Origin: Anaerolineaceae bacterium
Lineage (GTDB): Bacteria; Chloroflexota; Anaerolineae; Aggregatilineales; Phototrophicaceae
Assembly: GCA_002699585.1 (NCBI GenBank)
Contig: PABP01000014.1
Location: 1-64,000 of the forward strand
Direction: 5' to 3'
Length of the DNA: 64,000 bases
The position numbers and the translations under genes are program-made. This document shows positions 1 to 64,000 of this stretch, in pieces. The notes beneath the pieces were generated by a model, which made no database searches, was not told the origin of the DNA, and saw only the letters and a list, made by a program, of their open reading frames with translations. Each line of letters opens with the position of its first letter. Position 1 is the first letter of the stretch.

Positions 1-146
1 CGCCGCCCACAAGGTGATCCCATTCGTCGCTGGAGTTTATTTCGCGAGGGCTGGCTTGCTTTCTTACGCTTGCACAGCCCTTAGTGTCGCCCCCTCAGCT
101 CCTTCGGGGGAAGGATTGAGGATGGGGGTTTGGTAGACACTTTTGC
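1..146. other. non-coding start of window with GC-rich hairpin
   Basis: No gene is visible here. A run of C at 90-94 can pair with the G run at 106-110, and CCTT/AAGG (101-104/111-114) offers an overlapping alternative. It lies just beyond the stop of the minus-strand VWA gene, so it may be that gene's terminator or a small dispersed repeat. There is no clear T tract. Confidence 0.3.
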
Positions 147-1529
147 CTACCCCTCGGACATAATGTCATCGACAGCATAGCCCAGGTCGCGCAGGGTGCG
201 GACCATGAGCACACCGTCGGCTTGCTCGGCGTAACGGTGCATGTCGCTGTCTTCCGTGCCCCATAGGCGCGGAATTTCCGGGCAGAACCAGAACAGTCGC
301 CGCGCTTTGCGCTGAATATCCTGATGAATATCCAGGCGGGGATCGTTGTAATTGTTGCGACCATCCCCCAGGATAATGACCGTTGTGCGATGGTCAATCG
401 TGCTCATGTGCTGCTGCTTGAACGTTTCCAGGCTGTTACCGAGGTCTGTGTTGTAATGGCCGGGTGGGTTCTCCACATTGACTTTCGCCAACGCCGAAGG
501 CATATCGCCTGTGGTCAGGTCAGCTGTGATATCGACCATGTTGTCGATGAAGATGAAGCTGTTGGTTCGTTGGACATGATCCTGCAATTCATAGATGAGC
601 GTCAGGAAGAAGCCGACCATCGGCCGCATGGACGTACTCAGGTCGCAAATCAGGACCAGGCTGGGCTTTTTATGCCGATTGCGGTAGCTGACCTGCATCG
701 GTACACCACCGAAACGCAAATTGTTGCGCAACGTTTTGCGCGGGTCGAAGTGGCCCGTTTTGGCGCGCTTCTGGCGCAGGGCCGCGCGACTGCGTAAACG
801 AGCCGCCAGCCGACGAACTTCATCGCGCATGTTATCCATATCCCGATAATCGAGCCGATCCAGCGGTACATCCATCAAGTCGGGCTTGGGCTGCGGGTCG
901 CGCTCGGCCATTTGCTGCGCCAGGGTCTGGCCCACAAACTGGCTGATCTGCTCGGACATCCCCTGCATGTTTTCCTGCATCATCTGTGCGAGTTGCTCTA
1001 GGGCTTCCTGGCTCATGCCCATTTCTTCGAGCATTTGCAGCAGGGCTTGCATCATCTGTTGCAGATTGTCCATGTCGGATTGTTGCATCATGCGCCGCTC
1101 GAACCAACCGCGCTCATACATGGCGTCGCCATTTTCCAAGCCGGATTGCTGGCCCATCTGCTCAAGCTGTTCATCGCTGAAGCCCTGGCCGTTCATCATT
1201 TGCTGTAACAACTGCTTGAGCGCATCCATATCGCCTGTTAGCGATTGCATGGCCTGCTGGAGCATTTGCTTTTGGTCTTCGCTGAGTTGCTCGTTGATGT
1301 TTTCCAGCGGGGGCTTATTGTGTTTGAAGAACAAAGGGAAGAAATAGTCGAAAGTAGGCTGATCCTGGTGCTCTTTGACGAGCGTACTGCGCAGGGTGTT
1401 TTTGAAGTTAGCCAGCTCACTGATGCCGATGATATTGACGCCGTGCATGGCATCGTGGCTTTCCGCAACGCTGATGCGCACCCCTGCGGCCCGCAGCGCC
1501 CGGATAAAATCGACCATTCGCTTTTCCAT
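147..1529 (-). CDS. CoxE-like VWA domain protein
   Basis: This is a 460-residue protein with a C-terminal von Willebrand factor A domain of the CoxE type. Its MIDAS motif D-L-S-T-S is at about residues 296-300 and a second metal-site Asp lies in LGDGRNN. An N-terminal conserved helical part (1-70) is followed by an unusually Gln/Met-rich stretch (about 85-215) and a basic linker. CoxE-like VWA proteins usually work with a MoxR AAA+ ATPase in metal-centre or complex assembly; no MoxR gene is adjacent in the window. I chose the ATG at 1529 because GAGG lies about 9 bases upstream and the protein then begins like the family. An upstream ATG at 1598 is possible but has no good ribosome site. Family assignment is firm, role unknown. 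Confidence 0.8.
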   Translation of the reverse strand: MEKRMVDFIRALRAAGVRISVAESHDAMHGVNIIGISELANFKNTLRSTLVKEHQDQPTFDYFFPLFFKHNKPPLENINEQLSEDQKQMLQQAMQSLTGDMDALKQLLQQMMNGQGFSDEQLEQMGQQSGLENGDAMYERGWFERRMMQQSDMDNLQQMMQALLQMLEEMGMSQEALEQLAQMMQENMQGMSEQISQFVGQTLAQQMAERDPQPKPDLMDVPLDRLDYRDMDNMRDEVRRLAARLRSRAALRQKRAKTGHFDPRKTLRNNLRFGGVPMQVSYRNRHKKPSLVLICDLSTSMRPMVGFFLTLIYELQDHVQRTNSFIFIDNMVDITADLTTGDMPSALAKVNVENPPGHYNTDLGNSLETFKQQHMSTIDHRTTVIILGDGRNNYNDPRLDIHQDIQRKARRLFWFCPEIPRLWGTEDSDMHRYAEQADGVLMVRTLRDLGYAVDDIMSEG

Positions 1530-1640
1530 ATTGGGTTGCCTCACGACTATGGGTATGGTCAGCATAGCGGATTTTAGGACCGACGACAAGCGATTCACAT
1601 GGGACCATTAGCTGCCATTCACCTGATTAAGGTGGCATCC

Positions 1641-1681
1641 ATCAAACAAAAAACCGGACAGCAGGCAGCGATCCGGTTTTG
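1641..1681 (-). terminator. rho-independent terminator of the chaB-like gene
   Basis: AAAACCGGA (about 1650-1658) pairs with TCCGGTTTT (1672-1680). Read on the minus strand, the stem is followed by a T tract interrupted by one G. It sits 25 bases after the ChaB-family stop. Confidence 0.75.
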
Positions 1682-1705
1682 AAAAATGATATGTGATGAC
1701 GTAGC

Positions 1706-1939
1706 TCAGGAGGCTTTCTTCACCCAGTCGCCCGCGTCGTTTTTTTCATAGGACTGCTTGACAGCGGACCAGGCGACTTTGTGGGCAGTCTCTTCGCGGC
1801 TGGCATCACCCTGGCGCTCATCGGGATTGCTGTACTCATCCCAGGCGCTGTTGAAGGCTTCTTTATAGATGTCCTGGGCATGGGCAGGCAGGTTATCACG
1901 CACGGATTTTGGTAATTCTTTGCGATTGTCGTATGGCAT
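1706..1939 (-). CDS. ChaB family protein
   Basis: This 77-residue protein matches the small ChaB family. It has the N-terminal LPKSVRDNLP-type segment, the A..IY..AFNSAWDEY core, and AHKVAWSAVKQSYEK before a short C-terminus ending in DWVKKAS. ChaB was first named as a regulator of the cation antiporter ChaA in E. coli, but in most bacteria no such link is known and no antiporter gene is present here. A GGGAG ribosome site precedes the ATG. It stands alone, with its own terminator. The family is clear, the function is not. Confidence 0.85.
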   Translation of the reverse strand: MPYDNRKELPKSVRDNLPAHAQDIYKEAFNSAWDEYSNPDERQGDASREETAHKVAWSAVKQSYEKNDAGDWVKKAS

Positions 1940-2082
1940 CGGATTGCTCCCTTACATCAGTTTTCTAGCTGATACCACTCTGGCACACGCAGTTAAAGCC
2001 AAACCGATGCTTATAGTAGAACTTTGCAAACGAGATTAATGTTTGTGGTCAAATGGGGCGTATTGATAGTGCATAAGGGGAA

Positions 2083-2120
2083 CAAAAAACCGGATCGCAA
2101 GCGGTGACCCGGTTTTTGAA
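2083..2120 (-). terminator. terminator of ndk
   Basis: AAAAACCGG (2085-2093) pairs with CCGGTTTTT (2109-2117) and the minus-strand product ends in a T tract. It sits 21 bases past the ndk stop and closely resembles the terminator after the ChaB-like gene. Confidence 0.75.
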
Positions 2121-2140
2121 TTAGCGTGTGGTAATGCGGC

Positions 2141-2590
2141 TTACTCTTGGATCCAGGCGTCGGTGGCGCGGTCCCAGCTGTAGATTTCTTCCGCAGTAAA
2201 GAAGTTGCTGATTTCCAGCAGGCCGTTTTCAGGACTGTCGCTGCCGTGGACCAGATTGCGGCCAATTTCCATGCCGAAGTCACCGCGGATGCTGCCAGCT
2301 TCGGCTTCCACGGGCTTGGTGGCGCCGATGGTCTTACGGGCGGCAGCGATGGCATCGTTGCCTTCCAGCGCCATGACCACGACCGGGGATGAGGTGATGT
2401 AGCTGACCAGGCCCTCGAAGAAGGGTTTGCCTTCGTGGACAGCATAGTGCTTCTTGGCCAGTTCTTCAGTGATGTGGATGAACTTCATGGCGACGATCTT
2501 CAGGCCGCGCTGTTCAAAGCGTTTGATGACTTCGCCGGTCAGGCCACGCTGCACGGCGTCGGGTTTGACGATAATCAGGGTACGTTCCAT
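2141..2590 (-). CDS. ndk: nucleoside diphosphate kinase
   Basis: Ndk moves the gamma phosphate from ATP to nucleoside diphosphates through a phospho-histidine and so balances NTP and dNTP pools in the cytoplasm. The 149-residue product begins MERTLIIVKPDAVQRG. It carries the catalytic motif NLVHGSDS with His115, preceded by the conserved SIRGDFG segment. The length fits the usual 135-155 residues. The ATG at 2590 has GAGAGG upstream; a longer frame from 2623 adds residues foreign to the family. The gene is monocistronic, with its own terminator. Confidence 0.97.
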   Translation of the reverse strand: MERTLIIVKPDAVQRGLTGEVIKRFEQRGLKIVAMKFIHITEELAKKHYAVHEGKPFFEGLVSYITSSPVVVMALEGNDAIAAARKTIGATKPVEAEAGSIRGDFGMEIGRNLVHGSDSPENGLLEISNFFTAEEIYSWDRATDAWIQE

Positions 2591-2765
2591 ACGGAGATTG
2601 TCCTCTCGGTTGCTAGGGGGCATCCGCCCCGTTTACTCTGCTGCGCCGTATGATACGACAGATTCCCCCATGCTGACAGGCATAGTCGTGTTCTTAACCA
2701 GCGGTTAAATCGAATAAATCGTGCTAAAGTCTAGATATTGGCTGCTGAGAGAACGGACTTCCCCG

Positions 2766-3257
2766 ATGCCTACCTACATCCGGCCTTATGAACCTACCGA
2801 TCTGGAACCACTGTATGAATTGACCCTACTGGCCTTTGAACCCGTGTTCGCGTCGTTCCGGCAGCTATTGGGACCCGGCATATTTCCCAATTTATATCCC
2901 AATTGGCAGCAGTCGCAGACCGATTGGGTCGATACGCTGGTGCGCGAGGACAAGTACAGCGTGTGGGTGGCAGTCATTGAGGGCAACCCGGTGGGCCTGA
3001 TCGCCTATTCGCTCGATCTGGAGAAGCAAACGGCTGAGGTGCAGTTTTTAGTCGTGCATCCTGATTATCAGAACGATGGTATCGGCACGGAGCTAAATAC
3101 CCTCGCGCTGGAAAAAATGCGCGAGGCGGGCATCAAGCTGGTTGAGGTTGGCACAGGCGGCGATGACTCCCACGCACCTGCGCGGCGTGCCTACGAAAAA
3201 GCCGGATACACGCCGCTGCCGCTGGTGCGCTACTATCAATCGCTAGGTGAGGACTAA
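2766..3257 (+). CDS. GNAT family N-acetyltransferase
   Basis: This 163-residue protein transfers an acetyl group from acetyl-CoA to an unknown amine. The acetyl-CoA binding motif is visible as VVHPDYQNDGIGTELN, the Q-x-x-G-x-G/A signature, after the beta-4 strand AEVQFLV. The C-terminal part contains ARRAYEKAGYTP, typical of the last GNAT helix and strand. The ATG at 2766 gives the usual MPTYIRPYEPTDLEPLYEL start; an upstream ATG at 2721 is in frame and cannot be excluded. The substrate cannot be told from sequence. Confidence 0.85.
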   Translation: MPTYIRPYEPTDLEPLYELTLLAFEPVFASFRQLLGPGIFPNLYPNWQQSQTDWVDTLVREDKYSVWVAVIEGNPVGLIAYSLDLEKQTAEVQFLVVHPDYQNDGIGTELNTLALEKMREAGIKLVEVGTGGDDSHAPARRAYEKAGYTPLPLVRYYQSLGED

Positions 3258-3268
3258 CGGCCCTCCGC

Positions 3269-3297
3269 TTGATCTCACGATGCACATTTAATACAAT
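3269..3297 (+). promoter_or_regulatory. promoter of the yjdF leader
   Basis: TTGATC (3269-3274) and TACAAT (3292-3297) are separated by 17 bases, which fits a sigma-70-type promoter. Transcription would start near 3304 and leave a leader of about 128 bases before yjdF. Confidence 0.5.
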
Positions 3298-3329
3298 AGG
3301 GACAATTGATTACACCACGAAATCACTAT

Positions 3330-3431
3330 GCCAGTTGGTAGTCTGGAACATCCTTTGGGATGAAGTATCCGCCTCTTTAAAGTAAGAGGATGTCCAGTGG
3401 TGTCTGTTTGATTCGTCAGGAGACAGACACC
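3330..3431 (+). promoter_or_regulatory. structured leader, candidate yjdF (azaaromatic) riboswitch
   Basis: The leader shows alternative pairings. CTGGAACATCC (3343-3353) pairs with GGATGTCCAG (3388-3397) with one bulged A. The same CATCC (3349-3353) can instead form a small hairpin with GGATG (3358-3362). CCTCTT (3372-3377) pairs with AAGAGG (3384-3389), which overlaps the first stem's right arm. Finally GTGTCTGT (3400-3407) pairs with ACAGACAC (3423-3430) right up to the start codon, placing the AGGAGA ribosome site at the loop edge. Genes of the yjdF family are known in other bacteria to be controlled by the yjdF riboswitch, which senses azaaromatic compounds. I could not match the consensus, so the class is an inference from position and gene. 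Confidence 0.55.
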
Positions 3432-3848
3432 ATGCCCACCGTTTTGACCATCTATTTTGAAAATCCCTTTTGGGTTGCTGTGCTGGAGCGCATCGAAGGC
3501 GATGAAGTTCAGGCGGCGCGTTTTGTATTCGGCGCGAAACCGTCAGAGGCTGAAATTGATGCCTTCGTTCAGGCCGATTATGTCAATCTGCTGGATCGGC
3601 TATCGGAGCCAGTGCCGCTGAAAAAGCGCGTTACACGGTCAATCAACCCCAAGCGCCAGCAGCGGCAGATTCAGAAGGAGGTGGCTTCATCCGGGGTACG
3701 AACAAAATCCCAGGAAGCCCTGCGCCTAGAAATGGAACGCCACAAGAGGGCCAGCGTTCAGCGGCGCAAAGACAGGGCGCATGAAGAAGCCGAATACAAG
3801 CGCATGCTAAAGGTCGAAAAGCGTAAGAAAAAGCGTCGTGGACATTAG
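3432..3848 (+). CDS. yjdF: YjdF family protein (DUF2992)
   Basis: The 138-residue protein starts MPTVLTIYFENPFWVAV and has the family's small alpha/beta N-terminal domain up to about residue 60. A long, very basic helical tail follows, with RQIQKEV and a terminal KRKKKRRGH. Biochemical function is unknown. In Firmicutes the gene follows a riboswitch for azaaromatic compounds, which suggests a role in handling such toxic ligands. The ATG at 3432 has AGGAGA 9 bases upstream. That site lies inside a predicted hairpin in the leader, so translation may be gated by RNA folding. Confidence 0.85.
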   Translation: MPTVLTIYFENPFWVAVLERIEGDEVQAARFVFGAKPSEAEIDAFVQADYVNLLDRLSEPVPLKKRVTRSINPKRQQRQIQKEVASSGVRTKSQEALRLEMERHKRASVQRRKDRAHEEAEYKRMLKVEKRKKKRRGH

Positions 3849-3905
3849 CCCACATCGACCATCAGACGGCAATCCTATTGGGCGGTTGCAAAATGCGCTG
3901 GACGA

Positions 3906-4343
3906 TTAAGCCGTAATTTCGGTTTGTGCCTGCAAAACGCGCTGGACAAAGGCTTCGCTGCCCTCAGTCAAGCGGTTGCGATTAAAAGCTTGCCGTCCGA
4001 CGATGGCCGCGCCTTTCTCTTGCAGCATACTGGCCAGCTTGTTCAGTGAGCCGCGTGGATTAAAGGCATAGGTGCAAAAAATACCGGTGGGCTTGTTGGC
4101 CAACGAGGGCAGCGACTGCACCCATAGGTTGGCATCGGCGGGTTTGACGCCGAACAGAATGAACCCCTGCACCCATGTCCCGATAAACAGCACATCTGCC
4201 GCGTCGATGTCGGCTTTTTGTATTTCGATGATCGATTTGACCGTTGCTTCGTAATGGTGGTCGCGTGCGGCCTGGGCGATGGCTTCCGCAGTGGTGAGCG
4301 TATTGCCACCCCGACTATGATAGAGAACCAGACATGTTTTCAT
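3906..4343 (-). CDS. flavodoxin family protein
   Basis: The 145-residue protein has a flavodoxin-like fold. The FMN phosphate-binding loop is YHSRGGNTLTTAEAIA near the N-terminus, and a strand/loop VLFIGTWVQGFILFG around residues 50-65 matches the second flavin loop. The last third resembles the family's LNKLASML...GAAIVGRQAF segment. It probably binds FMN and carries electrons or acts as a small quinone or flavin reductase. The ATG has a GGGGGA ribosome site. It stands alone; no redox partner gene is adjacent. Confidence 0.85.
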   Translation of the reverse strand: MKTCLVLYHSRGGNTLTTAEAIAQAARDHHYEATVKSIIEIQKADIDAADVLFIGTWVQGFILFGVKPADANLWVQSLPSLANKPTGIFCTYAFNPRGSLNKLASMLQEKGAAIVGRQAFNRNRLTEGSEAFVQRVLQAQTEITA

Positions 4344-4614
4344 ACATTCCCCCGGATGAACTCTGCTTTCTCTGATTCAATCGTCATGCAAAATGAAAGA
4401 CGCCACCAGTACAAAAGCTCACCTTTTGGCCGTGATCTGTCGGCTAAATGGGCTAAATATTCGTTCATAAAGGGTTATTTGAGGGTGTCTACGTAGAATA
4501 AGGGGCTAAGTTGTGTGACAAGAGTCCTTACGAAACATGTTCTTTATTACTGGCGCGGGTAAGGTCAATCCGCATAGCCTGTGATTGTCAAAGGAATTGG
4601 GGGAGACAACCAAA

Positions 4615-5091
4615 ATGAACGTTGTGACTATGACGCACCAACAACAAATTGATGAATTTCTGAATCAAAAGCGGATCGCTATCTCTGGTCTGTCGCGGAC
4701 CAAGGACAGCGGTGCCGGAGCCATTTACCTCAAATTGCGCGATAATGGTTACGATGTGGTCCCGCTGCACCCGGAAGCAGATGCCCTGCATGGTGACAAG
4801 TGTTATGCTCATCTGGCAGACATCCCCGATGGGGTCGATGCAGTATTCATCATGAACAGCCCGGATATTTCCGAGCAGATCGTGGATGAAGCGGCCAAGC
4901 TGCACATCAAGCATGTCTGGATGCACAACAATACGTTTATGCCTTCTAGTGTCTCAGATGCTGCTGTCGAACGCGGTCGTCTGGCTGGGATGAACGTGAT
5001 TTCCAAGGGCTGCCCGATGATGTTCCTCAAGCCGGATTTTGCCCATAAGTGCATGCACTGGGCTGCTAAAGTCATGGGCCGCATGAACTAA
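4615..5091 (+). CDS. CoA-binding protein (YccU-like)
   Basis: The 158-residue protein is a single Rossmann-type CoA-binding domain of the CoA_binding_2 family. The N-terminal strand and turn are IAISGLSRTKDSGAGAIY, followed by YDVVPLHPEA, DAVFIMNSP and KHVWMHNNT, and a conserved Cys-Pro in SKGCPMMFL. Members are thought to bind CoA or an acyl-CoA; their role is not established. GGGGGAGA lies about 10 bases before the ATG at 4615, which fixes the start. A bidirectional terminator follows. Confidence 0.85.
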   Translation: MNVVTMTHQQQIDEFLNQKRIAISGLSRTKDSGAGAIYLKLRDNGYDVVPLHPEADALHGDKCYAHLADIPDGVDAVFIMNSPDISEQIVDEAAKLHIKHVWMHNNTFMPSSVSDAAVERGRLAGMNVISKGCPMMFLKPDFAHKCMHWAAKVMGRMN

Positions 5092-5110
5092 TACCAAGTA
5101 TGCATTAAAA

Positions 5111-5146
5111 CAAAAAGCGAGGCCGCTAAAGACCTCGCTTTTTTAA
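5111..5146. terminator. bidirectional terminator between convergent genes
   Basis: AAAAAGCGAGG (5112-5122) pairs with CCTCGCTTTTT (5133-5143). A/T flanks on both sides serve the plus-strand CoA-binding gene and the minus-strand DUF1003 gene. Confidence 0.85.
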
Positions 5147-5173
5147 TGTCTGTGAACGTCCATTTTAGGTTAC

Positions 5174-5830
5174 TTATCCCTGTGCTTTTTGTTTAGTGGC
5201 TGCTCCATTGAGGTGGGGCACCTGGTTTTTGGCCAATAGCTGGATGAGCTGGCCCTGCGTATCGATGGTCGCCATGAGCAGGTCCATCTTGCGGTGCAGG
5301 TCGGCGATTTCCAACTCGCTCTTGATGTTCACCTGATAATCGTTGTGCGTCACCGCCCGATCTTTTTCCGCTTGACGGTTCTGGCTCATCAGGATGACGG
5401 GTGCTTGCAACGCGGCCAGCGTGCTTAACCCCAGATTGAGCAAGATAAACGGGTACGGATCGAACGCCTGGGTAGCCAGCACAAAGTTGGTGCCGATCCA
5501 CAGCCCCATAAATAATAGGAAGCTGATGATGAACGACCAGCTACCCGCCACCTGGGCAATTTTATCGGCTAGATGATCGCGCCAGGTCGAATGTTCCTCT
5601 AGTTCTTCCAGGACGTCATCGGCAACGGTATAAGGCCGTAGGTCACGGACCAGGTCCTGGGCTTCTGGGCTGAGGAGGCTGTCCAGTTCCTCAACTTCGT
5701 CGATCAGCGCGATGATGCGCTCGTCTTCTTCGCGTTCCAACTGTTCCAATTCTTCTTCGGAAAGTAGCTCAGTCAGACGCGCATCGTGCACGAGTGGTTC
5801 GTTAGGTGCGAAGTTCTTTTCCTCTGTCAT
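5174..5830 (-). CDS. DUF1003 membrane protein
   Basis: The 218-residue protein has a very acidic N-terminal region (about 1-60, rich in Glu and Leu, probably helical). Two membrane segments follow at about 97-119 and 126-148. They enclose the family hallmark DPYPFILLNLGLS, and ALQAPVILMSQNRQ leads to KDR. A cytoplasmic helical tail follows. DUF1003 proteins are widespread, of unknown function, and are often stated to be membrane proteins near stress genes. The ATG has GGGAA upstream. Confidence 0.88.
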   Translation of the reverse strand: MTEEKNFAPNEPLVHDARLTELLSEEELEQLEREEDERIIALIDEVEELDSLLSPEAQDLVRDLRPYTVADDVLEELEEHSTWRDHLADKIAQVAGSWSFIISFLLFMGLWIGTNFVLATQAFDPYPFILLNLGLSTLAALQAPVILMSQNRQAEKDRAVTHNDYQVNIKSELEIADLHRKMDLLMATIDTQGQLIQLLAKNQVPHLNGAATKQKAQG

Positions 5831-6224
5831 GATGATTCCCTATCTATATGGTTACAGTTCAACAGTCGAAAACGTCCACCCAGGGTGACACTAGCGGAAA
5901 CAAAAAACGCGACGCAGCCACCCTGACTACGTCCCGTCTTGCCCAAATGATAAGCGGCAAGTCGTCAGATTATGCAGGCGGCTCTTGATAGGGGTGTGAC
6001 CATCGCATTCGGGCGCTTAGCAACACGAATACAACACGCCCGGAAGTGGCGTTGGTATTTGTTCTGTTGGATGTGCTGAAGAACACCGTATCCATCAGAT
6101 TCCCAGGCGCAATGAACTAGCGGTCACAGAAGAACGCATTAATTATACGCCCCAGATGCCAGCAGATCATAGTAGGAATTCCTATACAAATCTGTGACGC
6201 ATGTTGCGAGGATGTCACCGTCTT
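5831..6224. other. intergenic stretch without a recognised gene
   Basis: About 390 bases between the DUF1003 promoter side and the end of the nuclease gene. I see no convincing coding frame, tRNA or long repeat. A weak A-run followed by CGCGACGC and a later CGTC at 5902-5935 resembles an eroded terminator. Confidence 0.4.
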
Positions 6225-7271
6225 TTATGGATTTAACAGGCGTTCCCAGAATTCCTCTCGTGTAATCTTTTGAAACTCATCTTTGTTCACTACAAAGGGC
6301 CTGCCCGATGTGTAAACAAATAAGCGTTCGTTATGTTGTTCAAGTTCCTTTGCTATTTCTCTTAATAGGAAATCGTCTCTAGGTTCAAATCGGCCTTTGA
6401 CCTCGACCCACGCCATTTGATCGGGAAGATGGAAATCGACAAGATAATTACCTTTGCCCAGTCTTTTTTCCTCATATATCCAGGTCAAACCGCGTGACTC
6501 AACTTCTGTAGCAAATCGTATTTCTAATTGGGAACGAAACATAATTCCCATAAACTCGCCAGGGATCGCTCCTGGCCTTCGGCCTTTACCTGTATTGGGA
6601 TGAACGTTACCCGTTTTCTTTTTCAGAGCATTACGCTCTGCCTGCTTTTGTTCTTTTTGGAGGTTTTTAGAGTAATTGTTGAAACGTTTAATGAGATTGG
6701 AATCAAGCCAATAGGGATGAAACCCAGCAAAGTCCCATCGTTCATTTGGATCAGCATTGAATAACATCAATAGCTGATCTGTCAGGTTTTGTAGATAATT
6801 TCTATAAGTTATCTGTGCTTCGTCATTTTTCGACAGATAGTTTAGCTGTTTAAGGTTGCTCGTCAGGCTTTTTTTTCTTCTCCTCCTGCGTTCAACGCTC
6901 GTTAGATGAGTTGGCAACTGAGCTATCGATGGTGCGTATATCTTAATGTTTTTTGATTGGTTGCGTGATTTTCCTAATCGGCGACCAGAAAAGTGCAGGA
7001 TTGTTACATTGAATAGGTGATGAAGCGTAGATTTGACTTCTGTGGTCCTATTTTCTGCAATGAGTTGATTTTTGATACCTAATTCTTTGCAAGATAAATA
7101 GACTGCAGCAATGGATAGTTGGCTTATCAACTCAGCGATTTTTAGAATGCGTTCTTGATAACCAATTAAATATGTTGCTTGGTCAGGAAAATCTATTGTT
7201 GACTTGTATATGTCGGCATTTCTTAGGTCTTCGATATTCGGCTTATCAGTAAAACTCAGCGTGACTTTCAT
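6225..7271 (-). CDS. PD-(D/E)XK nuclease domain protein
   Basis: The 348-residue protein carries a C-terminal nuclease-like domain. Glu250 lies in a helix (SQLEIRFATEVESRG), Asp279 in YLVDFHL and Glu290-Val-Lys292 in WVEVKG, which is the E...D...ExK order of PD-(D/E)XK enzymes such as TnsA and related DNA nucleases. The N-terminal 200 residues have no family I recognise. They include a strongly basic patch at 127-134 and a Lys/Gln-rich helix near 200-222, consistent with DNA binding. Its start lies 7 bases after the stop of an 89-residue gene, so the two look co-translated. The gene is clearly AT-richer than its neighbours, which suggests transfer. It could belong to a defence or mobile system; target unknown. 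Confidence 0.6.
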   Translation of the reverse strand: MKVTLSFTDKPNIEDLRNADIYKSTIDFPDQATYLIGYQERILKIAELISQLSIAAVYLSCKELGIKNQLIAENRTTEVKSTLHHLFNVTILHFSGRRLGKSRNQSKNIKIYAPSIAQLPTHLTSVERRRRRKKSLTSNLKQLNYLSKNDEAQITYRNYLQNLTDQLLMLFNADPNERWDFAGFHPYWLDSNLIKRFNNYSKNLQKEQKQAERNALKKKTGNVHPNTGKGRRPGAIPGEFMGIMFRSQLEIRFATEVESRGLTWIYEEKRLGKGNYLVDFHLPDQMAWVEVKGRFEPRDDFLLREIAKELEQHNERLFVYTSGRPFVVNKDEFQKITREEFWERLLNP

Positions 7272-7278
7272 CGAATTT

Positions 7279-7548
7279 CTATTCAGGCGTATCGTTGTCG
7301 GCGTGCTGTAAGTCTACAGGTACACTTGCTACCGCTGATTCCAACAATGTCCACGAGGGATGACGCTCTTGTAATAAGTGTTTCGCTTGCTCGTAATCAG
7401 GTAGATCAAGACCTTTGGCTGTGTAACGAACTGCGTAGGCCCATGCAGCGACCACCGCATGTATTTCTGTTGGCTCTGGGGTAATAATTACAACCGGTGC
7501 AGGTAGTGAGGTACGTGTATATGGTTGAAGATTGAATGCCTGAAACAT
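7279..7548 (-). CDS. small unknown protein, partner of the nuclease
   Basis: An 89-residue frame begins MFQAFNLQPYTRTSLP, with AAGGGA upstream of the ATG at 7548. It has a hydrophobic helix-like middle (IHAVVAAWAYAVRYTAKGLDLP), a basic segment (YEQAKHLLQERHPSW) and an acidic end (HADNDTPE). No family is recognised. It precedes the PD-(D/E)XK gene by 7 bases and most likely shares its transcript. It might be a regulator, an immunity partner or a DNA-binding subunit, but nothing in the sequence decides this. Confidence 0.55.
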   Translation of the reverse strand: MFQAFNLQPYTRTSLPAPVVIITPEPTEIHAVVAAWAYAVRYTAKGLDLPDYEQAKHLLQERHPSWTLLESAVASVPVDLQHADNDTPE

Positions 7549-7616
7549 TTCTTTTCCCTTATCTAAATATGTATTTATTAGTATGAGCCAAATAGTGGTT
7601 TTTACAATTAATGATG

Positions 7617-8390
7617 CTAAAAATTCCATGCTCGGCAGGCATCGACAGCCAGTTGAATCATGGATTGCACATCGCTGAGGGTGATTTCTGGCGTTCCGTT
7701 GCGATGGGTGGCCGCTAGGTGAGCTAATTTGGCGTGTTTGGCATCCAGGCGGGGGATGGCCCACTTGACAGCGGCCCCTTTGGGAAGGACATCGCCCGTT
7801 TCCATTGTATACAGCACGCGGCACATGGTCATGATGGCATAAGCGCGGTAGCCATCGGTATTCAGCGGCGCTGGATCATCGAGCATCAATTCCCACCAGA
7901 CAGCCATCATAGCGACCATCGCCTGCCGCAGATCATCGCCGGAAATGGGGTCGATCAGGTCACGGATGGGCGGCCCAACCAGCGTGATGCCATACTCGCG
8001 CAGGATATAACGCTGTACAACCCAATCCGTATGGAACGTCTCCATGACTAGATTGCTCGCGCCGCGGTCGAGATACGGGTGCTGGCGCTCGGAATAGCGG
8101 CGTAGCTCTGGTAGCGAGATATACGCGCCTTCCATCTGGATGGCCCATTTGGAGTCGGTTTGGCCGAGTGCGGTATGCATGGCCTGCAACTGTCGGAACC
8201 TCTCACCTTGGACTTCCGTCTGGGTTGCCACCAAAAAATCGATGTCGCTGCTATCCGGGTCGAAGGTACCAGTCGCCAGCGAACCATACAAATACATGCC
8301 GACGAAATTCTCGCCGAGGATAGCCTGCACCCGCGCTAATAGGTCAGATAGGATGGCGTTGACATCGGCATAGGGGGTGGTGGGCTGCAT
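7617..8390 (-). CDS. AadA-like nucleotidyltransferase
   Basis: The 257-residue protein has the N-terminal nucleotidyltransferase motif YLYGSLATGTF...DIDFLV (Gly36-Ser37 and Asp49/Asp51, the metal ligands). The C-terminal helical region matches aminoglycoside adenylyltransferase-like proteins (ANT(3'')/(9), DUF4111), with VLYTMETGDVLPKGAAVKWA. This family adenylates streptomycin or spectinomycin, but many chromosomal relatives have no known substrate. The ATG at 8390 has GGAG 6 bases upstream and gives the normal length of about 260. It is transcribed away from the membrane protein at 8538 and stands upstream of the nuclease pair. Confidence 0.8.
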   Translation of the reverse strand: MQPTTPYADVNAILSDLLARVQAILGENFVGMYLYGSLATGTFDPDSSDIDFLVATQTEVQGERFRQLQAMHTALGQTDSKWAIQMEGAYISLPELRRYSERQHPYLDRGASNLVMETFHTDWVVQRYILREYGITLVGPPIRDLIDPISGDDLRQAMVAMMAVWWELMLDDPAPLNTDGYRAYAIMTMCRVLYTMETGDVLPKGAAVKWAIPRLDAKHAKLAHLAATHRNGTPEITLSDVQSMIQLAVDACRAWNF

Positions 8391-8537
8391 AGAGGACTCC
8401 TGATAGCTCAGTGGATTGTGCGCGTATTGTATACTGAGTTTATGGGCGACCCTAGCTATACAGCCTCGTATCGCCATTGCCGACCATAATTCCCAGGAGA
8501 CTGTTTCGTCGTCGCCCTCGATAGAAGGGAGGCGGCT

Positions 8538-9692
8538 ATGCGTACATCTTTGCGTGTGAACGTTTTGCTTATCGTCATTTGGATATGCTTCACGGTGGCG
8601 TTCGTATTCCCCAGTTTTGCACAAGATGAAATCGTAGACCTGGTCATGGCTGATGTCGGTGCTGATGTCATCGCCATTGACGATTACACCTATGAATTGG
8701 TGGTATCCGGGGTGGTGTTCCAGCAGGAAGGCTATACGCCGGAAGCCATCTTCGTCTTTGAAACAGAATGGCTATTATACGAGTATCCCTCTGAGATCGA
8801 CGATGGCGAAACCCCCTTCGAGTATGCGTTTATGATCCCTGAGGACTATCTAGGGCAGACTGTCAGCCTGTCCGTAGAAATCTGGCCGATGAATGGCGAG
8901 GAAATCAACGAAGATAATAATCACCGCTTGCTGACTGTGCGCGTGCCTGCTCCACCTGGCGACGTGCCAGCGGCTACGGAACGCAGCCCACAAACCAACG
9001 ACCCTGATCGGAACAGCCAGGGAAACAATGGCGGTATTGAGCTACCTCCTTTGCCCGATATTGACTTGCCTCTGGATGAAATCCTGTTGGCAGCAGCCGG
9101 CTTGTTGATCGTGTATTGGCTCGCTCGTATGCTGCTGCGCCCGCGTGTGAATTTCAAAGTCAACTTGACCAACCTGGAGATCCGCGCGACGGAGCAGTCC
9201 CCAGCCAATCCGCAGAAAGGCCAGTACTGGGTCGAGCGTGAACTGGCCGTCAGGCCGACCCTTTGGAAGTTGACCCAGATCGCCCTTGAAACCGACCCGC
9301 GCAGTGGCAAACGTCAAGCGCCAAAGCAGTTGGTTGAGGTTGTGTCCGGCATTGTGGATACACGTAAACGCCGCCGCCAGGAAGAGCGATCTTTCTGGGA
9401 GTATCCGGCGTATGACGAATTCATCGAGATGACCTATCCTATTCGGGCACATTTCGCCTGGTTGGATGCCACGCTCAAGCAGATGAACGTCACTATCACC
9501 TTTACTGTGTATCGCTATACAGGGACGCAGTGGCGCAAGCTGTTCAGCAAGGATTTTTCTAAACGCGGTACCTATCACTATGTTTTGCCGCTACAAGCGT
9601 TCCCACAAAATCGCACAGCCGCCATGCAGGAGATCAACCAGCGTATGACGCGCTTGATTGATGAGCTGGTAAGTTGGCCGTTTAAGGGCTAA
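8538..9692 (+). CDS. unknown secreted/membrane protein, two-domain
   Basis: I do not recognise this 384-residue protein. It has an N-terminal signal peptide ending near PSFAQD. An extracellular beta-type domain (about 30-135) resembles CARDB or Ig-like folds, to judge from EDNNHRLLTVRVPAPP. A Pro/Asn-rich linker follows, then one membrane segment at about 180-198 (ILLAAAGLLIVYWLARMLL). The cytoplasmic part of about 185 residues has WVERELAVRPTLWKL and ends DELVSWPFKG. GGGAGG precedes the ATG. The architecture suggests a single-span protein linking an outer binding domain to an unknown inner domain. Confidence 0.7.
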   Translation: MRTSLRVNVLLIVIWICFTVAFVFPSFAQDEIVDLVMADVGADVIAIDDYTYELVVSGVVFQQEGYTPEAIFVFETEWLLYEYPSEIDDGETPFEYAFMIPEDYLGQTVSLSVEIWPMNGEEINEDNNHRLLTVRVPAPPGDVPAATERSPQTNDPDRNSQGNNGGIELPPLPDIDLPLDEILLAAAGLLIVYWLARMLLRPRVNFKVNLTNLEIRATEQSPANPQKGQYWVERELAVRPTLWKLTQIALETDPRSGKRQAPKQLVEVVSGIVDTRKRRRQEERSFWEYPAYDEFIEMTYPIRAHFAWLDATLKQMNVTITFTVYRYTGTQWRKLFSKDFSKRGTYHYVLPLQAFPQNRTAAMQEINQRMTRLIDELVSWPFKG

Positions 9693-9785
9693 GGCGTCGG
9701 CTTGAGCGAGAAACTACCCTTTTGGGCAGCATTCGGACTGCCTCTCTTGTGCTTCAATGGAGACAGTCGCATTCGGAGGAACATT

Positions 9786-10184
9786 ATGTCCATAAAAAAT
9801 GGCATACAAGCTCAAATGCAAGCCGCCATCAGCCAGTGGGAGGATGTGACGGTGGTATCACATCGCTTCGGTGGTATCGAGTTCCGGCTGGGCAAAGTGG
9901 AAATTGGCCACGTTCACCGCGATGGTCTTGTGGATATTCCCTTTACACGCGCTATCCGTGAGGTGGTCGTCGCGGAGATGTTGGCTGAGCCGCATCATAT
10001 CCTGCCGGACACGGGTTGGATTAGTTTCTGGGTGGGGCGTACGGGCCGTGTCGAGCAAGCGATTGATCTGATGCGCTTATCGTACCTGCAAAAGCGCAGC
10101 CGCCGAGAGCCTGCTGCCGCTGCCAAAGCGGAAACACTGCCTTTCAGTCAGGATGTTTTGGCTGCTGCGTTCCCAGTTCGATAA
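9786..10184 (+). CDS. luciferase-domain-like protein (DUF5519)
   Basis: The 132-residue protein matches a small family annotated as luciferase domain or DUF5519. Its features are HRFGGIEFRLGKVEIGHVHRDG, DIPFTRAIREVVVAEM, and HHILPDTGWISFWV, followed by a helix RVEQAIDLMRLSYLQKR. Function is unknown; the luciferase name comes from weak similarity and should not be read as activity. CGGAGGA lies just before the ATG at 9786, which makes the longer frame from 9702 unlikely. A strong terminator follows. Confidence 0.75.
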   Translation: MSIKNGIQAQMQAAISQWEDVTVVSHRFGGIEFRLGKVEIGHVHRDGLVDIPFTRAIREVVVAEMLAEPHHILPDTGWISFWVGRTGRVEQAIDLMRLSYLQKRSRREPAAAAKAETLPFSQDVLAAAFPVR

Positions 10185-10200
10185 TCGGCTAGGGGAAATA

Positions 10201-10230
10201 GAAAGACCCACCGTCGGGTGGGTCTTTCGG
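10201..10230 (+). terminator. rho-independent terminator
   Basis: GAAAGACCCACC (10201-10212) pairs perfectly with GGTGGGTCTTTC (10217-10228) around a four-base loop. It lies between the convergent DUF5519 and AhpD-like genes and may serve both. Confidence 0.85.
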
Positions 10231-10259
10231 AGTAGGAGTTTGGCCAGAGCGTTGGTGTG

Positions 10260-10610
10260 TTACGCAGGAGTGGCCTCGAATTGATTTAATGCTTCCAGGG
10301 CTTCGCAGCCATACATCACAGAGGGTCCGCCGCCCATCAGCACGGCGACACCAATTGCCTCGGTGATTTCTTCACGGCTGGCGCCAGCGTTGAGGGCATC
10401 ATGCACGTGGAAAGCGATGCAACCGTCACAGTGGACCGCAATGGCGATCCCCAGCGCGATCAGTTCTTTGCTCTTGGTCGTCAAAGCGCCCTCAGTTGAT
10501 CCCGCCACATGGAGCTGCGAGAATGCCTTCATGGTGTCCGGGATTTCTTGGCCCAATTGGCCCATGAGTTGCCGCATATGCGTATAATGTTCAGGGAAGT
10601 TTTTAGCCAT
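10260..10610 (-). CDS. carboxymuconolactone decarboxylase (AhpD-like) family protein
   Basis: This is a 116-residue member of the CMD/AhpD family. The redox motif Cys61-Asp-Gly-Cys64 is followed by His68 (CDGCIAFHVH), the arrangement of AhpD-like peroxidase partners. The surrounding helices KELIALGIAIAVH and ASREEITEAIGVAVLMGGGP are typical. It likely works as a small disulfide reductase or peroxidase-type antioxidant protein, though substrates are not known. AGGAG precedes the ATG. It is monocistronic. Confidence 0.88.
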   Translation of the reverse strand: MAKNFPEHYTHMRQLMGQLGQEIPDTMKAFSQLHVAGSTEGALTTKSKELIALGIAIAVHCDGCIAFHVHDALNAGASREEITEAIGVAVLMGGGPSVMYGCEALEALNQFEATPA

Positions 10611-10821
10611 TATATTGGCTCCTTGGGATGCACGTTGTTGTAAACTTCAAAGCTACCTATATTGTATGCCGTGCCCTGGATTTATATAGTGAATAATTTC
10701 ACAATCAATTGTGAAAAATGTCACTATTGAGTCTGCGTATCATTTGTGGAATTGGTTACTTATTCGGTGCGAGTGATTATTGAGGTTATGCTGTTATGTG
10801 TGTATGAAACATTTTGTCTAA

Positions 10822-11460
10822 TTATTCAAGTTCTTCAAGTTTTTGTATCCACGCATCAAAAAGACGACATTTTTCCCTAATTCTGGGTAAACCGATTTCG
10901 ATTGCAGCAAGAGAACCATATAATGGTTTGTCATAATGAAGGATTATTTGCTTTACTCTTTTACTAGGTGCGGTAAGGACATTGTCATTGATTTCCTCAG
11001 GTGACGTGTAGTTTTTCATCACAGCAGCAATTCTATTTGCTTTATCTGGATGGCCAATTCCTATAGCAAACCTTGTTGGGTCGCTGAATAGAAGCGCCTC
11101 AAACTCGTGCATTTGTATGTAAGGTAAAAATCGTCTGCTTGTATTTTCACCAACATTTTTTATAAATCCAGAAAGCATTTCTTTGCAAACTGCTGTACTC
11201 TTTTCTTCTATTGATCCCTCGCTAATTTTTCCTGGAAAATCAGATGGTAATCCATAGAAATCAATGAAAGTTGTACAGTAAGCTTCATTCTCTTTTCTCA
11301 AAACCTTTTGTGCATCGCTCCATATTCTTGAGAAAGATACATGGCCTCTTAAGGTTAGTGGAATTAATAAGATCTTCTTATTGTAAAAGTGGCTTGATAG
11401 CACTTCATTCACAAAGGTTTCTTCTGTTTGTCCTTCACATAGGATGTATATACGTCTCAC
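10822..11460 (-). CDS. DUF4276 protein, Toprim-like nuclease partner
   Basis: The 212-residue protein matches DUF4276, whose fold is related to Toprim nucleases. The acidic motif CEGQTEETF holds Glu9. TTFIDFYGLPSDFPG gives the DxxG-like second acidic site, and MHEFEALLFSDP is the third hallmark. It begins with GTG overlapping the stop of the upstream ATPase gene by four bases (GTGA), so the two are translationally coupled. Such ATPase plus Toprim-like pairs resemble split OLD-family defence proteins (PARIS AriA/AriB being the best known). Sequence is AT-rich relative to the flanks. Nuclease activity is an inference. Confidence 0.75.
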   Translation of the reverse strand: MRRIYILCEGQTEETFVNEVLSSHFYNKKILLIPLTLRGHVSFSRIWSDAQKVLRKENEAYCTTFIDFYGLPSDFPGKISEGSIEEKSTAVCKEMLSGFIKNVGENTSRRFLPYIQMHEFEALLFSDPTRFAIGIGHPDKANRIAAVMKNYTSPEEINDNVLTAPSKRVKQIILHYDKPLYGSLAAIEIGLPRIREKCRLFDAWIQKLEELE

Positions 11461-12560
11461 TTTGGCTTGCCTCCGAGAACATTCTTTTCCCAGAGTTCTC
11501 CCACTGTATAATCTTCTAGCCAGGATTCAAAGTCATGTTGATCTAGACGTTTGAAGACAGATACTTCATCTTCACGCTCAACTACTATAATATCTTCTAG
11601 TGAAACTTCATTGAGAAGAGGGACAGATTGAGTAGATATAATTAGCTGAGTTTGAGTCGATGCAGAACGCATCAACGAAGCTAAGAGCGTTATTGCAAAT
11701 GGATGTAACCCTAATTCAGGTTCATCAATAATGATCGTTGATGGAGGGTCAGGCTGTAACAATGCAGTTGCTAAACAGATAAAGCGAATCGACCCATCAG
11801 ATAGCTGAGTTGGCCACATTGGATAATCGCTATTACGTTGACGCCATAAAAGCCTTATTTGCTGATCATCAGAGCTAAGATTACGCGGCTCCAATATAAA
11901 ATCATCAAAAAATGGTATAGCTAATTGTACTGTTCGCCTTATAAGATCATACGTGTCTCGGTCATCTTGTCTCATTCTATAAAGAAAAGCTGCTAAGTTT
12001 GATCCATCTCGTCTTAGGAATCTAGTGTCATCGATTGAGCCAAAACGTTTAACTCCAGCAGTATCACTAGTATCGTGAAAATGATATATCTTCCAACTAG
12101 ATATTGATGCATATGTATAATTTGCCATCCTGTATGGCTGATTAAAATCAACATCATCAATTAAGTAAGCTTCTCTATGACCTGAACCTATAGAATATCC
12201 ATCGGGATATCTATCTTGATAGAATAGTAGTTCATCAGTGAAGACAAAGCTTCCTTCATCAGTTGGCTCCAAACTAAATTGGTATCCATTCGATCCAAAA
12301 TGAACATGAGACATTAACTCTTTTGTTTCCTTTATGCCAAAAGTTAGGAGACGATCAGCTCCACCCCGCTTGGTTACCCATTCCTGTAAATCTTGTTCTA
12401 CTAATCGATTTAACATATCAAAATAAGTGACAAAATTGCTTTTGCCTGCACCATTGGGTCCGATCAAAACATTGAGATTAGTCAAATTGAATTTCTCAAG
12501 ATTTTTGATTGACTGAAAACCTTTTATGGTTAGGTACTTGATTGGATACTTGTTTACCAT
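11457..12560 (-). CDS. AAA family ATPase, OLD/SMC-like (AAA_21)
   Basis: The 367-residue ATPase has an ABC/SMC-type head. Walker A is GPNGAGKSN (about 34-42), an LSDGS signature lies near 253-257, Walker B plus D-loop is TIIIDEPELGLHP (about 275-287), and the switch strand is LIISTQS. The middle region is long and beta-rich, as in RecF/OLD-like ATPases, with no coiled coil long enough for SMC. The gene overlaps the downstream DUF4276 gene by four bases. The pair forms a two-gene unit of foreign, AT-rich composition, most likely anti-phage defence. Confidence 0.8.
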   Translation of the reverse strand: MVNKYPIKYLTIKGFQSIKNLEKFNLTNLNVLIGPNGAGKSNFVTYFDMLNRLVEQDLQEWVTKRGGADRLLTFGIKETKELMSHVHFGSNGYQFSLEPTDEGSFVFTDELLFYQDRYPDGYSIGSGHREAYLIDDVDFNQPYRMANYTYASISSWKIYHFHDTSDTAGVKRFGSIDDTRFLRRDGSNLAAFLYRMRQDDRDTYDLIRRTVQLAIPFFDDFILEPRNLSSDDQQIRLLWRQRNSDYPMWPTQLSDGSIRFICLATALLQPDPPSTIIIDEPELGLHPFAITLLASLMRSASTQTQLIISTQSVPLLNEVSLEDIIVVEREDEVSVFKRLDQHDFESWLEDYTVGELWEKNVLGGKPK

Positions 12561-12783
12561 TGAATACAGGCCCTAATCTTTTATATCAACGTGTGTTGAT
12601 GTTTTGTGGCTTGTTTTGGTTGCTTTGGTGACGATGATACCACGAGGTATTTATACTTGCATGTGAATAGAACATTAATTCTTCATAGTCAAATTATTAT
12701 ACATCGTTGTGGCTTGCACCCTATTCAGAAAATCAGTACGCTTTGGCCATATCTTCTCACCTTGTATGACTGTGGTCGTGCCC

Positions 12784-14037
12784 ATGAAGCTGAGCGATTT
12801 TCTGCGTTTTGAATACATCGTGTATCCCTTGTGGCGGCGGGCTGTTCCCAACTGGCTGAAGCCCATTAGTGAGCAGGCCTTCGGGCGCGTATTTCCCGTC
12901 TATGTGGATCAGCATCCACCGCAGGAGCTGACCGAGATGGCGCGTTACCTGGGGGACGAGGGCATCATAGATGGCGGCGACCTGAACGATATTGTCGCCT
13001 TGTTGGAAAATGCCCCTAAGCCATGTGTGGTCGATCTCGATGCTTCGCCGCCCGCGCACGATGGCAGCTTAGTACGCATTCCGGCGCAGTGGGAACACAC
13101 CGAGCGCGTCCTGATGAGTTGGGGCGCGATCTATCCGCCGCTGTGGCCGATGCATGCCCAAATGGCCGAAGCCATCAGCCAGGTAGCCGAGGTCGAAATT
13201 CTGGTGTCATCCGAACTGTGGGGGCGGGCTGTATGGGCCTACCTGCAACAGCGTGGACGGGCCAATATGGCGCGTATCCATCCGCTGGTGCTGCCGACCA
13301 ATGACATCTGGATACGCGATTACGGTCCCATCATGGGCGTGGATGCCAGCGGGCAGAAGGTCGCGCTCAACCCGATTTATGCTGTCTTGCCGCAGTATCC
13401 GCAGGGGTTGGATGATGGCATGACCAATGCCTGGAGCGCTTATCACGGTTATCCCGTGCAACCCTTGAATTTGCACACGGAAGGCGGCAATCTGTGGTCA
13501 GATGGGCAGGGGACGCTCATCATGTCCTCGCAGATTTTTTACAGCAACCGTTTTTACAATCGGCGCACGCTGGAAGATTATCTGCATACCGTCATCGACT
13601 ATGACAAGCTTATCATCTCGCCGCGCCTGACGCTGGAAGAAACTGGGCATGTCGATCTGCTGATGAAATTGGCCAGTGCGGATACGGTCTTCGTTAGTGC
13701 CAATACCTCCGCCAGCACGTACCAGGTGCTCAACAAAGCCAAGCGTCAATTTGAGCGCGAAACCAACGCCCAGGGCCAGCCTTATAACGTCATTGAACTG
13801 CCCACGCCGGAGCTATACCTCAACTGGGTGACGTACAGCATCCGCCGCGCCTATACCAACGCGCTGACGGTCAATGGCCGTGTGTTGGTGCCTGTATTCG
13901 GCATTCCTCAGGATGACATTGCCCTGCGCACCTACGAAACTCACCTGCCGGACTATGACATTATCCCGATTGATAGTGCGGTCGGTATCAATGGCGGTGG
14001 TGCGGTCCATTGCATGACCAAGGAAGTGCCGGGATGA
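12784..14037 (+). CDS. agmatine/peptidyl-arginine deiminase family protein
   Basis: The 417-residue protein belongs to the guanidino-group hydrolases that convert agmatine or arginine side chains to citrulline-type products with ammonia release. The conserved motifs are NDIWIRDYGP, HTEGGNL and LEETGHVD, and the catalytic Cys410 lies in GGGAVHCMTKEVP. The first 100 residues or so, before WEHTERVLMSWG, form an extension not usual for agmatine deiminase (about 340-380 residues). It has a possible helix-rich beginning. No good ribosome site is seen; ATG at 12766 is also possible. No putrescine pathway genes are adjacent, so the substrate is open. Confidence 0.8.
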   Translation: MKLSDFLRFEYIVYPLWRRAVPNWLKPISEQAFGRVFPVYVDQHPPQELTEMARYLGDEGIIDGGDLNDIVALLENAPKPCVVDLDASPPAHDGSLVRIPAQWEHTERVLMSWGAIYPPLWPMHAQMAEAISQVAEVEILVSSELWGRAVWAYLQQRGRANMARIHPLVLPTNDIWIRDYGPIMGVDASGQKVALNPIYAVLPQYPQGLDDGMTNAWSAYHGYPVQPLNLHTEGGNLWSDGQGTLIMSSQIFYSNRFYNRRTLEDYLHTVIDYDKLIISPRLTLEETGHVDLLMKLASADTVFVSANTSASTYQVLNKAKRQFERETNAQGQPYNVIELPTPELYLNWVTYSIRRAYTNALTVNGRVLVPVFGIPQDDIALRTYETHLPDYDIIPIDSAVGINGGGAVHCMTKEVPG

Positions 14038-14128
14038 CGTTCAGCCAGCCTGACGCTCACCTGACTTGTGGTGCGCTATTGGTCATCTTTCTTATGTTCG
14101 TCGCGCGATAATGACATACAATAGGACC

Positions 14129-14641
14129 ATGAGAATCATTACACGACCCCTTACGCTACTCTTCCTGTGCTTGCTGTTGGCAGCTTGCAACATGCCCGGT
14201 TTTTCCGGGGAACCTACTGAAACAGTGACTTCGTCGCCTACGGAAGAGACCTCGGCAACGGATGTGACCGATTCGCCAACGGAAGCAGTGCAAAACACGC
14301 TTGAGCCGGGTGTTTTCCCCACGCGGACCAGTACGCCCACGTTTGAGGCTTCCACACCGACCCCGGCATGCAGTGGTGCGCCCATGCAGCGGCTGATCGT
14401 TCAGGAGCGCGGCATGGTTACGGAAAATGGTCGCGAACTCAATGTGCGGCCAGAGGCCGGCACTGGCGACGATAATGACCCGCTCGGCAAGTTGGTCGAG
14501 GGTGAAGTTTTCCTGGTGCTGGAAGGCCCGGTCTGCATGGGGTCGTATACCTGGTTCAAGATCCGTAGCAACCGCTTTGAGGGTTGGATCGCTGAGGGCG
14601 ATAACGTCGATTACTACACCGTGCCCTATTTACCCGGATAA
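14129..14641 (+). CDS. lipoprotein with SH3-like domain
   Basis: The 170-residue product begins MRIITRPLTLLFLCLLLAAC, a signal peptide with the lipobox LAAC at Cys20, so it should be lipid-anchored outside the membrane. A Thr/Ser/Pro-rich spacer (about 25-75) leads to a C-terminal domain. There RELNVRPEAGTG, VEGEVFLVLEGPVC and TWFKIRSNRFEGWIAEG match bacterial SH3 domains. These domains usually bind cell-wall or protein ligands. AGGA lies close to the ATG at 14129; an earlier ATG at 14111 would spoil the signal peptide. Confidence 0.8.
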   Translation: MRIITRPLTLLFLCLLLAACNMPGFSGEPTETVTSSPTEETSATDVTDSPTEAVQNTLEPGVFPTRTSTPTFEASTPTPACSGAPMQRLIVQERGMVTENGRELNVRPEAGTGDDNDPLGKLVEGEVFLVLEGPVCMGSYTWFKIRSNRFEGWIAEGDNVDYYTVPYLPG

Positions 14642-14665
14642 GTGGCTTCTCCGTTGATAACAACG

Positions 14666-14693
14666 TTGACAGTACCAATCGGATAGGTAAAAT
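14666..14693 (+). promoter_or_regulatory. promoter of tRNA-Leu
   Basis: A perfect TTGACA (14666-14671) and TAAAAT (14688-14693) are spaced by 16 bases. The start of transcription would fall near 14700, just before the tRNA at 14705. Confidence 0.7.
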
Positions 14694-14704
14694 GAAGGCT
14701 ATCT

Positions 14705-14785
14705 GGGGCAGTGGTGGAATGGCAGACACGGAAGTCTTAAAAACTTCTGCCTTCGGGCGTGTGGGTTCGAATCCCACCTGCCTCA
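14705..14785 (+). tRNA. tRNA-Leu (anticodon UAA)
   Basis: The acceptor stem GGGGCAG (14705-14711) pairs with CTGCCTC (14778-14784) with one G-U, followed by discriminator A. The D region reads TGGTGGAATGGCAGACAC, as in leucine tRNAs. The anticodon stem GAAGT/ACTTC encloses loop CTTAAAA, giving anticodon TAA. A long variable arm (TGCCTTCGGGCGT) and T arm GTGGG-TTCGAAT-CCCAC follow. The 3' CCA is not encoded. Confidence 0.95.
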
Positions 14786-14810
14786 CATAATTGGATGTAG
14801 TCCGAACATT

Positions 14811-14839
14811 GACCAGCCTTTGTGCTGGTTTTTGTTTTT
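14811..14839 (+). terminator. terminator after tRNA-Leu
   Basis: ACCAGC (14812-14817) pairs with GCTGGT (14824-14829), followed by TTTTGTTTTT. A similar hairpin with a T tract recurs at about 17240-17270. Confidence 0.8.
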
Positions 14840-15240
14840 CCTGTACCTACGCCACCTTCGCGATTCTGTACCTGTTGTGATATTTGATGCAGATACGAGA
14901 ATGGTGGGCGCAACTCCAGCCGAATGATGATTCCCTCCGAGTTGACTACAACTCGTTTGACCATCTGACGCAGCAAGTCTTTTTGATCACTACGCTCCAA
15001 CTATTCGTATAGTATACCGACTTTTGCAATCAGTGTCAGCGCGTCGTCAAGATTGTTGATGTGATATCCTTGTTTGTTATTAAGCGCTTCCAGGCTCATT
15101 ATTAGTGTACGACGTCGATCTTGCCAACCAGCCCAAAGATTGTTCCAGATATGCTCCGAACTCTGAAGTGATTGACCAACAGCATCTAGTATAGAAATGT
15201 AATCTCAATCAGTCTCAGCTTGTCGCTGTCTAGCCTCTCA
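14838..15240 (-). pseudogene. decayed serine recombinase, C-terminal part
   Basis: On the minus strand one frame reads ALTLIAKVGILYE, then a TAG stop at 15001-15003, then LERSDQKDLLRQMVKRVVV and IIRLELRPPFSYLHQI. This is the usual C-terminal end of large serine recombinases, where a Q or similar codon should stand in place of TAG. Further upstream WNNLWAGWQDRRR is readable, and a frameshift near 15195-15212 joins it to ERLDSDKLRLIEI in another frame. The catalytic N-terminal domain is gone. The remnant lies head-on against tRNA-Leu, a typical integration target. The frame continues without a stop into the antisense of the tRNA. Confidence 0.7.
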
Positions 15241-15323
15241 TGCGTATAAAACTCGATTCACCATACGCATTATCTGATTTAAATCGATTAAAAAATCTCG
15301 CCGTAATTAGCCCGAATACGGCA

Positions 15324-15353
15324 ATAAAAAAGGGCGACTCGGTTGAGCCGCCC
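15324..15353 (-). terminator. terminator of the secreted SH3-like gene
   Basis: GGGCGACTC (15332-15340) pairs imperfectly with GAGCCGCCC (15345-15353). On the minus strand the stem is followed by TTTTTTATTG. Confidence 0.75.
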
Positions 15354-15370
15354 AGATGCTTACATCGTTT

Positions 15371-16612
15371 TTATTGTGTCAGCGTCACGCCAACAGTTGC
15401 GCTGCATTGCAGCCCATCAAGTGTGAAGTTGTAGATCATGCTGCCTACCATATATCGTGACGATACCACCGTGAGATAGAGTTGGCTGTTGGTGCCATCA
15501 TCCCATGTGAACGACCCCTGATACTGTCCCGGTGCTGTGCGCACATAGAGATCGCTGTTGTTCTCATCTTGATTGAGGAAGCTTGCACCCCCACCCTGCA
15601 CGCGGATATAAGTATCAATGCTTTGCACTTCCTCATTAAAGCGGAAGTTATCATAGCCGATGCATGACGCATCCGAGTAACTATTGCTGGTGAAGTGCCA
15701 GATGCCGGAATTCGGAATTGATCCGCCGCTGGCAGCCGGTGGATCGCTCGCGCCGCCGGTGTTGGGCGGTTGCTGAACAATCGGCACAATCGGCGGGGCG
15801 TCACTTTCCCCGATGGCTGTACAATCGCCAGTCGTATCGACTGCCGCTGCCGCGACCCATGCCTCTGCCGCTGCCGAATTGGGCGCGACTTTCTCACGAT
15901 CCAACTGGAACCACATGGAACCGTCATCAGCAGTGGCTTGCCCTAGCGGCGTAAAATTGACATTGGCTGGCAGGAAAGCATAGACGCCGCGATTCGTACC
16001 CGGTCCGACCCGCAATTGAACTGTGTCGGTGTCGCTAGTGCGGATTGTACAGGCCACCGAACGCGGTGTATTGTTGCTCTGGGTTTTCACAACGCGGATT
16101 GCCGTTGGATGCACAGAATCCGCCACTGAGAGTACAAGCGCGCCAATTCCGAAGCTGTCGCCCAACCCGTTGAGCGCGATCCACTGATCATCTGAGTCGA
16201 TGTTATGGAGGTAAAGAATCATCGCTGAACCGATCTGCCCATCTTCGGTGCGATAGGCGACGGTTACGCCCTCATAATCCCCGACAATCAAGCTCAGGAA
16301 TTCGGATGGATCAACATCTACCCCACCCTCAAATAGGAAGTCCATCCACCAAAGCAGAATATCATCGCCGGTGGCACTAAGTCCCAAACCAGATTCTTCC
16401 CCGACGAATTCGTTGTTGGCAATCTGTATCGTTTGATCACCTTCAAACATGACGAAAACCACATTGTCATTGGCGCGGCTGGCACGCACAGAGGCATCAG
16501 ACGGATATGTAAATTGCACGCCATTATCAAAGGCGAATATCTCATCACCCTGCGCTTGTAACGGCAGCATACCAATGAGCAATAGACTAAGAACGAGCAT
16601 AAAATGACGCAT
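15371..16612 (-). CDS. secreted protein with SH3-like domain, unknown
   Basis: The 413-residue protein starts with a signal peptide cleaved near LPLQAQGD. The first domain (about 25-190) starts FAFDNGVQFTYPSDASV and resembles other Chloroflexota secreted domains of unknown function. The second (about 195-275) has CTIRTSDTDTVQLRVGPGTNRG and WFQLDRE, as in SH3b domains, with a Cys pair. A Pro/Gly/Ser linker leads to a beta-rich third domain (about 305-413) with two Cys. No catalytic motif is seen. GAGGA precedes the ATG. It sits between remnants of mobile elements but its base composition is ordinary. Confidence 0.7.
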   Translation of the reverse strand: MRHFMLVLSLLLIGMLPLQAQGDEIFAFDNGVQFTYPSDASVRASRANDNVVFVMFEGDQTIQIANNEFVGEESGLGLSATGDDILLWWMDFLFEGGVDVDPSEFLSLIVGDYEGVTVAYRTEDGQIGSAMILYLHNIDSDDQWIALNGLGDSFGIGALVLSVADSVHPTAIRVVKTQSNNTPRSVACTIRTSDTDTVQLRVGPGTNRGVYAFLPANVNFTPLGQATADDGSMWFQLDREKVAPNSAAAEAWVAAAAVDTTGDCTAIGESDAPPIVPIVQQPPNTGGASDPPAASGGSIPNSGIWHFTSNSYSDASCIGYDNFRFNEEVQSIDTYIRVQGGGASFLNQDENNSDLYVRTAPGQYQGSFTWDDGTNSQLYLTVVSSRYMVGSMIYNFTLDGLQCSATVGVTLTQ

Positions 16613-16850
16613 TGAGTTGTCCTCAACAGTAAATAAAAGTCATGTGTTGCTAATAATTTCATTCTACTTGAAGATAGGGCATTAATACGTAAAGGCGGCC
16701 TGCTAAAAATGAGCATCTCTGCGCGAGAATGTCTCACAGAATCACCCCATCGCAGTAGTGATTTTGTCTATTGTGATCTTTAAACAGTCTTATAAGATCT
16801 CTAAGATCCTATCAGCAATATAATGTCAAACATGTCGCCAGATCTACGAG

Positions 16851-16984
16851 GCTGTTGAAAAAGCCGAGTTAATCTCTAGACAAGGAACATCAGCAACCAG
16901 TATCACTTTATTTTTATCTTCTTTAAGCGTTTTTGAAGCTAATATCTGCCCGCATTTAAAGGGTTAAGGACTTTTTCAACAAGC
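16851..16984. mobile_element. short inverted-repeat element, possible IS remnant or MITE
   Basis: GCTGTTGAAAAAGCC (16851-16865) is mirrored by GGACTTTTTCAACAAGC (16968-16984), whose complement begins GCTTGTTGAAAAAG. Ends of the type GGCTGTTGAAAA are common in IS5- and IS1182-like elements. The 134-base element has no coding capacity. The class is an inference; the inverted repeat is seen. Confidence 0.45.
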
Positions 16985-17041
16985 AGTTGCATTGCGAGAA
17001 TTACTCAACAAATTTATTACCCAAGCAGATTTATTCAAACC

Positions 17042-17206
17042 CTATGGCTGTATAAACTTAGAAATACTCAAGCATAATAATGTATCGCCTGATTGAAGCT
17101 CTTCGACGGTTTGGGCGATCTTGCGTTTCTTCCAGGACACCCGACCCGATACCGTTTCTTCAACCCACTCTACCTGCCCCAACCTCTTTTCATTGGCAAG
17201 TTGGAT
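17042..17206 (-). pseudogene. resolvase/serine recombinase fragment
   Basis: A 54-residue open stretch on the minus strand reads LANEKRLGQVEWVEETVSG, RVSWKKRKIAQTVEELQSGD and then LLCLSISKFIQP before TAG. This matches the segment of small serine resolvases between the N-terminal strand and the ELSRLGRS motif. The first conserved strand with the catalytic Ser is missing upstream, where a TGA stop lies just before the fragment. The ELSR part is scrambled. So it is a broken internal piece, unlike the recombinase remnant at 15 kb. Confidence 0.65.
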
Positions 17207-17237
17207 TCACCAGATCACAGTTATAAGCAAACGACCA

Positions 17238-17272
17238 GTCTGCGTGCTGGTTTTTTGTTTTCGGGTAACGAT
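17238..17272 (+). terminator. hairpin with T tract
   Basis: ACCAG and CTGGT pair around a short loop near 17239-17257, followed by TTTTTGTTTT. It is similar to the terminator after tRNA-Leu and may be a duplicated remnant, as no intact plus-strand gene precedes it. Confidence 0.4.
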
Positions 17273-17288
17273 GCTTTAGTGTTAGCGC

Positions 17289-17930
17289 TCAGAGTTCACT
17301 TTGCAGGCGATGGGTACGATCTCGTTTGGCTTTTTCTTCGTACGCTGCGATGTCGTCTAGCGCATCTTCTGTGAGGGGATCATCCTCGACAGCCAATAAT
17401 CGCTGACGCAGTTCCTGTATTTCAGCAGGGCTGAGATCGGCAAACAAGGCATCAATACGACTGGTGCGTTTTTGTTTTTCGGGCAAGGTTTCATTTTCAT
17501 CGACGCGCTGCACGCGAAATCCCAGCCAATCCCACAAAATCGAGAGCAATAAAATAGGCAGCAGTGCGATAATCCCGCTAATGACCATCATGTTAGGGTA
17601 AATAGCCCTGCCTTCAGCGAGTTCTACCGACACAAATTGCATCACCATGTAAAAGACGACTGTGAAGCCAAAGCTGCTTGTGACTGCCGTGAGAATATCC
17701 GCTGCTTTAGGGGGCATCCAGCGCGATAAACCTATCGGATTGTGCATACGGAAGCCCAACCAGTGCATAAAAATGGTCGTCAGGAATCCACCAAACACCC
17801 CGGCCAGGATAATCATCAGTGAACCGATACCTGGTGTAAAGCTCGCCCAATAACTGACAAGATTCCCCACCCCAGCAATCAGAACAATCATCAATACGAT
17901 GGCTAGGACCCGTTTGAGCTTAGGCATCAT
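17289..17930 (-). CDS. membrane protein, paralogue 1 of a tandem pair
   Basis: The 213-residue protein has four probable membrane segments (about 8-28, 36-58, 85-105, 118-140). A cytoplasmic tail follows with WDWLGFRVQRV, then SRIDALFADLSPAEIQEL and RQRLLAVEDDPLTEDAL. The tail is nearly the same as in the next gene at 17957, while the membrane parts differ much more. No family is recognised. The conserved tail with a regular helical Leu pattern may be a protein-interaction element. The gene lies 26 bases downstream of its paralogue and is probably on the same transcript. Confidence 0.75.
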   Translation of the reverse strand: MMPKLKRVLAIVLMIVLIAGVGNLVSYWASFTPGIGSLMIILAGVFGGFLTTIFMHWLGFRMHNPIGLSRWMPPKAADILTAVTSSFGFTVVFYMVMQFVSVELAEGRAIYPNMMVISGIIALLPILLLSILWDWLGFRVQRVDENETLPEKQKRTSRIDALFADLSPAEIQELRQRLLAVEDDPLTEDALDDIAAYEEKAKRDRTHRLQSEL

Positions 17931-17956
17931 TCCACAATCTCCAATTCTGCGACTCG

Positions 17957-18652
17957 CTAGTTACCGGTTTGCAGGCGACGGACGCGCTGTCGTTTGGCTT
18001 TTTCTTCGTAACCTGCGACATCATCTAGGTCGTCTTCCGTGAAGGGGCCATCCTCGACTGCTAACAACCGCTGGCGCAGTTCCTGCATTTCGGCATCGCT
18101 GAGGTCAGCAAACAAGGCATCAATGCGACTGGCGCGTTTTTGCTTTTCCGAAGTGTGTTCAATGACGCGTTGCACCCGGAACCCCAACCGCTCCCATAAT
18201 AGGATCAACAGAATAAACACCATGAATCCTGCAATAGCTGCTGACAGGTTGGCCGTAAAGTGCAATTCATACGGGAACCTTTCAACAGGATTCGATCTGG
18301 GCCAGGGACCGAATATCAGCGTAAAAACGGCTTTGCCGACAAATGCGAATGCGCCGACAGACAATCCGCTTAGTAACAGGGGCGTGATGGCGGCATCGAG
18401 CTTGCTCAGAAAGCGATGCCGTAACCGATGCTGTACCATACGTGGGCTATGCATTTCGATGCCGAGCCACATCAGGATGGTGATGACAATGAACCCGATG
18501 AGAAAACCGAAAAGCAATTGCCAGCCAAGAACGGTATTCATTTGACCTGCGCCGACAGCCATCATACCCATCCCAGCGATGGCGACGACAAGTAGGATCA
18601 TAGTGAGCAAGGCGAGTATACGTGCAATACGCTGTTTCACAAGTTGCTCCAT
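17957..18652 (-). CDS. membrane protein, paralogue 2 of a tandem pair
   Basis: The 231-residue protein has four likely membrane helices, a LWERLGFRVQRV junction and the tail SRIDALFADLSDAEMQEL, RQRLLAVEDGPFTEDDL. It is the first gene of the pair. The shared tail and the GFRVQRV motif show common ancestry with the gene at 17289. Middle loops differ in length, including an extra segment GPWPRSNPVERFPYELHF. Function is unknown. The start at 18652 is the only good ATG before the first helix. Confidence 0.75.
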   Translation of the reverse strand: MEQLVKQRIARILALLTMILLVVAIAGMGMMAVGAGQMNTVLGWQLLFGFLIGFIVITILMWLGIEMHSPRMVQHRLRHRFLSKLDAAITPLLLSGLSVGAFAFVGKAVFTLIFGPWPRSNPVERFPYELHFTANLSAAIAGFMVFILLILLWERLGFRVQRVIEHTSEKQKRASRIDALFADLSDAEMQELRQRLLAVEDGPFTEDDLDDVAGYEEKAKRQRVRRLQTGN

Positions 18653-18720
18653 TGACTAATAGCCATTATCCCAGTCTATCATAAGTATTTATTGTTTAGT
18701 GATGCCGCCACCGATTTCCA

Positions 18721-18775
18721 TTGACACCCTGAAATCGTGGCGATATACTGATTCGGTATTTAGAAGATCATCTAA
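18721..18775 (+). promoter_or_regulatory. promoter and operator of the SdpR-like operon
   Basis: TTGACA (18721-18726) and TATACT (18744-18749) with a 17-base spacer form a strong promoter. TTAGA (18760-18764) and TCTAA (18771-18775) form an inverted repeat just at the expected transcription start. It is likely the binding site of the ArsR/SdpR-type product of the first gene, which would then repress itself. Confidence 0.7.
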
Positions 18776-18793
18776 TTAAGCGACTGTCTAAAC

Positions 18794-19090
18794 ATGGAAA
18801 AAGTATTCCAGGCGCTGGCGGACCCTACCCGTCGCAAAATCCTAGAGATGCTCAACGATGGCGATAAATCCGCCGGGGAGATTGCGGCAGCATTCAATAT
18901 GACGGCCCCTAGCATTTCTCATCACCTGAATGTGTTGAAAAAAGCCGAGTTGGTGACAACGCGCCGCAACAAACAGAGCATTATTTATGCTTTGAACACC
19001 ACCGTCGTTCAGGAATTCCTGCAAGGGCTTCTGGACATTTTCCAGGTGGGTGAAGGTGATAGCAAAAAAGAGGGTTATGATGTCGAATAA
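18794..19090 (+). CDS. ArsR-family autorepressor (SdpR-like)
   Basis: The 98-residue protein has the winged helix-turn-helix of ArsR repressors: FQALADPTRRKILEMLNDGDKS, AGEIAAAFNMTAPSISHHL and VLKKAELVTTRRNKQSIIYAL. It lacks metal-binding Cys pairs. It matches SdpR, which in Bacillus represses its own operon with sdpI until the membrane protein SdpI captures it. Here too an SdpI-like gene follows and overlaps the 3' end by about 11 bases. The operon continues with an ABC transporter. Confidence 0.88.
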   Translation: MEKVFQALADPTRRKILEMLNDGDKSAGEIAAAFNMTAPSISHHLNVLKKAELVTTRRNKQSIIYALNTTVVQEFLQGLLDIFQVGEGDSKKEGYDVE

Positions 19091-19724
19091 GCGGTTCTTG
19101 ATTGGGGTGCCTGCCCTGATGATCGTTTTCAGTGTGGTGTTGTACCCCTTTTTACCAGAGCAAGTTCCTGTTCACTGGTCAATCCAGGGTGTGCCGGATT
19201 CGTTCGCACACAAGTCGATTGCTGTTCTGTTGCTGCCGATGCTGACGTTGGGCATCATGCTGCTGTCCCGGCTGATGATGTCTCTAACTACCTTCCGAGA
19301 AAAATATGGCGAAGCGCATGATACGCACACCTTCATCATGAACGCGATTGTGCTGTTTTTTGCTTTCACACACGTTGTCATGCTGCTGCTGTCGCTTAGC
19401 CCACAGTCGGGAATGTTGCGCTTATTCATCGTTGGCGTAGGCATCTTGCTTGCTGCCCTGGGCAATGTGATGGGGCGGTTGCGTCCCAATCCCATGTTTG
19501 GCTTCCGCTTCCCGTGGACGCTGAACGATGAGGTTGTTTGGCGGCGCACGCACCGCGTCGGTGGACGCTGGTTGTTCGTCAGTGGGCTGGTCATTGCCCT
19601 GGCGGCCTGGGTACTTCCCCTGGAAACGACCTTTTTGCTGCTGGTCGTGCTGATACTCGGTGGCAGTCTGGCGTTGGCCTATATGTCGCGGGAACTATGG
19701 TTACAGCGGCATTCTGGAGCTTAA
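19080..19724 (+). CDS. SdpI family membrane protein (DUF1648)
   Basis: The 214-residue protein has a first membrane segment followed by YPFLPEQVPVHWSIQGVPDSF, the hallmark of DUF1648, and then the SdpI part with NVMGRLRPNPMFGFRFPWTL and VWRRTHRVGGRWLF. Six to seven membrane helices are likely. SdpI proteins give immunity to the SDP toxin in Bacillus and sequester the repressor SdpR. No sdpC toxin gene is seen here, so the role may be sensing rather than immunity. Two ATGs at 19077 and 19080 lie after AAGAGGG. Confidence 0.85.
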   Translation: MSNKRFLIGVPALMIVFSVVLYPFLPEQVPVHWSIQGVPDSFAHKSIAVLLLPMLTLGIMLLSRLMMSLTTFREKYGEAHDTHTFIMNAIVLFFAFTHVVMLLLSLSPQSGMLRLFIVGVGILLAALGNVMGRLRPNPMFGFRFPWTLNDEVVWRRTHRVGGRWLFVSGLVIALAAWVLPLETTFLLLVVLILGGSLALAYMSRELWLQRHSGA

Positions 19725-19760
19725 TTGAGCGCGTATCCCCGCGTGTACACAAAGGAAAAA

Positions 19761-20732
19761 ATGATGGCATCACATGCAATCCATATAGAGGGTGTCACAC
19801 GCCGCTTTGGCGATACCCTCGCTGTTGATGACTTGTCGCTCTCGGTGGATGTGGGCGAAGTCTTTGGCTTTTTGGGCCACAATGGCGCGGGTAAAACAAC
19901 CACTGTTCGCTTGCTGAACGGTGTACTGGCCGCCGATAGTGGCCAACTTCATGTACTTGGACTCGACCCGCAGACGCAAGGCCCGCAGTTACGGGCACGA
20001 ACGGGCGTACTGACCGAAACACCCTCGCTTGATGAGCGACTAACGGCAATCGACAACCTGACCATCTACGCTGATCTATATGGCGTAGCGGTGCAGCAGG
20101 TCAAACAGCGCGTCAGCACGATGCTAGAGACCTTCGGCTTGTCGGAGCGTGCCCAGGAAAAAGTCGGCGGCTATAGCAAAGGCATGAAGCAGCGTCTGGC
20201 GCTGGCGCGGTCTTTCCTGCATCAGCCAGATGTCATCTTCCTTGATGAGCCGACCTCCGGCCTGGACCCGGTGGCTGCCCAGGAAGTCCATGAGATGATT
20301 CGGCACGTTAGCCAGGATGAAGGACGCACCGTCTTTTTGTGTACCCATAACTTGGTGGAAGCTCAGCGATTGTGCCATCGGGTGGCTGTTATGGAACAGG
20401 GCCATCTGGTGGCGATGGGCACGCCTAAAGAGCTGACCCATGAAGTTGGTACGGCTGTTACGTATCGGCTGGAAGTCGCTCAGGAGCAGCAAGCAGCTGC
20501 GCTGGCGGTCATCAGCCGGATGCCCGTTTTGCAGGATGTTGAAGCGGGTGACGAGGCGCTGACCTTCGCTAGTTCAGAGCGTGACAGCGTGCCCGACCTG
20601 TTGAACCAACTGATTGCGGCAGGCATCCGCGTGTATGCCCTGACGCCGCAAGCGACCTCTCTCGAAGATATTTATCTGGCGCTGCATGCGCGTGAAGTCA
20701 ACAAAGGCAAAGTGCTAGGCGGTGTGCGATGA
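19761..20732 (+). CDS. ABC transporter ATP-binding protein
   Basis: The 323-residue ATPase has Walker A GHNGAGKTTT, Q-loop region RTGVLTETPSLDE, signature YSKGMKQRLALARSF, Walker B VIFLDEPTSGLDP and an H-loop in LCTHNLVEA. A C-terminal extension (about 220-323) is typical of drug/lipid-type (CcmA/DrrA-like) exporters. AAGGA lies before the ATG at 19761; an upstream TTG in frame is less likely. It overlaps the permease gene by four bases and follows SdpI by 36 bases, so all four genes are likely one operon. Confidence 0.9.
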   Translation: MMASHAIHIEGVTRRFGDTLAVDDLSLSVDVGEVFGFLGHNGAGKTTTVRLLNGVLAADSGQLHVLGLDPQTQGPQLRARTGVLTETPSLDERLTAIDNLTIYADLYGVAVQQVKQRVSTMLETFGLSERAQEKVGGYSKGMKQRLALARSFLHQPDVIFLDEPTSGLDPVAAQEVHEMIRHVSQDEGRTVFLCTHNLVEAQRLCHRVAVMEQGHLVAMGTPKELTHEVGTAVTYRLEVAQEQQAAALAVISRMPVLQDVEAGDEALTFASSERDSVPDLLNQLIAAGIRVYALTPQATSLEDIYLALHAREVNKGKVLGGVR

Positions 20733-21562
20733 ACAAACGGGCCATGTGGGCGATTATTCGCAAAGACTTGAAAGTAGTGTTGCAAAGCAAAGCGGTTCTC
20801 ATTCCGCTGATTATGGTGCCGCTGATCCTACTGGTGATTCTGCCGGGGGTCGGTGGTTTGCTGTTGGCCAATGCCGATGCTGATTCCCAAATCATTACGG
20901 AGTTCCGCAGCGAAACAGGGGCTTTCTTCGATAACCTGCCGGATAGCCTCAACCAGAAGTTAGAGCAGTACGATAACGAAGTGCAGCGCATCACCTATGT
21001 GATGTTCAATATGTTCTTCCCGGCGTTGTACCTGCTACTGCCAGTCATGGCCGCTAACGTCATCGCGGCAGATAGTTTCGCCGGGGAAAAAGAGCGTAAG
21101 ACCTTAGAAGCGCTGCTCTACGCCCCAACGACGGACCGCGAACTGTATTTGGCCAAGATCATCGGCCCCTGGGTGGCAGGCATCGCCATTGGTTGGCTGG
21201 GGTACCTGGCTTTCGTGCTGGTGCTGACGGCCACAACGCTATCTTTCATGGGGAATATCTTCATCGTGGATGTGACCTGGTTGCTGCTTATCCTGTGGGT
21301 TGTGCCTGCGGCAGCGGGGTTGGGCCTGGGCGCGATGGTGCTGGTATCCTCGCGCGTCAGCACGTTCCAGGAAGCCTATCAACTGGGTGGCATGGTCGTC
21401 CTGCCGATCATTTTGCTGCTCTTTGGCCAACTGGGTGGCGTTGTCTATTTCAGTCCAATGGTCGTCTTGATCGTGGGGGCAGTATTATGGGTGTTGACGC
21501 TTGGGCTGATTGGATACGGGGCGGGCAACTTTAAACGCGGAGAACTCATTGCACGCTTATGA
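20729..21562 (+). CDS. ABC transporter permease (ABC-2 type)
   Basis: The 277-residue protein starts MNKRAMWAIIRKDLKVVLQSK, the usual ABC-2 permease N-terminus. It has about six membrane helices with one external loop (about 50-95) and the cytoplasmic motif SFAGEKERKTLEALLYAPTT, which contacts the ATPase. It pairs with the ATPase gene it overlaps (ATGA). The cargo is unknown; with SdpR/SdpI in front, export of or resistance to a membrane-active peptide is a reasonable guess. Confidence 0.88.
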   Translation: MNKRAMWAIIRKDLKVVLQSKAVLIPLIMVPLILLVILPGVGGLLLANADADSQIITEFRSETGAFFDNLPDSLNQKLEQYDNEVQRITYVMFNMFFPALYLLLPVMAANVIAADSFAGEKERKTLEALLYAPTTDRELYLAKIIGPWVAGIAIGWLGYLAFVLVLTATTLSFMGNIFIVDVTWLLLILWVVPAAAGLGLGAMVLVSSRVSTFQEAYQLGGMVVLPIILLLFGQLGGVVYFSPMVVLIVGAVLWVLTLGLIGYGAGNFKRGELIARL

Positions 21563-21614
21563 TCGCGCGTCATAATAGCGCCACTTATTGGCCTGCACGG
21601 ATATAAGAGACATC

Positions 21615-22466
21615 ATGAACGAACTCAATAATAAGGTAGCTGTTGTGACGGGCGGGACACGTGGCCTGGGCTTGGGCATCGCTGAAACCTATGCGGCGGC
21701 AGGGGCTAAGGTGGTCATCGCGGGGCGTTCACAATCGACGCTGGATCGGGCGCTAAAGACGCTGCATGACCAGGGCGCAGTGGCTGCGGGTATCTCCTGT
21801 GATGTCAGCGATCTGGAACAGGTCGAGGCGCTCGGTCGCTATGCGATTGAGTCCTACGGCAAAATCGATATCTGGGTGAATAATGCTGGCTTATCAGCGC
21901 CCTTCGGACCCACAGTGTCGACGCCTATCCCGACATTCATGAACGTCATCAATACCAATATCATCGGCGTCTACTATGGCTCGATGGTGGCTTTGCGGCA
22001 CATGCTGCCCCAGGGTAGCGGCAAGCTGATTAATCTGCTGGGGCGTGGTGATAAGAAGGGCGTTCCCTTCCAGAATGCCTACAGCGCCAGCAAAGTGTGG
22101 GTACGCAACTTCACGACCTCATTGGCGAAAGAAAACAAAGACAGTGGCGTCGATATTTTCTCCTTCAATCCTGGTCTTGTGGATACCGATATGATCCGCC
22201 AGGTGGAGGCCATCAACGGTTATGAAAAACGCCTCAAACCGCTGGAAACTGTCATTCGCCTGTGGGCCAATCCGCCGGAAGTCCCGGCACAGAAGGCGCT
22301 GTGGTTGGCATCGAGCGCCAGCGATGGCAAGAATGGCCTGAGCGTGACCGTGCTCGATTTCAAGACGACGGTCGGTGGACTGCTGCGAGACGCATGGCGG
22401 CGCATCACGCGCCAACCCGCGCCGGATACCTCGCTCGATATTACGACCGTCATGGCAGAAAAATAA
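21615..22466 (+). CDS. SDR family oxidoreductase
   Basis: The 283-residue protein has the Rossmann motif VVTGGTRGLGLG and the NNAG motif, plus YSASK with the catalytic Tyr and Lys. The Ser expected 13 residues before the Tyr is not there: the strand reads LINLLGRGDKKG, giving Gly. That sequence recurs in a subgroup of SDRs whose activity I do not know. A C-terminal extension (about 225-283) is longer than usual. The ATG at 21615 gives a normal N-terminus. Substrate unknown; it shares orientation with pcp 23 bases downstream. Confidence 0.85.
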   Translation: MNELNNKVAVVTGGTRGLGLGIAETYAAAGAKVVIAGRSQSTLDRALKTLHDQGAVAAGISCDVSDLEQVEALGRYAIESYGKIDIWVNNAGLSAPFGPTVSTPIPTFMNVINTNIIGVYYGSMVALRHMLPQGSGKLINLLGRGDKKGVPFQNAYSASKVWVRNFTTSLAKENKDSGVDIFSFNPGLVDTDMIRQVEAINGYEKRLKPLETVIRLWANPPEVPAQKALWLASSASDGKNGLSVTVLDFKTTVGGLLRDAWRRITRQPAPDTSLDITTVMAEK

Positions 22467-22489
22467 TCATCCGAATTTGAGAGGTCACT

Positions 22490-23104
22490 ATGTCGAAAGC
22501 AATCCTCCTGGTGACAGGCTTTGAACCCTTTGGCAGCGTGCTTGAAAATCCCTCGCAGCGTATTGTCGAGCATCTGGCGCAACGCAGGGATTTGCCGCTG
22601 GTGACAGCCCTGCTGCCCGTAGATTACAAAAAAGCCGCTCAGCAGATCATCGGCCTGATTGAAAAGTATGACCCGCAGGCGGTGGTGATGCTCGGCGTGG
22701 GCCAGTCGCGCGATGCCATCGGCCTGGAACGCATTGCGGTCAATATCAATGATGCGCCCCTGCCAGATAACGCTGGGGAGCTGCTCCAGGGCAAGGCGAT
22801 TGCCGAGGATGGCCCGGTGGGCTACTGGTCCACGCTGCCGATGGCAGCCATGTTCGCCGCCATCAGTGAGCTAGACATTCCCGTGAAGTACTCCAACCAT
22901 GCCGGGGCTTACCTGTGTAACCACGTCTTCTATTCGATTCGACATTATTTTGAGCAGCAGCAGTCGAAAATTCCGGCGGGGTTCATCCATGTGCCGGACA
23001 TGGGCGACGAAGCCCCCGCCATGCCCATTGAAACGCAAATCCGCGCCATAGAAGCATCCTTGGATGTGTTGATGAAGCACCTCCAACTCATGCCTCTCGC
23101 TTAG
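22490..23104 (+). CDS. pcp: pyroglutamyl-peptidase I
   Basis: This C15 cysteine peptidase removes N-terminal pyroglutamate from peptides. The 204-residue product has VTGFEPFG at the start. The catalytic triad is Glu80 in GLERIAVN, Cys143 in NHAGAYLCNHVFY and His167 in FIHVPD. The length matches the 200-220 typical of bacterial Pcp. It is cytoplasmic, with no signal peptide. Its TAG stop overlaps the stop of the convergent GNAT gene. Confidence 0.94.
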   Translation: MSKAILLVTGFEPFGSVLENPSQRIVEHLAQRRDLPLVTALLPVDYKKAAQQIIGLIEKYDPQAVVMLGVGQSRDAIGLERIAVNINDAPLPDNAGELLQGKAIAEDGPVGYWSTLPMAAMFAAISELDIPVKYSNHAGAYLCNHVFYSIRHYFEQQQSKIPAGFIHVPDMGDEAPAMPIETQIRAIEASLDVLMKHLQLMPLA

Positions 23105-23547
23105 GTATTGCCGATGTCCAGCCAATGCGTGGCCTGATCGTAACGGGGGACATCGCTAAAACCGAGCGAGACATAAAACGCGGCGGCTTCTTTGGTGAGG
23201 GTGCGCAATGTCAGCGTGGAAAAATGCCCGCTGGCGTGGTCGATGAGGGCCGTCATGAGCTGTCGACCCAGGCCGTGCCGCCGATAGTCGGGCAGCACAT
23301 ATACATGCCGAATGCGCCCAATCTGCGGGTCATTCAGGTACGGGTCGGGATGCACGCCGCCGATAGCCAGACAGGCTTCCTCCTCGAAAATCCCCAGCAG
23401 CGCCGCCCCTGGCTCACTGAAAGTTTGTACACCCAATAAGTAGTCATCCCATAAGCGCTGCACAAAGCCAAACCCCTCCGGCAGGCTGGCAGCGATCATC
23501 GGCTGAATGAGGGCCTGTGTCAGCGGGTTGATAGGGATCGTGCGCAT
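23101..23547 (-). CDS. GNAT family N-acetyltransferase
   Basis: The 148-residue protein has the acetyl-CoA motif HVYVLPDYRRHGLGRQLM and the C-terminal EAAAFYVSLGFSDVPRY. Before the motif, CLAIGGVHPDPYL is the beta-bulge strand. It starts directly at the stop of the upstream oxidoreductase gene (overlapping TGATG), so the two are co-translated. The product acceptor is unknown. Confidence 0.87.
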   Translation of the reverse strand: MRTIPINPLTQALIQPMIAASLPEGFGFVQRLWDDYLLGVQTFSEPGAALLGIFEEEACLAIGGVHPDPYLNDPQIGRIRHVYVLPDYRRHGLGRQLMTALIDHASGHFSTLTLRTLTKEAAAFYVSLGFSDVPRYDQATHWLDIGNT

Positions 23548-24389
23548 CAGTCTGATTCAAGCAGCGCTTGCAGGACTGCCGCCAGTTCCGGGGTTTCCGG
23601 CGCATCCTTGAAATCGGCCATACGGCTGTAGACCTCAGCGGCGGCCAGATGGAAGCCATCAGGCAACCCGGCTCCGGCGAGGGTGGCCGCGATCTCGTGC
23701 ATTTCGCCTTCAAATCGCCACGCTTTGGCCGTCACCCGCCGGACGCGCTGCTCGGTTTCCTCAGCAAATGTGGACCCACCGCGTGACCACTGCGCGTTCA
23801 GGGCCTCGCGCACGCCCAGCGATTCCGCTGTGGCGACGATAGCCGCCAGCAGGGCGGTCGTGCCTTTGCTATAAGCGGCGAACACCATTTTCAGGGCGGA
23901 TGCCTGCCCAATTTGCTCGCTGACGATGCTCGTTTCCAGCGGACCCGACGCGAAGCAAGCAGCAATTTCCGGCGCGGATTGTCCCGATAGATATAGCCAG
24001 GTGCGGCCCGGTTCCCAGGCTGGCCCACCAATGATGCCACCATCGACGAAGGTGATGCCTGCCTCGGCCATGGCCTGCCCGATGCGCTCAGCCCGCTGTG
24101 GCGCGATGGCGTTGGCATCCAGATACAGGCCGCTGAACTCGGTGGCGATTACATCCTGGGCGACCTGTTCGGCGGCGGCAGGCGGGCACACACTCAGTAT
24201 GACCTCGCACTGCTGACACAGGTCCGCCAGCGACCCGGCATCCACCAGCCCGACATCCTCGGCGCGCTGATGGGTGGTCGCACTGCGACCCTCGCCAGCC
24301 CAATAGACCGTGTTGCCACTGTTTTTGGCGCTAGCCGCTACCGAAACACCCATCGCCCCTGGATGTAAAATGCCGATTGTTCTGCTCAT
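23547..24389 (-). CDS. NAD(P)-dependent oxidoreductase, hydroxyisobutyrate dehydrogenase-like (DUF1932)
   Basis: The 280-residue protein has an N-terminal NAD(P) domain with GILHPGAMGVSVA (G-x-x-x-x-G variant) and the phosphate region YLDANAIAPQ, then a substrate loop VDGGIIGGPAW. The C-terminal helical domain has KMVFAAYSKGTTALLAAI, with the conserved Lys in place of the usual KxxxN. This matches the DUF1932 branch of 6-phosphogluconate/hydroxyisobutyrate dehydrogenases. Substrate unknown. It heads a two-gene operon with the acetyltransferase. Confidence 0.82.
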   Translation of the reverse strand: MSRTIGILHPGAMGVSVAASAKNSGNTVYWAGEGRSATTHQRAEDVGLVDAGSLADLCQQCEVILSVCPPAAAEQVAQDVIATEFSGLYLDANAIAPQRAERIGQAMAEAGITFVDGGIIGGPAWEPGRTWLYLSGQSAPEIAACFASGPLETSIVSEQIGQASALKMVFAAYSKGTTALLAAIVATAESLGVREALNAQWSRGGSTFAEETEQRVRRVTAKAWRFEGEMHEIAATLAGAGLPDGFHLAAAEVYSRMADFKDAPETPELAAVLQALLESD

Positions 24390-24548
24390 GTCCTGTTCTC
24401 CAACACGCTGCTGTCGATGCCCTCAACCATAGCGCAAGCCGTGACCCTTGCAAAGCAGTCCAATGTAGGAGCATAGGGTAATCGTTGAGGCTGTGATGGC
24501 CTGTTCGTGTATATAATAAGCATTAAGATGTGTTACGGGGGACCACAA

Positions 24549-25523
24549 ATGTCTCGATTCAAACTTGCGTTGATGACACCGTTTTATGTGGCTGGCCAGG
24601 GAATGGCACTGGGCTTTATCTTAGGACTTCTTACGGGGACAATGATTATTCCCGTTTTCGGTTCCCTCTTTGGCGCTATTTGGGGACTTGGTATGGGTGC
24701 TGTTGCTGGAGCCATTATAGGAGTAGCTTACGCGATTTTGCTCCTGACTATGCAGATAGAAGGTGTCATCCGATCACAAAAGTGGCTCCGCTTTTTATGT
24801 GTGACCGTCACTGTAAGTATTGTAACTTATGCGTTTCTGCGAATCACAGACGATGTAGCTACATCCACATTTCGGCTCTCTATTTTTGAGTATCTACTTC
24901 TAGCTGCATTTAGTTTGATAGCTGCCATTACTTCTGCTGCGGGTACAGATAGTTGGCTGGATTGGCTACGCCAACATAGTCTTCGTAAGCTAAAGCATCA
25001 ACCACCCATCGCACGCAGTCAGGGAAAAATAGGAAGCATTCTGTACGATATGTTGCGTTTTACTTTTGATAGAGGTCGCTGGTTTCGATATCTAGCTCCC
25101 ATTGCAGGTGTTGCAGCCGTTTTGGTTCACATTATAAGATACCCACCGACAGATTTGCTTGGAACTTTGGGAAGTACTCTTATTGCGATTCTTGCATCTC
25201 TGCTTTATGTTGGTGTTCAAACAGCCTTTATAGCCAGTTGGGTGACGTTCATCATCATGGCCGCCAACCGCTACCTTTTCACAGCCGATACCGACCCGCA
25301 CATCTACAAGCGCAACCTCAGCATATTGACCTTCTGTCTGGTGCTGCCGAGCCAGCTTGTTATGGCGGCGGTCATTGGCGCGCCGATAGCAGCGATCATC
25401 GCGACGCTGGCTGTGCGTGACTACGCTGATTGGGTGCATTCCCCGGAAAAGCAAAAGACCAAACCCAAATCGCCTGCACAAGTCACCACCAACCACATCG
25501 TTAAAGAGGCACTCAAGCCATGA
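24549..25523 (+). CDS. membrane protein, first of a tandem paralogous pair
   Basis: The 324-residue protein has a Gly-rich first region with GMALGFILGLLTGTMI and GLGMGAVAGAIIGVAYA, resembling glycine-zipper helices. Further helices follow and then a conserved end: NRYLFTAD, HIYKRNLSILTFC, PSQLVMAAVIGAPIA and DYADWVHSPEK. No family is recognised. GGGGGA precedes the ATG at 24549. The first two thirds are AT-rich and diverge from the paralogue, while the last third is almost identical at DNA level, which suggests gene conversion. It overlaps the next gene by four bases. Confidence 0.75.
   Translation: MSRFKLALMTPFYVAGQGMALGFILGLLTGTMIIPVFGSLFGAIWGLGMGAVAGAIIGVAYAILLLTMQIEGVIRSQKWLRFLCVTVTVSIVTYAFLRITDDVATSTFRLSIFEYLLLAAFSLIAAITSAAGTDSWLDWLRQHSLRKLKHQPPIARSQGKIGSILYDMLRFTFDRGRWFRYLAPIAGVAAVLVHIIRYPPTDLLGTLGSTLIAILASLLYVGVQTAFIASWVTFIIMAANRYLFTADTDPHIYKRNLSILTFCLVLPSQLVMAAVIGAPIAAIIATLAVRDYADWVHSPEKQKTKPKSPAQVTTNHIVKEALKP
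25332..25390 (+). repeat. direct repeat, copy 1 (59 identical bases)
   Basis: This stretch matches 26315-26373 base for base, offset 983. Flanking sequence over about 230 bases is also close, but changes begin on both sides. It lies in the shared 3' part of the two paralogous membrane genes. Confidence 0.85.
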
Positions 25524-26542
25524 ACGATACGCATTCCGCAAGCCGCTTTGAACTCATTTTGTCGACACCCTTTTACATATCGGGTTATGGAACCATGCTC
25601 GGCATGGCGATAGGGACACTCGTTGGTACGATGGTTGTTCCGCTGGCGGGTACGATTGTTGGCGGTGTGGTTGGGGCAGTATTCGGAACGCTAATGTTCG
25701 CCATCCTGGGACTGGGACAAGCAGCGCTTTTGTACCTGATGGGCCTGGATGGGGTTGCGCGTTCGCAGAATTGGCTGCGTATTTTGGCAGGTGGGGTTGT
25801 GAGCGTGTCCTTCTTCTTACTGGAATACATGCCCCTAAAAGATGTCTTTTCTACTGTAGGGACATATGTCATATTCAGCCTTGTGATAGGAGCTATAGCA
25901 CTCATTCCGGGTATCTCTGCGGCCTATGCGACTGATGCATGGCAGGAATGGCTGCGTGAAAAAAGTCCGCGCAAGCTCAAACAGCGTCCCCATAATGAGC
26001 GCCTTCAACTCAAGTGGAGTGATGTTTCCGATACGCTCTATGATGGGTTGAACAGTAGAATCCGCTGGTTAGTTTATCTCACACCGTTCGTGGCAGTTTT
26101 TATAACAGTCGTCCATGCACAATCACACCCTGTGCCACTTGTTGATCTAATTGGATGGCCTTTTGCTGCTAGTTTGGCTTTTGTTGTCTACTTGCTGTTT
26201 CAGCTTTCGTTCATCGCCAGTTGGATGACCCTCATCATCAGGGTGGCCAACCGCTATCTTTTCACTGCCGATATCGACCCACGCATCTACAAGCGAAACC
26301 TCAGCATTTTAACTTTCTGTCTGGTGCTGCCGAGCCAGCTTGTTATGGCGGCGGTCATTGGCGCGCCGATAGCCGCAATCATCGCGACGCTGGCTGTCCG
26401 CGACTATGCCGATTGGGTGCATTCCCCGGAAAAAGCCAAGCGTCTGCAAAAAAGCGGTAAAAAACGCGACTCACAGCCCACTGCGTCCCTGGAAATGCCT
26501 ATACTGGAAGCGGAAGCATCGACCCAACAAGCGACTCAATAA
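25520..26542 (+). CDS. membrane protein, second of a tandem paralogous pair
   Basis: The 340-residue protein repeats the layout of the preceding one: a Gly-rich zipper-like N-terminus (GMAIGTLVGTMVVP, GTIVGGVVGAVFG), several helices, and the end NRYLFTAD to WVHSPEK. A Lys/Ser/Glu-rich tail of about 45 residues is extra. The central motif RSQNWLR and KSPRKLKQRP also match the paralogue. Its ATG overlaps the stop of the first gene (ATGA). Function unknown; the pair may form a hetero-oligomer in the membrane. Confidence 0.75.
   Translation: MNDTHSASRFELILSTPFYISGYGTMLGMAIGTLVGTMVVPLAGTIVGGVVGAVFGTLMFAILGLGQAALLYLMGLDGVARSQNWLRILAGGVVSVSFFLLEYMPLKDVFSTVGTYVIFSLVIGAIALIPGISAAYATDAWQEWLREKSPRKLKQRPHNERLQLKWSDVSDTLYDGLNSRIRWLVYLTPFVAVFITVVHAQSHPVPLVDLIGWPFAASLAFVVYLLFQLSFIASWMTLIIRVANRYLFTADIDPRIYKRNLSILTFCLVLPSQLVMAAVIGAPIAAIIATLAVRDYADWVHSPEKAKRLQKSGKKRDSQPTASLEMPILEAEASTQQATQ
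26315..26373 (+). repeat. direct repeat, copy 2 (59 identical bases)
   Basis: Second copy of the segment at 25332-25390, inside the second paralogue. Synonymous positions are identical within the block, unlike the rest of the two genes. Confidence 0.85.
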
Positions 26543-26573
26543 CACGTCCGTTAGGCCAGTCGGAGGCCATGCG

Positions 26574-27119
26574 ATGAAGGTTCCCATACAGAAATCAGCC
26601 CTGTACATGTTCAAGTGGGGGGCACAGCTCGGCTTTGTGCTGGGCGCGCTTGCGGGCATCATCACGGCATTTTTGATAACCATTGAACCGATTGGCGCAC
26701 TGGTCCTCGGTATTATGTTCGGTGGGGCTTTTGGCTTGGCCGCTGGTGCGATCATGGGCATGGGGCTGGGCATCGCCTATGGATTTGTTGCCCGCTGGGT
26801 CTATGAAAAAGTCGATTTCAGCAGCTTTCGCATCGGCCTGACGCTGTTGGGCGGCGTCGGTGCGGCGGCGATGGCCACCCGCGTCGAGTTGCTTTCTCAA
26901 CTATTGCCGGAATACGCCTATATCGTGATAGCTGGGGTCGCTGCTGGATTGGCCAGCTATCGCTATGCCGGATGGTATCGTCAGCAGCGCAACAGCAAAT
27001 TCAAGAACAAGGATGCCAGTGTAACGCCCTCTCGTCTGGCGGATGCCTCACCAGAACTTAAGGTCTCATTGTCCGACGACATGCTACACTATCAGGATAA
27101 TCAACACTCACAGCGCTAA
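26574..27119 (+). CDS. small glycine-zipper membrane protein
   Basis: The 181-residue protein has two to four membrane segments rich in Gly and Ala (LGFVLGALAGIITAFL, IGALVLGIMFGGAFGLAAG, GMGLGIAYGFVARW). A Lys/Asn/Ser-rich tail of about 45 residues follows. The N-terminal part resembles those of the two preceding paralogues, so it may be a third, shorter member. CGGAGG stands 7 bases before the ATG at 26574. Function is unknown. It lies 31 bases downstream of the second paralogue in the same direction. Confidence 0.7.
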   Translation: MKVPIQKSALYMFKWGAQLGFVLGALAGIITAFLITIEPIGALVLGIMFGGAFGLAAGAIMGMGLGIAYGFVARWVYEKVDFSSFRIGLTLLGGVGAAAMATRVELLSQLLPEYAYIVIAGVAAGLASYRYAGWYRQQRNSKFKNKDASVTPSRLADASPELKVSLSDDMLHYQDNQHSQR

Positions 27120-27147
27120 CGGCGCTCTGCCGCACGTTGGGGAACCC

Positions 27148-27606
27148 ATGCCATCGGAAACCTTTGAAAAATCCATCATCGTCAACCGCACCCCGCAGGA
27201 AATTTACGATTACCTCAGCCATCCCAACAGCTTTGTACGCCTGCAACCGCTGATCCGGGGTATTTACAATGTGCAGGAAAGTCGCAACATGGTTGGCCAG
27301 GTGATGTATACCTACGAAGCCACCGAAGAACTCTTTTTCTTTGGTTTCGTCAAGTACGATAACCACCTGTACGTCAATATGACCCTGGCCGATCCCGGTC
27401 GCATCATTTTGCAGGAAGTCGAAGCGCCGCTGAACGTGCGTCTCAAACAGTTGCTGAAGTTTGATTTGCGGGATGATGGCAGCAGCCAAGTGATCGACAG
27501 CATTGAACTAAACGCTCCGACTGGCTTGTTGGGTTATGCGGTACGCACTGCTAAAGAGGCCCATGCATCCCTGCTACAGGAGTTAAAGGCACGCATGGAG
27601 GGGTGA
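27148..27606 (+). CDS. SRPBCC family protein
   Basis: The 152-residue protein looks like a START/polyketide-cyclase fold. It starts with FEKSIIVNRTPQEIYDYLSHPNSF, the usual first strand and helix, then beta strands, and ends in a long helix YAVRTAKEAHASLLQELKARMEG. These proteins bind hydrophobic ligands in a central cavity; the ligand is not known here. The ATG at 27148 follows TTGGGGA. It ends the run of membrane genes and may be co-transcribed with them. Confidence 0.75.
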   Translation: MPSETFEKSIIVNRTPQEIYDYLSHPNSFVRLQPLIRGIYNVQESRNMVGQVMYTYEATEELFFFGFVKYDNHLYVNMTLADPGRIILQEVEAPLNVRLKQLLKFDLRDDGSSQVIDSIELNAPTGLLGYAVRTAKEAHASLLQELKARMEG

Positions 27607-27634
27607 TTCTCAGTATTCTAGATGAGTAGTATGT

Positions 27635-28489
27635 CTAATCGTCACCTTCATTCCACTCATTTCTCTCAAAGTCTTTGTGTCCTACATCGGTGAATCTTGA
27701 TAAATCGTCCTCAGGACTATAGAGCTTGCCATCGGGCATCGTGGTGTTTGATTTGAATGCAGTTGGATCCACAATGATTGCATTTGCTAAGTTCGTGAGT
27801 GATAGATCAGCATCTTCAAAATCCGTAAAGGCACCAATGAAAGCATCCCCTAAGTTGCTCCGACGAATTCTCGTTCCGATAGCTTTTGTAGATTGAAATT
27901 TTGCGCCTGTCAGGTCAGTCTTCCAGATGCTCGCGTTTGACATGTCTGCGTTGTATAAACAAGCTTGTGCTAGGAATGCCAGATCAAAAGAGGAATTCTC
28001 AAGTTCCGACCTAATAAATGTTGCTCCTTCTAGATTGGCTCCCGTGAAATCGGTTCCTTTTAGGTTCGCATCATTTAGGTTTGCCTGTGCAAGGTTGGTT
28101 TCGCTTAAATCTGCTCCTGCTAGCAAACCATTTTCACCTTCTAGCCATCCTTCATATCGTAATCGATCAATAGCACCAATAGCCATTTCATTCGAGCGAC
28201 TCTTAACTTGCCATAGTAGATCTCGTTTGAGACGTTGAGTCTCTCGAACATTATCCCGCCACCTATCAAGTCTATAAATAAGTGCAACTGCTACACAGGT
28301 ACTCAGGATTTCAGGCCAGATTCCACTAATAAACCAATCATCTAAATCAGCAGTAGAACGAATGCCAATGAGGTAACCTAATATGCCACCCATAAACAGA
28401 CCAGGCAACAACCACAGCCATACGTTCTCGACAAACCAGTGTCTTTTGATTTCGTCCCATCTGGAATTATTTTCCGGATTTGCATCCAT
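27635..28489 (-). CDS. membrane-anchored pentapeptide repeat protein
   Basis: The 284-residue protein has two N-terminal membrane segments (about 22-45 and 52-72). Pentapeptide repeats of the A(D/N)LXX type follow from about residue 118: AGADLSETNLAQANLNDANL, KGTDFTGANLEGATF, and later ADLSLTNLANA. Such repeats fold into a right-handed beta-helix. Cytoplasmic pentapeptide proteins may mimic DNA, but the membrane-anchored type is of unknown role. The gene is AT-richer than its flanks. A convergent gene ends 28 bases away. Confidence 0.82.
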   Translation of the reverse strand: MDANPENNSRWDEIKRHWFVENVWLWLLPGLFMGGILGYLIGIRSTADLDDWFISGIWPEILSTCVAVALIYRLDRWRDNVRETQRLKRDLLWQVKSRSNEMAIGAIDRLRYEGWLEGENGLLAGADLSETNLAQANLNDANLKGTDFTGANLEGATFIRSELENSSFDLAFLAQACLYNADMSNASIWKTDLTGAKFQSTKAIGTRIRRSNLGDAFIGAFTDFEDADLSLTNLANAIIVDPTAFKSNTTMPDGKLYSPEDDLSRFTDVGHKDFERNEWNEGDD

Positions 28490-28534
28490 TGATGTGCTCT
28501 CTCAAATTTGCCACAGGAAATACTAGTTCCAATG

Positions 28535-30115
28535 CTACTTCGTCGCTCGCAACAACCCCATAATAGGCTTGCCCAGTACCCGCCGACCCAAGCGAATCAA
28601 TCCACCCAGGCCCCGCGCCAATAGCTCCGGCGGCGGCGGATACAGCACCGGGTAGGGTTCCAGGCCCAGGTTGCTGAGTACCGTATTGGCCGCGGCGATG
28701 CCCGTCGTGGTGCTGCGTTCCATCCACAGGGCAGGCGTATCGTGCCGCACCCAATCCCCACAGGCGGCGATGCCATCCCAGGGTGTATTGACCGCCAGCG
28801 TGCGCTCATCCGGCACCCGGAAGCGGGTTTGCACGCCACTGTTCCGCCGGACCGTGCCATACAAAAATTGCCCTTTCAGCCCCGGCCATGCACGTGTGAC
28901 TTCGGTTGCACAGGCGGCCATCAGGTTGGCATCAGGCATATCGAGCACATCCTTGGGACCATAGACGTGCATCTCGATGGCGCTGCCGCCGGTCGCATCA
29001 TGCCACTGGCGGAAGTCATCATAGATGCGGTGCAGCCAGAAAAAATTATCCGGCAAAAAGTCACCCGTCAGCATCCCGCCCATGACGCCTTCCGGCGGGG
29101 ATGTTTTGTACCACAGGCGCACGACCGCATTGCGCAGTCCTTCGGGGAAAATCATCTCTGCCGCGTCCGCAGCGGTGTCTTTGCTGGCTGCCAGCAGTCG
29201 TTGTGCGCCGGGGGCATCGGTGGCGATGATAACGTTCTTCGTATGGAAGCGGCGGACTTCACCTGTGCCAGCAGTGGCGACGACCTGCCAGCCCACGTCG
29301 CTGCGGTCAATCCGGGTGACGGTCATGCCGCCCATGACATAACCCTCATTGGCTGTGATGCTATCTATCAGCGGCTGAATCAGGCTGGTGTGGGTATCGG
29401 CAGGGAAAAAGCGCAGTTGCCACGCATCGCGGCGTAACATGGTATAGAAGCGCAGCCCCGCAATGAACGCCGTCAAGTCGATGTCTTCCTCGGAAGCTGC
29501 CAGCAGATTGACGGCCAATCCGGTGAAGGTCGCACGCAGGTTGGGCGTCCACCCCCGGAAGTAGATGCTCATCGGCAGGCCATCCAGCGAACGGCCTTCG
29601 CCAATGGGGTCAAAGCCGACCGTCAGCGCCGTGCTCACCAGCAAACCAGGCAGCGACAAAAAATCCCAGGGGGCGATGTTGGCCCAGATCGAGGGGTTGA
29701 ACAGCAAATTCAGGTAATGGAAGGGCGCCGGAATGTACTTGGAGCGAACAGCATTTCCGGCTTCCATATGACGGACGTGCTTGCCCCAGCGGTTGACCCA
29801 ATCTTCGCCATAACTGAGCTGCAACTTGGTATCCGTGAAGCGCTCAATGGTCGCACGCAAATTGAGATAACCACCCCACACACCATGCACGCTGTGTTCC
29901 GTTTTGAAGGTCCAGTCCTGGCCTTCATGGGCGATGACATCCGGTTTGCCGCCACTGAGTCGTCCACCGGGCCATAGGCTGTCGGCATCCAGGACCAGGG
30001 GCTCGGCACCGCGTTCTGCCAGATGGGCCGCTGCCGCTAGCCCAGCCAGTCCCGCGCCGATGACTACCACCGGGAACAGATCGTCATATTCTTGGGAATG
30101 CGTATTTTCAGACAT
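28535..30115 (-). CDS. FAD-dependent oxidoreductase (amine oxidase/desaturase-like)
   Basis: The 526-residue protein has an N-terminal FAD dinucleotide motif VVVIGAGLAGLAAAAHLAERG and the follow-up WPGGRLSG (GGR motif). The C-terminal flavin contact is AACGDWVRHDTP with IAAANTV. This is the layout of phytoene desaturase, CrtISO and amine oxidase relatives. The substrate-binding middle part is not diagnostic. There are no carotenoid genes next to it. It is divergent from the S9 peptidase with a 142-base gap. Confidence 0.83.
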   Translation of the reverse strand: MSENTHSQEYDDLFPVVVIGAGLAGLAAAAHLAERGAEPLVLDADSLWPGGRLSGGKPDVIAHEGQDWTFKTEHSVHGVWGGYLNLRATIERFTDTKLQLSYGEDWVNRWGKHVRHMEAGNAVRSKYIPAPFHYLNLLFNPSIWANIAPWDFLSLPGLLVSTALTVGFDPIGEGRSLDGLPMSIYFRGWTPNLRATFTGLAVNLLAASEEDIDLTAFIAGLRFYTMLRRDAWQLRFFPADTHTSLIQPLIDSITANEGYVMGGMTVTRIDRSDVGWQVVATAGTGEVRRFHTKNVIIATDAPGAQRLLAASKDTAADAAEMIFPEGLRNAVVRLWYKTSPPEGVMGGMLTGDFLPDNFFWLHRIYDDFRQWHDATGGSAIEMHVYGPKDVLDMPDANLMAACATEVTRAWPGLKGQFLYGTVRRNSGVQTRFRVPDERTLAVNTPWDGIAACGDWVRHDTPALWMERSTTTGIAAANTVLSNLGLEPYPVLYPPPPELLARGLGGLIRLGRRVLGKPIMGLLRATK

Positions 30116-30257
30116 GGCTTGATTGTAAGCCAGGGGATCGCACTTGGGAATGAGCGGGTGGCATGAACTTCTGTGTGGTCCAGTCCATTACCATACACAA
30201 GGCGTAGGCAGACACGGTAAACTAGCGGCAAATGATGACTTTATGGAGAAGTGCCCC

Positions 30258-32063
30258 ATGCTCAAGCCGTTGAACCTGAATGCAGATGCCCCCTGGCGTA
30301 CTCGTTTTGAAGCTGCCCGTATCGTCGATAGTGACATTGCCACGCGCAACCCACAGCGCGGTGTCGTCACCGCCAATATCGATGGCGCGTACCAACTGTA
30401 TGCCTGGGATGTGCCAACGGGTCAGCTCACCCAGATGACCGATTTCCCAACAGGCAAGGTCGGCGGCACGATTTCCGCAGATGGCGAGCGTATCTACTAC
30501 CTGCATGACGAAGGCGGCGACGAGATCGGCCACTACCACTACAAGCCCATTGGCGGCGGCGATCCCGTGGACATCAGCCCCAATATGCCCGCTTATGCGT
30601 CTAACTATTTCACAGAGTCGTTTACGGGCAATCACTACGGATTTATGGCGGCGAATCAGCATGGTTTTTTCATCTACGTCATCGACAACGTCAAAGGCGG
30701 CGATCCGCTGTTCCGTTATGAATCCGGCGTGTTATGTGCTGGGCCGCTGTTGTCTTATGATGGCGAAATTGCCGTCATCGCCACCACGGAAAAAGCTAAA
30801 ACGCTGCACTTCAACTTGGAAGCGTATGACGTGCAGACAGGCGAAAAACTGGGTGAACTATGGGATGGCCCTGGGACCAGCATCCAGCCGATTGGCTTCG
30901 CCCGTCGTGCTGGGGATATGCGCTTTTTGGCGACCAGCAGCGCCAGCGGCTATCCGCGCCCACTTATCTGGAATACACGTACCAATGAGCGCGTCGATCT
31001 GCCCATCGACGATATTGTGGGCGATGTCACCGCGTTGGATTGGTCCGAAGATGGTCGTCTGATCCTGTTGCGGCAGATGCACATGGCCCAAAGCAAGTTG
31101 TGGTTGTATGACACCGAAACTAAGCAAACCAGCAAACTAGATCATCCTTCTGGCAGTTATGGCAAAGCCTATTTTTCGCCGGATGGCACCCTCTACGCCC
31201 ATCTGAGCGATGCCACCAACCCGGAACGTGTTGTCGAGTTGGATATGTCGGGTGCCTTTTTGCGCGTTGTGCTGGATGCCGCCGCCGACCAGGGCGGGAT
31301 TCGACCGACCAGCGTGACGTTCAACAGCGCCGATGGCACGCCCATACAGGCTTGGCTGTATACGCCAGAGGGCGACGGTCCCTTCCCGACAGTGGTGCAT
31401 ACGCATGGTGGCCCGACAGGTGTCATGACTGAGCGCTACATGCCGGATATTCAGGCATGGCTCGATCACGGCTTTGCTTATTTCACCATCAACTTCCGCG
31501 GCAGCACCACCTTCGGCAAGGATTTCCAGGATGCCATCATCGGCAATCTAGGCGATCTGGAAGTGCAGGATGTCGTTGCCGGGACGCAGTGGCTCATTGA
31601 CGAGGGCATCGCCCAGCCGGATATGATCCTCAAGACGGGTCGCAGCTATGGGGGCTATATGACCCTGCAAACCATCGGCAAAGCGCCGGATCTATGGGCG
31701 GGTGCGATGGCCATCGTCGCCATAGCCGACTGGCGGCTGATGTACGAGGACCAGGCCGAGACGTTACGTGGTTACCAGCGGGCGCTGTTCGGTGGCTCGC
31801 CGGATGACCTGCCGGAAGCGCATATCAAATCTTCGCCAATTACCTATGCTGAACAGGTTAAAGCGCCGCTGCTGGTTATCCAGGGCCGCAATGATACCCG
31901 CTGCCCGGAGCGCCAGATGGAAGTCTACGAGGCCAAAATGCGCGACCTGGGCAAGCAAATTGAAATCAGTTGGTATGAAGCCGGACACGGTGCGATGACC
32001 ATCGACGAGCAAATTCGCCAGATGGAGCTGATGCTGCGCTTTACTTATCGGGTGTTGGGATAG
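30258..32063 (+). CDS. S9 family peptidase (prolyl oligopeptidase-like)
   Basis: The 601-residue protein has a beta-propeller of WD/TolB-like repeats (about 45-340) and a C-terminal alpha/beta hydrolase domain. The catalytic Ser463 lies in GRSYGG, Asp546 in QGRNDTRCP and His577 in EAGHGAM. Such enzymes cut short peptides, often acylaminoacyl or prolyl peptides, in the cytoplasm. No signal peptide is seen. GGAGAAG lies 7 bases before the ATG at 30258; the ATG at 30243 is possible. The 3' end overlaps the convergent histidine kinase by 19 bases. Confidence 0.9.
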   Translation: MLKPLNLNADAPWRTRFEAARIVDSDIATRNPQRGVVTANIDGAYQLYAWDVPTGQLTQMTDFPTGKVGGTISADGERIYYLHDEGGDEIGHYHYKPIGGGDPVDISPNMPAYASNYFTESFTGNHYGFMAANQHGFFIYVIDNVKGGDPLFRYESGVLCAGPLLSYDGEIAVIATTEKAKTLHFNLEAYDVQTGEKLGELWDGPGTSIQPIGFARRAGDMRFLATSSASGYPRPLIWNTRTNERVDLPIDDIVGDVTALDWSEDGRLILLRQMHMAQSKLWLYDTETKQTSKLDHPSGSYGKAYFSPDGTLYAHLSDATNPERVVELDMSGAFLRVVLDAAADQGGIRPTSVTFNSADGTPIQAWLYTPEGDGPFPTVVHTHGGPTGVMTERYMPDIQAWLDHGFAYFTINFRGSTTFGKDFQDAIIGNLGDLEVQDVVAGTQWLIDEGIAQPDMILKTGRSYGGYMTLQTIGKAPDLWAGAMAIVAIADWRLMYEDQAETLRGYQRALFGGSPDDLPEAHIKSSPITYAEQVKAPLLVIQGRNDTRCPERQMEVYEAKMRDLGKQIEISWYEAGHGAMTIDEQIRQMELMLRFTYRVLG

Positions 32064-33694
32064 CGGCTATCGGTGGGTTGGGAGGGTATCCAGAAGCCGA
32101 AGGTACTGCCTTCGTCGGGTACGCTCTCGACCCAGACATCACCACCATGCCGCTGGATCACGGTCTTGACGAAGCTCAGTCCCAGGCCGCTGCCCTGGAT
32201 GCTGGTGTCTTTGATGTTGCCGACACGGTAAAACGACTCGAACAAATACGGTAGATGCTCTTCAGTGATACCGAGGCCATTATCTGTCACGGAAAAATAG
32301 AAACGGTCGGCGGCATACCAGCTATGGATATGGATGGTCCCGCCTGTTGGTGTGTATTTGATGGCGTTGCTAATTAGATTTTCCATCGATTGGCGTACCA
32401 GTACCGCATCGACCGTAATGCGTGGCGCGCCTTCTAACTCCAGATCACGCGTGAGGTCTTGCGCTTTGGCCTGGGCTGCCATACGCGTGTTGACGATCAC
32501 CAGCTTGGTCATCGCCCCCAGGTCAGTTTGTTCTTGCAGCTCCAAGGGTGATTTGCGAATGCGCTCGACGCGCAGCAGATCATCGACCAACCGTCCCATG
32601 CGGTCAACTGAACCTTTGATAATATCCAGGTGCTGCTCAATGGATGTGCTGGTGGGTGTTGGTTCCAGATCGCCGAGTTCTACGCCGATCATATCCGTGT
32701 AGCCAGAAATCAAAGCCAACGGACTGCGCAGATCGTGGGTGGCCACCCGCAGCATCTCGTCTTTAAAACGACCCAGGTCGCCCAGCGCAGTCACGTCATT
32801 TAAGACGATCACATGCCCCAACTGCTGCTGTTCGCCACTCGTCCAGCCCGTGATGCTTACCTGGAAATCGCGCTGCATACGTTCTGAACGCAGTTGCAGC
32901 GGCTCACACACTTCTTCTGGGCATATATGCGTGATGACAGCTTCCAGCATCGGTTCATAAGCCACAAAATCGATTAGAGGTTGGCCGCTAATAGTCTGGT
33001 CACGCTTAATGCCCAATAGCTGGCGTGCAGATCGGTTGACCAACACCAACTGATGAAGATGGTCAATGACGATAATTGCTTCGTTGAGCGCTTGCAGGGT
33101 CGCGCTCAGTTGCTCACGGCGAGCGTGCATTTCATAATAAAGCGACACGTTGCGCAGAGCGCTGACCACCTGATTGCTGATGATGGTCATGATGCGCAGA
33201 TGAAAGGCCGTAAACTGGTTGGGTTGGGCATGGTACAGCGAGAACAACGCCACGACTTTGGCCCCCACACGGACGGGAATACACAACACCGAACGTATCG
33301 GCGCGCGCTCATCGGTGAACTGGTTCCAATGGCTATCGTGCAGGGTATCATCGATGATGTACCCACATTGATGATCGTAGACGCTTTGATAGATGCTGCC
33401 ATCTTCTGGAACGGGGATGACATCATAAGGCTGTTGGTCAATGAGCCGTCGTAAAATTTGCCAGTATTGGACATCTTCCATCTGATGCTTGACCACATAC
33501 AGGCGAGTAGACTGTGCCCCGGTGATCTTGATAATAATTTGGACGACACGCTCAATAACCCCCTCAAAGTTGGTGGTTTGCAAAAGCTGGGAAATATCCG
33601 CCAACAACTGCAAATCATCAAACGAGGGTTGATGGGAAGTCGTATTTGCTTCGGGGGGAATAGGGACTAGATTTGTATTCACGTTGCCAGTCAT
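32045..33694 (-). CDS. cytoplasmic sensor histidine kinase (GAF-PAS-HisKA)
   Basis: The 549-residue kinase has a GAF-type domain (about 25-185, with RSVLCIPVRVGAKVVALFSLYH) and a PAS domain (about 195-305). The dimerisation helix carries phospho-acceptor His320 in ATHDLRSPLALISG. The ATPase domain has the N box NLISNAIKYTP, G1 DNGLGI and G2 GSGLGLS. There are no membrane segments, so the signal is intracellular. No response regulator is adjacent, making it an orphan. It has a 142-base upstream region with an AT-rich promoter area. Confidence 0.92.
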   Translation of the reverse strand: MTGNVNTNLVPIPPEANTTSHQPSFDDLQLLADISQLLQTTNFEGVIERVVQIIIKITGAQSTRLYVVKHQMEDVQYWQILRRLIDQQPYDVIPVPEDGSIYQSVYDHQCGYIIDDTLHDSHWNQFTDERAPIRSVLCIPVRVGAKVVALFSLYHAQPNQFTAFHLRIMTIISNQVVSALRNVSLYYEMHARREQLSATLQALNEAIIVIDHLHQLVLVNRSARQLLGIKRDQTISGQPLIDFVAYEPMLEAVITHICPEEVCEPLQLRSERMQRDFQVSITGWTSGEQQQLGHVIVLNDVTALGDLGRFKDEMLRVATHDLRSPLALISGYTDMIGVELGDLEPTPTSTSIEQHLDIIKGSVDRMGRLVDDLLRVERIRKSPLELQEQTDLGAMTKLVIVNTRMAAQAKAQDLTRDLELEGAPRITVDAVLVRQSMENLISNAIKYTPTGGTIHIHSWYAADRFYFSVTDNGLGITEEHLPYLFESFYRVGNIKDTSIQGSGLGLSFVKTVIQRHGGDVWVESVPDEGSTFGFWIPSQPTDSRYPNTR

Positions 33695-33836
33695 CCCGTA
33701 ATAAAGCGTTGTTCACCATTAAGTGAAGCATAGCGCCTAAATATGCACAACTAACACAAGCTACATTTTATGTTACATTACGTTAAGTTGCGGCTTTATT
33801 ACGTAGTAATACGGGCATTATTACAAATTTGTGTGA

Positions 33837-34361
33837 TTATTCCCCTAGAAAAGTACGTTCATAAGCGATGAGCTGGCGTTCGTCGTCAATCGGGATATAG
33901 GCGCGGCGTTGGTAACCCAGGCGGTCGTAAAAGGCCAACAAGCGCGAATGATTGGCCACTGCATCGAAGCGCAGTGACTCGATTCCCAACTCCTGGCAGA
34001 TGCGCTCGACTTCTTCCATCATCCACTTGCCAATGCCCATACCCTGGTGCGAGGGTAGCACCCCGACGCCGCCCAGGTATAGCGCCCGATGGTCGGCATC
34101 AGCCCACATATCCAGACGATAATAACTGCGGGGTGTTCTGGCGAGGTTGAAGGTCGCGACCAGCAGCTCATCGGCGAAGATGGCATAGATATGCTCGCGG
34201 TCACTGATTGCCAGAAAGCGCTCAAAGGTACGGAAGGGATACCAGTGGCCCAGTCCCAGGGTCCGGTGCATGTGTTCCCCGGCCAGCGCTAGAATGCCAT
34301 ACAGCGCTTGCAGATCGGCCTCTTCAGCCTGCTTGAGCGTGAGTTGTGGTTTTTTCGCCAT
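33837..34361 (-). CDS. GNAT family N-acetyltransferase
   Basis: The 174-residue protein has the acetyl-CoA motif VGVLPSHQGMGIGKWMM and the ending NHSRLLAFYDRLGYQRRAY, both typical of GNAT enzymes. The N-terminal part (AGEHMHRTLGLGHWYPF) resembles a subgroup of unknown acceptor. It is monocistronic, downstream of a 206-base non-coding gap shared with a divergent gene. Confidence 0.87.
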   Translation of the reverse strand: MAKKPQLTLKQAEEADLQALYGILALAGEHMHRTLGLGHWYPFRTFERFLAISDREHIYAIFADELLVATFNLARTPRSYYRLDMWADADHRALYLGGVGVLPSHQGMGIGKWMMEEVERICQELGIESLRFDAVANHSRLLAFYDRLGYQRRAYIPIDDERQLIAYERTFLGE

Positions 34362-34567
34362 CGAGAGTCCTGATAGTACACGTCGATTAATGCCCGTATT
34401 ATACCTGTCATCGCTGTTTGTTGGATGCCTACTTGGCCTTTTTTGATGCCTTTCATCTGTGCTTTGTGGCGCAATTGCAAGTAGGCGGTTAGCTGGCTTT
34501 CCTGTACACTAGGCGCGTTACCCAAACAACCCGATGACTCGACCATTTCCTCTTTGGAGTGTCCCTC

Positions 34568-35173
34568 TTGAGGCGCAGCACGCTCCGCACTCTGCTTGCT
34601 ATCTTTCTGATTGTTTTTACGGCTGGCGTCGCCTGGTTGATGATCGCACCGCCGACAACTGACATCACCGTGCGTGAGTGCGTTACCGGCGCGGACGATG
34701 CCTGTTTGACCCTTCCGCGCGTGATGGGTGACAATCTCAATGGCGAAACCATCACCCTGCCTGATGACATCAGCAGCGAGTATGCCTTGCTGGTTGTTCC
34801 CTTTGACCGTGAGCAGCAAACTCAGGCGGCCAATTGGCTGCCCGTGTACCAGGACATTGTTGCCGAGCACGACAACCTGTCCTATTACAGCGTGGCGATC
34901 CTGGTGGTAGAGGCGCCTTTCCGGCCTCTGGTCGTGGGCGGCCTGAACGTTGCTATTGTCGACCCGGAGGTGCGTCAGGCAGTCATGATTGCCTTTGTCG
35001 AAGAAAGCGACCAACAAGATGCACTGACTGCCCTCAATCATGCCGACGAACCGTCCTTGTTGGCGTTGCTGGTCAATCAGCAGGGGGAAGTGCTATGGCA
35101 GCATGCAGGCGTCTACGAACCCAGCGCCGCAGATGAACTGCGTACAGTCATCACAAACATGGATGGTAACTGA
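34568..35173 (+). CDS. exported protein with thioredoxin-like fold, unknown
   Basis: The product of about 201 residues starts at TTG 34568 (GGAG 8 bases upstream) or at GTG 34559. It has an N-terminal signal or anchor helix (TLLAIFLIVFTAGVAWLMIA). The rest has ETITLPDDISSEYALLVVPFD and LLVNQQGEVLWQHAG, which look like the core strands of redoxin-type proteins. A CxxC motif is absent, so redox chemistry is doubtful. There is one Cys pair in VRECVTGADDACLTL. The fold is an inference. Confidence 0.6.
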   Translation: MRRSTLRTLLAIFLIVFTAGVAWLMIAPPTTDITVRECVTGADDACLTLPRVMGDNLNGETITLPDDISSEYALLVVPFDREQQTQAANWLPVYQDIVAEHDNLSYYSVAILVVEAPFRPLVVGGLNVAIVDPEVRQAVMIAFVEESDQQDALTALNHADEPSLLALLVNQQGEVLWQHAGVYEPSAADELRTVITNMDGN

Positions 35174-35308
35174 GAAATTTAGAAGTGCATCCTGCATTTT
35201 ACGGCGCATATTGACGAGGCATCTGGTATACTGTGGCGTAGATTTGAGCCGATTGAATGAACATGCCGGGCAGATTAGTGTCCGGCGGGTAACGAGGAGT
35301 AGGCCAGG

Positions 35309-35539
35309 ATGGCATTAGAAACCGCCCTGAAATTTTTGGAACGGCTGGAAAAAGAAGATACGCTGCGCACGCAGTTGTACATCAGCAAAGCCGATTCCTT
35401 AGACAAGTTGATCCAGTTCGCCCACGGTAAAGGCTTCGTCGTCACCGAGGACGATATGACCACCGCCCTGGACGAATACCAGGAGCAGTTCCCCAAAGGT
35501 ACGATTGAACCTCTGCGTCAGTTGCCTGCTGGTCGCTAA
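35309..35539 (+). CDS. Nif11 domain protein
   Basis: The 76-residue protein matches the Nif11 family: ETALKFLERLEKEDTLRTQLY, then SLDKLIQFAHGKGFVVTEDDM and TALDEYQ. Related domains serve as leader peptides of ribosomal peptide natural products. Here the chain ends about 20 residues after the domain, has no Gly-Gly cleavage motif, no Cys and no core-like end. No modifying enzyme or peptidase-transporter is near, so a non-leader role is more likely. The ATG follows a GAGG region; a terminator follows the stop. Confidence 0.8.
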   Translation: MALETALKFLERLEKEDTLRTQLYISKADSLDKLIQFAHGKGFVVTEDDMTTALDEYQEQFPKGTIEPLRQLPAGR

Positions 35540-35560
35540 CCCTTTTTTTGACGAATGCCA

Positions 35561-35592
35561 TCAGGACACCCGCCTGTCGGTGTGTCCTTTTA
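35561..35592 (+). terminator. terminator of the Nif11 gene
   Basis: AGGACAC (35563-35569) pairs with GTGTCCT (35582-35588), followed by a short T run. A run of seven T at 35543-35549 precedes it. Confidence 0.65.
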
Positions 35593-35906
35593 CATTCCCT
35601 ATAAGGGGACATGCCTTGCTGCATCGCCGTACGTTATCGCCATTGTTATGAGATAGTTTCCACCTGAGCAAGGCTGATGTTAGGACGTTATTTTATTGTA
35701 ATGGCGAATATCGTCAGGAATAGTTATAAGCAACGTCAAACGACCACATCACCCCATGACGCCCTGCAACAAACCAACATTAATCTGTTTGCGACAGGGC
35801 CTTAATGCTGGGAGAAGGCAAAATATCCCTATAGTGATGGTAGGCGTTTGTGACAGGGGGCAGCGTGTGCCCGGCAAAACGACCCAGATAAGGTAAACGC
35901 AACGGG
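35593..35906. other. non-coding leader region of the Ser/Thr kinase
   Basis: About 310 bases without a coding frame. GCCCTG (35761-35766) pairs with CAGGGC (35795-35800), with additional CAAA/TTTG pairing inside, giving one imperfect hairpin. I recognise no known riboswitch or promoter with confidence. Confidence 0.35.
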
Positions 35907-38138
35907 ATGAATAACAAGGCCTTGGCCTGCCAAACCGAATATTATTACGTAGGTGCCGTCATTGACGACCTCTATGAACTGACCGATTTTGTCGGCTCAG
36001 GCGGTATGGCCTGCGTCTATCGCGCTGTAGAAATTGGCGCGCCCCATCCCTATGCGATCAAGTTCCTCAAAGCCGAGTATCACAACCAGGCCTACCTGAT
36101 TAAGTTCTTCGAGAACGAAGCCAGCAACATGCGTGATCTGGCGCATCCCAACATCGTGCGCTTTTATCGCTTCGTCAATCGCGATAACTACAGCTATATC
36201 ATCATGGACTACGTGGATGGATATGCGCTGTCGGAAATTATCAAGCGCATGTACGAGCAACAGCGCCACATTCCGCTGAATGAAGTAGTGCGCATCATGA
36301 CGCAGGTCGCCCGCGCACTCGATACGATCCACCGCGAAGGCTTTGTGCATCGTGATATTAAACCGGGCAATGTCCTCATCCAGAAGGATGATGGCAAAGC
36401 GTACCTGACGGATCTGGGCATCACCACCGACGCCCAGACGATGGTCAGCGGGGCCGGCACAATTGCGTATATGGCCCCGGAACAGGCCGAAGATGGCATG
36501 AGCGACCATCGCGGCGATATTTATTCCTATGGCATCATGCTCTTTGAGATGCTGGCTCGTCAGCGGCCTTATAGCGCAGCCCCAGGCGCCAGCGGACGCA
36601 TGGCGGAGCAATCGCTCATTCGGCAACATAAAGACGCGCCGATTCCCGATATTACGAGTTTCCGAGATGACCTGCCGGACGAACTCAACGTCATTATGCG
36701 TAAAGCGCTGGCCAAGCGCGCCGATGACCGCTATGATAGCATCCTGGAATTGGCATTTGATGTCCATAATGTGCTCAAGCCAATGCTCAATCGGGATATG
36801 CAGGACTTCACCCAGATTTCCCATCTGACGCAGCGGCAAACCCTGACAACTCCCGCTATCGATATGAGCCAACCGGACCGCAGCGGATCAGTTTGGCGGA
36901 TGATTGCCACGCTGGCGATCATCGCGCTAGGGTTGCTTCTAGGCGGCGTTGCCCTTTTTAACAGCAGCACACAGCCGGTAGCGTCATTGACGAATGTGGC
37001 GCTTATGGGCGCAGATGCGACTGAAACGCCCACGCCGACATCGACACTCACCCATACGCCGACCGCGACCAACACGCCGACCGCGACGCCAACGCTCACC
37101 TATACGCCGTCGTTCACGCCGACTGCGACCCATACGCCCACTGTCACGCCGACCGTAACATCAACCCAGACACTTACGCCGACGGATACGCCACAAGCAA
37201 CCCATACCCCGTCAGTGACGCCATTGCCGACCGACACGCCGACCCTGACGCCTACGCCTGTGCCTTTCATCGATCCCAATGCGCCAATCTATGCGCTGAT
37301 CGGTGGTCTGGATGCCTTGGCCGAGCCGGATAACGTCGAGCAGCTCCTTCTGGATACCTCACGCGGTGATGAACTGCGTTACCTGCGCATGGGCCAGGTC
37401 AATGGTTTTAGCATCGAAGTCGATGTGGATGACGATAGTATCGACCTGATCGAAGGCTATGGTATCGCTTTCCGTATGCAGGACCCGCTCAATTACTATT
37501 TGCTGCGCATAGACCCGGTGCTGCAAAGCTGGAGCGTCGACAAGATCATTGCAGGTGATCAACGGCCAGAAGTGCGAGAAGATGGCACGTTTGTCGCAAG
37601 CGACCCAACCCAGTTACGCTTGACCGGACTGGATAACCTGTTCGTCATTGAAATTGGCGACAGCGAGCCGATCATCTACCAGGATAGTGCCTTTGCGACA
37701 GGTAGCGCCGCGTTGTGGTTGTCTGCGGCTGGCCCGGTTGCACTGGATAATCTGAGTGTGTCGATCATTGGCCAGGAAGCTGTCGTCGCGCAGGCGGTCG
37801 GGCCGACCCCGGCACCTGGCATCGGTGATCCTTATCGCTTCTTGCGCGAGGACGTCAACAACCTGTTGGCGACCAACGAAGTTGCTACCAGTTCGATCAA
37901 CTGCCCGGCCTATATTGACGTGTATGAGCAACTATCGCGGCATCAACAGAACCGCAGCGAACAGGTGCAAACCCTGGCGCAGCAGGTGCAGGATGTTGGA
38001 CAGTTCATCTATACGCGCTGTCAGGCGGAAAGCCCTAACGGTCCATTGGCTTTCATCAATGAGGGCCAGGGCTATATTGACTGGGAAGCCACGCTGAGGT
38101 CAGTTTTGACACAAATCAGCCAGGATGAAACTTCTTGA
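35907..38138 (+). CDS. membrane Ser/Thr protein kinase (PASTA-less)
   Basis: The 743-residue kinase has an N-terminal Hanks-type domain. It shows the Gly loop [12 protein letters not shown], Lys52 in AIKFLK, the catalytic HRDIKPGN (148-155), and a metal motif DLG (Asp169) in place of [14 protein letters not shown] ends the activation loop. One membrane helix follows (about 331-352). An extracellular Thr-Pro-rich linker of about 80 residues (375-455) leads to a beta-rich domain with [17 protein letters not shown] (LamG/DUF1080-like at best), ending in a helical region. It is probably an environmental sensor. HRD and DLG look active. Confidence 0.9.
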
Positions 38139-38356
38139 AACGGGGTCAAAAGGGGTATTTCCTGACGTAAGACTCACCCCGGTACGCCACGTCATAAGGG
38201 GGCAAGCCACGGCCCCTAACACGGGTTTTATGACACCCATTGCATAAAATCTCCGTCAGAATTAAATTTGTGGCCTGTTCCATACACCTAGTTTTGCGTT
38301 AGACTAGTAGAGTAACTTCCGTATATAGACAAGAAAGTCCTACGAGGGTGTGATCT

Positions 38357-38716
38357 ATGCCGATCTACACATATCGCCGCGAGGATGGCAGCACATTTGA
38401 CATCCGTCAGAAATTCACCGATGACGCCCTGACTGTTGACCCGGAGACAGGCCAGAGCGTGGTTCGTGTCGTCCAACCGGCCAACATCGTTTTCAAGGGC
38501 AGTGGATTTTACGTCACTGACAACAAGTCTGCTCGCAGCAGCACCGCCACCGGCAGCGACGCCGCTAACGGTAACGGCAGCAGCAATGGCAACGGTAGCA
38601 GTAACGGCAGCAATAATGGCAAAGCCAATGGTACCGCTGACAGTGCCAGCCCGCGTGCTGAAGCCTCGACAGCATCCAGTAGCAGCGCTTCTTCGGCCTC
38701 TGCCGGAGAGAGTTAA
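38357..38716 (+). CDS. FmdB-like protein without zinc ligands
   Basis: The 119-residue protein starts MPIYTYRREDGSTFDIRQ and has VVQPANIVFKGSGFYVTDN, which matches FmdB-family zinc ribbon proteins almost to the letter. The four Cys of the normal YRCxxC...CPxC ribbon are all replaced (REDG and DPETG). A long low-complexity Ser/Asn/Gly/Ala tail (about 57-119) follows, as in some FmdB proteins. It should not bind zinc. The function of the family is unknown. A terminator follows. Confidence 0.75.
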   Translation: MPIYTYRREDGSTFDIRQKFTDDALTVDPETGQSVVRVVQPANIVFKGSGFYVTDNKSARSSTATGSDAANGNGSSNGNGSSNGSNNGKANGTADSASPRAEASTASSSSASSASAGES

Positions 38717-38752
38717 TCCCTGGCTGCATAATCCGCTATATTGCGATTCATC

Positions 38753-38783
38753 ATACCCTGGTAGCTAGATCAGGGTATTTTTG
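38753..38783 (+). terminator. terminator after the FmdB-like gene
   Basis: ATACCCTG (38753-38760) pairs with CAGGGTAT (38771-38778), followed by TTTTTGCG. Confidence 0.8.
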
Positions 38784-38931
38784 CGTTCCAATTAGTTGTC
38801 TTAGCCGCTCGATGTGACGAAGCCGAGTGCCCTAAACGAGAAGAGCAGCACATCCTGTACGAACTTATATCTATGGATGGGCTATGCTGTCATGGTGGCT
38901 GTCACAAGACTTGCTACAGAATCAAAAATAC

Positions 38932-38967
38932 AGAATCAAAAAGGCCGACTCGCATAAGTCGGCCCTT
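38932..38967 (-). terminator. terminator of rplA
   Basis: AAGGCCGACT (38941-38950) pairs with AGTCGGCCCTT (38957-38967). On the minus strand the stem ends in TTTTTGATT. It shows that the rplK-rplA transcript stops before any rplJ/rplL. Confidence 0.8.
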
Positions 38968-38989
38968 GGTTGTTCCCACATGGTGCAGT

Positions 38990-39679
38990 CTAAGCAGAGA
39001 CGCGCACGCCTGGGCCCATGGTCGAGGTGACGACCATCTTGCGGATGTAGACGCCCTTCAAGCTTGAAGGTTCCTGGGCTTTGACGGCGTCAAAGGCAGT
39101 TTGCGCGTTTTCCTGCAACTTCTCCAGATCAAAGCTGGCTTTGCCGACAGGAAAGTGCAGGTTAGCTGTCTTGTCATTACGGAACTCGACACGCCCCGCT
39201 TTTAGTTCTTCGATAACACGGCCTATGTCATCCGGCTGGACGACGGTACCGGCCTTGGGGTTTGGCATCAACCCACGTGGGCCCAGAATACGCGCGATAC
39301 GACCGACCTTACCCATCATCTGGGGGACGGCGACAGCGGCATCAAAATCCAACCAGCCTTCGTTCTGGATGCGAGCGATAATCTCGTCATCTGCAATGAT
39401 GTCCGCGCCAGCATCTTCAGCCGCTTTGGCGGCGTCGCCTTCTGCGAAGACCAGGATGGTCACCTTCTTGCCGAGGCCGTGCGGTAGCATCACTGTGCTA
39501 CGCACTTGCTGGTCGGCATGGCGAGGATCAATGCCCAGTCGGAAATGCATTTCGACCGTCTCGTCGAATTTGGCGGTCGCCATTTCCTTCACCAGCGCGA
39601 TGGCTTCATCAAGCGGGTATTCTTGTGTTTTGTCGAACTTCTTAGCGGCTTCTATGTAACGTTTGCCACGAGCTGCCAT
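38990..39679 (-). CDS. rplA: 50S ribosomal protein L1
   Basis: L1 binds 23S rRNA at the L1 stalk and helps release of the deacylated tRNA; in many bacteria it also represses its own operon at the mRNA leader. The 229-residue product begins MAARGKRYIEAAKKFD and has EMHFRLGIDPRHADQQVRSTV and ARILGPRGLMPNPKAGTV, both hallmark segments. AGGAGG stands just before the ATG. It follows rplK by 112 bases; rplJ and rplL do not follow. Confidence 0.97.
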   Translation of the reverse strand: MAARGKRYIEAAKKFDKTQEYPLDEAIALVKEMATAKFDETVEMHFRLGIDPRHADQQVRSTVMLPHGLGKKVTILVFAEGDAAKAAEDAGADIIADDEIIARIQNEGWLDFDAAVAVPQMMGKVGRIARILGPRGLMPNPKAGTVVQPDDIGRVIEELKAGRVEFRNDKTANLHFPVGKASFDLEKLQENAQTAFDAVKAQEPSSLKGVYIRKMVVTSTMGPGVRVSA

Positions 39680-39791
39680 AATTGTTTCCTCCTGTGGTCT
39701 TGATGGGCGTAGGCCCTGCCACTCGTCGTTTGCTTATATTGTGTATGTTGGTTTTTGCTGATACAGATTGTGACTTTAGCCGATAGGGGCT

Positions 39792-40217
39792 TTAGTCAAC
39801 AACTGTGATGCCCATGTTGCGGCATGTGCCTTCGACCTGCTTCATCGCGGCTTCGATGTCGAGGGCGTTCATGTCGTTGAACTTGACTTCGGCAATTTCC
39901 CGCACCTGTTGACGGGTCAACTGGCCGACGGTTTCCTCAATCGAGTTCCCGGCACCTTTGGGCACGCCTGCGGCCTTCTTAATCAAGAACGCGGTCGGCG
40001 GGCTTTTCAGGATGAAGCGGAAGGAACCGTCCTGGAAAATGGTGATTTCCGCGGGGACAATTTCCCCAATGCGGTTGGCGGTACGGGCGTTGTAATCCTT
40101 GACGAAGCCCATCAGGTTGACGCCATGTTGGGCCAGCGCTGGACCAATCGGCGGGGCCGGGTTGGCTTTGCCCGCTTGGATCTGTAGCGTGACGATTGCT
40201 TTGACTTTCTTTGCCAT
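39792..40217 (-). CDS. rplK: 50S ribosomal protein L11
   Basis: The 141-residue product matches L11 in full: [39 protein letters not shown], then [21 protein letters not shown]11 sits at the GTPase-associated centre of the large subunit, where it binds 23S rRNA. AAGGT lies before the ATG. It is in the usual order nusG-rplK-rplA, but here separated from nusG by two foreign plus-strand genes. Confidence 0.97.
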
Positions 40218-40676
40218 GTGGTTTTACCTTCTTAACTCACTTGATTTTCAGCAGCATCGATGCCAGATGCTGCACACTCATTGATCGACTCGTTTGTCTG
40301 ATAGGGCACTTGTGGCCAGGTATGAGACGCACGAAGGGCGTAGGTATGCTACGCCCTGTCCAATTATATGGATGTTAGCCTGTTTATCCAGGGACATCTC
40401 GCCCAAGATTTTTAAATGAAATAACAACTCATGATGATGTGATGTTTGTTCTTAGATAACTTTGGTAACAAATTGCAGGTATCTTGTCTAATGACTAAAA
40501 CTATATTAGCTCAAATAGAATGTTTGGTAATGAATCATATGTTAATAAGATTTGTGTTATTTATAAATATTACTAAATCATTGACTAGCTTAATTATTTT
40601 TTATAGGATATAGGTGAAGTCGACTTCAGCTTGAAACTATCTCAATGTAGTAGTCAGATACTTCAGGAGAAATATA
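40218..40676. other. AT-rich intergenic region, rplK leader and beginning of inserted segment
   Basis: The first 150 bases hold the rplK promoter and leader. From about 40420 to 40676 the sequence is strongly AT-rich with no frame. It contains no tRNA, terminator or inverted repeat I could place. Confidence 0.5.
40335..40368 (-). promoter_or_regulatory. rplK promoter -10 and leader hairpin
   Basis: On the minus strand TATAAT lies at 40368-40363 (a weak TGGAT-like -35 is about 16-17 bases upstream). Just after it, AGGGCGTAG and CTACGCCCT form a perfect nine-base stem (plus coordinates 40335-40343 and 40349-40357). The hairpin may fall in the leader near the 5' end of the rplK mRNA. In E. coli the L1 protein represses rplK-rplA by binding the leader, so this is a candidate site. 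Confidence 0.4.
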
Positions 40677-41255
40677 ATGCTAAAATCAACGTACAAATTG
40701 GTTGCTCTATGTATCCTTCTTGCACTATCCGCTAGTACTATGATGGCTCAAACTGAAGATAACCACTGTGTCATATGGTCCGTGGAAGATGGTGGAGGAA
40801 CATTAGGATGCTATTCTACTTTAGCCGAAGCGATTCGCATTGCAACGGATGGTAAAGTAGATTTACCAAATAGTGCAGATATGAATACAGTAGATCAAGC
40901 CCTTAAGGAACATGCAATAGCTGAGCAAGTTGATAGGCAACCTAATTCCGAATTGAATATGCAACCAGCAAGTAGCACTGTCGTTGGAATTCTCTATGAT
41001 TGGACTAATTATCAGAGTTCGAACTTCATCCTAATTGTTTCCGACCCTACTGGCTGTGCTACATATGGTTGGGGATTTAATTTGCCTAGTACTTGGCAAA
41101 ATCGAGTTGAATCAGCAAGAGGCTATCAAGGATGTAACTACACACAAGTCTATGACCTTTTAGATTTCCAAGGTCCAACCTACAAATGCCCTAATGATTG
41201 TTCAACTTTCCTTGGATTAAATAATGATGCTGATTCTGTATATGTTTGGCCGTAG
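40677..41255 (+). CDS. secreted protein with beta/gamma-crystallin-like domain, inserted
   Basis: The 192-residue protein begins with a signal peptide (MLKSTYKLVALCILLALSAS) cleaved near MMAQTED. The last 90 residues have ILYDWTNYQSSNFILIV, GCATYGWGFNLPSTWQNRV, GCNYTQVYDLLDFQG and LGLNNDADSVYVWP. These look like paired crystallin or peptidase inhibitor (I36)-type motifs with several Cys. It is AT-rich and unlike its neighbours. It lies on the plus strand inside the secE-nusG-rplK-rplA block. CAGGAGAAAT precedes the ATG. Confidence 0.7.
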   Translation: MLKSTYKLVALCILLALSASTMMAQTEDNHCVIWSVEDGGGTLGCYSTLAEAIRIATDGKVDLPNSADMNTVDQALKEHAIAEQVDRQPNSELNMQPASSTVVGILYDWTNYQSSNFILIVSDPTGCATYGWGFNLPSTWQNRVESARGYQGCNYTQVYDLLDFQGPTYKCPNDCSTFLGLNNDADSVYVWP

Positions 41256-41275
41256 CAGCAAAAAGGAATAATGAT

Positions 41276-41563
41276 ATGTTAGTTGGCAACAGGAAGACAA
41301 AATCAACAAATCTAGTGGCCATTGTACCTAGAATGTGGAGAATAACAGCTATAATGATGATTATCATTATAACTATGCTACTCCTCGCATCTACAAAAAC
41401 AGTCGTTTATACGTGTCAACAGGGCGTTTTACTTTCTGAAACCTCTACCCTGGAAGGTGAAATTCCGCCTTCTCACACAGAAACGCAAGTAATCGCACAA
41501 GGCGGGTGTTTTTTCCAAGTTCGATGGTTTGACGGACAGTATATCTCGTTGTTGTCCAACTAA
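41276..41563 (+). CDS. small membrane-anchored protein, inserted
   Basis: The 95-residue protein has one membrane helix (ITAIMMIIIITMLLLAS) after a short basic N-terminus. An outer region of about 50 residues follows with two Cys (VYTCQQG and QGGCFFQV). I do not recognise it. AAAAGGA precedes ATG 41276. It is the second gene of the AT-rich inserted segment and is followed by a strong plus-strand terminator, so it probably shares a transcript with the gene before it. Confidence 0.6.
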   Translation: MLVGNRKTKSTNLVAIVPRMWRITAIMMIIIITMLLLASTKTVVYTCQQGVLLSETSTLEGEIPPSHTETQVIAQGGCFFQVRWFDGQYISLLSN

Positions 41564-41588
41564 TGAAATAATCTGTTGTAAATAGGCA

Positions 41589-41631
41589 TGGACAAAGAGT
41601 ATGCGAAGCAAATACTCTTTGTCCTTTATTT
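41589..41631 (+). terminator. strong terminator of the inserted gene pair
   Basis: GGACAAAGAGTAT (41590-41602) pairs perfectly with ATACTCTTTGTCC (41612-41624), followed by TTTATTT. It ends at the nusG stop and may also slow minus-strand transcription out of nusG. Confidence 0.85.
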
Positions 41632-41632
41632 G

Positions 41633-42346
41633 CTAGACTTTTTCGACTTCCAGGAAGCCCAGTTCGACCGGTGTCTCGCGTCCGAAGAAATCCACCATCA
41701 CGCGGACTTTTAAGCGGTCGGGGTCAATCGAATTGACCGTGCCGATGAAGTCGTTGAACGGCCCACCCACAATACGGACCTTCTGGCCCACTTTGAAGTC
41801 GGCGCGCACTGTCGGGCCGCTGGTGTCGTCCATGCGGTCCATGATGGCTTTGACTTCTTCCACGCGCAGTGGGGTCGGCGTATTGCCCATACCGACGAAG
41901 CCCGTGACACCCGGAGTGTTACGCACCACATACCAGCTATCTTCATCGAGGATCATCTCGACCAGGATATAGCCGGGGAAGACGCGCTTCTCGATGGTCT
42001 TGCGTTTACCGTCTTTGACCTCGATCTCTTCTTCAGTCGGGATGACCACATCGAAAATCCGGTCGCGCATGCCCATCGTCTCGATACGCTGCTCAATCGC
42101 GTGGCGAACCTTATTTTCGTAGCCGCTGTAGCAATGCACAACATACCAATGACGTTGATCTTCTTCGTTCTGGCCCGTGCCATCGTCCAGCACAATCTTA
42201 ACATCATCGACCGGATCATTACCATCATCCATGAAAACCGGTTGTGGATCATAATCCGGCTTTTGTTCCGGTTGGTTTTGTTGTTCGTTTTGTTGTTCGT
42301 TTGACTCTGAACCTTCCGGCATTGGGAAGATATTCTCGTCAACCAT
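41633..42346 (-). CDS. nusG: transcription termination/antitermination factor NusG
   Basis: NusG binds RNA polymerase and Rho. The 237-residue protein has the NGN domain from about residue 67 (HWYVVHCYSGYENKVRHAI, RKTIEKRVFPGYILVEM, TPGVTGFVG) and a C-terminal KOW domain (VGQKVRIVGGPFNDFIGTV). Residues 1-66 form an extra acidic, Gln/Asn-rich segment; most NusG have only a few residues here. The extension may be a lineage trait. It lies downstream of secE and upstream of the inserted segment and rplK. Confidence 0.95.
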   Translation of the reverse strand: MVDENIFPMPEGSESNEQQNEQQNQPEQKPDYDPQPVFMDDGNDPVDDVKIVLDDGTGQNEEDQRHWYVVHCYSGYENKVRHAIEQRIETMGMRDRIFDVVIPTEEEIEVKDGKRKTIEKRVFPGYILVEMILDEDSWYVVRNTPGVTGFVGMGNTPTPLRVEEVKAIMDRMDDTSGPTVRADFKVGQKVRIVGGPFNDFIGTVNSIDPDRLKVRVMVDFFGRETPVELGFLEVEKV

Positions 42347-42453
42347 ATTTGCCTCTCTTACCTTTCGCCATGGCTTATTTTCGCCGATGCCTGTCGCCGA
42401 TGCGCCACCAGGTGCGCCTCGCCTATGCGGACGGGTTAGGGCCTACTATTGGC

Positions 42454-42864
42454 CTACAACCAACCGCGCCGCATCATCCAGAAGGCCCCGGCGATAATCA
42501 GAGCGAAGGAAATGACGAAGATGATTTCGTTCTGCAAGCCCAGGTCCAGGTATTGCCCAGCCAACACACTCAGTGTACCCAGGATCAAAGAGGACGCGAC
42601 GGTGACGAGCAGGACGATACGTGCCAGACGCAATGCCTCTTCACGGGTTGGCCAACTCACTTTTTCCAGTTCGCTCTGGACACCTTCAAAGTAATCGCGC
42701 ATGGAAAGGAAGGGGCGTGTCAGGGCATTCCCTTCTTGCTTATCGGTTCTTTTGCGACGACCCGGTGTCGCCCGACCTTTGCCGCTGGCATCGTTCTCGA
42801 CTTCGCTGTCGCGGCGACGGCGTCCTTTTGTTTGTTTTTCTTCTGCTGTTTTTTCGGCAGCCAT
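42454..42864 (-). CDS. secE: preprotein translocase subunit SecE
   Basis: The 136-residue protein has the SecE core FEGVQSELEKVSWPTREEALRLARIV followed by a membrane helix. A second hydrophobic segment lies at the C-terminus (IIFVISFALIIAGAFWMMR). SecE normally has one helix in many bacteria, so the second is a variation. The first 50 residues are a basic and polar extension. It forms the Sec channel with SecY and SecG and is placed upstream of nusG as usual. Confidence 0.93.
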   Translation of the reverse strand: MAAEKTAEEKQTKGRRRRDSEVENDASGKGRATPGRRKRTDKQEGNALTRPFLSMRDYFEGVQSELEKVSWPTREEALRLARIVLLVTVASSLILGTLSVLAGQYLDLGLQNEIIFVISFALIIAGAFWMMRRGWL

Positions 42865-43244
42865 TCAACTACTCCTGTTATGCGCGCTGCACATAGGGTG
42901 GCGACGCGCTCCTTGCCAAACAATCGAGTTTACAGAATAACATCAATCGGATGTTTATGTGCCTATTGTAGCGCATCTTCGTCCAATAGATGAGGCACAG
43001 TTCTGGCGACGAGGCCGTTAACGGGCGTAATCGAGGGGGGAATTTTGGACCAAAAGGGCTAATTTGCCTTCTCTTATGTCTGTTCTGTCTTAGGGAGACG
43101 CTCTAGCACCCGGCAGATACGGTGTCATTTGTGCCTTATTAGGATGAGACTAATGCTTTCCTAGTGAGGTGTCTTCTGGCGCTCAGCATACCCAATTAGG
43201 CTTAGTTGTGATGGGACAACTTGCCTGAAAGCGAGATAAATTAT
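42865..43244. other. intergenic region between secE and lacI-like gene
   Basis: About 380 bases holding the divergent promoter area of secE. I see no tRNA-Trp or rpmG in front of secE, although these are common there in other bacteria. No coding frame is supported. Confidence 0.4.
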
Positions 43245-43297
43245 TTGACATAGAAAACGTTTTCTGCTATTGTTTCCATCAATAGAAAACGTTTACT
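43245..43297 (+). promoter_or_regulatory. promoter with LacI-type operators
   Basis: TTGACA (43245-43250) and TATTGT (43268-43273) are 17 bases apart. The spacer holds the perfect palindrome AGAAAACGTTTTCT (43252-43265). A second copy AGAAAACGTTTACT with mismatches is at 43284-43297. The AAACGTTT core is typical of LacI/GalR-type operators. Binding at both would block polymerase, so the lacI-like gene and perhaps the whole cluster are repressed by it. Confidence 0.85.
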
Positions 43298-43334
43298 ATA
43301 AATTAGCTATTTTTAGGAATTTTCTTCAAGAATC

Positions 43335-44405
43335 ATGGCGACGATTAAAGAAATTGCAGAGGCTGCCGGGTTATCTATTGCCACTGTCTCGCGCGTCCTG
43401 AGCAACAGCAATTACCCTGTAAGTGATGACACGCGTGCGCGTATCCTCAAAGTGGCCCAGGAGTTGGGTTACTCACCGAACCTCGCAGCACGCAGCTTAC
43501 GTACCGATCAATCCTCCCTAATCGGCGTCATTCTCGATAATTTCTCGTCCACCTGGGCACCGATCATCATCCGCGGCTTACAGGATGTCCTCCACAGCCG
43601 GGGTTATTTTTCGATGGTGGTCAACATCCCGTGGCAAATTTACTCTCAGAGCGATGTCGTCCAGAATTTGTTAGGGCATTCGGTGGATGGCTTTGTTTTT
43701 GTGGAAACATGGCATCCAGTTGGCGAACACCTGGGCCTCTTGAACGAAAAGCCCTATGTCACTGTTCACCGCTTGTTCCACGAGCCAGACCCGTTCAGCG
43801 TTATTCCCGACGATGTCTACAACAGTACCCTGACGATTGACCACTTGATCCAGTTAGACCACCAGCGGATTGCCTATATCGCTGGCCATGAAGAGTATTT
43901 TTCTTCAGAAGAGCGCCTGACTGGCTATAAGCAATCACTCGCAAATGTCGGGCTGCCTGTTGAGCAGGATTTAATCTTCCGGGGTGACTGGTCCATCACC
44001 AGTGGCTATCAAAATTCACAACGCATCTTTGCGCTGGCAAATCGCCCAACGGCGATTGCTGCGGCCAACGATCAAATGGCTTATGGGGCTATACTTGCGG
44101 CGCAGGATGCGGGTCTGCGTGTCCCAGAAGACATTGCCATTGTGGGCTACGATAATGATGAAATCGCTCAAGTATCCAACCCGACAATCACCACTGTCCA
44201 GATGCCCTTGTTCAAGATGGGGCGCATCGCAGCCGAAAATTTGCTCAACCGTATTCATGGAAAAGAGCACGTTGCCACTGAACAACTCATCAAAGGTGAC
44301 TTGTTCATCCGGCAGTCTAGCGGTGACCCGGCAGGAGCAGACATCCGAGCACATGACTACACCCGCGATTCGAACATACCCGACAGTCAACGCACGCGAC
44401 GCTAA
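43335..44405 (+). CDS. LacI family transcriptional regulator
   Basis: The 356-residue protein has the N-terminal helix-turn-helix ATIKEIAEAAGLSIATVSRVL and the hinge SPNLAARSLRTDQSSLIGVIL. A periplasmic-binding-protein-like sugar domain follows, with AIAAANDQMAYGAI and EDIAIVGYDNDEIAQ. It likely binds a sugar released from arabinofuranosides and represses the genes that follow. The paired AAACGTTT operators in its own promoter suggest autorepression. The sugar cluster starts 192 bases downstream. Confidence 0.92.
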   Translation: MATIKEIAEAAGLSIATVSRVLSNSNYPVSDDTRARILKVAQELGYSPNLAARSLRTDQSSLIGVILDNFSSTWAPIIIRGLQDVLHSRGYFSMVVNIPWQIYSQSDVVQNLLGHSVDGFVFVETWHPVGEHLGLLNEKPYVTVHRLFHEPDPFSVIPDDVYNSTLTIDHLIQLDHQRIAYIAGHEEYFSSEERLTGYKQSLANVGLPVEQDLIFRGDWSITSGYQNSQRIFALANRPTAIAAANDQMAYGAILAAQDAGLRVPEDIAIVGYDNDEIAQVSNPTITTVQMPLFKMGRIAAENLLNRIHGKEHVATEQLIKGDLFIRQSSGDPAGADIRAHDYTRDSNIPDSQRTRR

Positions 44406-44597
44406 ACCCATACAAGACCGTATTCGGAAGGGCCAGCGGCAAACTATTAATACATAACTTACAGCAACGGGTGTCGAATCGTATGAGATGGAATACACAG
44501 CTTTGATCATATGGAGGGAAAGGACAACTTATCGGACAGACTGCCTTTTTGACCACTTCTTGTAATTTAGCTTTTTTGTCGAATTAGGAGATTAAGT

Positions 44598-45851
44598 ATG
44601 AATATTCGTAGACTTAGCACCGCCGCTTTGCTACTGGGCCTACTTATCATGAGCTTGGCACCGCTATCTGCGCAAGATGAGCCAGTCACCATGACCATGT
44701 GGGTTCGCAGCATCAACTTTTCGGTGCAGACCCTGGTTGATGAATGGAACGCTACCCACGATAATCAGATCGAACTGACGGAAGTCCCGGCTGCGGAATT
44801 CGTGACCAAGATGGGCGCGGCTGTCGCCGCTGGCGAAGCCCCAGACATCGCCAGCATCGACCTGATTTATACGCCGGCCTTTGCATCCGCTGGTCAGCTG
44901 GTTGACCTGACGGAATACGTCAATGCCCTGCCTTATGCGGATGACCTCAGCCCGGCCCACATGACACTCGGTGAATATGAAGGTCGCAACTATGCTGTGC
45001 CGTTCGCTGCTGAAGGTTCGTTCCTGATCTACAACGTCGACTTGTTTGAACAAGCGGGCCTGGATCCAGAGAACCCGCCGACGACCTGGGACGAGGTTTT
45101 GGAAGCTGCACGTGCCATCACAGCCCTGGGCGATGACACCTACGGTTACTACTTTGCGGGTAACTGCGCTGGTTGTAATGCTTTCACCTTCCTGCCCTTC
45201 ATCTGGGCCAGCGGTGGCGATGTCCTGAGTGAAGACTTCTCCCAGCCGACCCTGGAAGAAGACCCGGCCGTAAGTGAAGCACTGGCACTCTACCGCACTA
45301 TGTGGGAAGAAGGCTTGATCCCCGAAGGTGCTATCGTTGATGGTGGCGAAAACTTCACCAATGCCTTTGCTTCTGGCACGATTGGCATGGCGGGTACAGG
45401 TGCATTTGGTATCGACAACTACAAAACCAACTATCCTGACCTGAACTTCGATGTGACCTATATCCCCGGCAAAGATGGCGGTACGGCTTCCTTTGGTGGT
45501 GGCGACAATATCGGTATCCCCACTGGCTCTGAATATGTTGAAGAAGCCTGGGAATTCATCGAGTGGACCCTGTCGGAAGATGTTCAGCTAGAGCTGTACG
45601 CGGGCAATAATCAGCTCCCCGTACGCCTGTCGCTGGCTGACAATGAATACTTCGAAGAAGACCCACGCCTGAGCTTGGCGGCCAGCACCCTTTCCGTTGG
45701 CCACACGCCCTACAGCCTGGTCTACAACGACCTGTTCAACGATGCCAACGGCCCCTGGTTGTTGATGCTGCAAGTCGCCATCTTCGATGGTGACATCGAC
45801 GGCGCTATCGCAGAAGCACAACAGCGCTTTAGCGAAATCATGGGCGGATAA
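44598..45851 (+). CDS. ABC transporter sugar-binding protein (CUT1)
   Basis: The 417-residue protein starts with a Sec signal peptide cleaved around LSAQDEP (no lipobox Cys). The mature part matches extracellular family-1 solute-binding proteins: TMTMWVRS at the start, a conserved region VTKMGAAVAAGEAPDIASID, and later NPPTTWDEVLEAARAI. It captures an oligosaccharide for the two permeases that follow. A large hairpin stands between it and the first permease gene. The glycosidases downstream suggest a substrate with L-arabinofuranose. Confidence 0.93.
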   Translation: MNIRRLSTAALLLGLLIMSLAPLSAQDEPVTMTMWVRSINFSVQTLVDEWNATHDNQIELTEVPAAEFVTKMGAAVAAGEAPDIASIDLIYTPAFASAGQLVDLTEYVNALPYADDLSPAHMTLGEYEGRNYAVPFAAEGSFLIYNVDLFEQAGLDPENPPTTWDEVLEAARAITALGDDTYGYYFAGNCAGCNAFTFLPFIWASGGDVLSEDFSQPTLEEDPAVSEALALYRTMWEEGLIPEGAIVDGGENFTNAFASGTIGMAGTGAFGIDNYKTNYPDLNFDVTYIPGKDGGTASFGGGDNIGIPTGSEYVEEAWEFIEWTLSEDVQLELYAGNNQLPVRLSLADNEYFEEDPRLSLAASTLSVGHTPYSLVYNDLFNDANGPWLLMLQVAIFDGDIDGAIAEAQQRFSEIMGG

Positions 45852-45861
45852 CGCCTTGTCG

Positions 45862-45897
45862 AGGTGCCCGCACCGACCTGATCGGCTGCGGGCACCT
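45862..45897 (+). promoter_or_regulatory. intercistronic stem-loop after the solute-binding gene
   Basis: AGGTGCCCGCA (45862-45872) pairs perfectly with TGCGGGCACCT (45887-45897), with CCGA/TCGG inside. There is no T tract, so it is probably a 3' stabiliser that allows more binding protein than permease, or an attenuator. Confidence 0.7.
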
Positions 45898-45946
45898 TAC
45901 CCCACGCCTAGACAGAAGTTAGGTTCTAAACGAAGGATACGTTATC

Positions 45947-46846
45947 TTGACGACATCATTGTCTTTGCAACGGCTCTCCTGGGATCAAAGACGCAAGCTA
46001 ACAGGGGTACTGTTTGTTCTTCCAACTGTCCTTTTTGTCGTTGTCTTTTTTATCATCCCCCTGTTGATGACCTTTGGCATGTCATTTTACGATTGGCCAC
46101 TTTTTGGTGATCACACCTTTGTTGGCCTGCAAAATTATACGGACCTGGCCAAAGATCGACAGTTTTTAAAGAGCATTGATTTTACGGCGCGTTATACCTT
46201 GATGATTACACCGCCGATTTTTGTCCTGGGCTTCATTCTGGCGTCGCTTGTGCGCCATAACATCCCTGGCATCAGCATTTTCAGGACAATTTTCTTTATG
46301 CCGGTGGTCATTGGCCTGGGTGTTTCCAGCTTGTTATGGGTCTGGCTGCTGAACGATCAGGTGGGCATCATCAACAAGATCATGCTGGACCTGGGCATTG
46401 TGGAAAAAGCACAACTATTTATGGCTCGACCTGATAGCGCGATGGCTGTGATCATTATTTCTGTCATCTGGAAGACGGTTGGTTTTACCATGATCCTGCT
46501 GTTGGCGGGGTTGCAAGCCATACCGGATGAGTTGTACGAATCCGCCGATGTCGATGGGGCGGGATACTTCCAGAAGTTGCGCTTCATCACCCTGCCGCTG
46601 ATGCGTCGAACCATCGCGCTGGCGTTGATTCTCTCTGTGATTGGGTCCGTATTGTCGTTCGATCAGTTCTACATCATGACCGGCGGCGGCCCGCGGAACA
46701 GCACAATCTCCGTTGTTTACTGGATCTTCAACAACTCCTTCACCTACTTCAAGATGGGCTATGGCGCGGCAATGTCGATTGTCTTGTTGGTCGTGCTGGT
46801 GCTGCTCAGTGCCGTTCAATTCTATCTATTGCGGGATAATACCTAA
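45947..46846 (+). CDS. sugar ABC transporter permease (MalF-like)
   Basis: The 299-residue permease has six membrane helices and the EAA-type loop ESADVDGAGYFQKLRFITLP that contacts the ATPase. The start is TTG at 45947, with CGAAGGA about 9 bases before it. It is followed directly by the second permease gene (no gap). The cognate ATPase is absent from the cluster and is probably a shared MsmK-type protein coded elsewhere. Confidence 0.9.
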   Translation: MTTSLSLQRLSWDQRRKLTGVLFVLPTVLFVVVFFIIPLLMTFGMSFYDWPLFGDHTFVGLQNYTDLAKDRQFLKSIDFTARYTLMITPPIFVLGFILASLVRHNIPGISIFRTIFFMPVVIGLGVSSLLWVWLLNDQVGIINKIMLDLGIVEKAQLFMARPDSAMAVIIISVIWKTVGFTMILLLAGLQAIPDELYESADVDGAGYFQKLRFITLPLMRRTIALALILSVIGSVLSFDQFYIMTGGGPRNSTISVVYWIFNNSFTYFKMGYGAAMSIVLLVVLVLLSAVQFYLLRDNT

Positions 46847-47761
46847 ATGACTACCAACATACAGCCAAACACGAACGTCGTTTTTTCAGCCACGGATCAG
46901 TCGCAACAACAGGCGCGACGCAGGCGCAACAGATTGTTCTTAGCGATGCGCTATGCTGTCCTCATTGTGCTGGCATTGTTATTTCTGTTTCCGATTGTCT
47001 GGTCGTTCCTGAATTCGATTAAACCGCCTGCGGAGGCCCTGGCCGTCCCGCCGACTTACCTGCCAACGACCATTGTGCTCGATAACTATATGGAGCTAAC
47101 GACCTTCGGGCGGATTGGTGTTGTGCAGCATGTGGGTAACAGTGCCTTCGTCGCCTTGCTGACGGTCGTTGGCACGATTGTTCTGAGTACATTGGGCGGC
47201 TATGGTTTTGCCCGCTTTGAGTTCCGGGGCAAGAACATCATGTTCATCATGGTGCTATCGACCTTGATGATCCCGTTCCAGTCGATCCTCATCCCCCTGT
47301 TTGTGATGCTCAGTAAAGTCAATTTGCATAACAGCCTGTTCGGCTTGGCGCTGGTGTATATCACCTTTCAGTTGCCCTTTGGCATCTTCCTGATGCGCAA
47401 TAGCTTTTTGGCTGTTCCCAAAGAGATTGAAGAATCGGCCTTACTCGATGGCTGTACGTCGCTAAGCGTCCTGTACCGCATGATGCTGCGCCTGGTCCTG
47501 CCGGGGATCGTCACGGTGGCGATCTATGCCTTCATCAACTCCTGGAACGAGTTCCTGGCTGCTTTGATCTTCATGACAGATCAGAACAATTTCACACTGC
47601 CGATCTTCCTGACGAATGTGCGCAGTGGGTTGTATGGCATCATTGACTGGGGCGCATTGCAGGCCGGTGTGATCGTGTCGATCATTCCCAGTCTGGTGAT
47701 CTTCCTGCTTTTGCAGCGATACTACATGAATGGTCTCATGGGCGGGGCTGTTAAGAGCTAG
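46847..47761 (+). CDS. sugar ABC transporter permease (MalG-like)
   Basis: The 304-residue protein has a polar N-terminus of 35 residues, six membrane helices, and the EAA loop EIEESALLDGCTSLSVLYRM. The external region KPPAEALAVPPTYLPTT after the first helix is typical of CUT1 MalG-like subunits. It starts one base after the stop of the MalF-like gene. It builds the sugar channel together with that protein and the binding protein. Confidence 0.9.
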   Translation: MTTNIQPNTNVVFSATDQSQQQARRRRNRLFLAMRYAVLIVLALLFLFPIVWSFLNSIKPPAEALAVPPTYLPTTIVLDNYMELTTFGRIGVVQHVGNSAFVALLTVVGTIVLSTLGGYGFARFEFRGKNIMFIMVLSTLMIPFQSILIPLFVMLSKVNLHNSLFGLALVYITFQLPFGIFLMRNSFLAVPKEIEESALLDGCTSLSVLYRMMLRLVLPGIVTVAIYAFINSWNEFLAALIFMTDQNNFTLPIFLTNVRSGLYGIIDWGALQAGVIVSIIPSLVIFLLLQRYYMNGLMGGAVKS

Positions 47762-47813
47762 CCCCTATTTATGAGGCCCTATTTATTCTACTTTGTACTC
47801 AGGATAGCAAAAC

Positions 47814-49697
47814 ATGAAACAATTGCCGTCTAACCGAGAGCCGCTGTACCCCACAGCGTTCACTGCGCTGCCCTTGGGGGCCGTCAAAGCCAAAGGCTGG
47901 CTGCTGGATCAACTGCGCATCCAGGCCAACGGCTTGACCGGGCATCTCGACGAAATATGGGAAGATGTTGGTCCCAATAGTGGCTGGCTGGGCGGAACCG
48001 GGGAAGCCTGGGAGCGCGGCCCTTACTATCTGGATGGGCTGGTACCGCTGGCTTATCTGCTGGATGATGAACGCCTCATCAAGAAGGCTCAACCCTGGAT
48101 CGAATGGAGCCTGAACAGCGTACAGCCCAATGGCTTTTTTGGCCCGCGTAACCCGGATTGGTGGGCGCGGATGGTCATGCTTAAAGTGCTGATGATGTAC
48201 TACGAAGCGACCGATGATCAGCGCGTGATTGATTTGATGCTGGGTTATTCGCGTTATCAGCAAAAAGCACTGATGGCCCGTCCGCTCTATACCTGGTCCG
48301 AGGCGCGGGTGATGGATAACGTGCTGGTGATTCACTGGCTATATAACATCACAGGCGAGGCCTTCTTGCTCGATCTGGCCGACGACCTGATTCAGCGCTC
48401 GACGGATTGGGCTGAGTTACAGGCCAACTATAAGCTCAAGGACTACCTGCCGTTGGCAGAGTGGGATGGGGGCATGGCGACCCATGTCGTCAACAACGCG
48501 ATGGGCGTCAAAGGTCCCGGCGTGTATTACGCGCAGACCGGCAAAACCTGGGACCGTATCGCGTCACGGCTGGGCATCGAGCAGTTGATGAAACATCACG
48601 GCCAGCCCAACGGTATTTGGAGCGGTGACGAGCACCTCAATGGGACATCGCCTACTAGTGGCACAGAACTTTGCGCGGTCGCGGAGTATATGTTCTCGCT
48701 GGAAGAACTCATTCGCATCCTGGGTGATCCCTTCTTCGGCGATCAACTGGAGCAGGTGACGCTCAATGCCTTGCCAGCGACATTCTCTGCGGATATGTGG
48801 GCGCATCAATATGACCAGCAGGTCAATCAGGTGCTAGCGACCGTCGCCAAGCGCAACTGGACCAACAACGGCAACGAAGCCAATATTTTTGGTCTGGAAC
48901 CGAACTTCGGCTGCTGTACGGCCAATATGCACCAAGCATGGCCCAAATACACCAAGAGCCTGTTCATGGCGACTGCCGATAAGGGCTTGGCCGCCATTGC
49001 CTATGCCCCCTGCGAAGTTCAGACTTTCGTCGGCGACAATGTCCCGATTACCGTCACGGAAACGACCGACTATCCCTTCTCCGGCACGGTTACGTTCAGC
49101 TTCCAACTGGATAGCCCCTGCGAATTTGGTTTCCAACTTCGCATCCCGGAATGGGCCGATGAGGCGACCATCGCTGTGAATGGCGACGAGGCGTCCCTCA
49201 GCGCACCAGCATCATTCCAGGAAGTCAAGCGCGTCTGGCAAACAGGCGACAAACTCACCCTAACCCTACCGATGGAGGTGCGTCTGACACGCGGACACAA
49301 AGGACTGGTTTCCGTCTATCGTGGACCGCTGTTGTTTGGCCTCAAAATCGAAGAAGACTGGAAGCAAATCGCGGGCGAACAGCCCCACGCCGATTGGGAA
49401 GTGTACCCTGGCAGCGATTGGAATTATGGCCTGCTGCTCGATGGTGACAACGCTCTCAGCGGCCTAAACGTCGTCGAAAAAGACACCTCGGATAAACCAT
49501 TCGCGCCGGAGCAGGCGCCAGTAGAAATCACCGCCAAAGCCAAAAAGCTGCCGCAGTGGGGCCTTGTTGATAACTCCGCCGATGATGTCGATGCCGGACC
49601 GCATGCGACCGATGCACCCGCCGAGGACATCACATTGATCCCTTATGGGGCGACCCATTTGCGGATTGCCGCATTCCCTATTGCCCAGAATTCATAA
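47814..49697 (+). CDS. GH127-type beta-L-arabinofuranosidase-like protein
   Basis: The 627-residue protein is of the DUF1680/GH127 kind. It has an (alpha/alpha)6 barrel with Glu285-Leu-Cys287 and the Cys367-Cys368 pair (NFGCCTANM), which match the zinc and catalytic residues (Glu, Cys, Cys-Cys) of HypBA1. A beta-sandwich domain follows. No signal peptide is present, so it acts inside the cell after uptake. It differs strongly from its neighbour at 49731, so it may act on a different linkage or belong to GH146 or a related family. Linked to the transporter by 52 bases. Confidence 0.85.
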
Positions 49698-49730
49698 ACA
49701 CCTACTTAGGATGACACTTTAGGATAAGAA

Positions 49731-51626
49731 ATGACTGCAACCAAACGCGATTATCCCATCCAACCGATTGCATTTACCCAGGTTCAAATCCAGGATGCCT
49801 TCTGGAAGCCGCGCATCGACACATCGGTTAATGTGACGATTCCCTACGACTTCAAGAAGTGTGAAGAAACAGGCCGTATCGATAATTTTTCTAAAGCGGC
49901 GGGCCTGATGGAAGGGCCGCATGAGGGCATCTTCTTCAATGATTCCGACGTGTTCAAGGTTGTGGAAGGCGCAGCTTACGCCCTCCAGATCGCACCCAAC
50001 CCGGAGCTAGAGCAGTATGTTGATGACTTGATCGAGAAGTTCGCAGGCGCACAGGAAGAAGATGGCTACCTCTACACCGCGCGTACAATTGACCCTACTT
50101 ATGCGCCCAACGTCATTGGCCCGGAACGCTGGTCTTATCTGGTGTTCAACCATGAGCTGTATAACGTCGGCCATATGTACGAAGCGGCAGTGGCTTATTA
50201 TCAGGCGACGGGTAAGCGTCGCTTCCTCGATGTGGCCATTAAGAATGCTGACCTGATCGATAGTGTGTTCGGCGAGGGTAAAAAGCACGATGTCCCTGGC
50301 CACCAGGAGATTGAAATGGGTCTGGTGCGCCTATATCGGGCAACGGGCGAAGAGCGCTACCTCAAGCTGGCCAAGTTCTTCCTTGACGAACGTGGACAGA
50401 CGGCGAACCGTGAAATCTATGGCCCTTACTGCCAGGATCATGAGCCTGTCACTGAACAGCGCGAAGCCGTTGGTCATTCAGTGCGTGCGGCCTATATGTA
50501 TTCCGGCATGGCGGATGTTGCCGCCATCACTGGTGATGATGCCTATATCGAAGCCATCAAAGGCATCTGGGAAAATGTCGTCAACAAGAAGCTGGCCCTG
50601 ACCGGGGGCATCGGCGCACGCCATGAGGGCGAGGCCTTCGGCGAAAATTACGAACTGCCCAGCCTGACGTCCTACAATGAAACCTGCGCATCCCAGGCCA
50701 GCATCTTCTGGAACCACCGCCTGTTCCTGCTGACAGGCGATGCCAAGTACATCGACATCCTGGAACGCACCCTCTATAACGGCTTCCTGTCGGGCGTTGG
50801 CCTGGACGGACAGACTTTCTTCTACGTTAATCCGCTGGCCTGCGATGGCGAGTATCAGTTTAATCGCGATGATGCTATCACCCGCAAGCCCTGGTTCAAT
50901 ACCTCCTGTTGCCCGACCAACGTGGTCCGGTTGCTGCCGTCGCTGTCCGGTTATATCTATGCGGTGCGCGATAATGACCTGTACGTCAACCTGTATATGA
51001 CCAACAGCGGCATTGTCAACGTGGGCGATACCCCGGTTGAACTCAGCCAGACGACCCAATACCCCTGGGATGGCACGGTGACGATGAGCGTCAGTGTGCC
51101 GCAATCAACCGAATTTACGGTTAAAGTGCGCATACCCGGTTGGGCGCAAAATGAGCCGCTCCCCAGCAGCCTATACAAGTACACCGATAGCGATAATGCT
51201 GCGGTGACGCTCACTGTCGATGGTGAAGCGGTCCCAGTCGAAGTCGAAAATGGCTATGTGACCATCCAGCGCACATGGGAAGGCTCAGCCGAGGTCGTTC
51301 TCAGCCTGCCGATGCCCGTTCGCCGCGTAGTGGCCGATCCCAACGTCGATGATTTGAAGGGTAAAATCGCCCTGGAACGCGGCCCGGTCGTTTATGCTTT
51401 TGAAGCTGTTGATAACGGTGAAGACGTGCTGGACATGGCTATCGCTGATTCCGCACAGTTTGATATAGCCCACGATGCCGATCTGCTGGGTGGCGTCACC
51501 GTCATTCGCGGTACATCGCCTGATGCCGCCGGAAAGCCGTTCGATTTCATGGCCATTCCCTATCACGCCTGGGCCAATCGCGGCGCGACGAAAATGACCG
51601 TGTGGGTGGATCGACTGGCAGACTAG
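49731..51626 (+). CDS. beta-L-arabinofuranosidase (GH127, HypBA1-like)
   Basis: The 631-residue enzyme cuts beta-L-arabinofuranosyl residues. Active-site residues are Glu317-Thr-Cys319 in SYNETCASQAS and Cys393-Cys394 in NTSCCPTNVVR, as in HypBA1 (Glu338, Cys340, Cys417, Cys418). The N-terminal part begins QVQIQDAFWKPRIDTS, also typical. Lacking a signal peptide, it is cytoplasmic. It is 33 bases after the other GH127-type gene and ends the operon at a terminator. Confidence 0.92.
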   Translation: MTATKRDYPIQPIAFTQVQIQDAFWKPRIDTSVNVTIPYDFKKCEETGRIDNFSKAAGLMEGPHEGIFFNDSDVFKVVEGAAYALQIAPNPELEQYVDDLIEKFAGAQEEDGYLYTARTIDPTYAPNVIGPERWSYLVFNHELYNVGHMYEAAVAYYQATGKRRFLDVAIKNADLIDSVFGEGKKHDVPGHQEIEMGLVRLYRATGEERYLKLAKFFLDERGQTANREIYGPYCQDHEPVTEQREAVGHSVRAAYMYSGMADVAAITGDDAYIEAIKGIWENVVNKKLALTGGIGARHEGEAFGENYELPSLTSYNETCASQASIFWNHRLFLLTGDAKYIDILERTLYNGFLSGVGLDGQTFFYVNPLACDGEYQFNRDDAITRKPWFNTSCCPTNVVRLLPSLSGYIYAVRDNDLYVNLYMTNSGIVNVGDTPVELSQTTQYPWDGTVTMSVSVPQSTEFTVKVRIPGWAQNEPLPSSLYKYTDSDNAAVTLTVDGEAVPVEVENGYVTIQRTWEGSAEVVLSLPMPVRRVVADPNVDDLKGKIALERGPVVYAFEAVDNGEDVLDMAIADSAQFDIAHDADLLGGVTVIRGTSPDAAGKPFDFMAIPYHAWANRGATKMTVWVDRLAD

Positions 51627-51650
51627 TCAATAGAATATATTGTTCGCAGA

Positions 51651-51677
51651 AGGGCAGCCTCGGTTGCCCTTTTTGCT
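51651..51677 (+). terminator. terminator of the arabinofuranoside operon
   Basis: AGGGCAGCC (51651-51659) pairs with GGTTGCCCT (51662-51670, one G-T pair), followed by TTTT. It closes the cluster before the convergent MOSC gene. Confidence 0.8.
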
Positions 51678-51694
51678 TTAATGCCGAGAGATCG

Positions 51695-52516
51695 CTAGCG
51701 CTCTATCGTGACGCTATCGCCAACGTGCAGCGTGCCGCGCCCACGATGCAGCGCGTTCTGACCGAACATGACGCCACCATTGGCCCCGCGTCTATAGGTT
51801 GCCAGCGTCGCTAGCGGCTCTTTGACATCGGGTATGCGGCCCAGGGCCTGGTCAACGGTTGTGATGGGGCAGCGCGCGCAGGGCTTGACCACATCAAAGC
51901 GGATACCGGCAATCGTGACTTGCTGCCATGTGTCTTCTGCATAGGGAGCACAGCCAGCGAAAACAATATTCGGGCGAAAGCGATTCATCAACATGGGGGA
52001 TTTGCCGCGCTCGGCCAAGCGCTGGTTGAGGTCAACCAGACTGCCTTCTGAGATGAACAGCAGCGGGTAGCCATCAGCGAAACTGAGCGTTCCCGGCTCG
52101 TCGGTATACGACGTGCTGGTCAACCGTTGGTAGTCATCTGGCATACGGACCAGCCGCACCTCGGTATGCAGCACCTCGGAAAACCAGCTTGCGGCCTCGT
52201 CACCGGCATCAATTGCACGGCACGTATCTTTCCAGACGACGACCTCGCGCTGGGGGCCATTCTCTTCTGCGATAGGCACGGACAGTGGCGACATGTCAGG
52301 GGCTGTTAACGTCAGCGTGTCGTCGCTGAGGGCGGTTTGGACCAGCGACATTGCCGGATATTCACGCTGGGTCACAAAGCGATTTGCCGTATCAATCACC
52401 ATCCATTGACGGTCGAGCAGCAAACCGCGCGGGCCGAGTTCAGCCGTATCCTGGCGAATCCCGCCGCAGGATTTGACCGGGTAAGTATACAGCGCGGAAA
52501 TGGTTGTTTCAGTCAT
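51695..52516 (-). CDS. MOSC domain protein
   Basis: The 273-residue protein has an N-terminal MOSC_N beta-barrel (SALYTYPVKSCGGI, DRQWMVIDTANRFVTQR) and a C-terminal MOSC domain with MLMNRFRPNIVF, VKPCARCPITTVDQ and HRGRGTLHVGDSV. The Cys in PCARC is the likely molybdenum ligand, as in mARC-type enzymes that reduce N-hydroxylated compounds. It lacks the fused flavin or ferredoxin domain. ATG 52516 has only a weak GCGAG upstream. Confidence 0.85.
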   Translation of the reverse strand: MTETTISALYTYPVKSCGGIRQDTAELGPRGLLLDRQWMVIDTANRFVTQREYPAMSLVQTALSDDTLTLTAPDMSPLSVPIAEENGPQREVVVWKDTCRAIDAGDEAASWFSEVLHTEVRLVRMPDDYQRLTSTSYTDEPGTLSFADGYPLLFISEGSLVDLNQRLAERGKSPMLMNRFRPNIVFAGCAPYAEDTWQQVTIAGIRFDVVKPCARCPITTVDQALGRIPDVKEPLATLATYRRGANGGVMFGQNALHRGRGTLHVGDSVTIER

Positions 52517-52683
52517 CAAGCTCGCTTTCTGTTGGCATGAGCGTTTTATAGCGTGTCGGTGCTGATGCGTCAATGAGATAGATGTTTCGCAAAGGGCGAC
52601 CGCCCCACTTATAATCGCTTGCAGACTACGCTGCGCCTGCGGTGCACTACTGGACGCGACCTTTATTTGCCAGAGAGGATATT

Positions 52684-54054
52684 TTGGACCTTAAACAGCT
52701 TGCCAAAGACATATCGGATTATGCCGCATTTTTGACTGTCGATGAGCTGACGCAATCCAGCCACGAACTGGTCGCCCAATTCCCGGACATCGCCAGTTTG
52801 CGCGTGGTGGGGCACACACGCCTTAGCGATCCCATCGAGCTGTTGACCATCCAGGGCGGCCCCAGGAGCGCGTTCGTCTTTGGTGGCCCGCATCCTAATG
52901 AGCCGATTGGCACACTGACCATCGAATACCTCAGCCGCCGCCTGTGCGAAGATGCACAGTTCCGGGAGGAATTGGGCTATACCTGGCACTTCATCAAGTC
53001 GATTGATGCCGATGGCATGCGTTTGAATGAAGGCTGGTTCAAGGGGCCGTTTACACTGACCAACTACGCCCGCCATTACTATCGCCCGGAGCCTGCTGCC
53101 CAGGTCGAGTGGACCTTCCCGCTGGATTACAAGCTGCTGCACTTCGACGCTCCCTTGCCGGAAACCGTCGCCCTCATGAAAGTGATTGATGAAGTCAAAC
53201 CGGATTTTATGTATGCCTTGCATAATGCGGGTTTTGGTGGCGTTTACTACTACGTTTCTGAGGATTGCTCGCCGTTATATCCCATTTTTCATGACATCCC
53301 CGAGTGGTTTGGTCTGGCGTTGGATCGGGGTGAGCCGGAAAGCAGCAGTGCGGTCATCTTCGCTCCGGCGATCTACAAATGCCTGGATATGGAAGATGAA
53401 TACGATCATTTAGAGGCACTCGGTGCGATAGACCCGGATAAACCGTTTTCGACGGGTGGTTCCAGCGAAAGTTATGCACGCAAGTATGGCACGTTTTCGC
53501 TAGTAGTTGAGCTGCCCTATTATGACGATCCGCGCGTCAATGACCTGTCCGTAACAGATGTCAGCCGCCGTGATGCCTTGCTCACCAAGTTGGACAAAGC
53601 CGATGCCTTCGTCGCCTGGATGACCACCCGCCTGGAGCGCGTCCAGCCTCATCTGCGTTTGGAGTCGCCCGTGCGCTCGGCAGCAGAGACCTTCCTTAAG
53701 GCGGGCGTCGATTGGCGAAACAACGAACGCAAGTATGTCGAAAGCAACGACGATTTGCGGCGTATGGCCACCCAGGCGGAACTATTCAGCGCCCAGGTCG
53801 TCAGCCACTTTTACGATTTCCTGGTGCTGGGGATGTTCGCACGGATGCTCAATGATGAAGTTGCCGCTGGGAATGATGCGCCGCTGATTGTTGAGATAGC
53901 CGCAGAAGCATCACAATTCCTGGAAGAAAGCGGCGCAGCCCTGGAAGGTCAGCTCGACTATCGCGTTTTGCCCATACGTAGTTTGGTCGGGGTACAGGTG
54001 TGTGCCGGGTTGGCGGCTGCCGCCTACGTGCGCGATACGCTACGTGCCGAATAG
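52684..54054 (+). CDS. M14 family zinc carboxypeptidase-like protein
   Basis: The 456-residue protein has the zinc motif GGPHPNEP (His and Glu ligands), a third His in YALHNAGFGG, and the catalytic Glu in LVVELPYYDDP. Many such M14 proteins are deacylases or amidases of unknown substrate. The start is TTG at 52684, with GAGAGGA 6 bases upstream; a GTG at 52642 also opens the frame. There is no signal peptide. It stands alone before the TetR gene. Confidence 0.83.
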   Translation: MDLKQLAKDISDYAAFLTVDELTQSSHELVAQFPDIASLRVVGHTRLSDPIELLTIQGGPRSAFVFGGPHPNEPIGTLTIEYLSRRLCEDAQFREELGYTWHFIKSIDADGMRLNEGWFKGPFTLTNYARHYYRPEPAAQVEWTFPLDYKLLHFDAPLPETVALMKVIDEVKPDFMYALHNAGFGGVYYYVSEDCSPLYPIFHDIPEWFGLALDRGEPESSSAVIFAPAIYKCLDMEDEYDHLEALGAIDPDKPFSTGGSSESYARKYGTFSLVVELPYYDDPRVNDLSVTDVSRRDALLTKLDKADAFVAWMTTRLERVQPHLRLESPVRSAAETFLKAGVDWRNNERKYVESNDDLRRMATQAELFSAQVVSHFYDFLVLGMFARMLNDEVAAGNDAPLIVEIAAEASQFLEESGAALEGQLDYRVLPIRSLVGVQVCAGLAAAAYVRDTLRAE

Positions 54055-54153
54055 CGTCTACTAGTTCAGGTGTCCCTGATTCCCAGCGTCTACAAAACGA
54101 AGGCCGTCGATTATACTCAGCTATCTAGTATGAACTTATTTTGACGAACGAAG

Positions 54154-54741
54154 ATGGCACGCAAAAGAGAATTTGATAGACAAGATGTGGTTGAACGGGC
54201 GATGCTGTTGTTTTGGCAGCAGGGCTACGAAGCCACCTCTATCCGCGAACTCAAAGATGCGATGGGCATCAGCAGTAGCAGCATGTATGAAGTCTTCGGC
54301 GATAAGCGCGGGGTTTTTTTAGCAGCGCTGGCGTACTTCTGTCAGATCGAACGCGCTCGTATTATGGATATGGCCGCGCAGGCAGCCACGCCACAGCAGT
54401 TCATTGTTGAGTTATTCTACTCAGTGGAAAATATCGTGCAGACGCCATCGCATACGTATAGCGGCTCCCTCGTCTTCAATACGATGGTTGAATTTGGCAT
54501 GCGCGATGCTGATATTACCAGCCTGATGCTGGCCCATTACCTGGATATTGCCGAAATCATCGCGGATGTGCTGGCCCAGGCTCAGATTGCCGGGACCATC
54601 ACCAGCCAGGATGCCCCATTGCACTTGTCGCATACCATCCTCACTACGCTGCAAGGGGTGGCCACCCTCAAAGGCATTAAGCCCGACTTTGCCTATGTCG
54701 ATGCCATCACGACCTCGATTCTTCGCCTCTTGAGTGACTAA
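54154..54741 (+). CDS. TetR family transcriptional regulator
   Basis: The 195-residue regulator begins with the TetR helix-turn-helix VERAMLLFWQQGYEATSIREL and MGISSSSMYEVFGDKRGVFLAAL. The C-terminal ligand domain is helical, with AQAATPQQFIVELFYSV. It precedes the cytochrome P450 gene by 132 bases, in the same direction. A perfect palindrome lies between them at the expected promoter, so it likely represses the P450 gene. Confidence 0.92.
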   Translation: MARKREFDRQDVVERAMLLFWQQGYEATSIRELKDAMGISSSSMYEVFGDKRGVFLAALAYFCQIERARIMDMAAQAATPQQFIVELFYSVENIVQTPSHTYSGSLVFNTMVEFGMRDADITSLMLAHYLDIAEIIADVLAQAQIAGTITSQDAPLHLSHTILTTLQGVATLKGIKPDFAYVDAITTSILRLLSD

Positions 54742-54801
54742 ATTTCAGCATTCTAAGAAGATACTTGTAGAATTCTAAACAACATGGGCGCGAGTTGATG
54801 C

Positions 54802-54837
54802 TATAATACGCTTGATTCTGAAACGATTGTTTCAGAA
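54802..54837 (+). promoter_or_regulatory. cytochrome P450 promoter with TetR operator
   Basis: TATAAT (54802-54807) is followed by the inverted repeat TTCTGAAAC (54816-54824), GATT, GTTTCAGAA (54829-54837). The repeat lies at the expected transcription start. No good -35 is seen. It is likely the site for the TetR-type regulator encoded just upstream. Confidence 0.75.
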
Positions 54838-54873
54838 ATCCTTAAATCAAACATTACGATGAGGAATGACACA

Positions 54874-56298
54874 ATGACATCCACTGTTCCACCTATGGTA
54901 TCAGGCGGATACCCAGTAGTGGGGCATCTGTTCGAGATGCTTCGTGATCGAGAATCCCTATTCAAGCGCGGTTATGCTGAACATGGTGATGTCTTCACGA
55001 TGAAGTTAGGCCCGCAGCAGGTGGCTGTCATTACGGGTGCGGACTATAACCAGGAAATGTATACACAAACCGACAAAGCCTTGAACATGCAGGATGGTTA
55101 TAGTTTCCTGAAGGAATCTATCGGCGAAGTGCTGTTTACCGCCAGTAAAGAGGCCTACTACAATCAGCGGCCCGCCCTGATGCAGGTCTTTCGTCGTGAG
55201 CGCATGGTGGATTACATCCAGGCGATGAACATCGAAGTGCAGCGCTGGTTGGATTCATTGGGCCAGATGGGCGAAGTCGATATTACCCAGGCGATGCTGC
55301 ATCTGACGCAGGCTGTCGCCGGACGCGCCTTCATCGGGCCTGATTATGAGGAAGAACTTGGGCCGGAGTTCTGGGAGCATTACGGTGCGATCAGCGCCTC
55401 GCTGGACCCTGTGCTGCCGCCTAACTTGCCGCTGCCGAAATTCCGGCGCAGGGACCAGGCCAAGAAGAAAATTAACGAGAAGCTCAATAGCCTGATCCAG
55501 AAACGGCGCGAGCATCCTGAACAGTACGACGATCTCATCACGACGCTGCTCACGACGCCGCTTAAAGATGGTTCTATTTTGCCCGATGACACCATTGTGA
55601 CCATGTTCATGGGGCTTATCTTCGCTGGCCATGAAACGACTGCCGGACAGGCGGCCTGGTTAATCGCGTTGCTGTTGCAGCATCCTGATTATCTCGACTT
55701 GGTGAAGACAGAAATTCATGAGCATGTGACCTACGGTCAGCCCATTGATGCTGGTGTGCTGCATGACCTGACGCATATTTACTATGCTATCGACGAAACC
55801 ACGCGCATGCGCCCCTCAGCAGATACGCAAATTCGCACCGTAGAAGCACCGATCATGATCGGTGAGTACGAAATCCCGGTAGGTTGGCGCATGATGGTTA
55901 GCAGCGCAACCTCGCACTTCAAGACCGATGTTTTTGAAAATCCCTATGAATTTGACCCGCTACGCTATTCACCGGAACGTGGCGAAGGCAAGAACCCGTT
56001 TGCTATCGTCGGCTTTGGCGGCGGGATACACAAATGCACTGGCATGAACTTCGCTAAGAATGAGATGGCAGTTATCACCTCGCTGTTTTTCCAGCAGTTC
56101 CAGGCGGAGTTACTGAGTGATGATATTCAGGTGGTATCTGGCAATGGGGCCAATCACCCCTCGGAAGTGCGGGTGCGTTATCAACGTAAGCCCCTTTCCA
56201 AGTTGACCGATGCCAACACCATCCGCGAAGGCGTAGAAGGCGGTTGTCCGCATATGCAGCAGCATGCCGCGACGGAAGCCGCCACTGAACAGGAATAA
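54874..56298 (+). CDS. cytochrome P450 (CYP51-like)
   Basis: The 474-residue P450 has the oxygen-binding helix FAGHETTAG, the ExxR motif Glu308-TTR311, and the heme loop FGGGIHKCTGMNFAKNE with thiolate Cys388. The layout with no membrane anchor is typical of bacterial soluble P450s. The sequence is closer to the CYP51/CYP120-type group than to classic CYP107. It needs a ferredoxin or flavodoxin partner not found nearby. The ATG at 54874 has TGAGGA 8 bases upstream; an ATG at 54859 is weaker. Confidence 0.92.
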   Translation: MTSTVPPMVSGGYPVVGHLFEMLRDRESLFKRGYAEHGDVFTMKLGPQQVAVITGADYNQEMYTQTDKALNMQDGYSFLKESIGEVLFTASKEAYYNQRPALMQVFRRERMVDYIQAMNIEVQRWLDSLGQMGEVDITQAMLHLTQAVAGRAFIGPDYEEELGPEFWEHYGAISASLDPVLPPNLPLPKFRRRDQAKKKINEKLNSLIQKRREHPEQYDDLITTLLTTPLKDGSILPDDTIVTMFMGLIFAGHETTAGQAAWLIALLLQHPDYLDLVKTEIHEHVTYGQPIDAGVLHDLTHIYYAIDETTRMRPSADTQIRTVEAPIMIGEYEIPVGWRMMVSSATSHFKTDVFENPYEFDPLRYSPERGEGKNPFAIVGFGGGIHKCTGMNFAKNEMAVITSLFFQQFQAELLSDDIQVVSGNGANHPSEVRVRYQRKPLSKLTDANTIREGVEGGCPHMQQHAATEAATEQE

Positions 56299-56339
56299 GG
56301 GCGTTTCACTAACGTTTCATCGTGATTATGAAGCATAAG

Positions 56340-56373
56340 AATGCGTCTTGATATGCATAAGACGCATTTTTTG
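56340..56373. terminator. bidirectional terminator
   Basis: AATGCGTCTT (56340-56349) pairs perfectly with AAGACGCATT (56359-56368), followed by TTTT. It lies between the P450 gene and the convergent serine hydrolase. Confidence 0.85.
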
Positions 56374-56384
56374 CGCTTGATGAC

Positions 56385-57422
56385 TTATGTTGCTGCTCCG
56401 ATGACTTTCAGCATGTAGTTGTAGGGGCGCGATGGCTTGTCAAACTGGTTGAACGTCCCAGTTATGTATAGTTTGTCGCGTGGGGCATAAAAGGCGAACG
56501 AGCCAGTTGACCCGGAGTGCCCGATCAATTCCGGTGTCTCCCGGAACAAGGTCATCCAGCGCGGCAGCTTAAAGCGCATCAGGCCATAGCCATACTGTAG
56601 CGGGAAGAACAGCGCGTTCCACTGTTGCATATGGGCCAGATGCCTACTGTCGAACAGCTCTCCGTCGAAATACCCTCGCAAGAAGCGCAGACTATCCGTT
56701 AGCGTGGAGACAATGCCGCCAGCACCACGCTCGGATGTCAGGGCCATTGGCAGTTCCAAGCGCAAATCCTTAAAATACAGCGGCAGCGGGTTTGGGTCAC
56801 CGTGCGGCTGATTGGGGTCGAACAGATAGGTATTCGACAGACCCAGCTTGTTGAAAATCCGCGCCTGGAAAACCTCGGCCAGGGAACGCCCAGTAATGGC
56901 CTCGATGATCGCGCCAAGCAGTTGGTAGTTGGTGTCGGAATAGTGCGATTTGCCGCTATCCGGCGCGGCTACTGGGGACATCTCGCGGACGATGGCGACC
57001 ACATCCTCTACACTATAGTTGGTATCGCGGTTCTGCTTAAAATCCTCGTCCAAATTTCCCTCGAAGTAATCCGCCAGTCCCGATGTCTGGTGCACCAATT
57101 GGTAGACCTTCAACTGATAACTGTAATCTGTGCCTTCGTAGACATGAATGCCGTTCAACAGCTTTGCGGGTAGATAGTCGATCAGCGGTGCATCCAGGCT
57201 GAGTTTGCCCTCATCGACCAGGCTCATGAGAGTGGCCACGGTGTACATCTTCGATACGCTGGCGATGTAAAAGGGGTTGTCTGCTTGGGCATCCCCGGCC
57301 GCACCCTGGAAGTTGATCTGCTCATCTGCGGATTGCACGCCGAGCAGTACGGAATGGGTGTTGGCTTTTTGGCTCTCTTTCTCGATGAGTTGTTGCAGCG
57401 CTATGTTTTTTGAACGGGCCAA
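56385..57422 (-). CDS. serine hydrolase (beta-lactamase family, class C-like)
   Basis: The 345-residue protein has the SxxK motif with Ser55 in SVSKMY, a Tyr motif in HYSDTNY (YxN), and HSGSTG in the place of KTG. It thus follows the class C/esterase type (S12). No signal peptide is seen, so it may be an intracellular esterase or peptidase rather than a beta-lactamase. The TTG at 57422 has AGGAGA 7 bases upstream. The longer frame from 57437 would place that ribosome site inside the gene. Confidence 0.85.
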   Translation of the reverse strand: MARSKNIALQQLIEKESQKANTHSVLLGVQSADEQINFQGAAGDAQADNPFYIASVSKMYTVATLMSLVDEGKLSLDAPLIDYLPAKLLNGIHVYEGTDYSYQLKVYQLVHQTSGLADYFEGNLDEDFKQNRDTNYSVEDVVAIVREMSPVAAPDSGKSHYSDTNYQLLGAIIEAITGRSLAEVFQARIFNKLGLSNTYLFDPNQPHGDPNPLPLYFKDLRLELPMALTSERGAGGIVSTLTDSLRFLRGYFDGELFDSRHLAHMQQWNALFFPLQYGYGLMRFKLPRWMTLFRETPELIGHSGSTGSFAFYAPRDKLYITGTFNQFDKPSRPYNYMLKVIGAAT

Positions 57423-57524
57423 TATGTTTCTCCTCAAATGGTCAGATGAATATCGAGCTGGTTAACGATTTATATCAACTGGATACGGGCTTCGCAACGC
57501 GAAGGTTACGAGTGATGTGGCATA

Positions 57525-58142
57525 TCAGGCCGTGGGCTGATATGCAACGAGCACATCGCCATGATCTTCGATTTTGGCGTCCCTAGGCAGTGAAAGTAGC
57601 CAGTAGACTGCCATGAAGTCACCACCCGCCGCGGCGGCATTGGCAACAGTTGGGATAAATACCCATGCTAAGGTCGATACAGGAACGATTGCCATCAGCA
57701 ACAGGCCCACGACGGAAATCACTACGAAAGGGGCCAGCGCGTTGATGATCATGGCGTTGCGGCTGTTCATGTAGCCTTCCGCCGATGCGAAGATCATTGG
57801 ACCGCGCATGCCGATGTTTGGTGGTGCCCCTGTATGAGCCATGAAAACACTAGCATGGATCAGTTCGTGCAGCCAAAGGACAAAGACAACTGCCACGATA
57901 ATCAGGGCGATGCTGACGATGTCGGGCAGACCATCGACCCGGATCGTGATGAGCGATTCCAGCGTCAGCCCTGTATCGGGGTGAACTTGCCCGACCATCA
58001 GGTAAAAAATGGCGCTGAAAATGATGGCACCCACGGCACGCAGCCCATAACTGAACAGCATCATCTGCTTGTTATCACGGAAATCGAGTGTGGAAATTGG
58101 TCTGTCACTGTGCTGGATAGTGTGGGATGGGGTGGTGTTCAT
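57525..58142 (-). CDS. DUF3267 putative zincin metalloprotease, membrane
   Basis: The 205-residue protein has about four membrane helices. The motif His92-Glu-Leu-Ile-His96 (VLWLHELIHASVF) matches the HExxH zinc site of DUF3267. Such proteins are thought to be membrane metalloproteases; no substrate is known. It is the last gene of a three-gene run of small membrane proteins on the minus strand (58978-59439, 58225-58926, then this). Confidence 0.8.
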   Translation of the reverse strand: MNTTPSHTIQHSDRPISTLDFRDNKQMMLFSYGLRAVGAIIFSAIFYLMVGQVHPDTGLTLESLITIRVDGLPDIVSIALIIVAVVFVLWLHELIHASVFMAHTGAPPNIGMRGPMIFASAEGYMNSRNAMIINALAPFVVISVVGLLLMAIVPVSTLAWVFIPTVANAAAAGGDFMAVYWLLSLPRDAKIEDHGDVLVAYQPTA

Positions 58143-58224
58143 TCTGGCTTCTCCTTATAAATAACTCACGGGGATATACAAATGGAGGCGGGCAGCGCGG
58201 AATATCCACGCTACCCCTTGTTGG

Positions 58225-58926
58225 TTAGCTCTTGCTGCGCAGCAGGGCGATGCCGACGCATACATACCAGACGATGATGCCCAGTCCGAAGATTGCGCCG
58301 ACGTCAGTCAGCGGCGGGACCAGTGTGACGATCCCGGCAGCACCCACCAGCAGCCCGACGAAGTTCAGGGCTTTGGGCAGGCCACCGCGCAGCGCGGCCC
58401 AGCTCACCAGCATGACCCACAGCCCACCGACGATCTCATTACCGCCGCCCATGCCTTTGTATATGCTGTCGATGGCGGCCCAGACCGTACCTGCCTGGGT
58501 TGGGTCGGCTGCATACAGGTCGATGACAGCCGATGCGCCTACATTAGCGACCATGCCGCTGGCGATCACCAGCCCAGCCCAGATCAGCCCCAGGGCGGCA
58601 GTCACCTGGGCTAACCCCGGAGCGACTTCTTTCAGGCGTTCCCGTAGGGCCAGCGCCAATATCGCCTGCACCACCCCGAACAGCACGTAAATCACCAGGT
58701 TCCACACATAGAAAATGCTCTGGTTGTCGCGCAGGAACTCGACAGTTTGGACGGTGTTCAGTTCGCCTGTGGTCAATGGCTCGAAGCTCGTAACGAACAG
58801 GGCGAAGCCGAATATGAAGGTCAGAGCGGCGATGATGCCCGCGATACCGCCCATCTTTAACAGGCTGTGCGGCTGGTCGTTGGTCCGTGTGAAAGTGTTA
58901 CCTTGTGTTTGTGCAATAGCAGTCAT
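58225..58926 (-). CDS. multi-pass membrane protein (DUF4386-like)
   Basis: The 233-residue protein has six or so membrane helices (about 25-47, 70-90, 105-130, 155-180, 190-205, 210-228) with short loops. The Gly-rich segment YKGMGGGNEIVGGLW resembles DUF4386-type proteins. Function unknown. It is 51 bases downstream of the next membrane gene and probably shares its transcript. Confidence 0.6.
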   Translation of the reverse strand: MTAIAQTQGNTFTRTNDQPHSLLKMGGIAGIIAALTFIFGFALFVTSFEPLTTGELNTVQTVEFLRDNQSIFYVWNLVIYVLFGVVQAILALALRERLKEVAPGLAQVTAALGLIWAGLVIASGMVANVGASAVIDLYAADPTQAGTVWAAIDSIYKGMGGGNEIVGGLWVMLVSWAALRGGLPKALNFVGLLVGAAGIVTLVPPLTDVGAIFGLGIIVWYVCVGIALLRSKS

Positions 58927-58977
58927 GATGGTTCTCCTTGAGATATGGGTTTAGCTGATAAATGGGTTGGTTAACTG

Positions 58978-59439
58978 TTAGGCGTTTTTACGATAGTAAA
59001 TGAGTTGTGATGCGTAGTTGATGACTTCCGCGAGTAAGAAGGCCCCGATCAGGACGCTGGCCATCTCGAACTGGGTGAACCCGGCAAACATGCTGGCGAC
59101 AGTGGCGAATACCCCGGCAGTCAGGACGTAGGACGCATTGCGCGATGCCTTCGCCTCTGCGGCTACGTCACTTTCACTGCGATCTTCGACGCGGCCAGCA
59201 CCGATCACCAAAACGGTTTGCAATGCAACTTCAACCACGATGGTCAGCACAGCCGTGACGATCATCAGGCCAAGTGCGCCCTCTGGGACAGCTTCGTCGC
59301 TGGGCAGCAGGTTGATCAGATTGGCGATGTAGTACATGCCGATCATGAAGATGACGAATAACGATACCCCGGCGCTTTTGATGCGGAACGGCGCGTGAAT
59401 CTCTTGCTGGACATTCAAAGACATTTTTCGCTGCGACAT
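58978..59439 (-). CDS. small membrane protein, unknown
   Basis: The 153-residue protein has four membrane helices: AGVSLFVIFMIGMYYIANLI, LGLMIVTAVLTIVVEVAL, YVLTAGVFATVASMFAG and VLIGAFLLAEVINYASQ, with a polar acidic loop between the second and third. The ATG at 59439 has AGGAG at the normal distance; the longer open frame from 59679 is not credible. I recognise no family. It opens the three-gene run, 450 bases from the MarR gene. Confidence 0.65.
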   Translation of the reverse strand: MSQRKMSLNVQQEIHAPFRIKSAGVSLFVIFMIGMYYIANLINLLPSDEAVPEGALGLMIVTAVLTIVVEVALQTVLVIGAGRVEDRSESDVAAEAKASRNASYVLTAGVFATVASMFAGFTQFEMASVLIGAFLLAEVINYASQLIYYRKNA

Positions 59440-59705
59440 GGTGTGACTCCTTCTGATTTGGGCATTCATTTGGATGATGGTTATCGGTCGTTTTATATCG
59501 GTCAGATCGTGTTTTGGACGGATGCGTCGTTTTCTGGTGACGATGACATGGCGCTGGATGTCTCGATGGAAATCGCGACCGTCATACGGATCGTGATTTT
59601 TGCGATGACAATTTCGAAAAATGCTTTCATGCCGGTCATCATGCTGTTCGCTCGCTTTCGTCCTCGTCGATGTACACAAGATACTCAGCGATGTGGTGAG
59701 TAGGC

Positions 59706-59723
59706 ATCACCACATGTGGTGAT
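59706..59723. promoter_or_regulatory. 18-base perfect palindrome
   Basis: ATCACCACATGTGGTGAT reads the same on both strands. A half-site GTGGTGAG stands near 59692. It may be an operator for the three-gene membrane run or the MarR operon; its binding protein is unknown. Confidence 0.6.
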
Positions 59724-59794
59724 TGTGAAAAACATTGCGGTGATTTGGTGGGTAGCTGGCCTGTTTTGCCTGATGGATATGGTCTTAAGGCCGT

Positions 59795-59860
59795 TTGACA
59801 ATGGGGCTGTCGCCTGTAAAATACTTCTTCAACGAAATATTCTTTGTAGAATCATTCGTT
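59795..59860 (+). promoter_or_regulatory. promoter and operator of the marR-ABC operon
   Basis: TTGACA (59795-59800) and TAAAAT (59817-59822) are 16 bases apart. Immediately downstream, AACGAAATATTC (59831-59842) and GAATCATTCGTT (59849-59860) form a 12-base inverted repeat with two mismatches. It overlaps the expected transcription start, so the MarR protein probably represses its own operon here. Confidence 0.75.
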
Positions 59861-59888
59861 AACAATCTTTCTAGACGTAGGACGTGCC

Positions 59889-60332
59889 ATGCCCCCAGAA
59901 GAATCACTCGCCAGTGATGCGCTGCATAAATTTCTCTTGATCTTCCGGCATTTACGCCAGAAGGCCCGCGACACCGATAAGCAGGGTATTCGCGGACGTC
60001 ATCTGGCTGTGTTGCAATTTTTGCAGGAAAAGCACACGGCGACCGTCACCGAAATTCAGGATTACCTGTATATCAGCGCCAGTACCGCTTCGACGCTCAT
60101 TAAACAGCTAGAAGATGCCGGGTATGTCATGCGCATACGCTCGGAAGAAGACAACCGCGTGGTGATCGTCGAACCGACGCCTGCTGGCCGCGAATTGGCC
60201 CAGACGACCACAGTCGCTGGCATTGGCTTGCTGCGCCGTCGCCTGCCCACTCTGCCTGATGAACGCCTGCAAAATATCGACCAGGCGCTTGCTGACATCA
60301 TCGAATTGATGGAGGTCTCGGACACCGAATGA
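59889..60332 (+). CDS. MarR family transcriptional regulator
   Basis: The 147-residue regulator has the winged helix-turn-helix HLAVLQFLQEKHTATVTEIQ, DYLYISASTASTLIKQLEDA, wing YVMRIRSEEDNRVVIVEPTPAG, and helices for dimerisation at both ends. It controls the two ABC genes it overlaps (4 bases). Its ligand is likely a compound exported by the transporter. Confidence 0.9.
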   Translation: MPPEESLASDALHKFLLIFRHLRQKARDTDKQGIRGRHLAVLQFLQEKHTATVTEIQDYLYISASTASTLIKQLEDAGYVMRIRSEEDNRVVIVEPTPAGRELAQTTTVAGIGLLRRRLPTLPDERLQNIDQALADIIELMEVSDTE

Positions 60333-62164
60333 ACGCCCTGCTCAAACTCAAACGCTATATGCGCCCCTATAAGCTAGAAATTTCCGTGGGTATTTTGACC
60401 GTCGTTTTACCTGTATTGATGGAACTGCTCATTCCGCGGTTGCTCCAGGCTGTCATTGACGACGGTATTCGCTTGCAAGATATGGATGCCATCTCCCAGG
60501 GGGCTTTTTTCATGATCCTGGCGGCGATGGTCAGCGCGGTGGCTACCCTGGGGCAAGGCCTCATGCGGGCGCGACTGTCGCAGGGGATCGCCTTCGACAT
60601 GCGCAATGACCTCTTTCAGCATATTGAAGGCCTGCCCTTTGCCACCCTCGACCAACTGCGGACAGGCGGTTTGATGACGCGCATCTCGAGCGATGTCGAT
60701 ACCATCCGCATGTTTTCCAGCAATGGGTTGGCGCTGCTCCTACGCGCCCTGCTGATGATTTTCGGCAGTTTGCTCCTGGTGCTCATCGCTAATGGGCAGC
60801 TCGCCCTCATCATGATCGTGTGCCTGATGATTGCTGGCGTTTTAATCTGGCTGTTTATGGCGACTTCCAGCCCTTTATTCCAGGTCGTGCAGCGCAAACT
60901 GGCTGCGCTCAATACCGCCATTCAGGAAAATTTATCCGGCACAGCCCTGGTCAAAGCCTTCGTCCGTGAGGACTATGAAATTCAGCGCTTTGAAGACCGC
61001 AATATGGACTACATGCAAAACAACATTCGTGTGGGCCGCATTCTGACGCTGGTCATGCCCTTGCTGACCGTCATCACCAACCTGGGTCTGGTGGCTGTTA
61101 TCTGGTTCGGCGGCATTGATGTGGTCAACGGTCAATTTTCTGTTGGTGAGCTGGTGGCTTTCACCAATTACCTGATGATCGGTATGGCCCCGGTGCTGCT
61201 GCTGGGCAATATGGTGACGGCGGCCTCCCGTGCGGAAGCCTCATCTGTGCGTGTGCTGCAAGTCTTCAATACGCCCATCCAAAGCCGGGGTGGGGAAGAT
61301 GCCTACCAGCCGGATGATATGCAGGGCCATGTTGTATTTGAGAATGTGTCGTTCCAGTACAACAGCGGAGGGGAAGATAACAGGGATGTGTCTGATAACC
61401 TTGACGATGCCAGCCAGGACCAACGCGGCAACGTGCTCAATGACGTCAGTTTTGAAGCCTCGGCAGGCCAGCGGGTTGCTCTGCTCGGCGTGACGGGGGC
61501 CGGCAAGACGACGCTGGTTAACCTCATCAGCCGTTTCTATGACGCGACATCGGGCAAGGTGCTGGTCGATGGCGTGGATGTGCACGACTGGGACCCGGAA
61601 GCGCTGCGCTCCCAAATTGGCGTCATTATGCAGCAACCGTTGTTATTTAGTGGGACCGTGCATGAAAACATCGCCTATGGCCGACCGGATGCCTCGCTCG
61701 ATGAGGTGATGGCTGCGGCAAAAGCTGCCCAGGCCCATGATTTCGTCATGGCCATGTCGGAGCAGTACGACAGCATGATCGAGTCGCGCGGCATGAACCT
61801 GTCCGGCGGGCAAAAGCAGCGCATTGCCATCGCCCGTGCTCTGCTCGTCAAACCGCGCATTCTCATTCTGGATGACAGCACCAGCGCGGTAGATGTCGAA
61901 ACCGAGATCAAGATTCAGGAAGCACTCGACGTATTGATGAAGCACTCGACATCGTTCATCATCGCCCAACGCATCAACAGCGTGCTGAACGCCGATAACA
62001 TCCTCATTCTGGACCAGGGCCGGATTGTTGCCAGCGGCAATCACAGCCAACTGCTGCAATCATCGCCGATTTACCAGGATATTTATCGCTCCCAATTTGG
62101 CATCGACCCGGATGAACCCATCACAGACACCGTACAGGACCTGGAGCAAACGCGCCATGAGTAA
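60329..62164 (+). CDS. ABC exporter half, degenerate ATP site
   Basis: The 611-residue protein has an N-terminal exporter domain of six helices and a C-terminal ATPase. Its Walker A is GVTGAGKTTL and its signature is LSGGQKQR. Walker B ends in LILDDSTSAVD, with Asp in place of the catalytic Glu. The H-loop is IAQR, with Gln for His. An acidic insertion of about 25 residues (NSGGEDNRDVSDNLDDASQD) lies between the first strands of the ATPase. It pairs with the next gene (overlap 8 bases), as in BmrCD/TM287-288-type heterodimers. Confidence 0.93.
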   Translation: MNALLKLKRYMRPYKLEISVGILTVVLPVLMELLIPRLLQAVIDDGIRLQDMDAISQGAFFMILAAMVSAVATLGQGLMRARLSQGIAFDMRNDLFQHIEGLPFATLDQLRTGGLMTRISSDVDTIRMFSSNGLALLLRALLMIFGSLLLVLIANGQLALIMIVCLMIAGVLIWLFMATSSPLFQVVQRKLAALNTAIQENLSGTALVKAFVREDYEIQRFEDRNMDYMQNNIRVGRILTLVMPLLTVITNLGLVAVIWFGGIDVVNGQFSVGELVAFTNYLMIGMAPVLLLGNMVTAASRAEASSVRVLQVFNTPIQSRGGEDAYQPDDMQGHVVFENVSFQYNSGGEDNRDVSDNLDDASQDQRGNVLNDVSFEASAGQRVALLGVTGAGKTTLVNLISRFYDATSGKVLVDGVDVHDWDPEALRSQIGVIMQQPLLFSGTVHENIAYGRPDASLDEVMAAAKAAQAHDFVMAMSEQYDSMIESRGMNLSGGQKQRIAIARALLVKPRILILDDSTSAVDVETEIKIQEALDVLMKHSTSFIIAQRINSVLNADNILILDQGRIVASGNHSQLLQSSPIYQDIYRSQFGIDPDEPITDTVQDLEQTRHE

Positions 62165-63968
62165 TCAACGGACCCCCAGAGTACGATTAGGCTATGGTGG
62201 CGGTGTCAGCTTGACGGGTGAAGGCGCCAGCAACGCCCGTCAGACCGTCCGCCGTTTGTTTGGTTTCCTCAGTCCCTACTGGCGCAGGCTGAGCGTTGTC
62301 GCGGTTCTGTCATTCATCGGGACCATGTGCCGCTTGGCTGGTCCGATTTTGATTGGGTTGGCCATTGATCAGTACATCGTAGCAGGCAATCTGGATGGCC
62401 TGCTGAGCCTGATTATGACGATTGTCGCTGTTTACTTCGTTTCTGGCGTCGCGGAAGTGGTGCAGGGGCAGGTGATGGTGGTGGTTGGTCAGCGCTTCGT
62501 CGCGAGGCTGCGTAGCCGCCTATTCAGCCACATTCAGTCGCTTTCGATGGCCTATCACGATCATCATTCGGCGGGCGATTTGATGAGCCGCGTTTCCAAC
62601 GATACCGAGGCCATCAATCTGGCTGTCTCCAATGGCCTGATCGAATTCACTAAAAATGTGCTGTTGCTGGGCGGCATCATGATCGCTATGTTCGTGTTGA
62701 ACTGGCAATTAGCCATTGGGACGGCCACCCTGCTGCCGATCATGCTGGCTATCACGGTCTGGGTGACGCAGTACAGCCGCAAAGCCTTCCGCCAGGTGCA
62801 GACCAACCTGGGCAATCTCAATGGGGTGATGGAAGAAAACATCGCGGGTATCCGCGTGGTGAAAGCCTTCGCCCACGAAGAAGCCACCTATGACCAGTTC
62901 GTAGCGGCCAACGCCCAGTACAAACAGGCAGGCGTCCGCGCTGACATCATCACGGCGGCACTAGGCCCCATGTTCAATACTATGAATATCATCGTCATTG
63001 CCGCCGTTGCCCTGCTGGGTGGCTGGCTGGCCCTACAGAACGTGGTGCAGGTCGGCGTGATTGCGACCTTTGTCATCTACGTGCGCAATTTCTTCCAGCC
63101 CATGCGGGCTATTGCCATGCTCTACAACCAGCTTCAATCGGCGCTGGCCGGGGCGGAACGCATCTTCACGGTATTGGATGCCGCCCCCTCTGTTCAGGAT
63201 CCGGCTAATGCAAAACCGCTGCCTCAGGTAAAGGGCGCTGTGACCTTCGAGGATGTCAGCTTTGAGTACGTGCCCGATAAGCCCGTCCTGACGGATGTCC
63301 ATATGCACGTCGAACCGGGGCAGACCATCGCGCTGGTGGGACCAACCGGCGCTGGCAAGACGACCATCATCAGCCTGTTAAGCCGCTTTTACGATGTAAC
63401 CCAAGGCACGATCTCTATTGATGGGCATGACATTCGCACGGTGCAGCAGGCGTCGATTCGCCAGCAGTTAGGCATCGTGCTGCAAAACACGTTTTTGTTC
63501 TCCGGCACCATCCTGGAGAACATTCGCTATGGGCGCCTGGATGCCACCGAAGACGAGATCATCGCCGCCGCTAAGCTGGCCAATGCCGACCGCTTCATCC
63601 AATTGCTGCCGCAGGGCTATCAAACGATTGTCTCCGAGCAGGGTAACAATTTTAGTCATGGGCAACGCCAACTTCTAGCGATTGCCCGTGCTGTGCTGGC
63701 CGACCCGCGCATCCTGATTTTGGACGAGGCCACCAGCAGCGTCGATACGCGTACCGAAGTCTATATTCAGGAAGCATTGCTGCGCCTGTTGGAAGGTCGA
63801 ACGGCATTCGTGATCGCCCACCGCCTGAGCACGATCCGCAATGCTGATATGGTGCTGGTGGTCAACGATCATCGCATTATCGAGCGCGGCACCCATGATG
63901 AACTGCTGGCCATGAAGGGCTTTTACTACAATCTGTACATGAGCCAGTTCCGCCATTCCCGAGAGTAA
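62157..63968 (+). CDS. ABC exporter half, catalytic ATP site
   Basis: The 603-residue protein has six exporter helices and an ATPase with Walker A GPTGAGKTTI, Walker B LILDEATSSVD with the catalytic Glu, and H-loop IAHR. Its signature is FSHGQRQ instead of LSGGQ, which belongs to the degenerate site formed with the first half. So the sites are asymmetric: one normal, one impaired. It starts with ATG 62157 inside the first gene's end. Drugs or lipids are the likely cargo; none is indicated. Confidence 0.93.
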   Translation: MSNQRTPRVRLGYGGGVSLTGEGASNARQTVRRLFGFLSPYWRRLSVVAVLSFIGTMCRLAGPILIGLAIDQYIVAGNLDGLLSLIMTIVAVYFVSGVAEVVQGQVMVVVGQRFVARLRSRLFSHIQSLSMAYHDHHSAGDLMSRVSNDTEAINLAVSNGLIEFTKNVLLLGGIMIAMFVLNWQLAIGTATLLPIMLAITVWVTQYSRKAFRQVQTNLGNLNGVMEENIAGIRVVKAFAHEEATYDQFVAANAQYKQAGVRADIITAALGPMFNTMNIIVIAAVALLGGWLALQNVVQVGVIATFVIYVRNFFQPMRAIAMLYNQLQSALAGAERIFTVLDAAPSVQDPANAKPLPQVKGAVTFEDVSFEYVPDKPVLTDVHMHVEPGQTIALVGPTGAGKTTIISLLSRFYDVTQGTISIDGHDIRTVQQASIRQQLGIVLQNTFLFSGTILENIRYGRLDATEDEIIAAAKLANADRFIQLLPQGYQTIVSEQGNNFSHGQRQLLAIARAVLADPRILILDEATSSVDTRTEVYIQEALLRLLEGRTAFVIAHRLSTIRNADMVLVVNDHRIIERGTHDELLAMKGFYYNLYMSQFRHSRE

Positions 63969-64000
63969 TACTCTGATATGCGTTAGGGTGTTCATTTGCC

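What the first reader, a model, noticed from the sequence alone, without database searches (positions are those of the whole stretch)
10822..12560. Two-gene split ATPase/Toprim-like defence candidate
An SMC/OLD-type AAA ATPase overlaps a DUF4276 gene by four bases, on an AT-rich island. Known anti-phage systems use the same pairing with other Toprim families (PARIS AriA/AriB, Gabija, retron OLD). This pair with DUF4276 may be a less described branch. No phage-inhibitor gene is next to it.
Basis: partly seen in the sequence, partly recalled or inferred. Interest (0 to 1): 0.7.

Follow-up and report, generated by a model that had tools for sequence, protein, structure and literature searches.

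The report
Two-gene ATPase–nuclease phage-defence candidate
Two overlapping bacterial genes encode an ATPase and a partner that looks like a DNA- or RNA-cutting enzyme; the pair is already listed as a predicted phage-defence system, and both partners carry an unusual change in their active sites.

Summary
A 367-aa OLD/SMC-type ABC ATPase (11457-12560, -) overlaps a 212-aa DUF4276 protein (10822-11460, -) by GTGA, in the AT-richest stretch of the window (37% GC against 53%). DUF4276 models as a Toprim fold, nearest OLD, AriB and GajA among solved structures, and its conserved residues follow the order of OLD's two-metal site, with the second Asp of DxD replaced by Tyr. An ATPase lies immediately upstream in 131 of 135 loci; the other four are cut by contig ends. 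The pair is not new as an object: PADLOC lists it as candidate HEC-01 (A 1.6e-145, B 5e-71), and ABC-ATPase/Toprim pairs in BREX are in print. Not found in my searches: that DUF4276 splits into an acidic (DxD/E) group and a DxY branch, and that ATPases of the DxY branch carry Gln for the ABC H-loop His. This marks a lineage; it is not evidence of repeated co-change. Most likely mechanism: a phage-sensing ATPase restrains, then unleashes, a two-metal Toprim nuclease (abortive infection). Nuclease and defence activity are untested.

The parts
11457..12560 (-). Gene A (HEC-01A type): OLD/SMC-type ABC ATPase, 367 aa
   Evidence: Pfam AAA_21 5.6e-30; PADLOC HEC-01A PDLC04175 1.6e-145 over residues 5-366; AF2 model pLDDT 93.9; SMC/Rad50 heads Z up to 21.6, retron and Septu PtuA ATPases Z about 19
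10822..11460 (-). Gene B (HEC-01B type, DUF4276): Toprim nuclease candidate, 212 aa, GTG start
   Evidence: Pfam PF14103 1.2e-48; PADLOC HEC-01B PDLC04188 5.1e-71 over residues 1-211; AF2 model pLDDT 95.9; fold matches OLD, PARIS and Gabija chains
11457..11460 (-). GTGA stop/start overlap of A and B
   Evidence: sequence; in 54 of 79 related pairs A ends in ATGA or GTGA
11470..11474 (-). GGAGG, probable ribosome-binding site of B, inside the end of A
   Evidence: sequence
11422..11436 (-). Toprim motif 1 of B: E9 to E13 (EGQTE)
   Evidence: E9 and E13 in 63 of 63 rows of A2; over 108 wider rows E9 in 105, E13 in 85; aligned with OLD motif 1 by hhalign
11254..11262 (-). DxY motif of B: D67-F-Y69, in place of Toprim DxD
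   Evidence: D67 in 63 of 63, Y69 in 62 of 63; in 108 wider rows D67 in all, second position Y 77, D 18, E 9, N 2, S 1, L 1
11098..11106 (-). E119-F-E121, proposed counterpart of T506-x-E508 (metal B) of Bp OLD
   Evidence: E119 and E121 in 63 of 63; over 108 rows E119 in 96, E121 in 108; spacing compared with PMC6755086 passages
10927..10929 (-). K178, proposed counterpart of K562 of Bp OLD
   Evidence: 63 of 63, 91 of 108 wider rows; inferred from order and distance only
12435..12461 (-). Walker A of A (residues 34-42, GPNGAGKSN)
   Evidence: G34, N36, G39, K40 invariant in 45 rows
11697..11741 (-). Walker B and following region of A (IDEPELGLHP)
   Evidence: D279, E280, P281, E282, G284, L285, H286, P287 invariant in 45 rows
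11628..11630 (-). Q311 of A in the H-loop position (TQS), where OLD and divergent partners have His
   Evidence: T310, Q311, S312 invariant in 45 rows; OLD T298, H299 invariant in 11 rows; pairing with DxY counted; the name H-loop is recalled

Best explanation
The pair is a two-gene abortive-infection module of the split OLD kind. A is an ABC ATPase that forms an oligomer, senses a phage trigger and holds B inactive. B is a Toprim two-metal nuclease that is unleashed on infection and cuts host or shared nucleic acid (tRNA, as AriB does, or DNA, as OLD does), stopping the phage with the cell. Shown by computation: the predicted ATPase and Toprim folds, conserved residues in catalytic order, gene pairing, patchy presence and presence on plasmids. 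Inferred: complex formation, sensing, inhibition in the resting state, nuclease activity, substrate and defence itself. In this branch the second Asp of DxD is Tyr and the H-loop His of the ATPase is Gln. I expect cleavage to survive the first change, because D457A alone had no discernible effect in Bp OLD, and ATP turnover to be slowed by the second.
For: Fold: in the re-aligned PDB list for B, ranks 2-10 are OLD, PARIS (chain read as AriB), GajA and retron-Eco8 chains (Z 9.4-7.0), above the first unrelated row at 6.4; Foldseek's top three are OLD Toprim, E 1.6e-3 to 4.7e-3, prob 0.96-0.99. Sequence: hhalign of B against 11 OLD proteins, P 1.6e-4, probability 50%, over motif 1 only; divergent DUF4276 against OLD, P 7.4e-5, probability 62%, through the DxD motif. 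4 of 15 divergent members hit OLD-like_TOPRIM at E up to 1, best 2.6e-4; one gene (G003:C52) is found by both families in genome searches, 62.7 bits for DUF4276 and 24.8 for OLD-like_TOPRIM against a cut-off of 23.2, though only 21.9 in the protein scan. 18 of 108 DUF4276 proteins carry DxD. Active site: ligands of Bp OLD (E400, E404, D455, T506, E508) and K562 (PMC6755086 passages) are matched in order by E9, E13, D67, E119, E121, K178, each in 63 of 63 near relatives. Pairing. Defence context: HEC-01 models; restriction or BREX genes beside the pair in at least 11 of 47 loci and 3 of 8 plasmid stretches read. Mobility: 12 plasmid records; matches at E <= 0.001 in 17 of 61 near and 30 of 221 phylum genomes, own genome included (15 and 28 over the Pfam cut-off); none in the same-genus genome, which keeps both flanks.
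Against: No experiment. Fold scores are moderate: best Foldseek E 1.6e-3, and by the tool's own note Z under 8 can be chance; rank 1 is an uncharacterised archaeal protein (2p62, Z 9.6). hhalign probabilities are only 50-62%, and B against small DUF4435 and RloB sets gave nothing. One metal-A residue of OLD is replaced by Tyr. The residue mapping rests on order and spacing, not on a superposition; across the wider family E13, E119 and K178 vary (85, 96 and 91 of 108). Many loci, the window included, sit among ordinary genes, and no statistical enrichment of defence genes was shown: ORFs more than 6 kb away also held BREX and Gabija parts.
Confidence: 0.62

Rival explanations
1. Toxin-antitoxin-like or plasmid-addiction module: A neutralises the toxic nuclease B, and the pair persists by addiction rather than by defence. 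This overlaps with the main reading.
For: A matches AAA_21, whose Pfam title names a putative AbiEii toxin. Pairs occur on plasmids, one beside VapBC. Constant pairing, often with overlap.
Against: The pair lies inside or beside BREX and type III RM genes in several loci, which addiction alone does not explain. The would-be antitoxin is an ATPase with conserved Walker motifs.
Confidence: 0.18
2. DNA-repair or chromosome-maintenance pair of the RecF-RecR kind (SMC-like ATPase plus a Toprim protein without catalysis; recalled).
For: SMC, Rad50 and RecN heads are among the best fold matches of A.
Against: Patchy presence (17 of 61, 30 of 221), plasmid copies, linkage with restriction systems in part of the loci, and acidic residues kept in the order of a catalytic Toprim.
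Confidence: 0.06
3. Defence against plasmids or other mobile DNA rather than against phages.
For: Wadjet JetD is similar to the Toprim domain of OLD and works with an SMC-like ABC ATPase (review PMC10568477, passage).
Against: A is a 367-aa head without long coiled coil in the model, closer in size to AriA and PtuA (464-550 aa) than to an SMC; pairs live on plasmids themselves.
Confidence: 0.09
4. B of the DxY branch is a catalytically dead Toprim and acts only as a structural partner.
For: The second acidic residue of DxD is Tyr in 77 of 108 sampled DUF4276 proteins, a sample weighted to near relatives.
Against: E9, E13, D67, E119, E121 and K178 are each in 63 of 63 near relatives, which is unlikely for a dead site. 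Single loss of D457 in Bp OLD had no discernible effect (PMC6755086 passage).
Confidence: 0.1

Closest known systems
HEC-01 (PADLOC candidate; HEC = Hma-embedded candidate)
   Same: Best PADLOC models for both proteins: HEC-01A 1.6e-145, HEC-01B 5.1e-71, near full length, overlapping genes. HEC-01 is also reported by DefenseFinder in one paper (PMC12724379, passage).
   Different: Nothing found that separates it; the window copy stands alone rather than inside another system.
PARIS (AriA/AriB)
   Same: Separate ATPase and Toprim genes side by side; A matches an AriA model at 4.8e-28; the model of B aligns with chain 8ux9_A of the PARIS complex, read as AriB, at Z 7.8, rmsd 4.2, 168 residues.
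   Different: B is DUF4276, no DUF4435 hit; DxY site; Gln in the H-loop position.
OLD nucleases, GajA of Gabija, retron-Eco8 effector
   Same: ABC ATPase with Toprim; B aligns with OLD Toprim at Z up to 9.4, rmsd 4.5, 175 residues; same order of metal ligands.
   Different: Two genes rather than one chain; no fused A-B ORF among 142 A-hit and 130 B-hit ORFs; DxY instead of DxD; TQS instead of THS.
TOPRIM-linked OLD-ABC modules in BREX (PMC12839542)
   Same: The paper describes such pairs as backup effectors of BREX (passages); relatives of this pair lie beside PglZ or PglX in L042, L058, L070 and L102.
   Different: Its main text never names DUF4276 (0 occurrences), so I cannot tell whether its pairs include this family; supplements were not read.
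AbiL / RloB-type pairs
   Same: A matches an AbiLi model at 2.4e-23; B a marginal AbiLii hit, 0.035; a phage RloB-like model tops the viral fold list for B, E 0.03, prob 0.98.
   Different: No profile similarity of B to the three RloB sequences tried.

Membership tests
HEC-01 (PADLOC candidate) | Adjacent proteins matching HEC-01A and HEC-01B models | tested here: met
   A 1.6e-145, B 5.1e-71, near full length, overlapping genes; PADLOC's own cut-offs were not available
HEC-01 (PADLOC candidate) | Proven antiviral activity | not testable with these tools
   One paper names HEC-01 as a prediction only; no test of it seen
Toprim superfamily | Toprim fold with Glu after strand 1 and DxD after strand 3 | tested here: inconclusive
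   Predicted fold and Glu fit; DxD is DxY in the window protein but DxD in 18 of 108 family members
OLD-type two-metal nuclease | E400, E404, D455, D457, T506, E508 and K562 of Bp OLD in this order | tested here: inconclusive
   E9, E13, D67, E121, K178 fit; T506 position is E119; D457 position is Y69; no residue-level superposition was available
OLD nuclease (class 1-3) | ATPase and Toprim in one polypeptide | tested here: not met
   Two genes; 0 fused ORFs among 142 A-hit and 130 B-hit ORFs
PARIS | AriB effector of the DUF4435 family (family assignment recalled) | tested here: not met
   No DUF4435 hit at E up to 1; no AriB model among the 7 PADLOC hits of B
Gabija | GajA fused ATPase-Toprim with GajB helicase beside it | tested here: not met
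   A and B are separate; the flanking ORFs are a 116-aa ORF and a deiminase-like ORF, no helicase-sized neighbour
AbiL | AbiLi ATPase with AbiLii | tested here: inconclusive
   AbiLi model 2.4e-23 but AbiLii only 0.035
MADS | MAD3 ATPase over the curated NCBIfam cut-off | tested here: not met
   90.5 bits against a cut-off of 420; PADLOC mad3 8.4e-26 is a family resemblance
OLD-type ABC ATPase | Walker A, SDG signature, Walker B and H-loop His | tested here: inconclusive
   All but the His kept; Gln invariant in 45 rows, His invariant in 11 OLD rows

The most novel reading that the evidence does not exclude
The HEC-01 core branch is a separate enzymatic kind of split OLD system in which both active sites were re-tuned: a tyrosine sits where Toprim enzymes have the second DxD aspartate, and a glutamine replaces the ABC switch histidine. 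ATP would then be held rather than turned over, making A a slow clamp, and B would cleave with altered metal use, or even with the tyrosine taking part in the chemistry.
Probability: 0.25. Interest if true: 0.65.

Novelty: new variant of a known kind. Interest (0 to 1): 0.42.

Why it matters
DUF4276 is a Pfam family of unknown function that no paper in the searched library names, yet it lies beside an ABC ATPase in every locus checked that was not cut by a contig end. Placing it among the Toprim nucleases, with named candidate catalytic residues, turns a predicted but unexplained system into a directly testable enzyme. The two lineage-marking active-site changes give a clean question: which parts of OLD catalysis and ATP switching can a defence system do without? 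The pair also occurs alone, on plasmids, and beside BREX and restriction genes.

Tried and rejected
Release-factor similarity: B matched an archaeal aRF1 chain (phmmer 1.2e-4) and eRF1_2 (0.029); with the 63-row profile it faded to 0.034, so I treat it as chance.

Sequence search of solved structures with the divergent set A4 found nothing credible (best 0.065). RloB and DUF4435 profile comparisons gave no signal, but those sets had three sequences each. An unrelated control, B against the ATPase alignment, gave P 0.015, against 1.6e-4 and 7.4e-5 for OLD.

Rank 1 of the structural list, 2p62 PH0156 (Z 9.6), is an uncharacterised archaeal protein. I recall it as DUF3226 but did not test that; one of 15 divergent members hit DUF3226 at 0.048.

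Mobile-element borders: promoter and terminator counts were no higher than in shuffles, and repeats were short and two-copy; the only tRNA found in the window is at 14705.

Literature: 'DUF4276' 0 papers; 'HEC-01' together with 'PADLOC' 0. The looser search listed 30 papers; judging by titles 29 are about other things, and the one phage paper, PMC12724379, names HEC-01 once as a DefenseFinder prediction (passage; I first passed over it). Krishnan 2020 on ABC ATPases is not held, so that earlier classification was not read. The HEC naming preprint (Payne 2024) was seen only as a citation. Papers were seen as passages or listings; none was read whole.

The Hma expectation: although HEC stands for Hma-embedded, the operons I read resolved mostly to BREX, type III or type I RM, or a DrmD-like SNF2 helicase; HmaA matched only as a weaker hit of SNF2 proteins. 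Of ten neighbours picked, two (L049, L102 5677-8919) had no hit at 1e-30; of ten, two had none at 1e-10.

Full report
What is there. Two ORFs on the minus strand overlap by GTGA: A, 11457-12560, 367 aa, and B, 10822-11460, 212 aa. A GGAGG lies 9 nt before the GTG start of B. A is AAA_21 (5.6e-30) with weaker SMC_N; B is DUF4276 (1.2e-48). The pair has GC 37.1% against 53.0% for the rest of the window, and 4 of 1246 windows of its length are as low or lower.

Origin at this site. DUF4276 is found once in the genome. It has matches at E <= 0.001 in 17 of 61 near genomes, own included (15 over the Pfam cut-off), and none in the one same-genus genome. That genome keeps both flanks (window 9817-10144 at 71% and 12783-14035 at 77% identity) but has a 291-aa ORF between them instead of the 116-aa ORF and the pair (I read it as an alpha/beta-hydrolase). 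The slot is variable; gain by transfer is the simplest reading, loss is possible.

Pairing. In 82 loci from genome and viral collections, 79 have an ATPase ORF whose end lies within 300 bases of the B start on the same strand. Of the other three, L072 has it too (the start of B was called far upstream), and L034 and L106 are cut by the contig end. The 53rd, L011, gave no B ORF there but has an ATPase ORF. Together 131 of 135 (80 + 51), the other four cut by contig ends. Some loci are near copies (L063, L067, L068).

Is DUF4276 Toprim? The model of B is confident (pLDDT 95.9) and has strands 2-8, 30-36 and 61-67 alternating with helices, with E9 after strand 1 and D67 at the end of strand 3. 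Foldseek ranks three OLD Toprim structures first, E 1.6e-3 to 4.7e-3. After re-alignment rank 1 is an uncharacterised archaeal protein (2p62, Z 9.6), and ranks 2-10 are OLD, PARIS, GajA and retron-Eco8 chains, Z 9.4 to 7.0, against 6.4 for the first unrelated row. Profile comparison with 11 OLD proteins aligns motif 1 in register (P 1.6e-4, probability 50%); divergent DUF4276 members align through DxD (P 7.4e-5, probability 62%); 4 of 15 divergent members hit OLD-like_TOPRIM at E up to 1, best 2.6e-4. One of them, G003:C52, also scored 24.8 bits over that family's cut-off of 23.2 in a genome search, but 21.9 in the protein scan. Comparisons with three DUF4435 and three RloB proteins gave nothing. 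Each line is moderate; together they make Toprim identity likely.

Active site. In Bp OLD, E400, D455 and D457 serve metal A; E404, T506 and E508 serve metal B; K562 faces the phosphate (PMC6755086, passages). This branch of DUF4276 has E9, D67 and Y69, then E13, E119 and E121, and K178, in the same order and with the same short spacings (E-x3-E; D-x-Y for D-x-D; E-x-E for T-x-E). E9, E13, D67, E119, E121 and K178 are in 63 of 63 sequences, Y69 in 62 of 63 (62 of the 82 loci plus the window were aligned). Over 108 sequences of the wider family D67 and E121 are in 108, E9 in 105, E119 in 96, K178 in 91, E13 in 85; the second DxD position is Y 77, D 18, E 9, N 2, S 1, L 1. Seven rows were dropped before this count as short, cut, broken or duplicate: L001, L009, L013, L023, L153, L162, L166. 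The 77 is inflated, because 63 of the rows are near relatives of the window protein.

Tree. On 68 of these 108 rows, with that column left out, the Y rows with one L and one S fall on one side of a branch of weak support (94/63); 36 of those 39 form a well-supported core (100/100). Y needs 3 changes against 22.8 for shuffled labels; the bootstrap had not settled and some rows have long branches. So this is a lineage mark, not repeated evolution.

The partner. Core HEC-01A has TQS where OLD has THS: Gln in 45 of 45 rows, His in 11 of 11 OLD rows. Taking the best-scoring ATPase of each locus: Y with Q 73, Y with H 2, D, E, N or L with H 25, S with Q 1, D with Q 1 (L165). A further 27 rows are not counted: 20 have the ATPase residue (18 Q, 2 H) but no row in the B alignment, and 7 have no readable residue. 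Because the states cluster in lineages, the co-occurrence is no test of co-evolution. The two Y-with-H rows (L012, L018) lie at the edge of the Y side and may show the order of change.

Neighbourhood. Among 47 loci with at least 4 kb on either side (near copies left out), at least 11 (L030, L042, L048, L052, L058, L063, L070, L081, L087, L100, L102) have methylase-like, SNF2-helicase, REase_III, PglX, PglZ or BrxL genes near the pair. This is a lower bound, as only a few query proteins and ten hand-picked neighbours were tested. In a sample of 95 of 204 ORFs within 2.5 kb the leading PADLOC hits at 1e-30 were PglZ (3), type III RM and DrmD-like (2 each; 25 of 74 families shown). In 110 of 173 ORFs beyond 6 kb there were BrxC (2), BrxA, GajB, an RT-helicase and PDC-S20 (25 of 30 shown). 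The Pfam families shown include many ordinary genes in both sets. I claim association in part of the loci, not statistical enrichment. Of eight plasmid stretches read, out of 12 records with a match, the pair of A. veronii lies between MTase_III and REase_III, that of Ideonella between a methylase and an Mrr protein, that of A. media between a DrmD-like helicase and a short methylase; in two Nostoc plasmids it lies near an AIPR gene or near HNH and Piwi genes; three show nothing of the kind. Phage records: 0 of 50,697.

Known or new. PADLOC holds the pair as HEC-01, and one paper reports HEC-01 as a DefenseFinder prediction in a gut bacterium (PMC12724379, passage). A 2026 BREX survey describes ABC-ATPase/TOPRIM pairs as backup effectors and credits an earlier classification, but its main text never names DUF4276 (PMC12839542, passages). 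PARIS supplies the best mechanistic model: a hexameric ATPase sensor, a sequestered Toprim RNase, release on a phage trigger (PMC12409363, passages). The window pair most likely works in that way but is not PARIS by its effector family. I found no description of the DxY or TQS features, but Krishnan 2020 and the Payne preprint could not be read.

Verdict. Observation confirmed, structural reading supported, defence plausible and untested; a known candidate, with a pair of active-site changes that mark its branch.

Noticed in passing
window 10263-12560; L145: The slot between two conserved genes holds a different ORF (291 aa, read as alpha/beta-hydrolase) in the same-genus genome, so it may be a small site of gene turnover.
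   Followed up: partly
window about 39900-41900: A second AT-rich stretch (GC about 0.42), unrelated to the pair.
   Followed up: no
window, 59 other ORFs: PD-T4-6 (up to 4e-68), mad6, C3a189 and MkoA models each match one ORF; probably an ordinary Ser/Thr kinase (one ORF has a protein kinase domain), though the tally does not say whether it is the same ORF.
   Followed up: no
window, 59 other ORFs: Two ORFs match GH127 beta-L-arabinofuranosidase.
   Followed up: no
L165: A divergent DUF4276 protein keeps DxD while its ATPase has Gln in the H-loop position, the only such case among the pairs counted.
   Followed up: no
L153 (G146): A HEC-01 copy whose DUF4276 frame holds an in-frame stop, so probably a decayed copy.
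   Followed up: no
G003, G083, G266: Three DUF4276 matches at E <= 0.001 in each genome, so several branches can coexist in one cell.
   Followed up: no
L111, L177: Nostoc plasmids carry the pair beside an AIPR-family gene, or near Piwi, PD-(D/E)XK and HNH genes.
   Followed up: no
L109: An OLD-type 'ATP-dependent endonuclease' (PADLOC Old, 3.2e-57) lies in the same A. veronii plasmid cluster, just before the methylase.
   Followed up: no
L031, L076: ATPase ORFs with long upstream extensions (849 and 720 aa); content not examined, may be start mis-calls or fusions.
   Followed up: no
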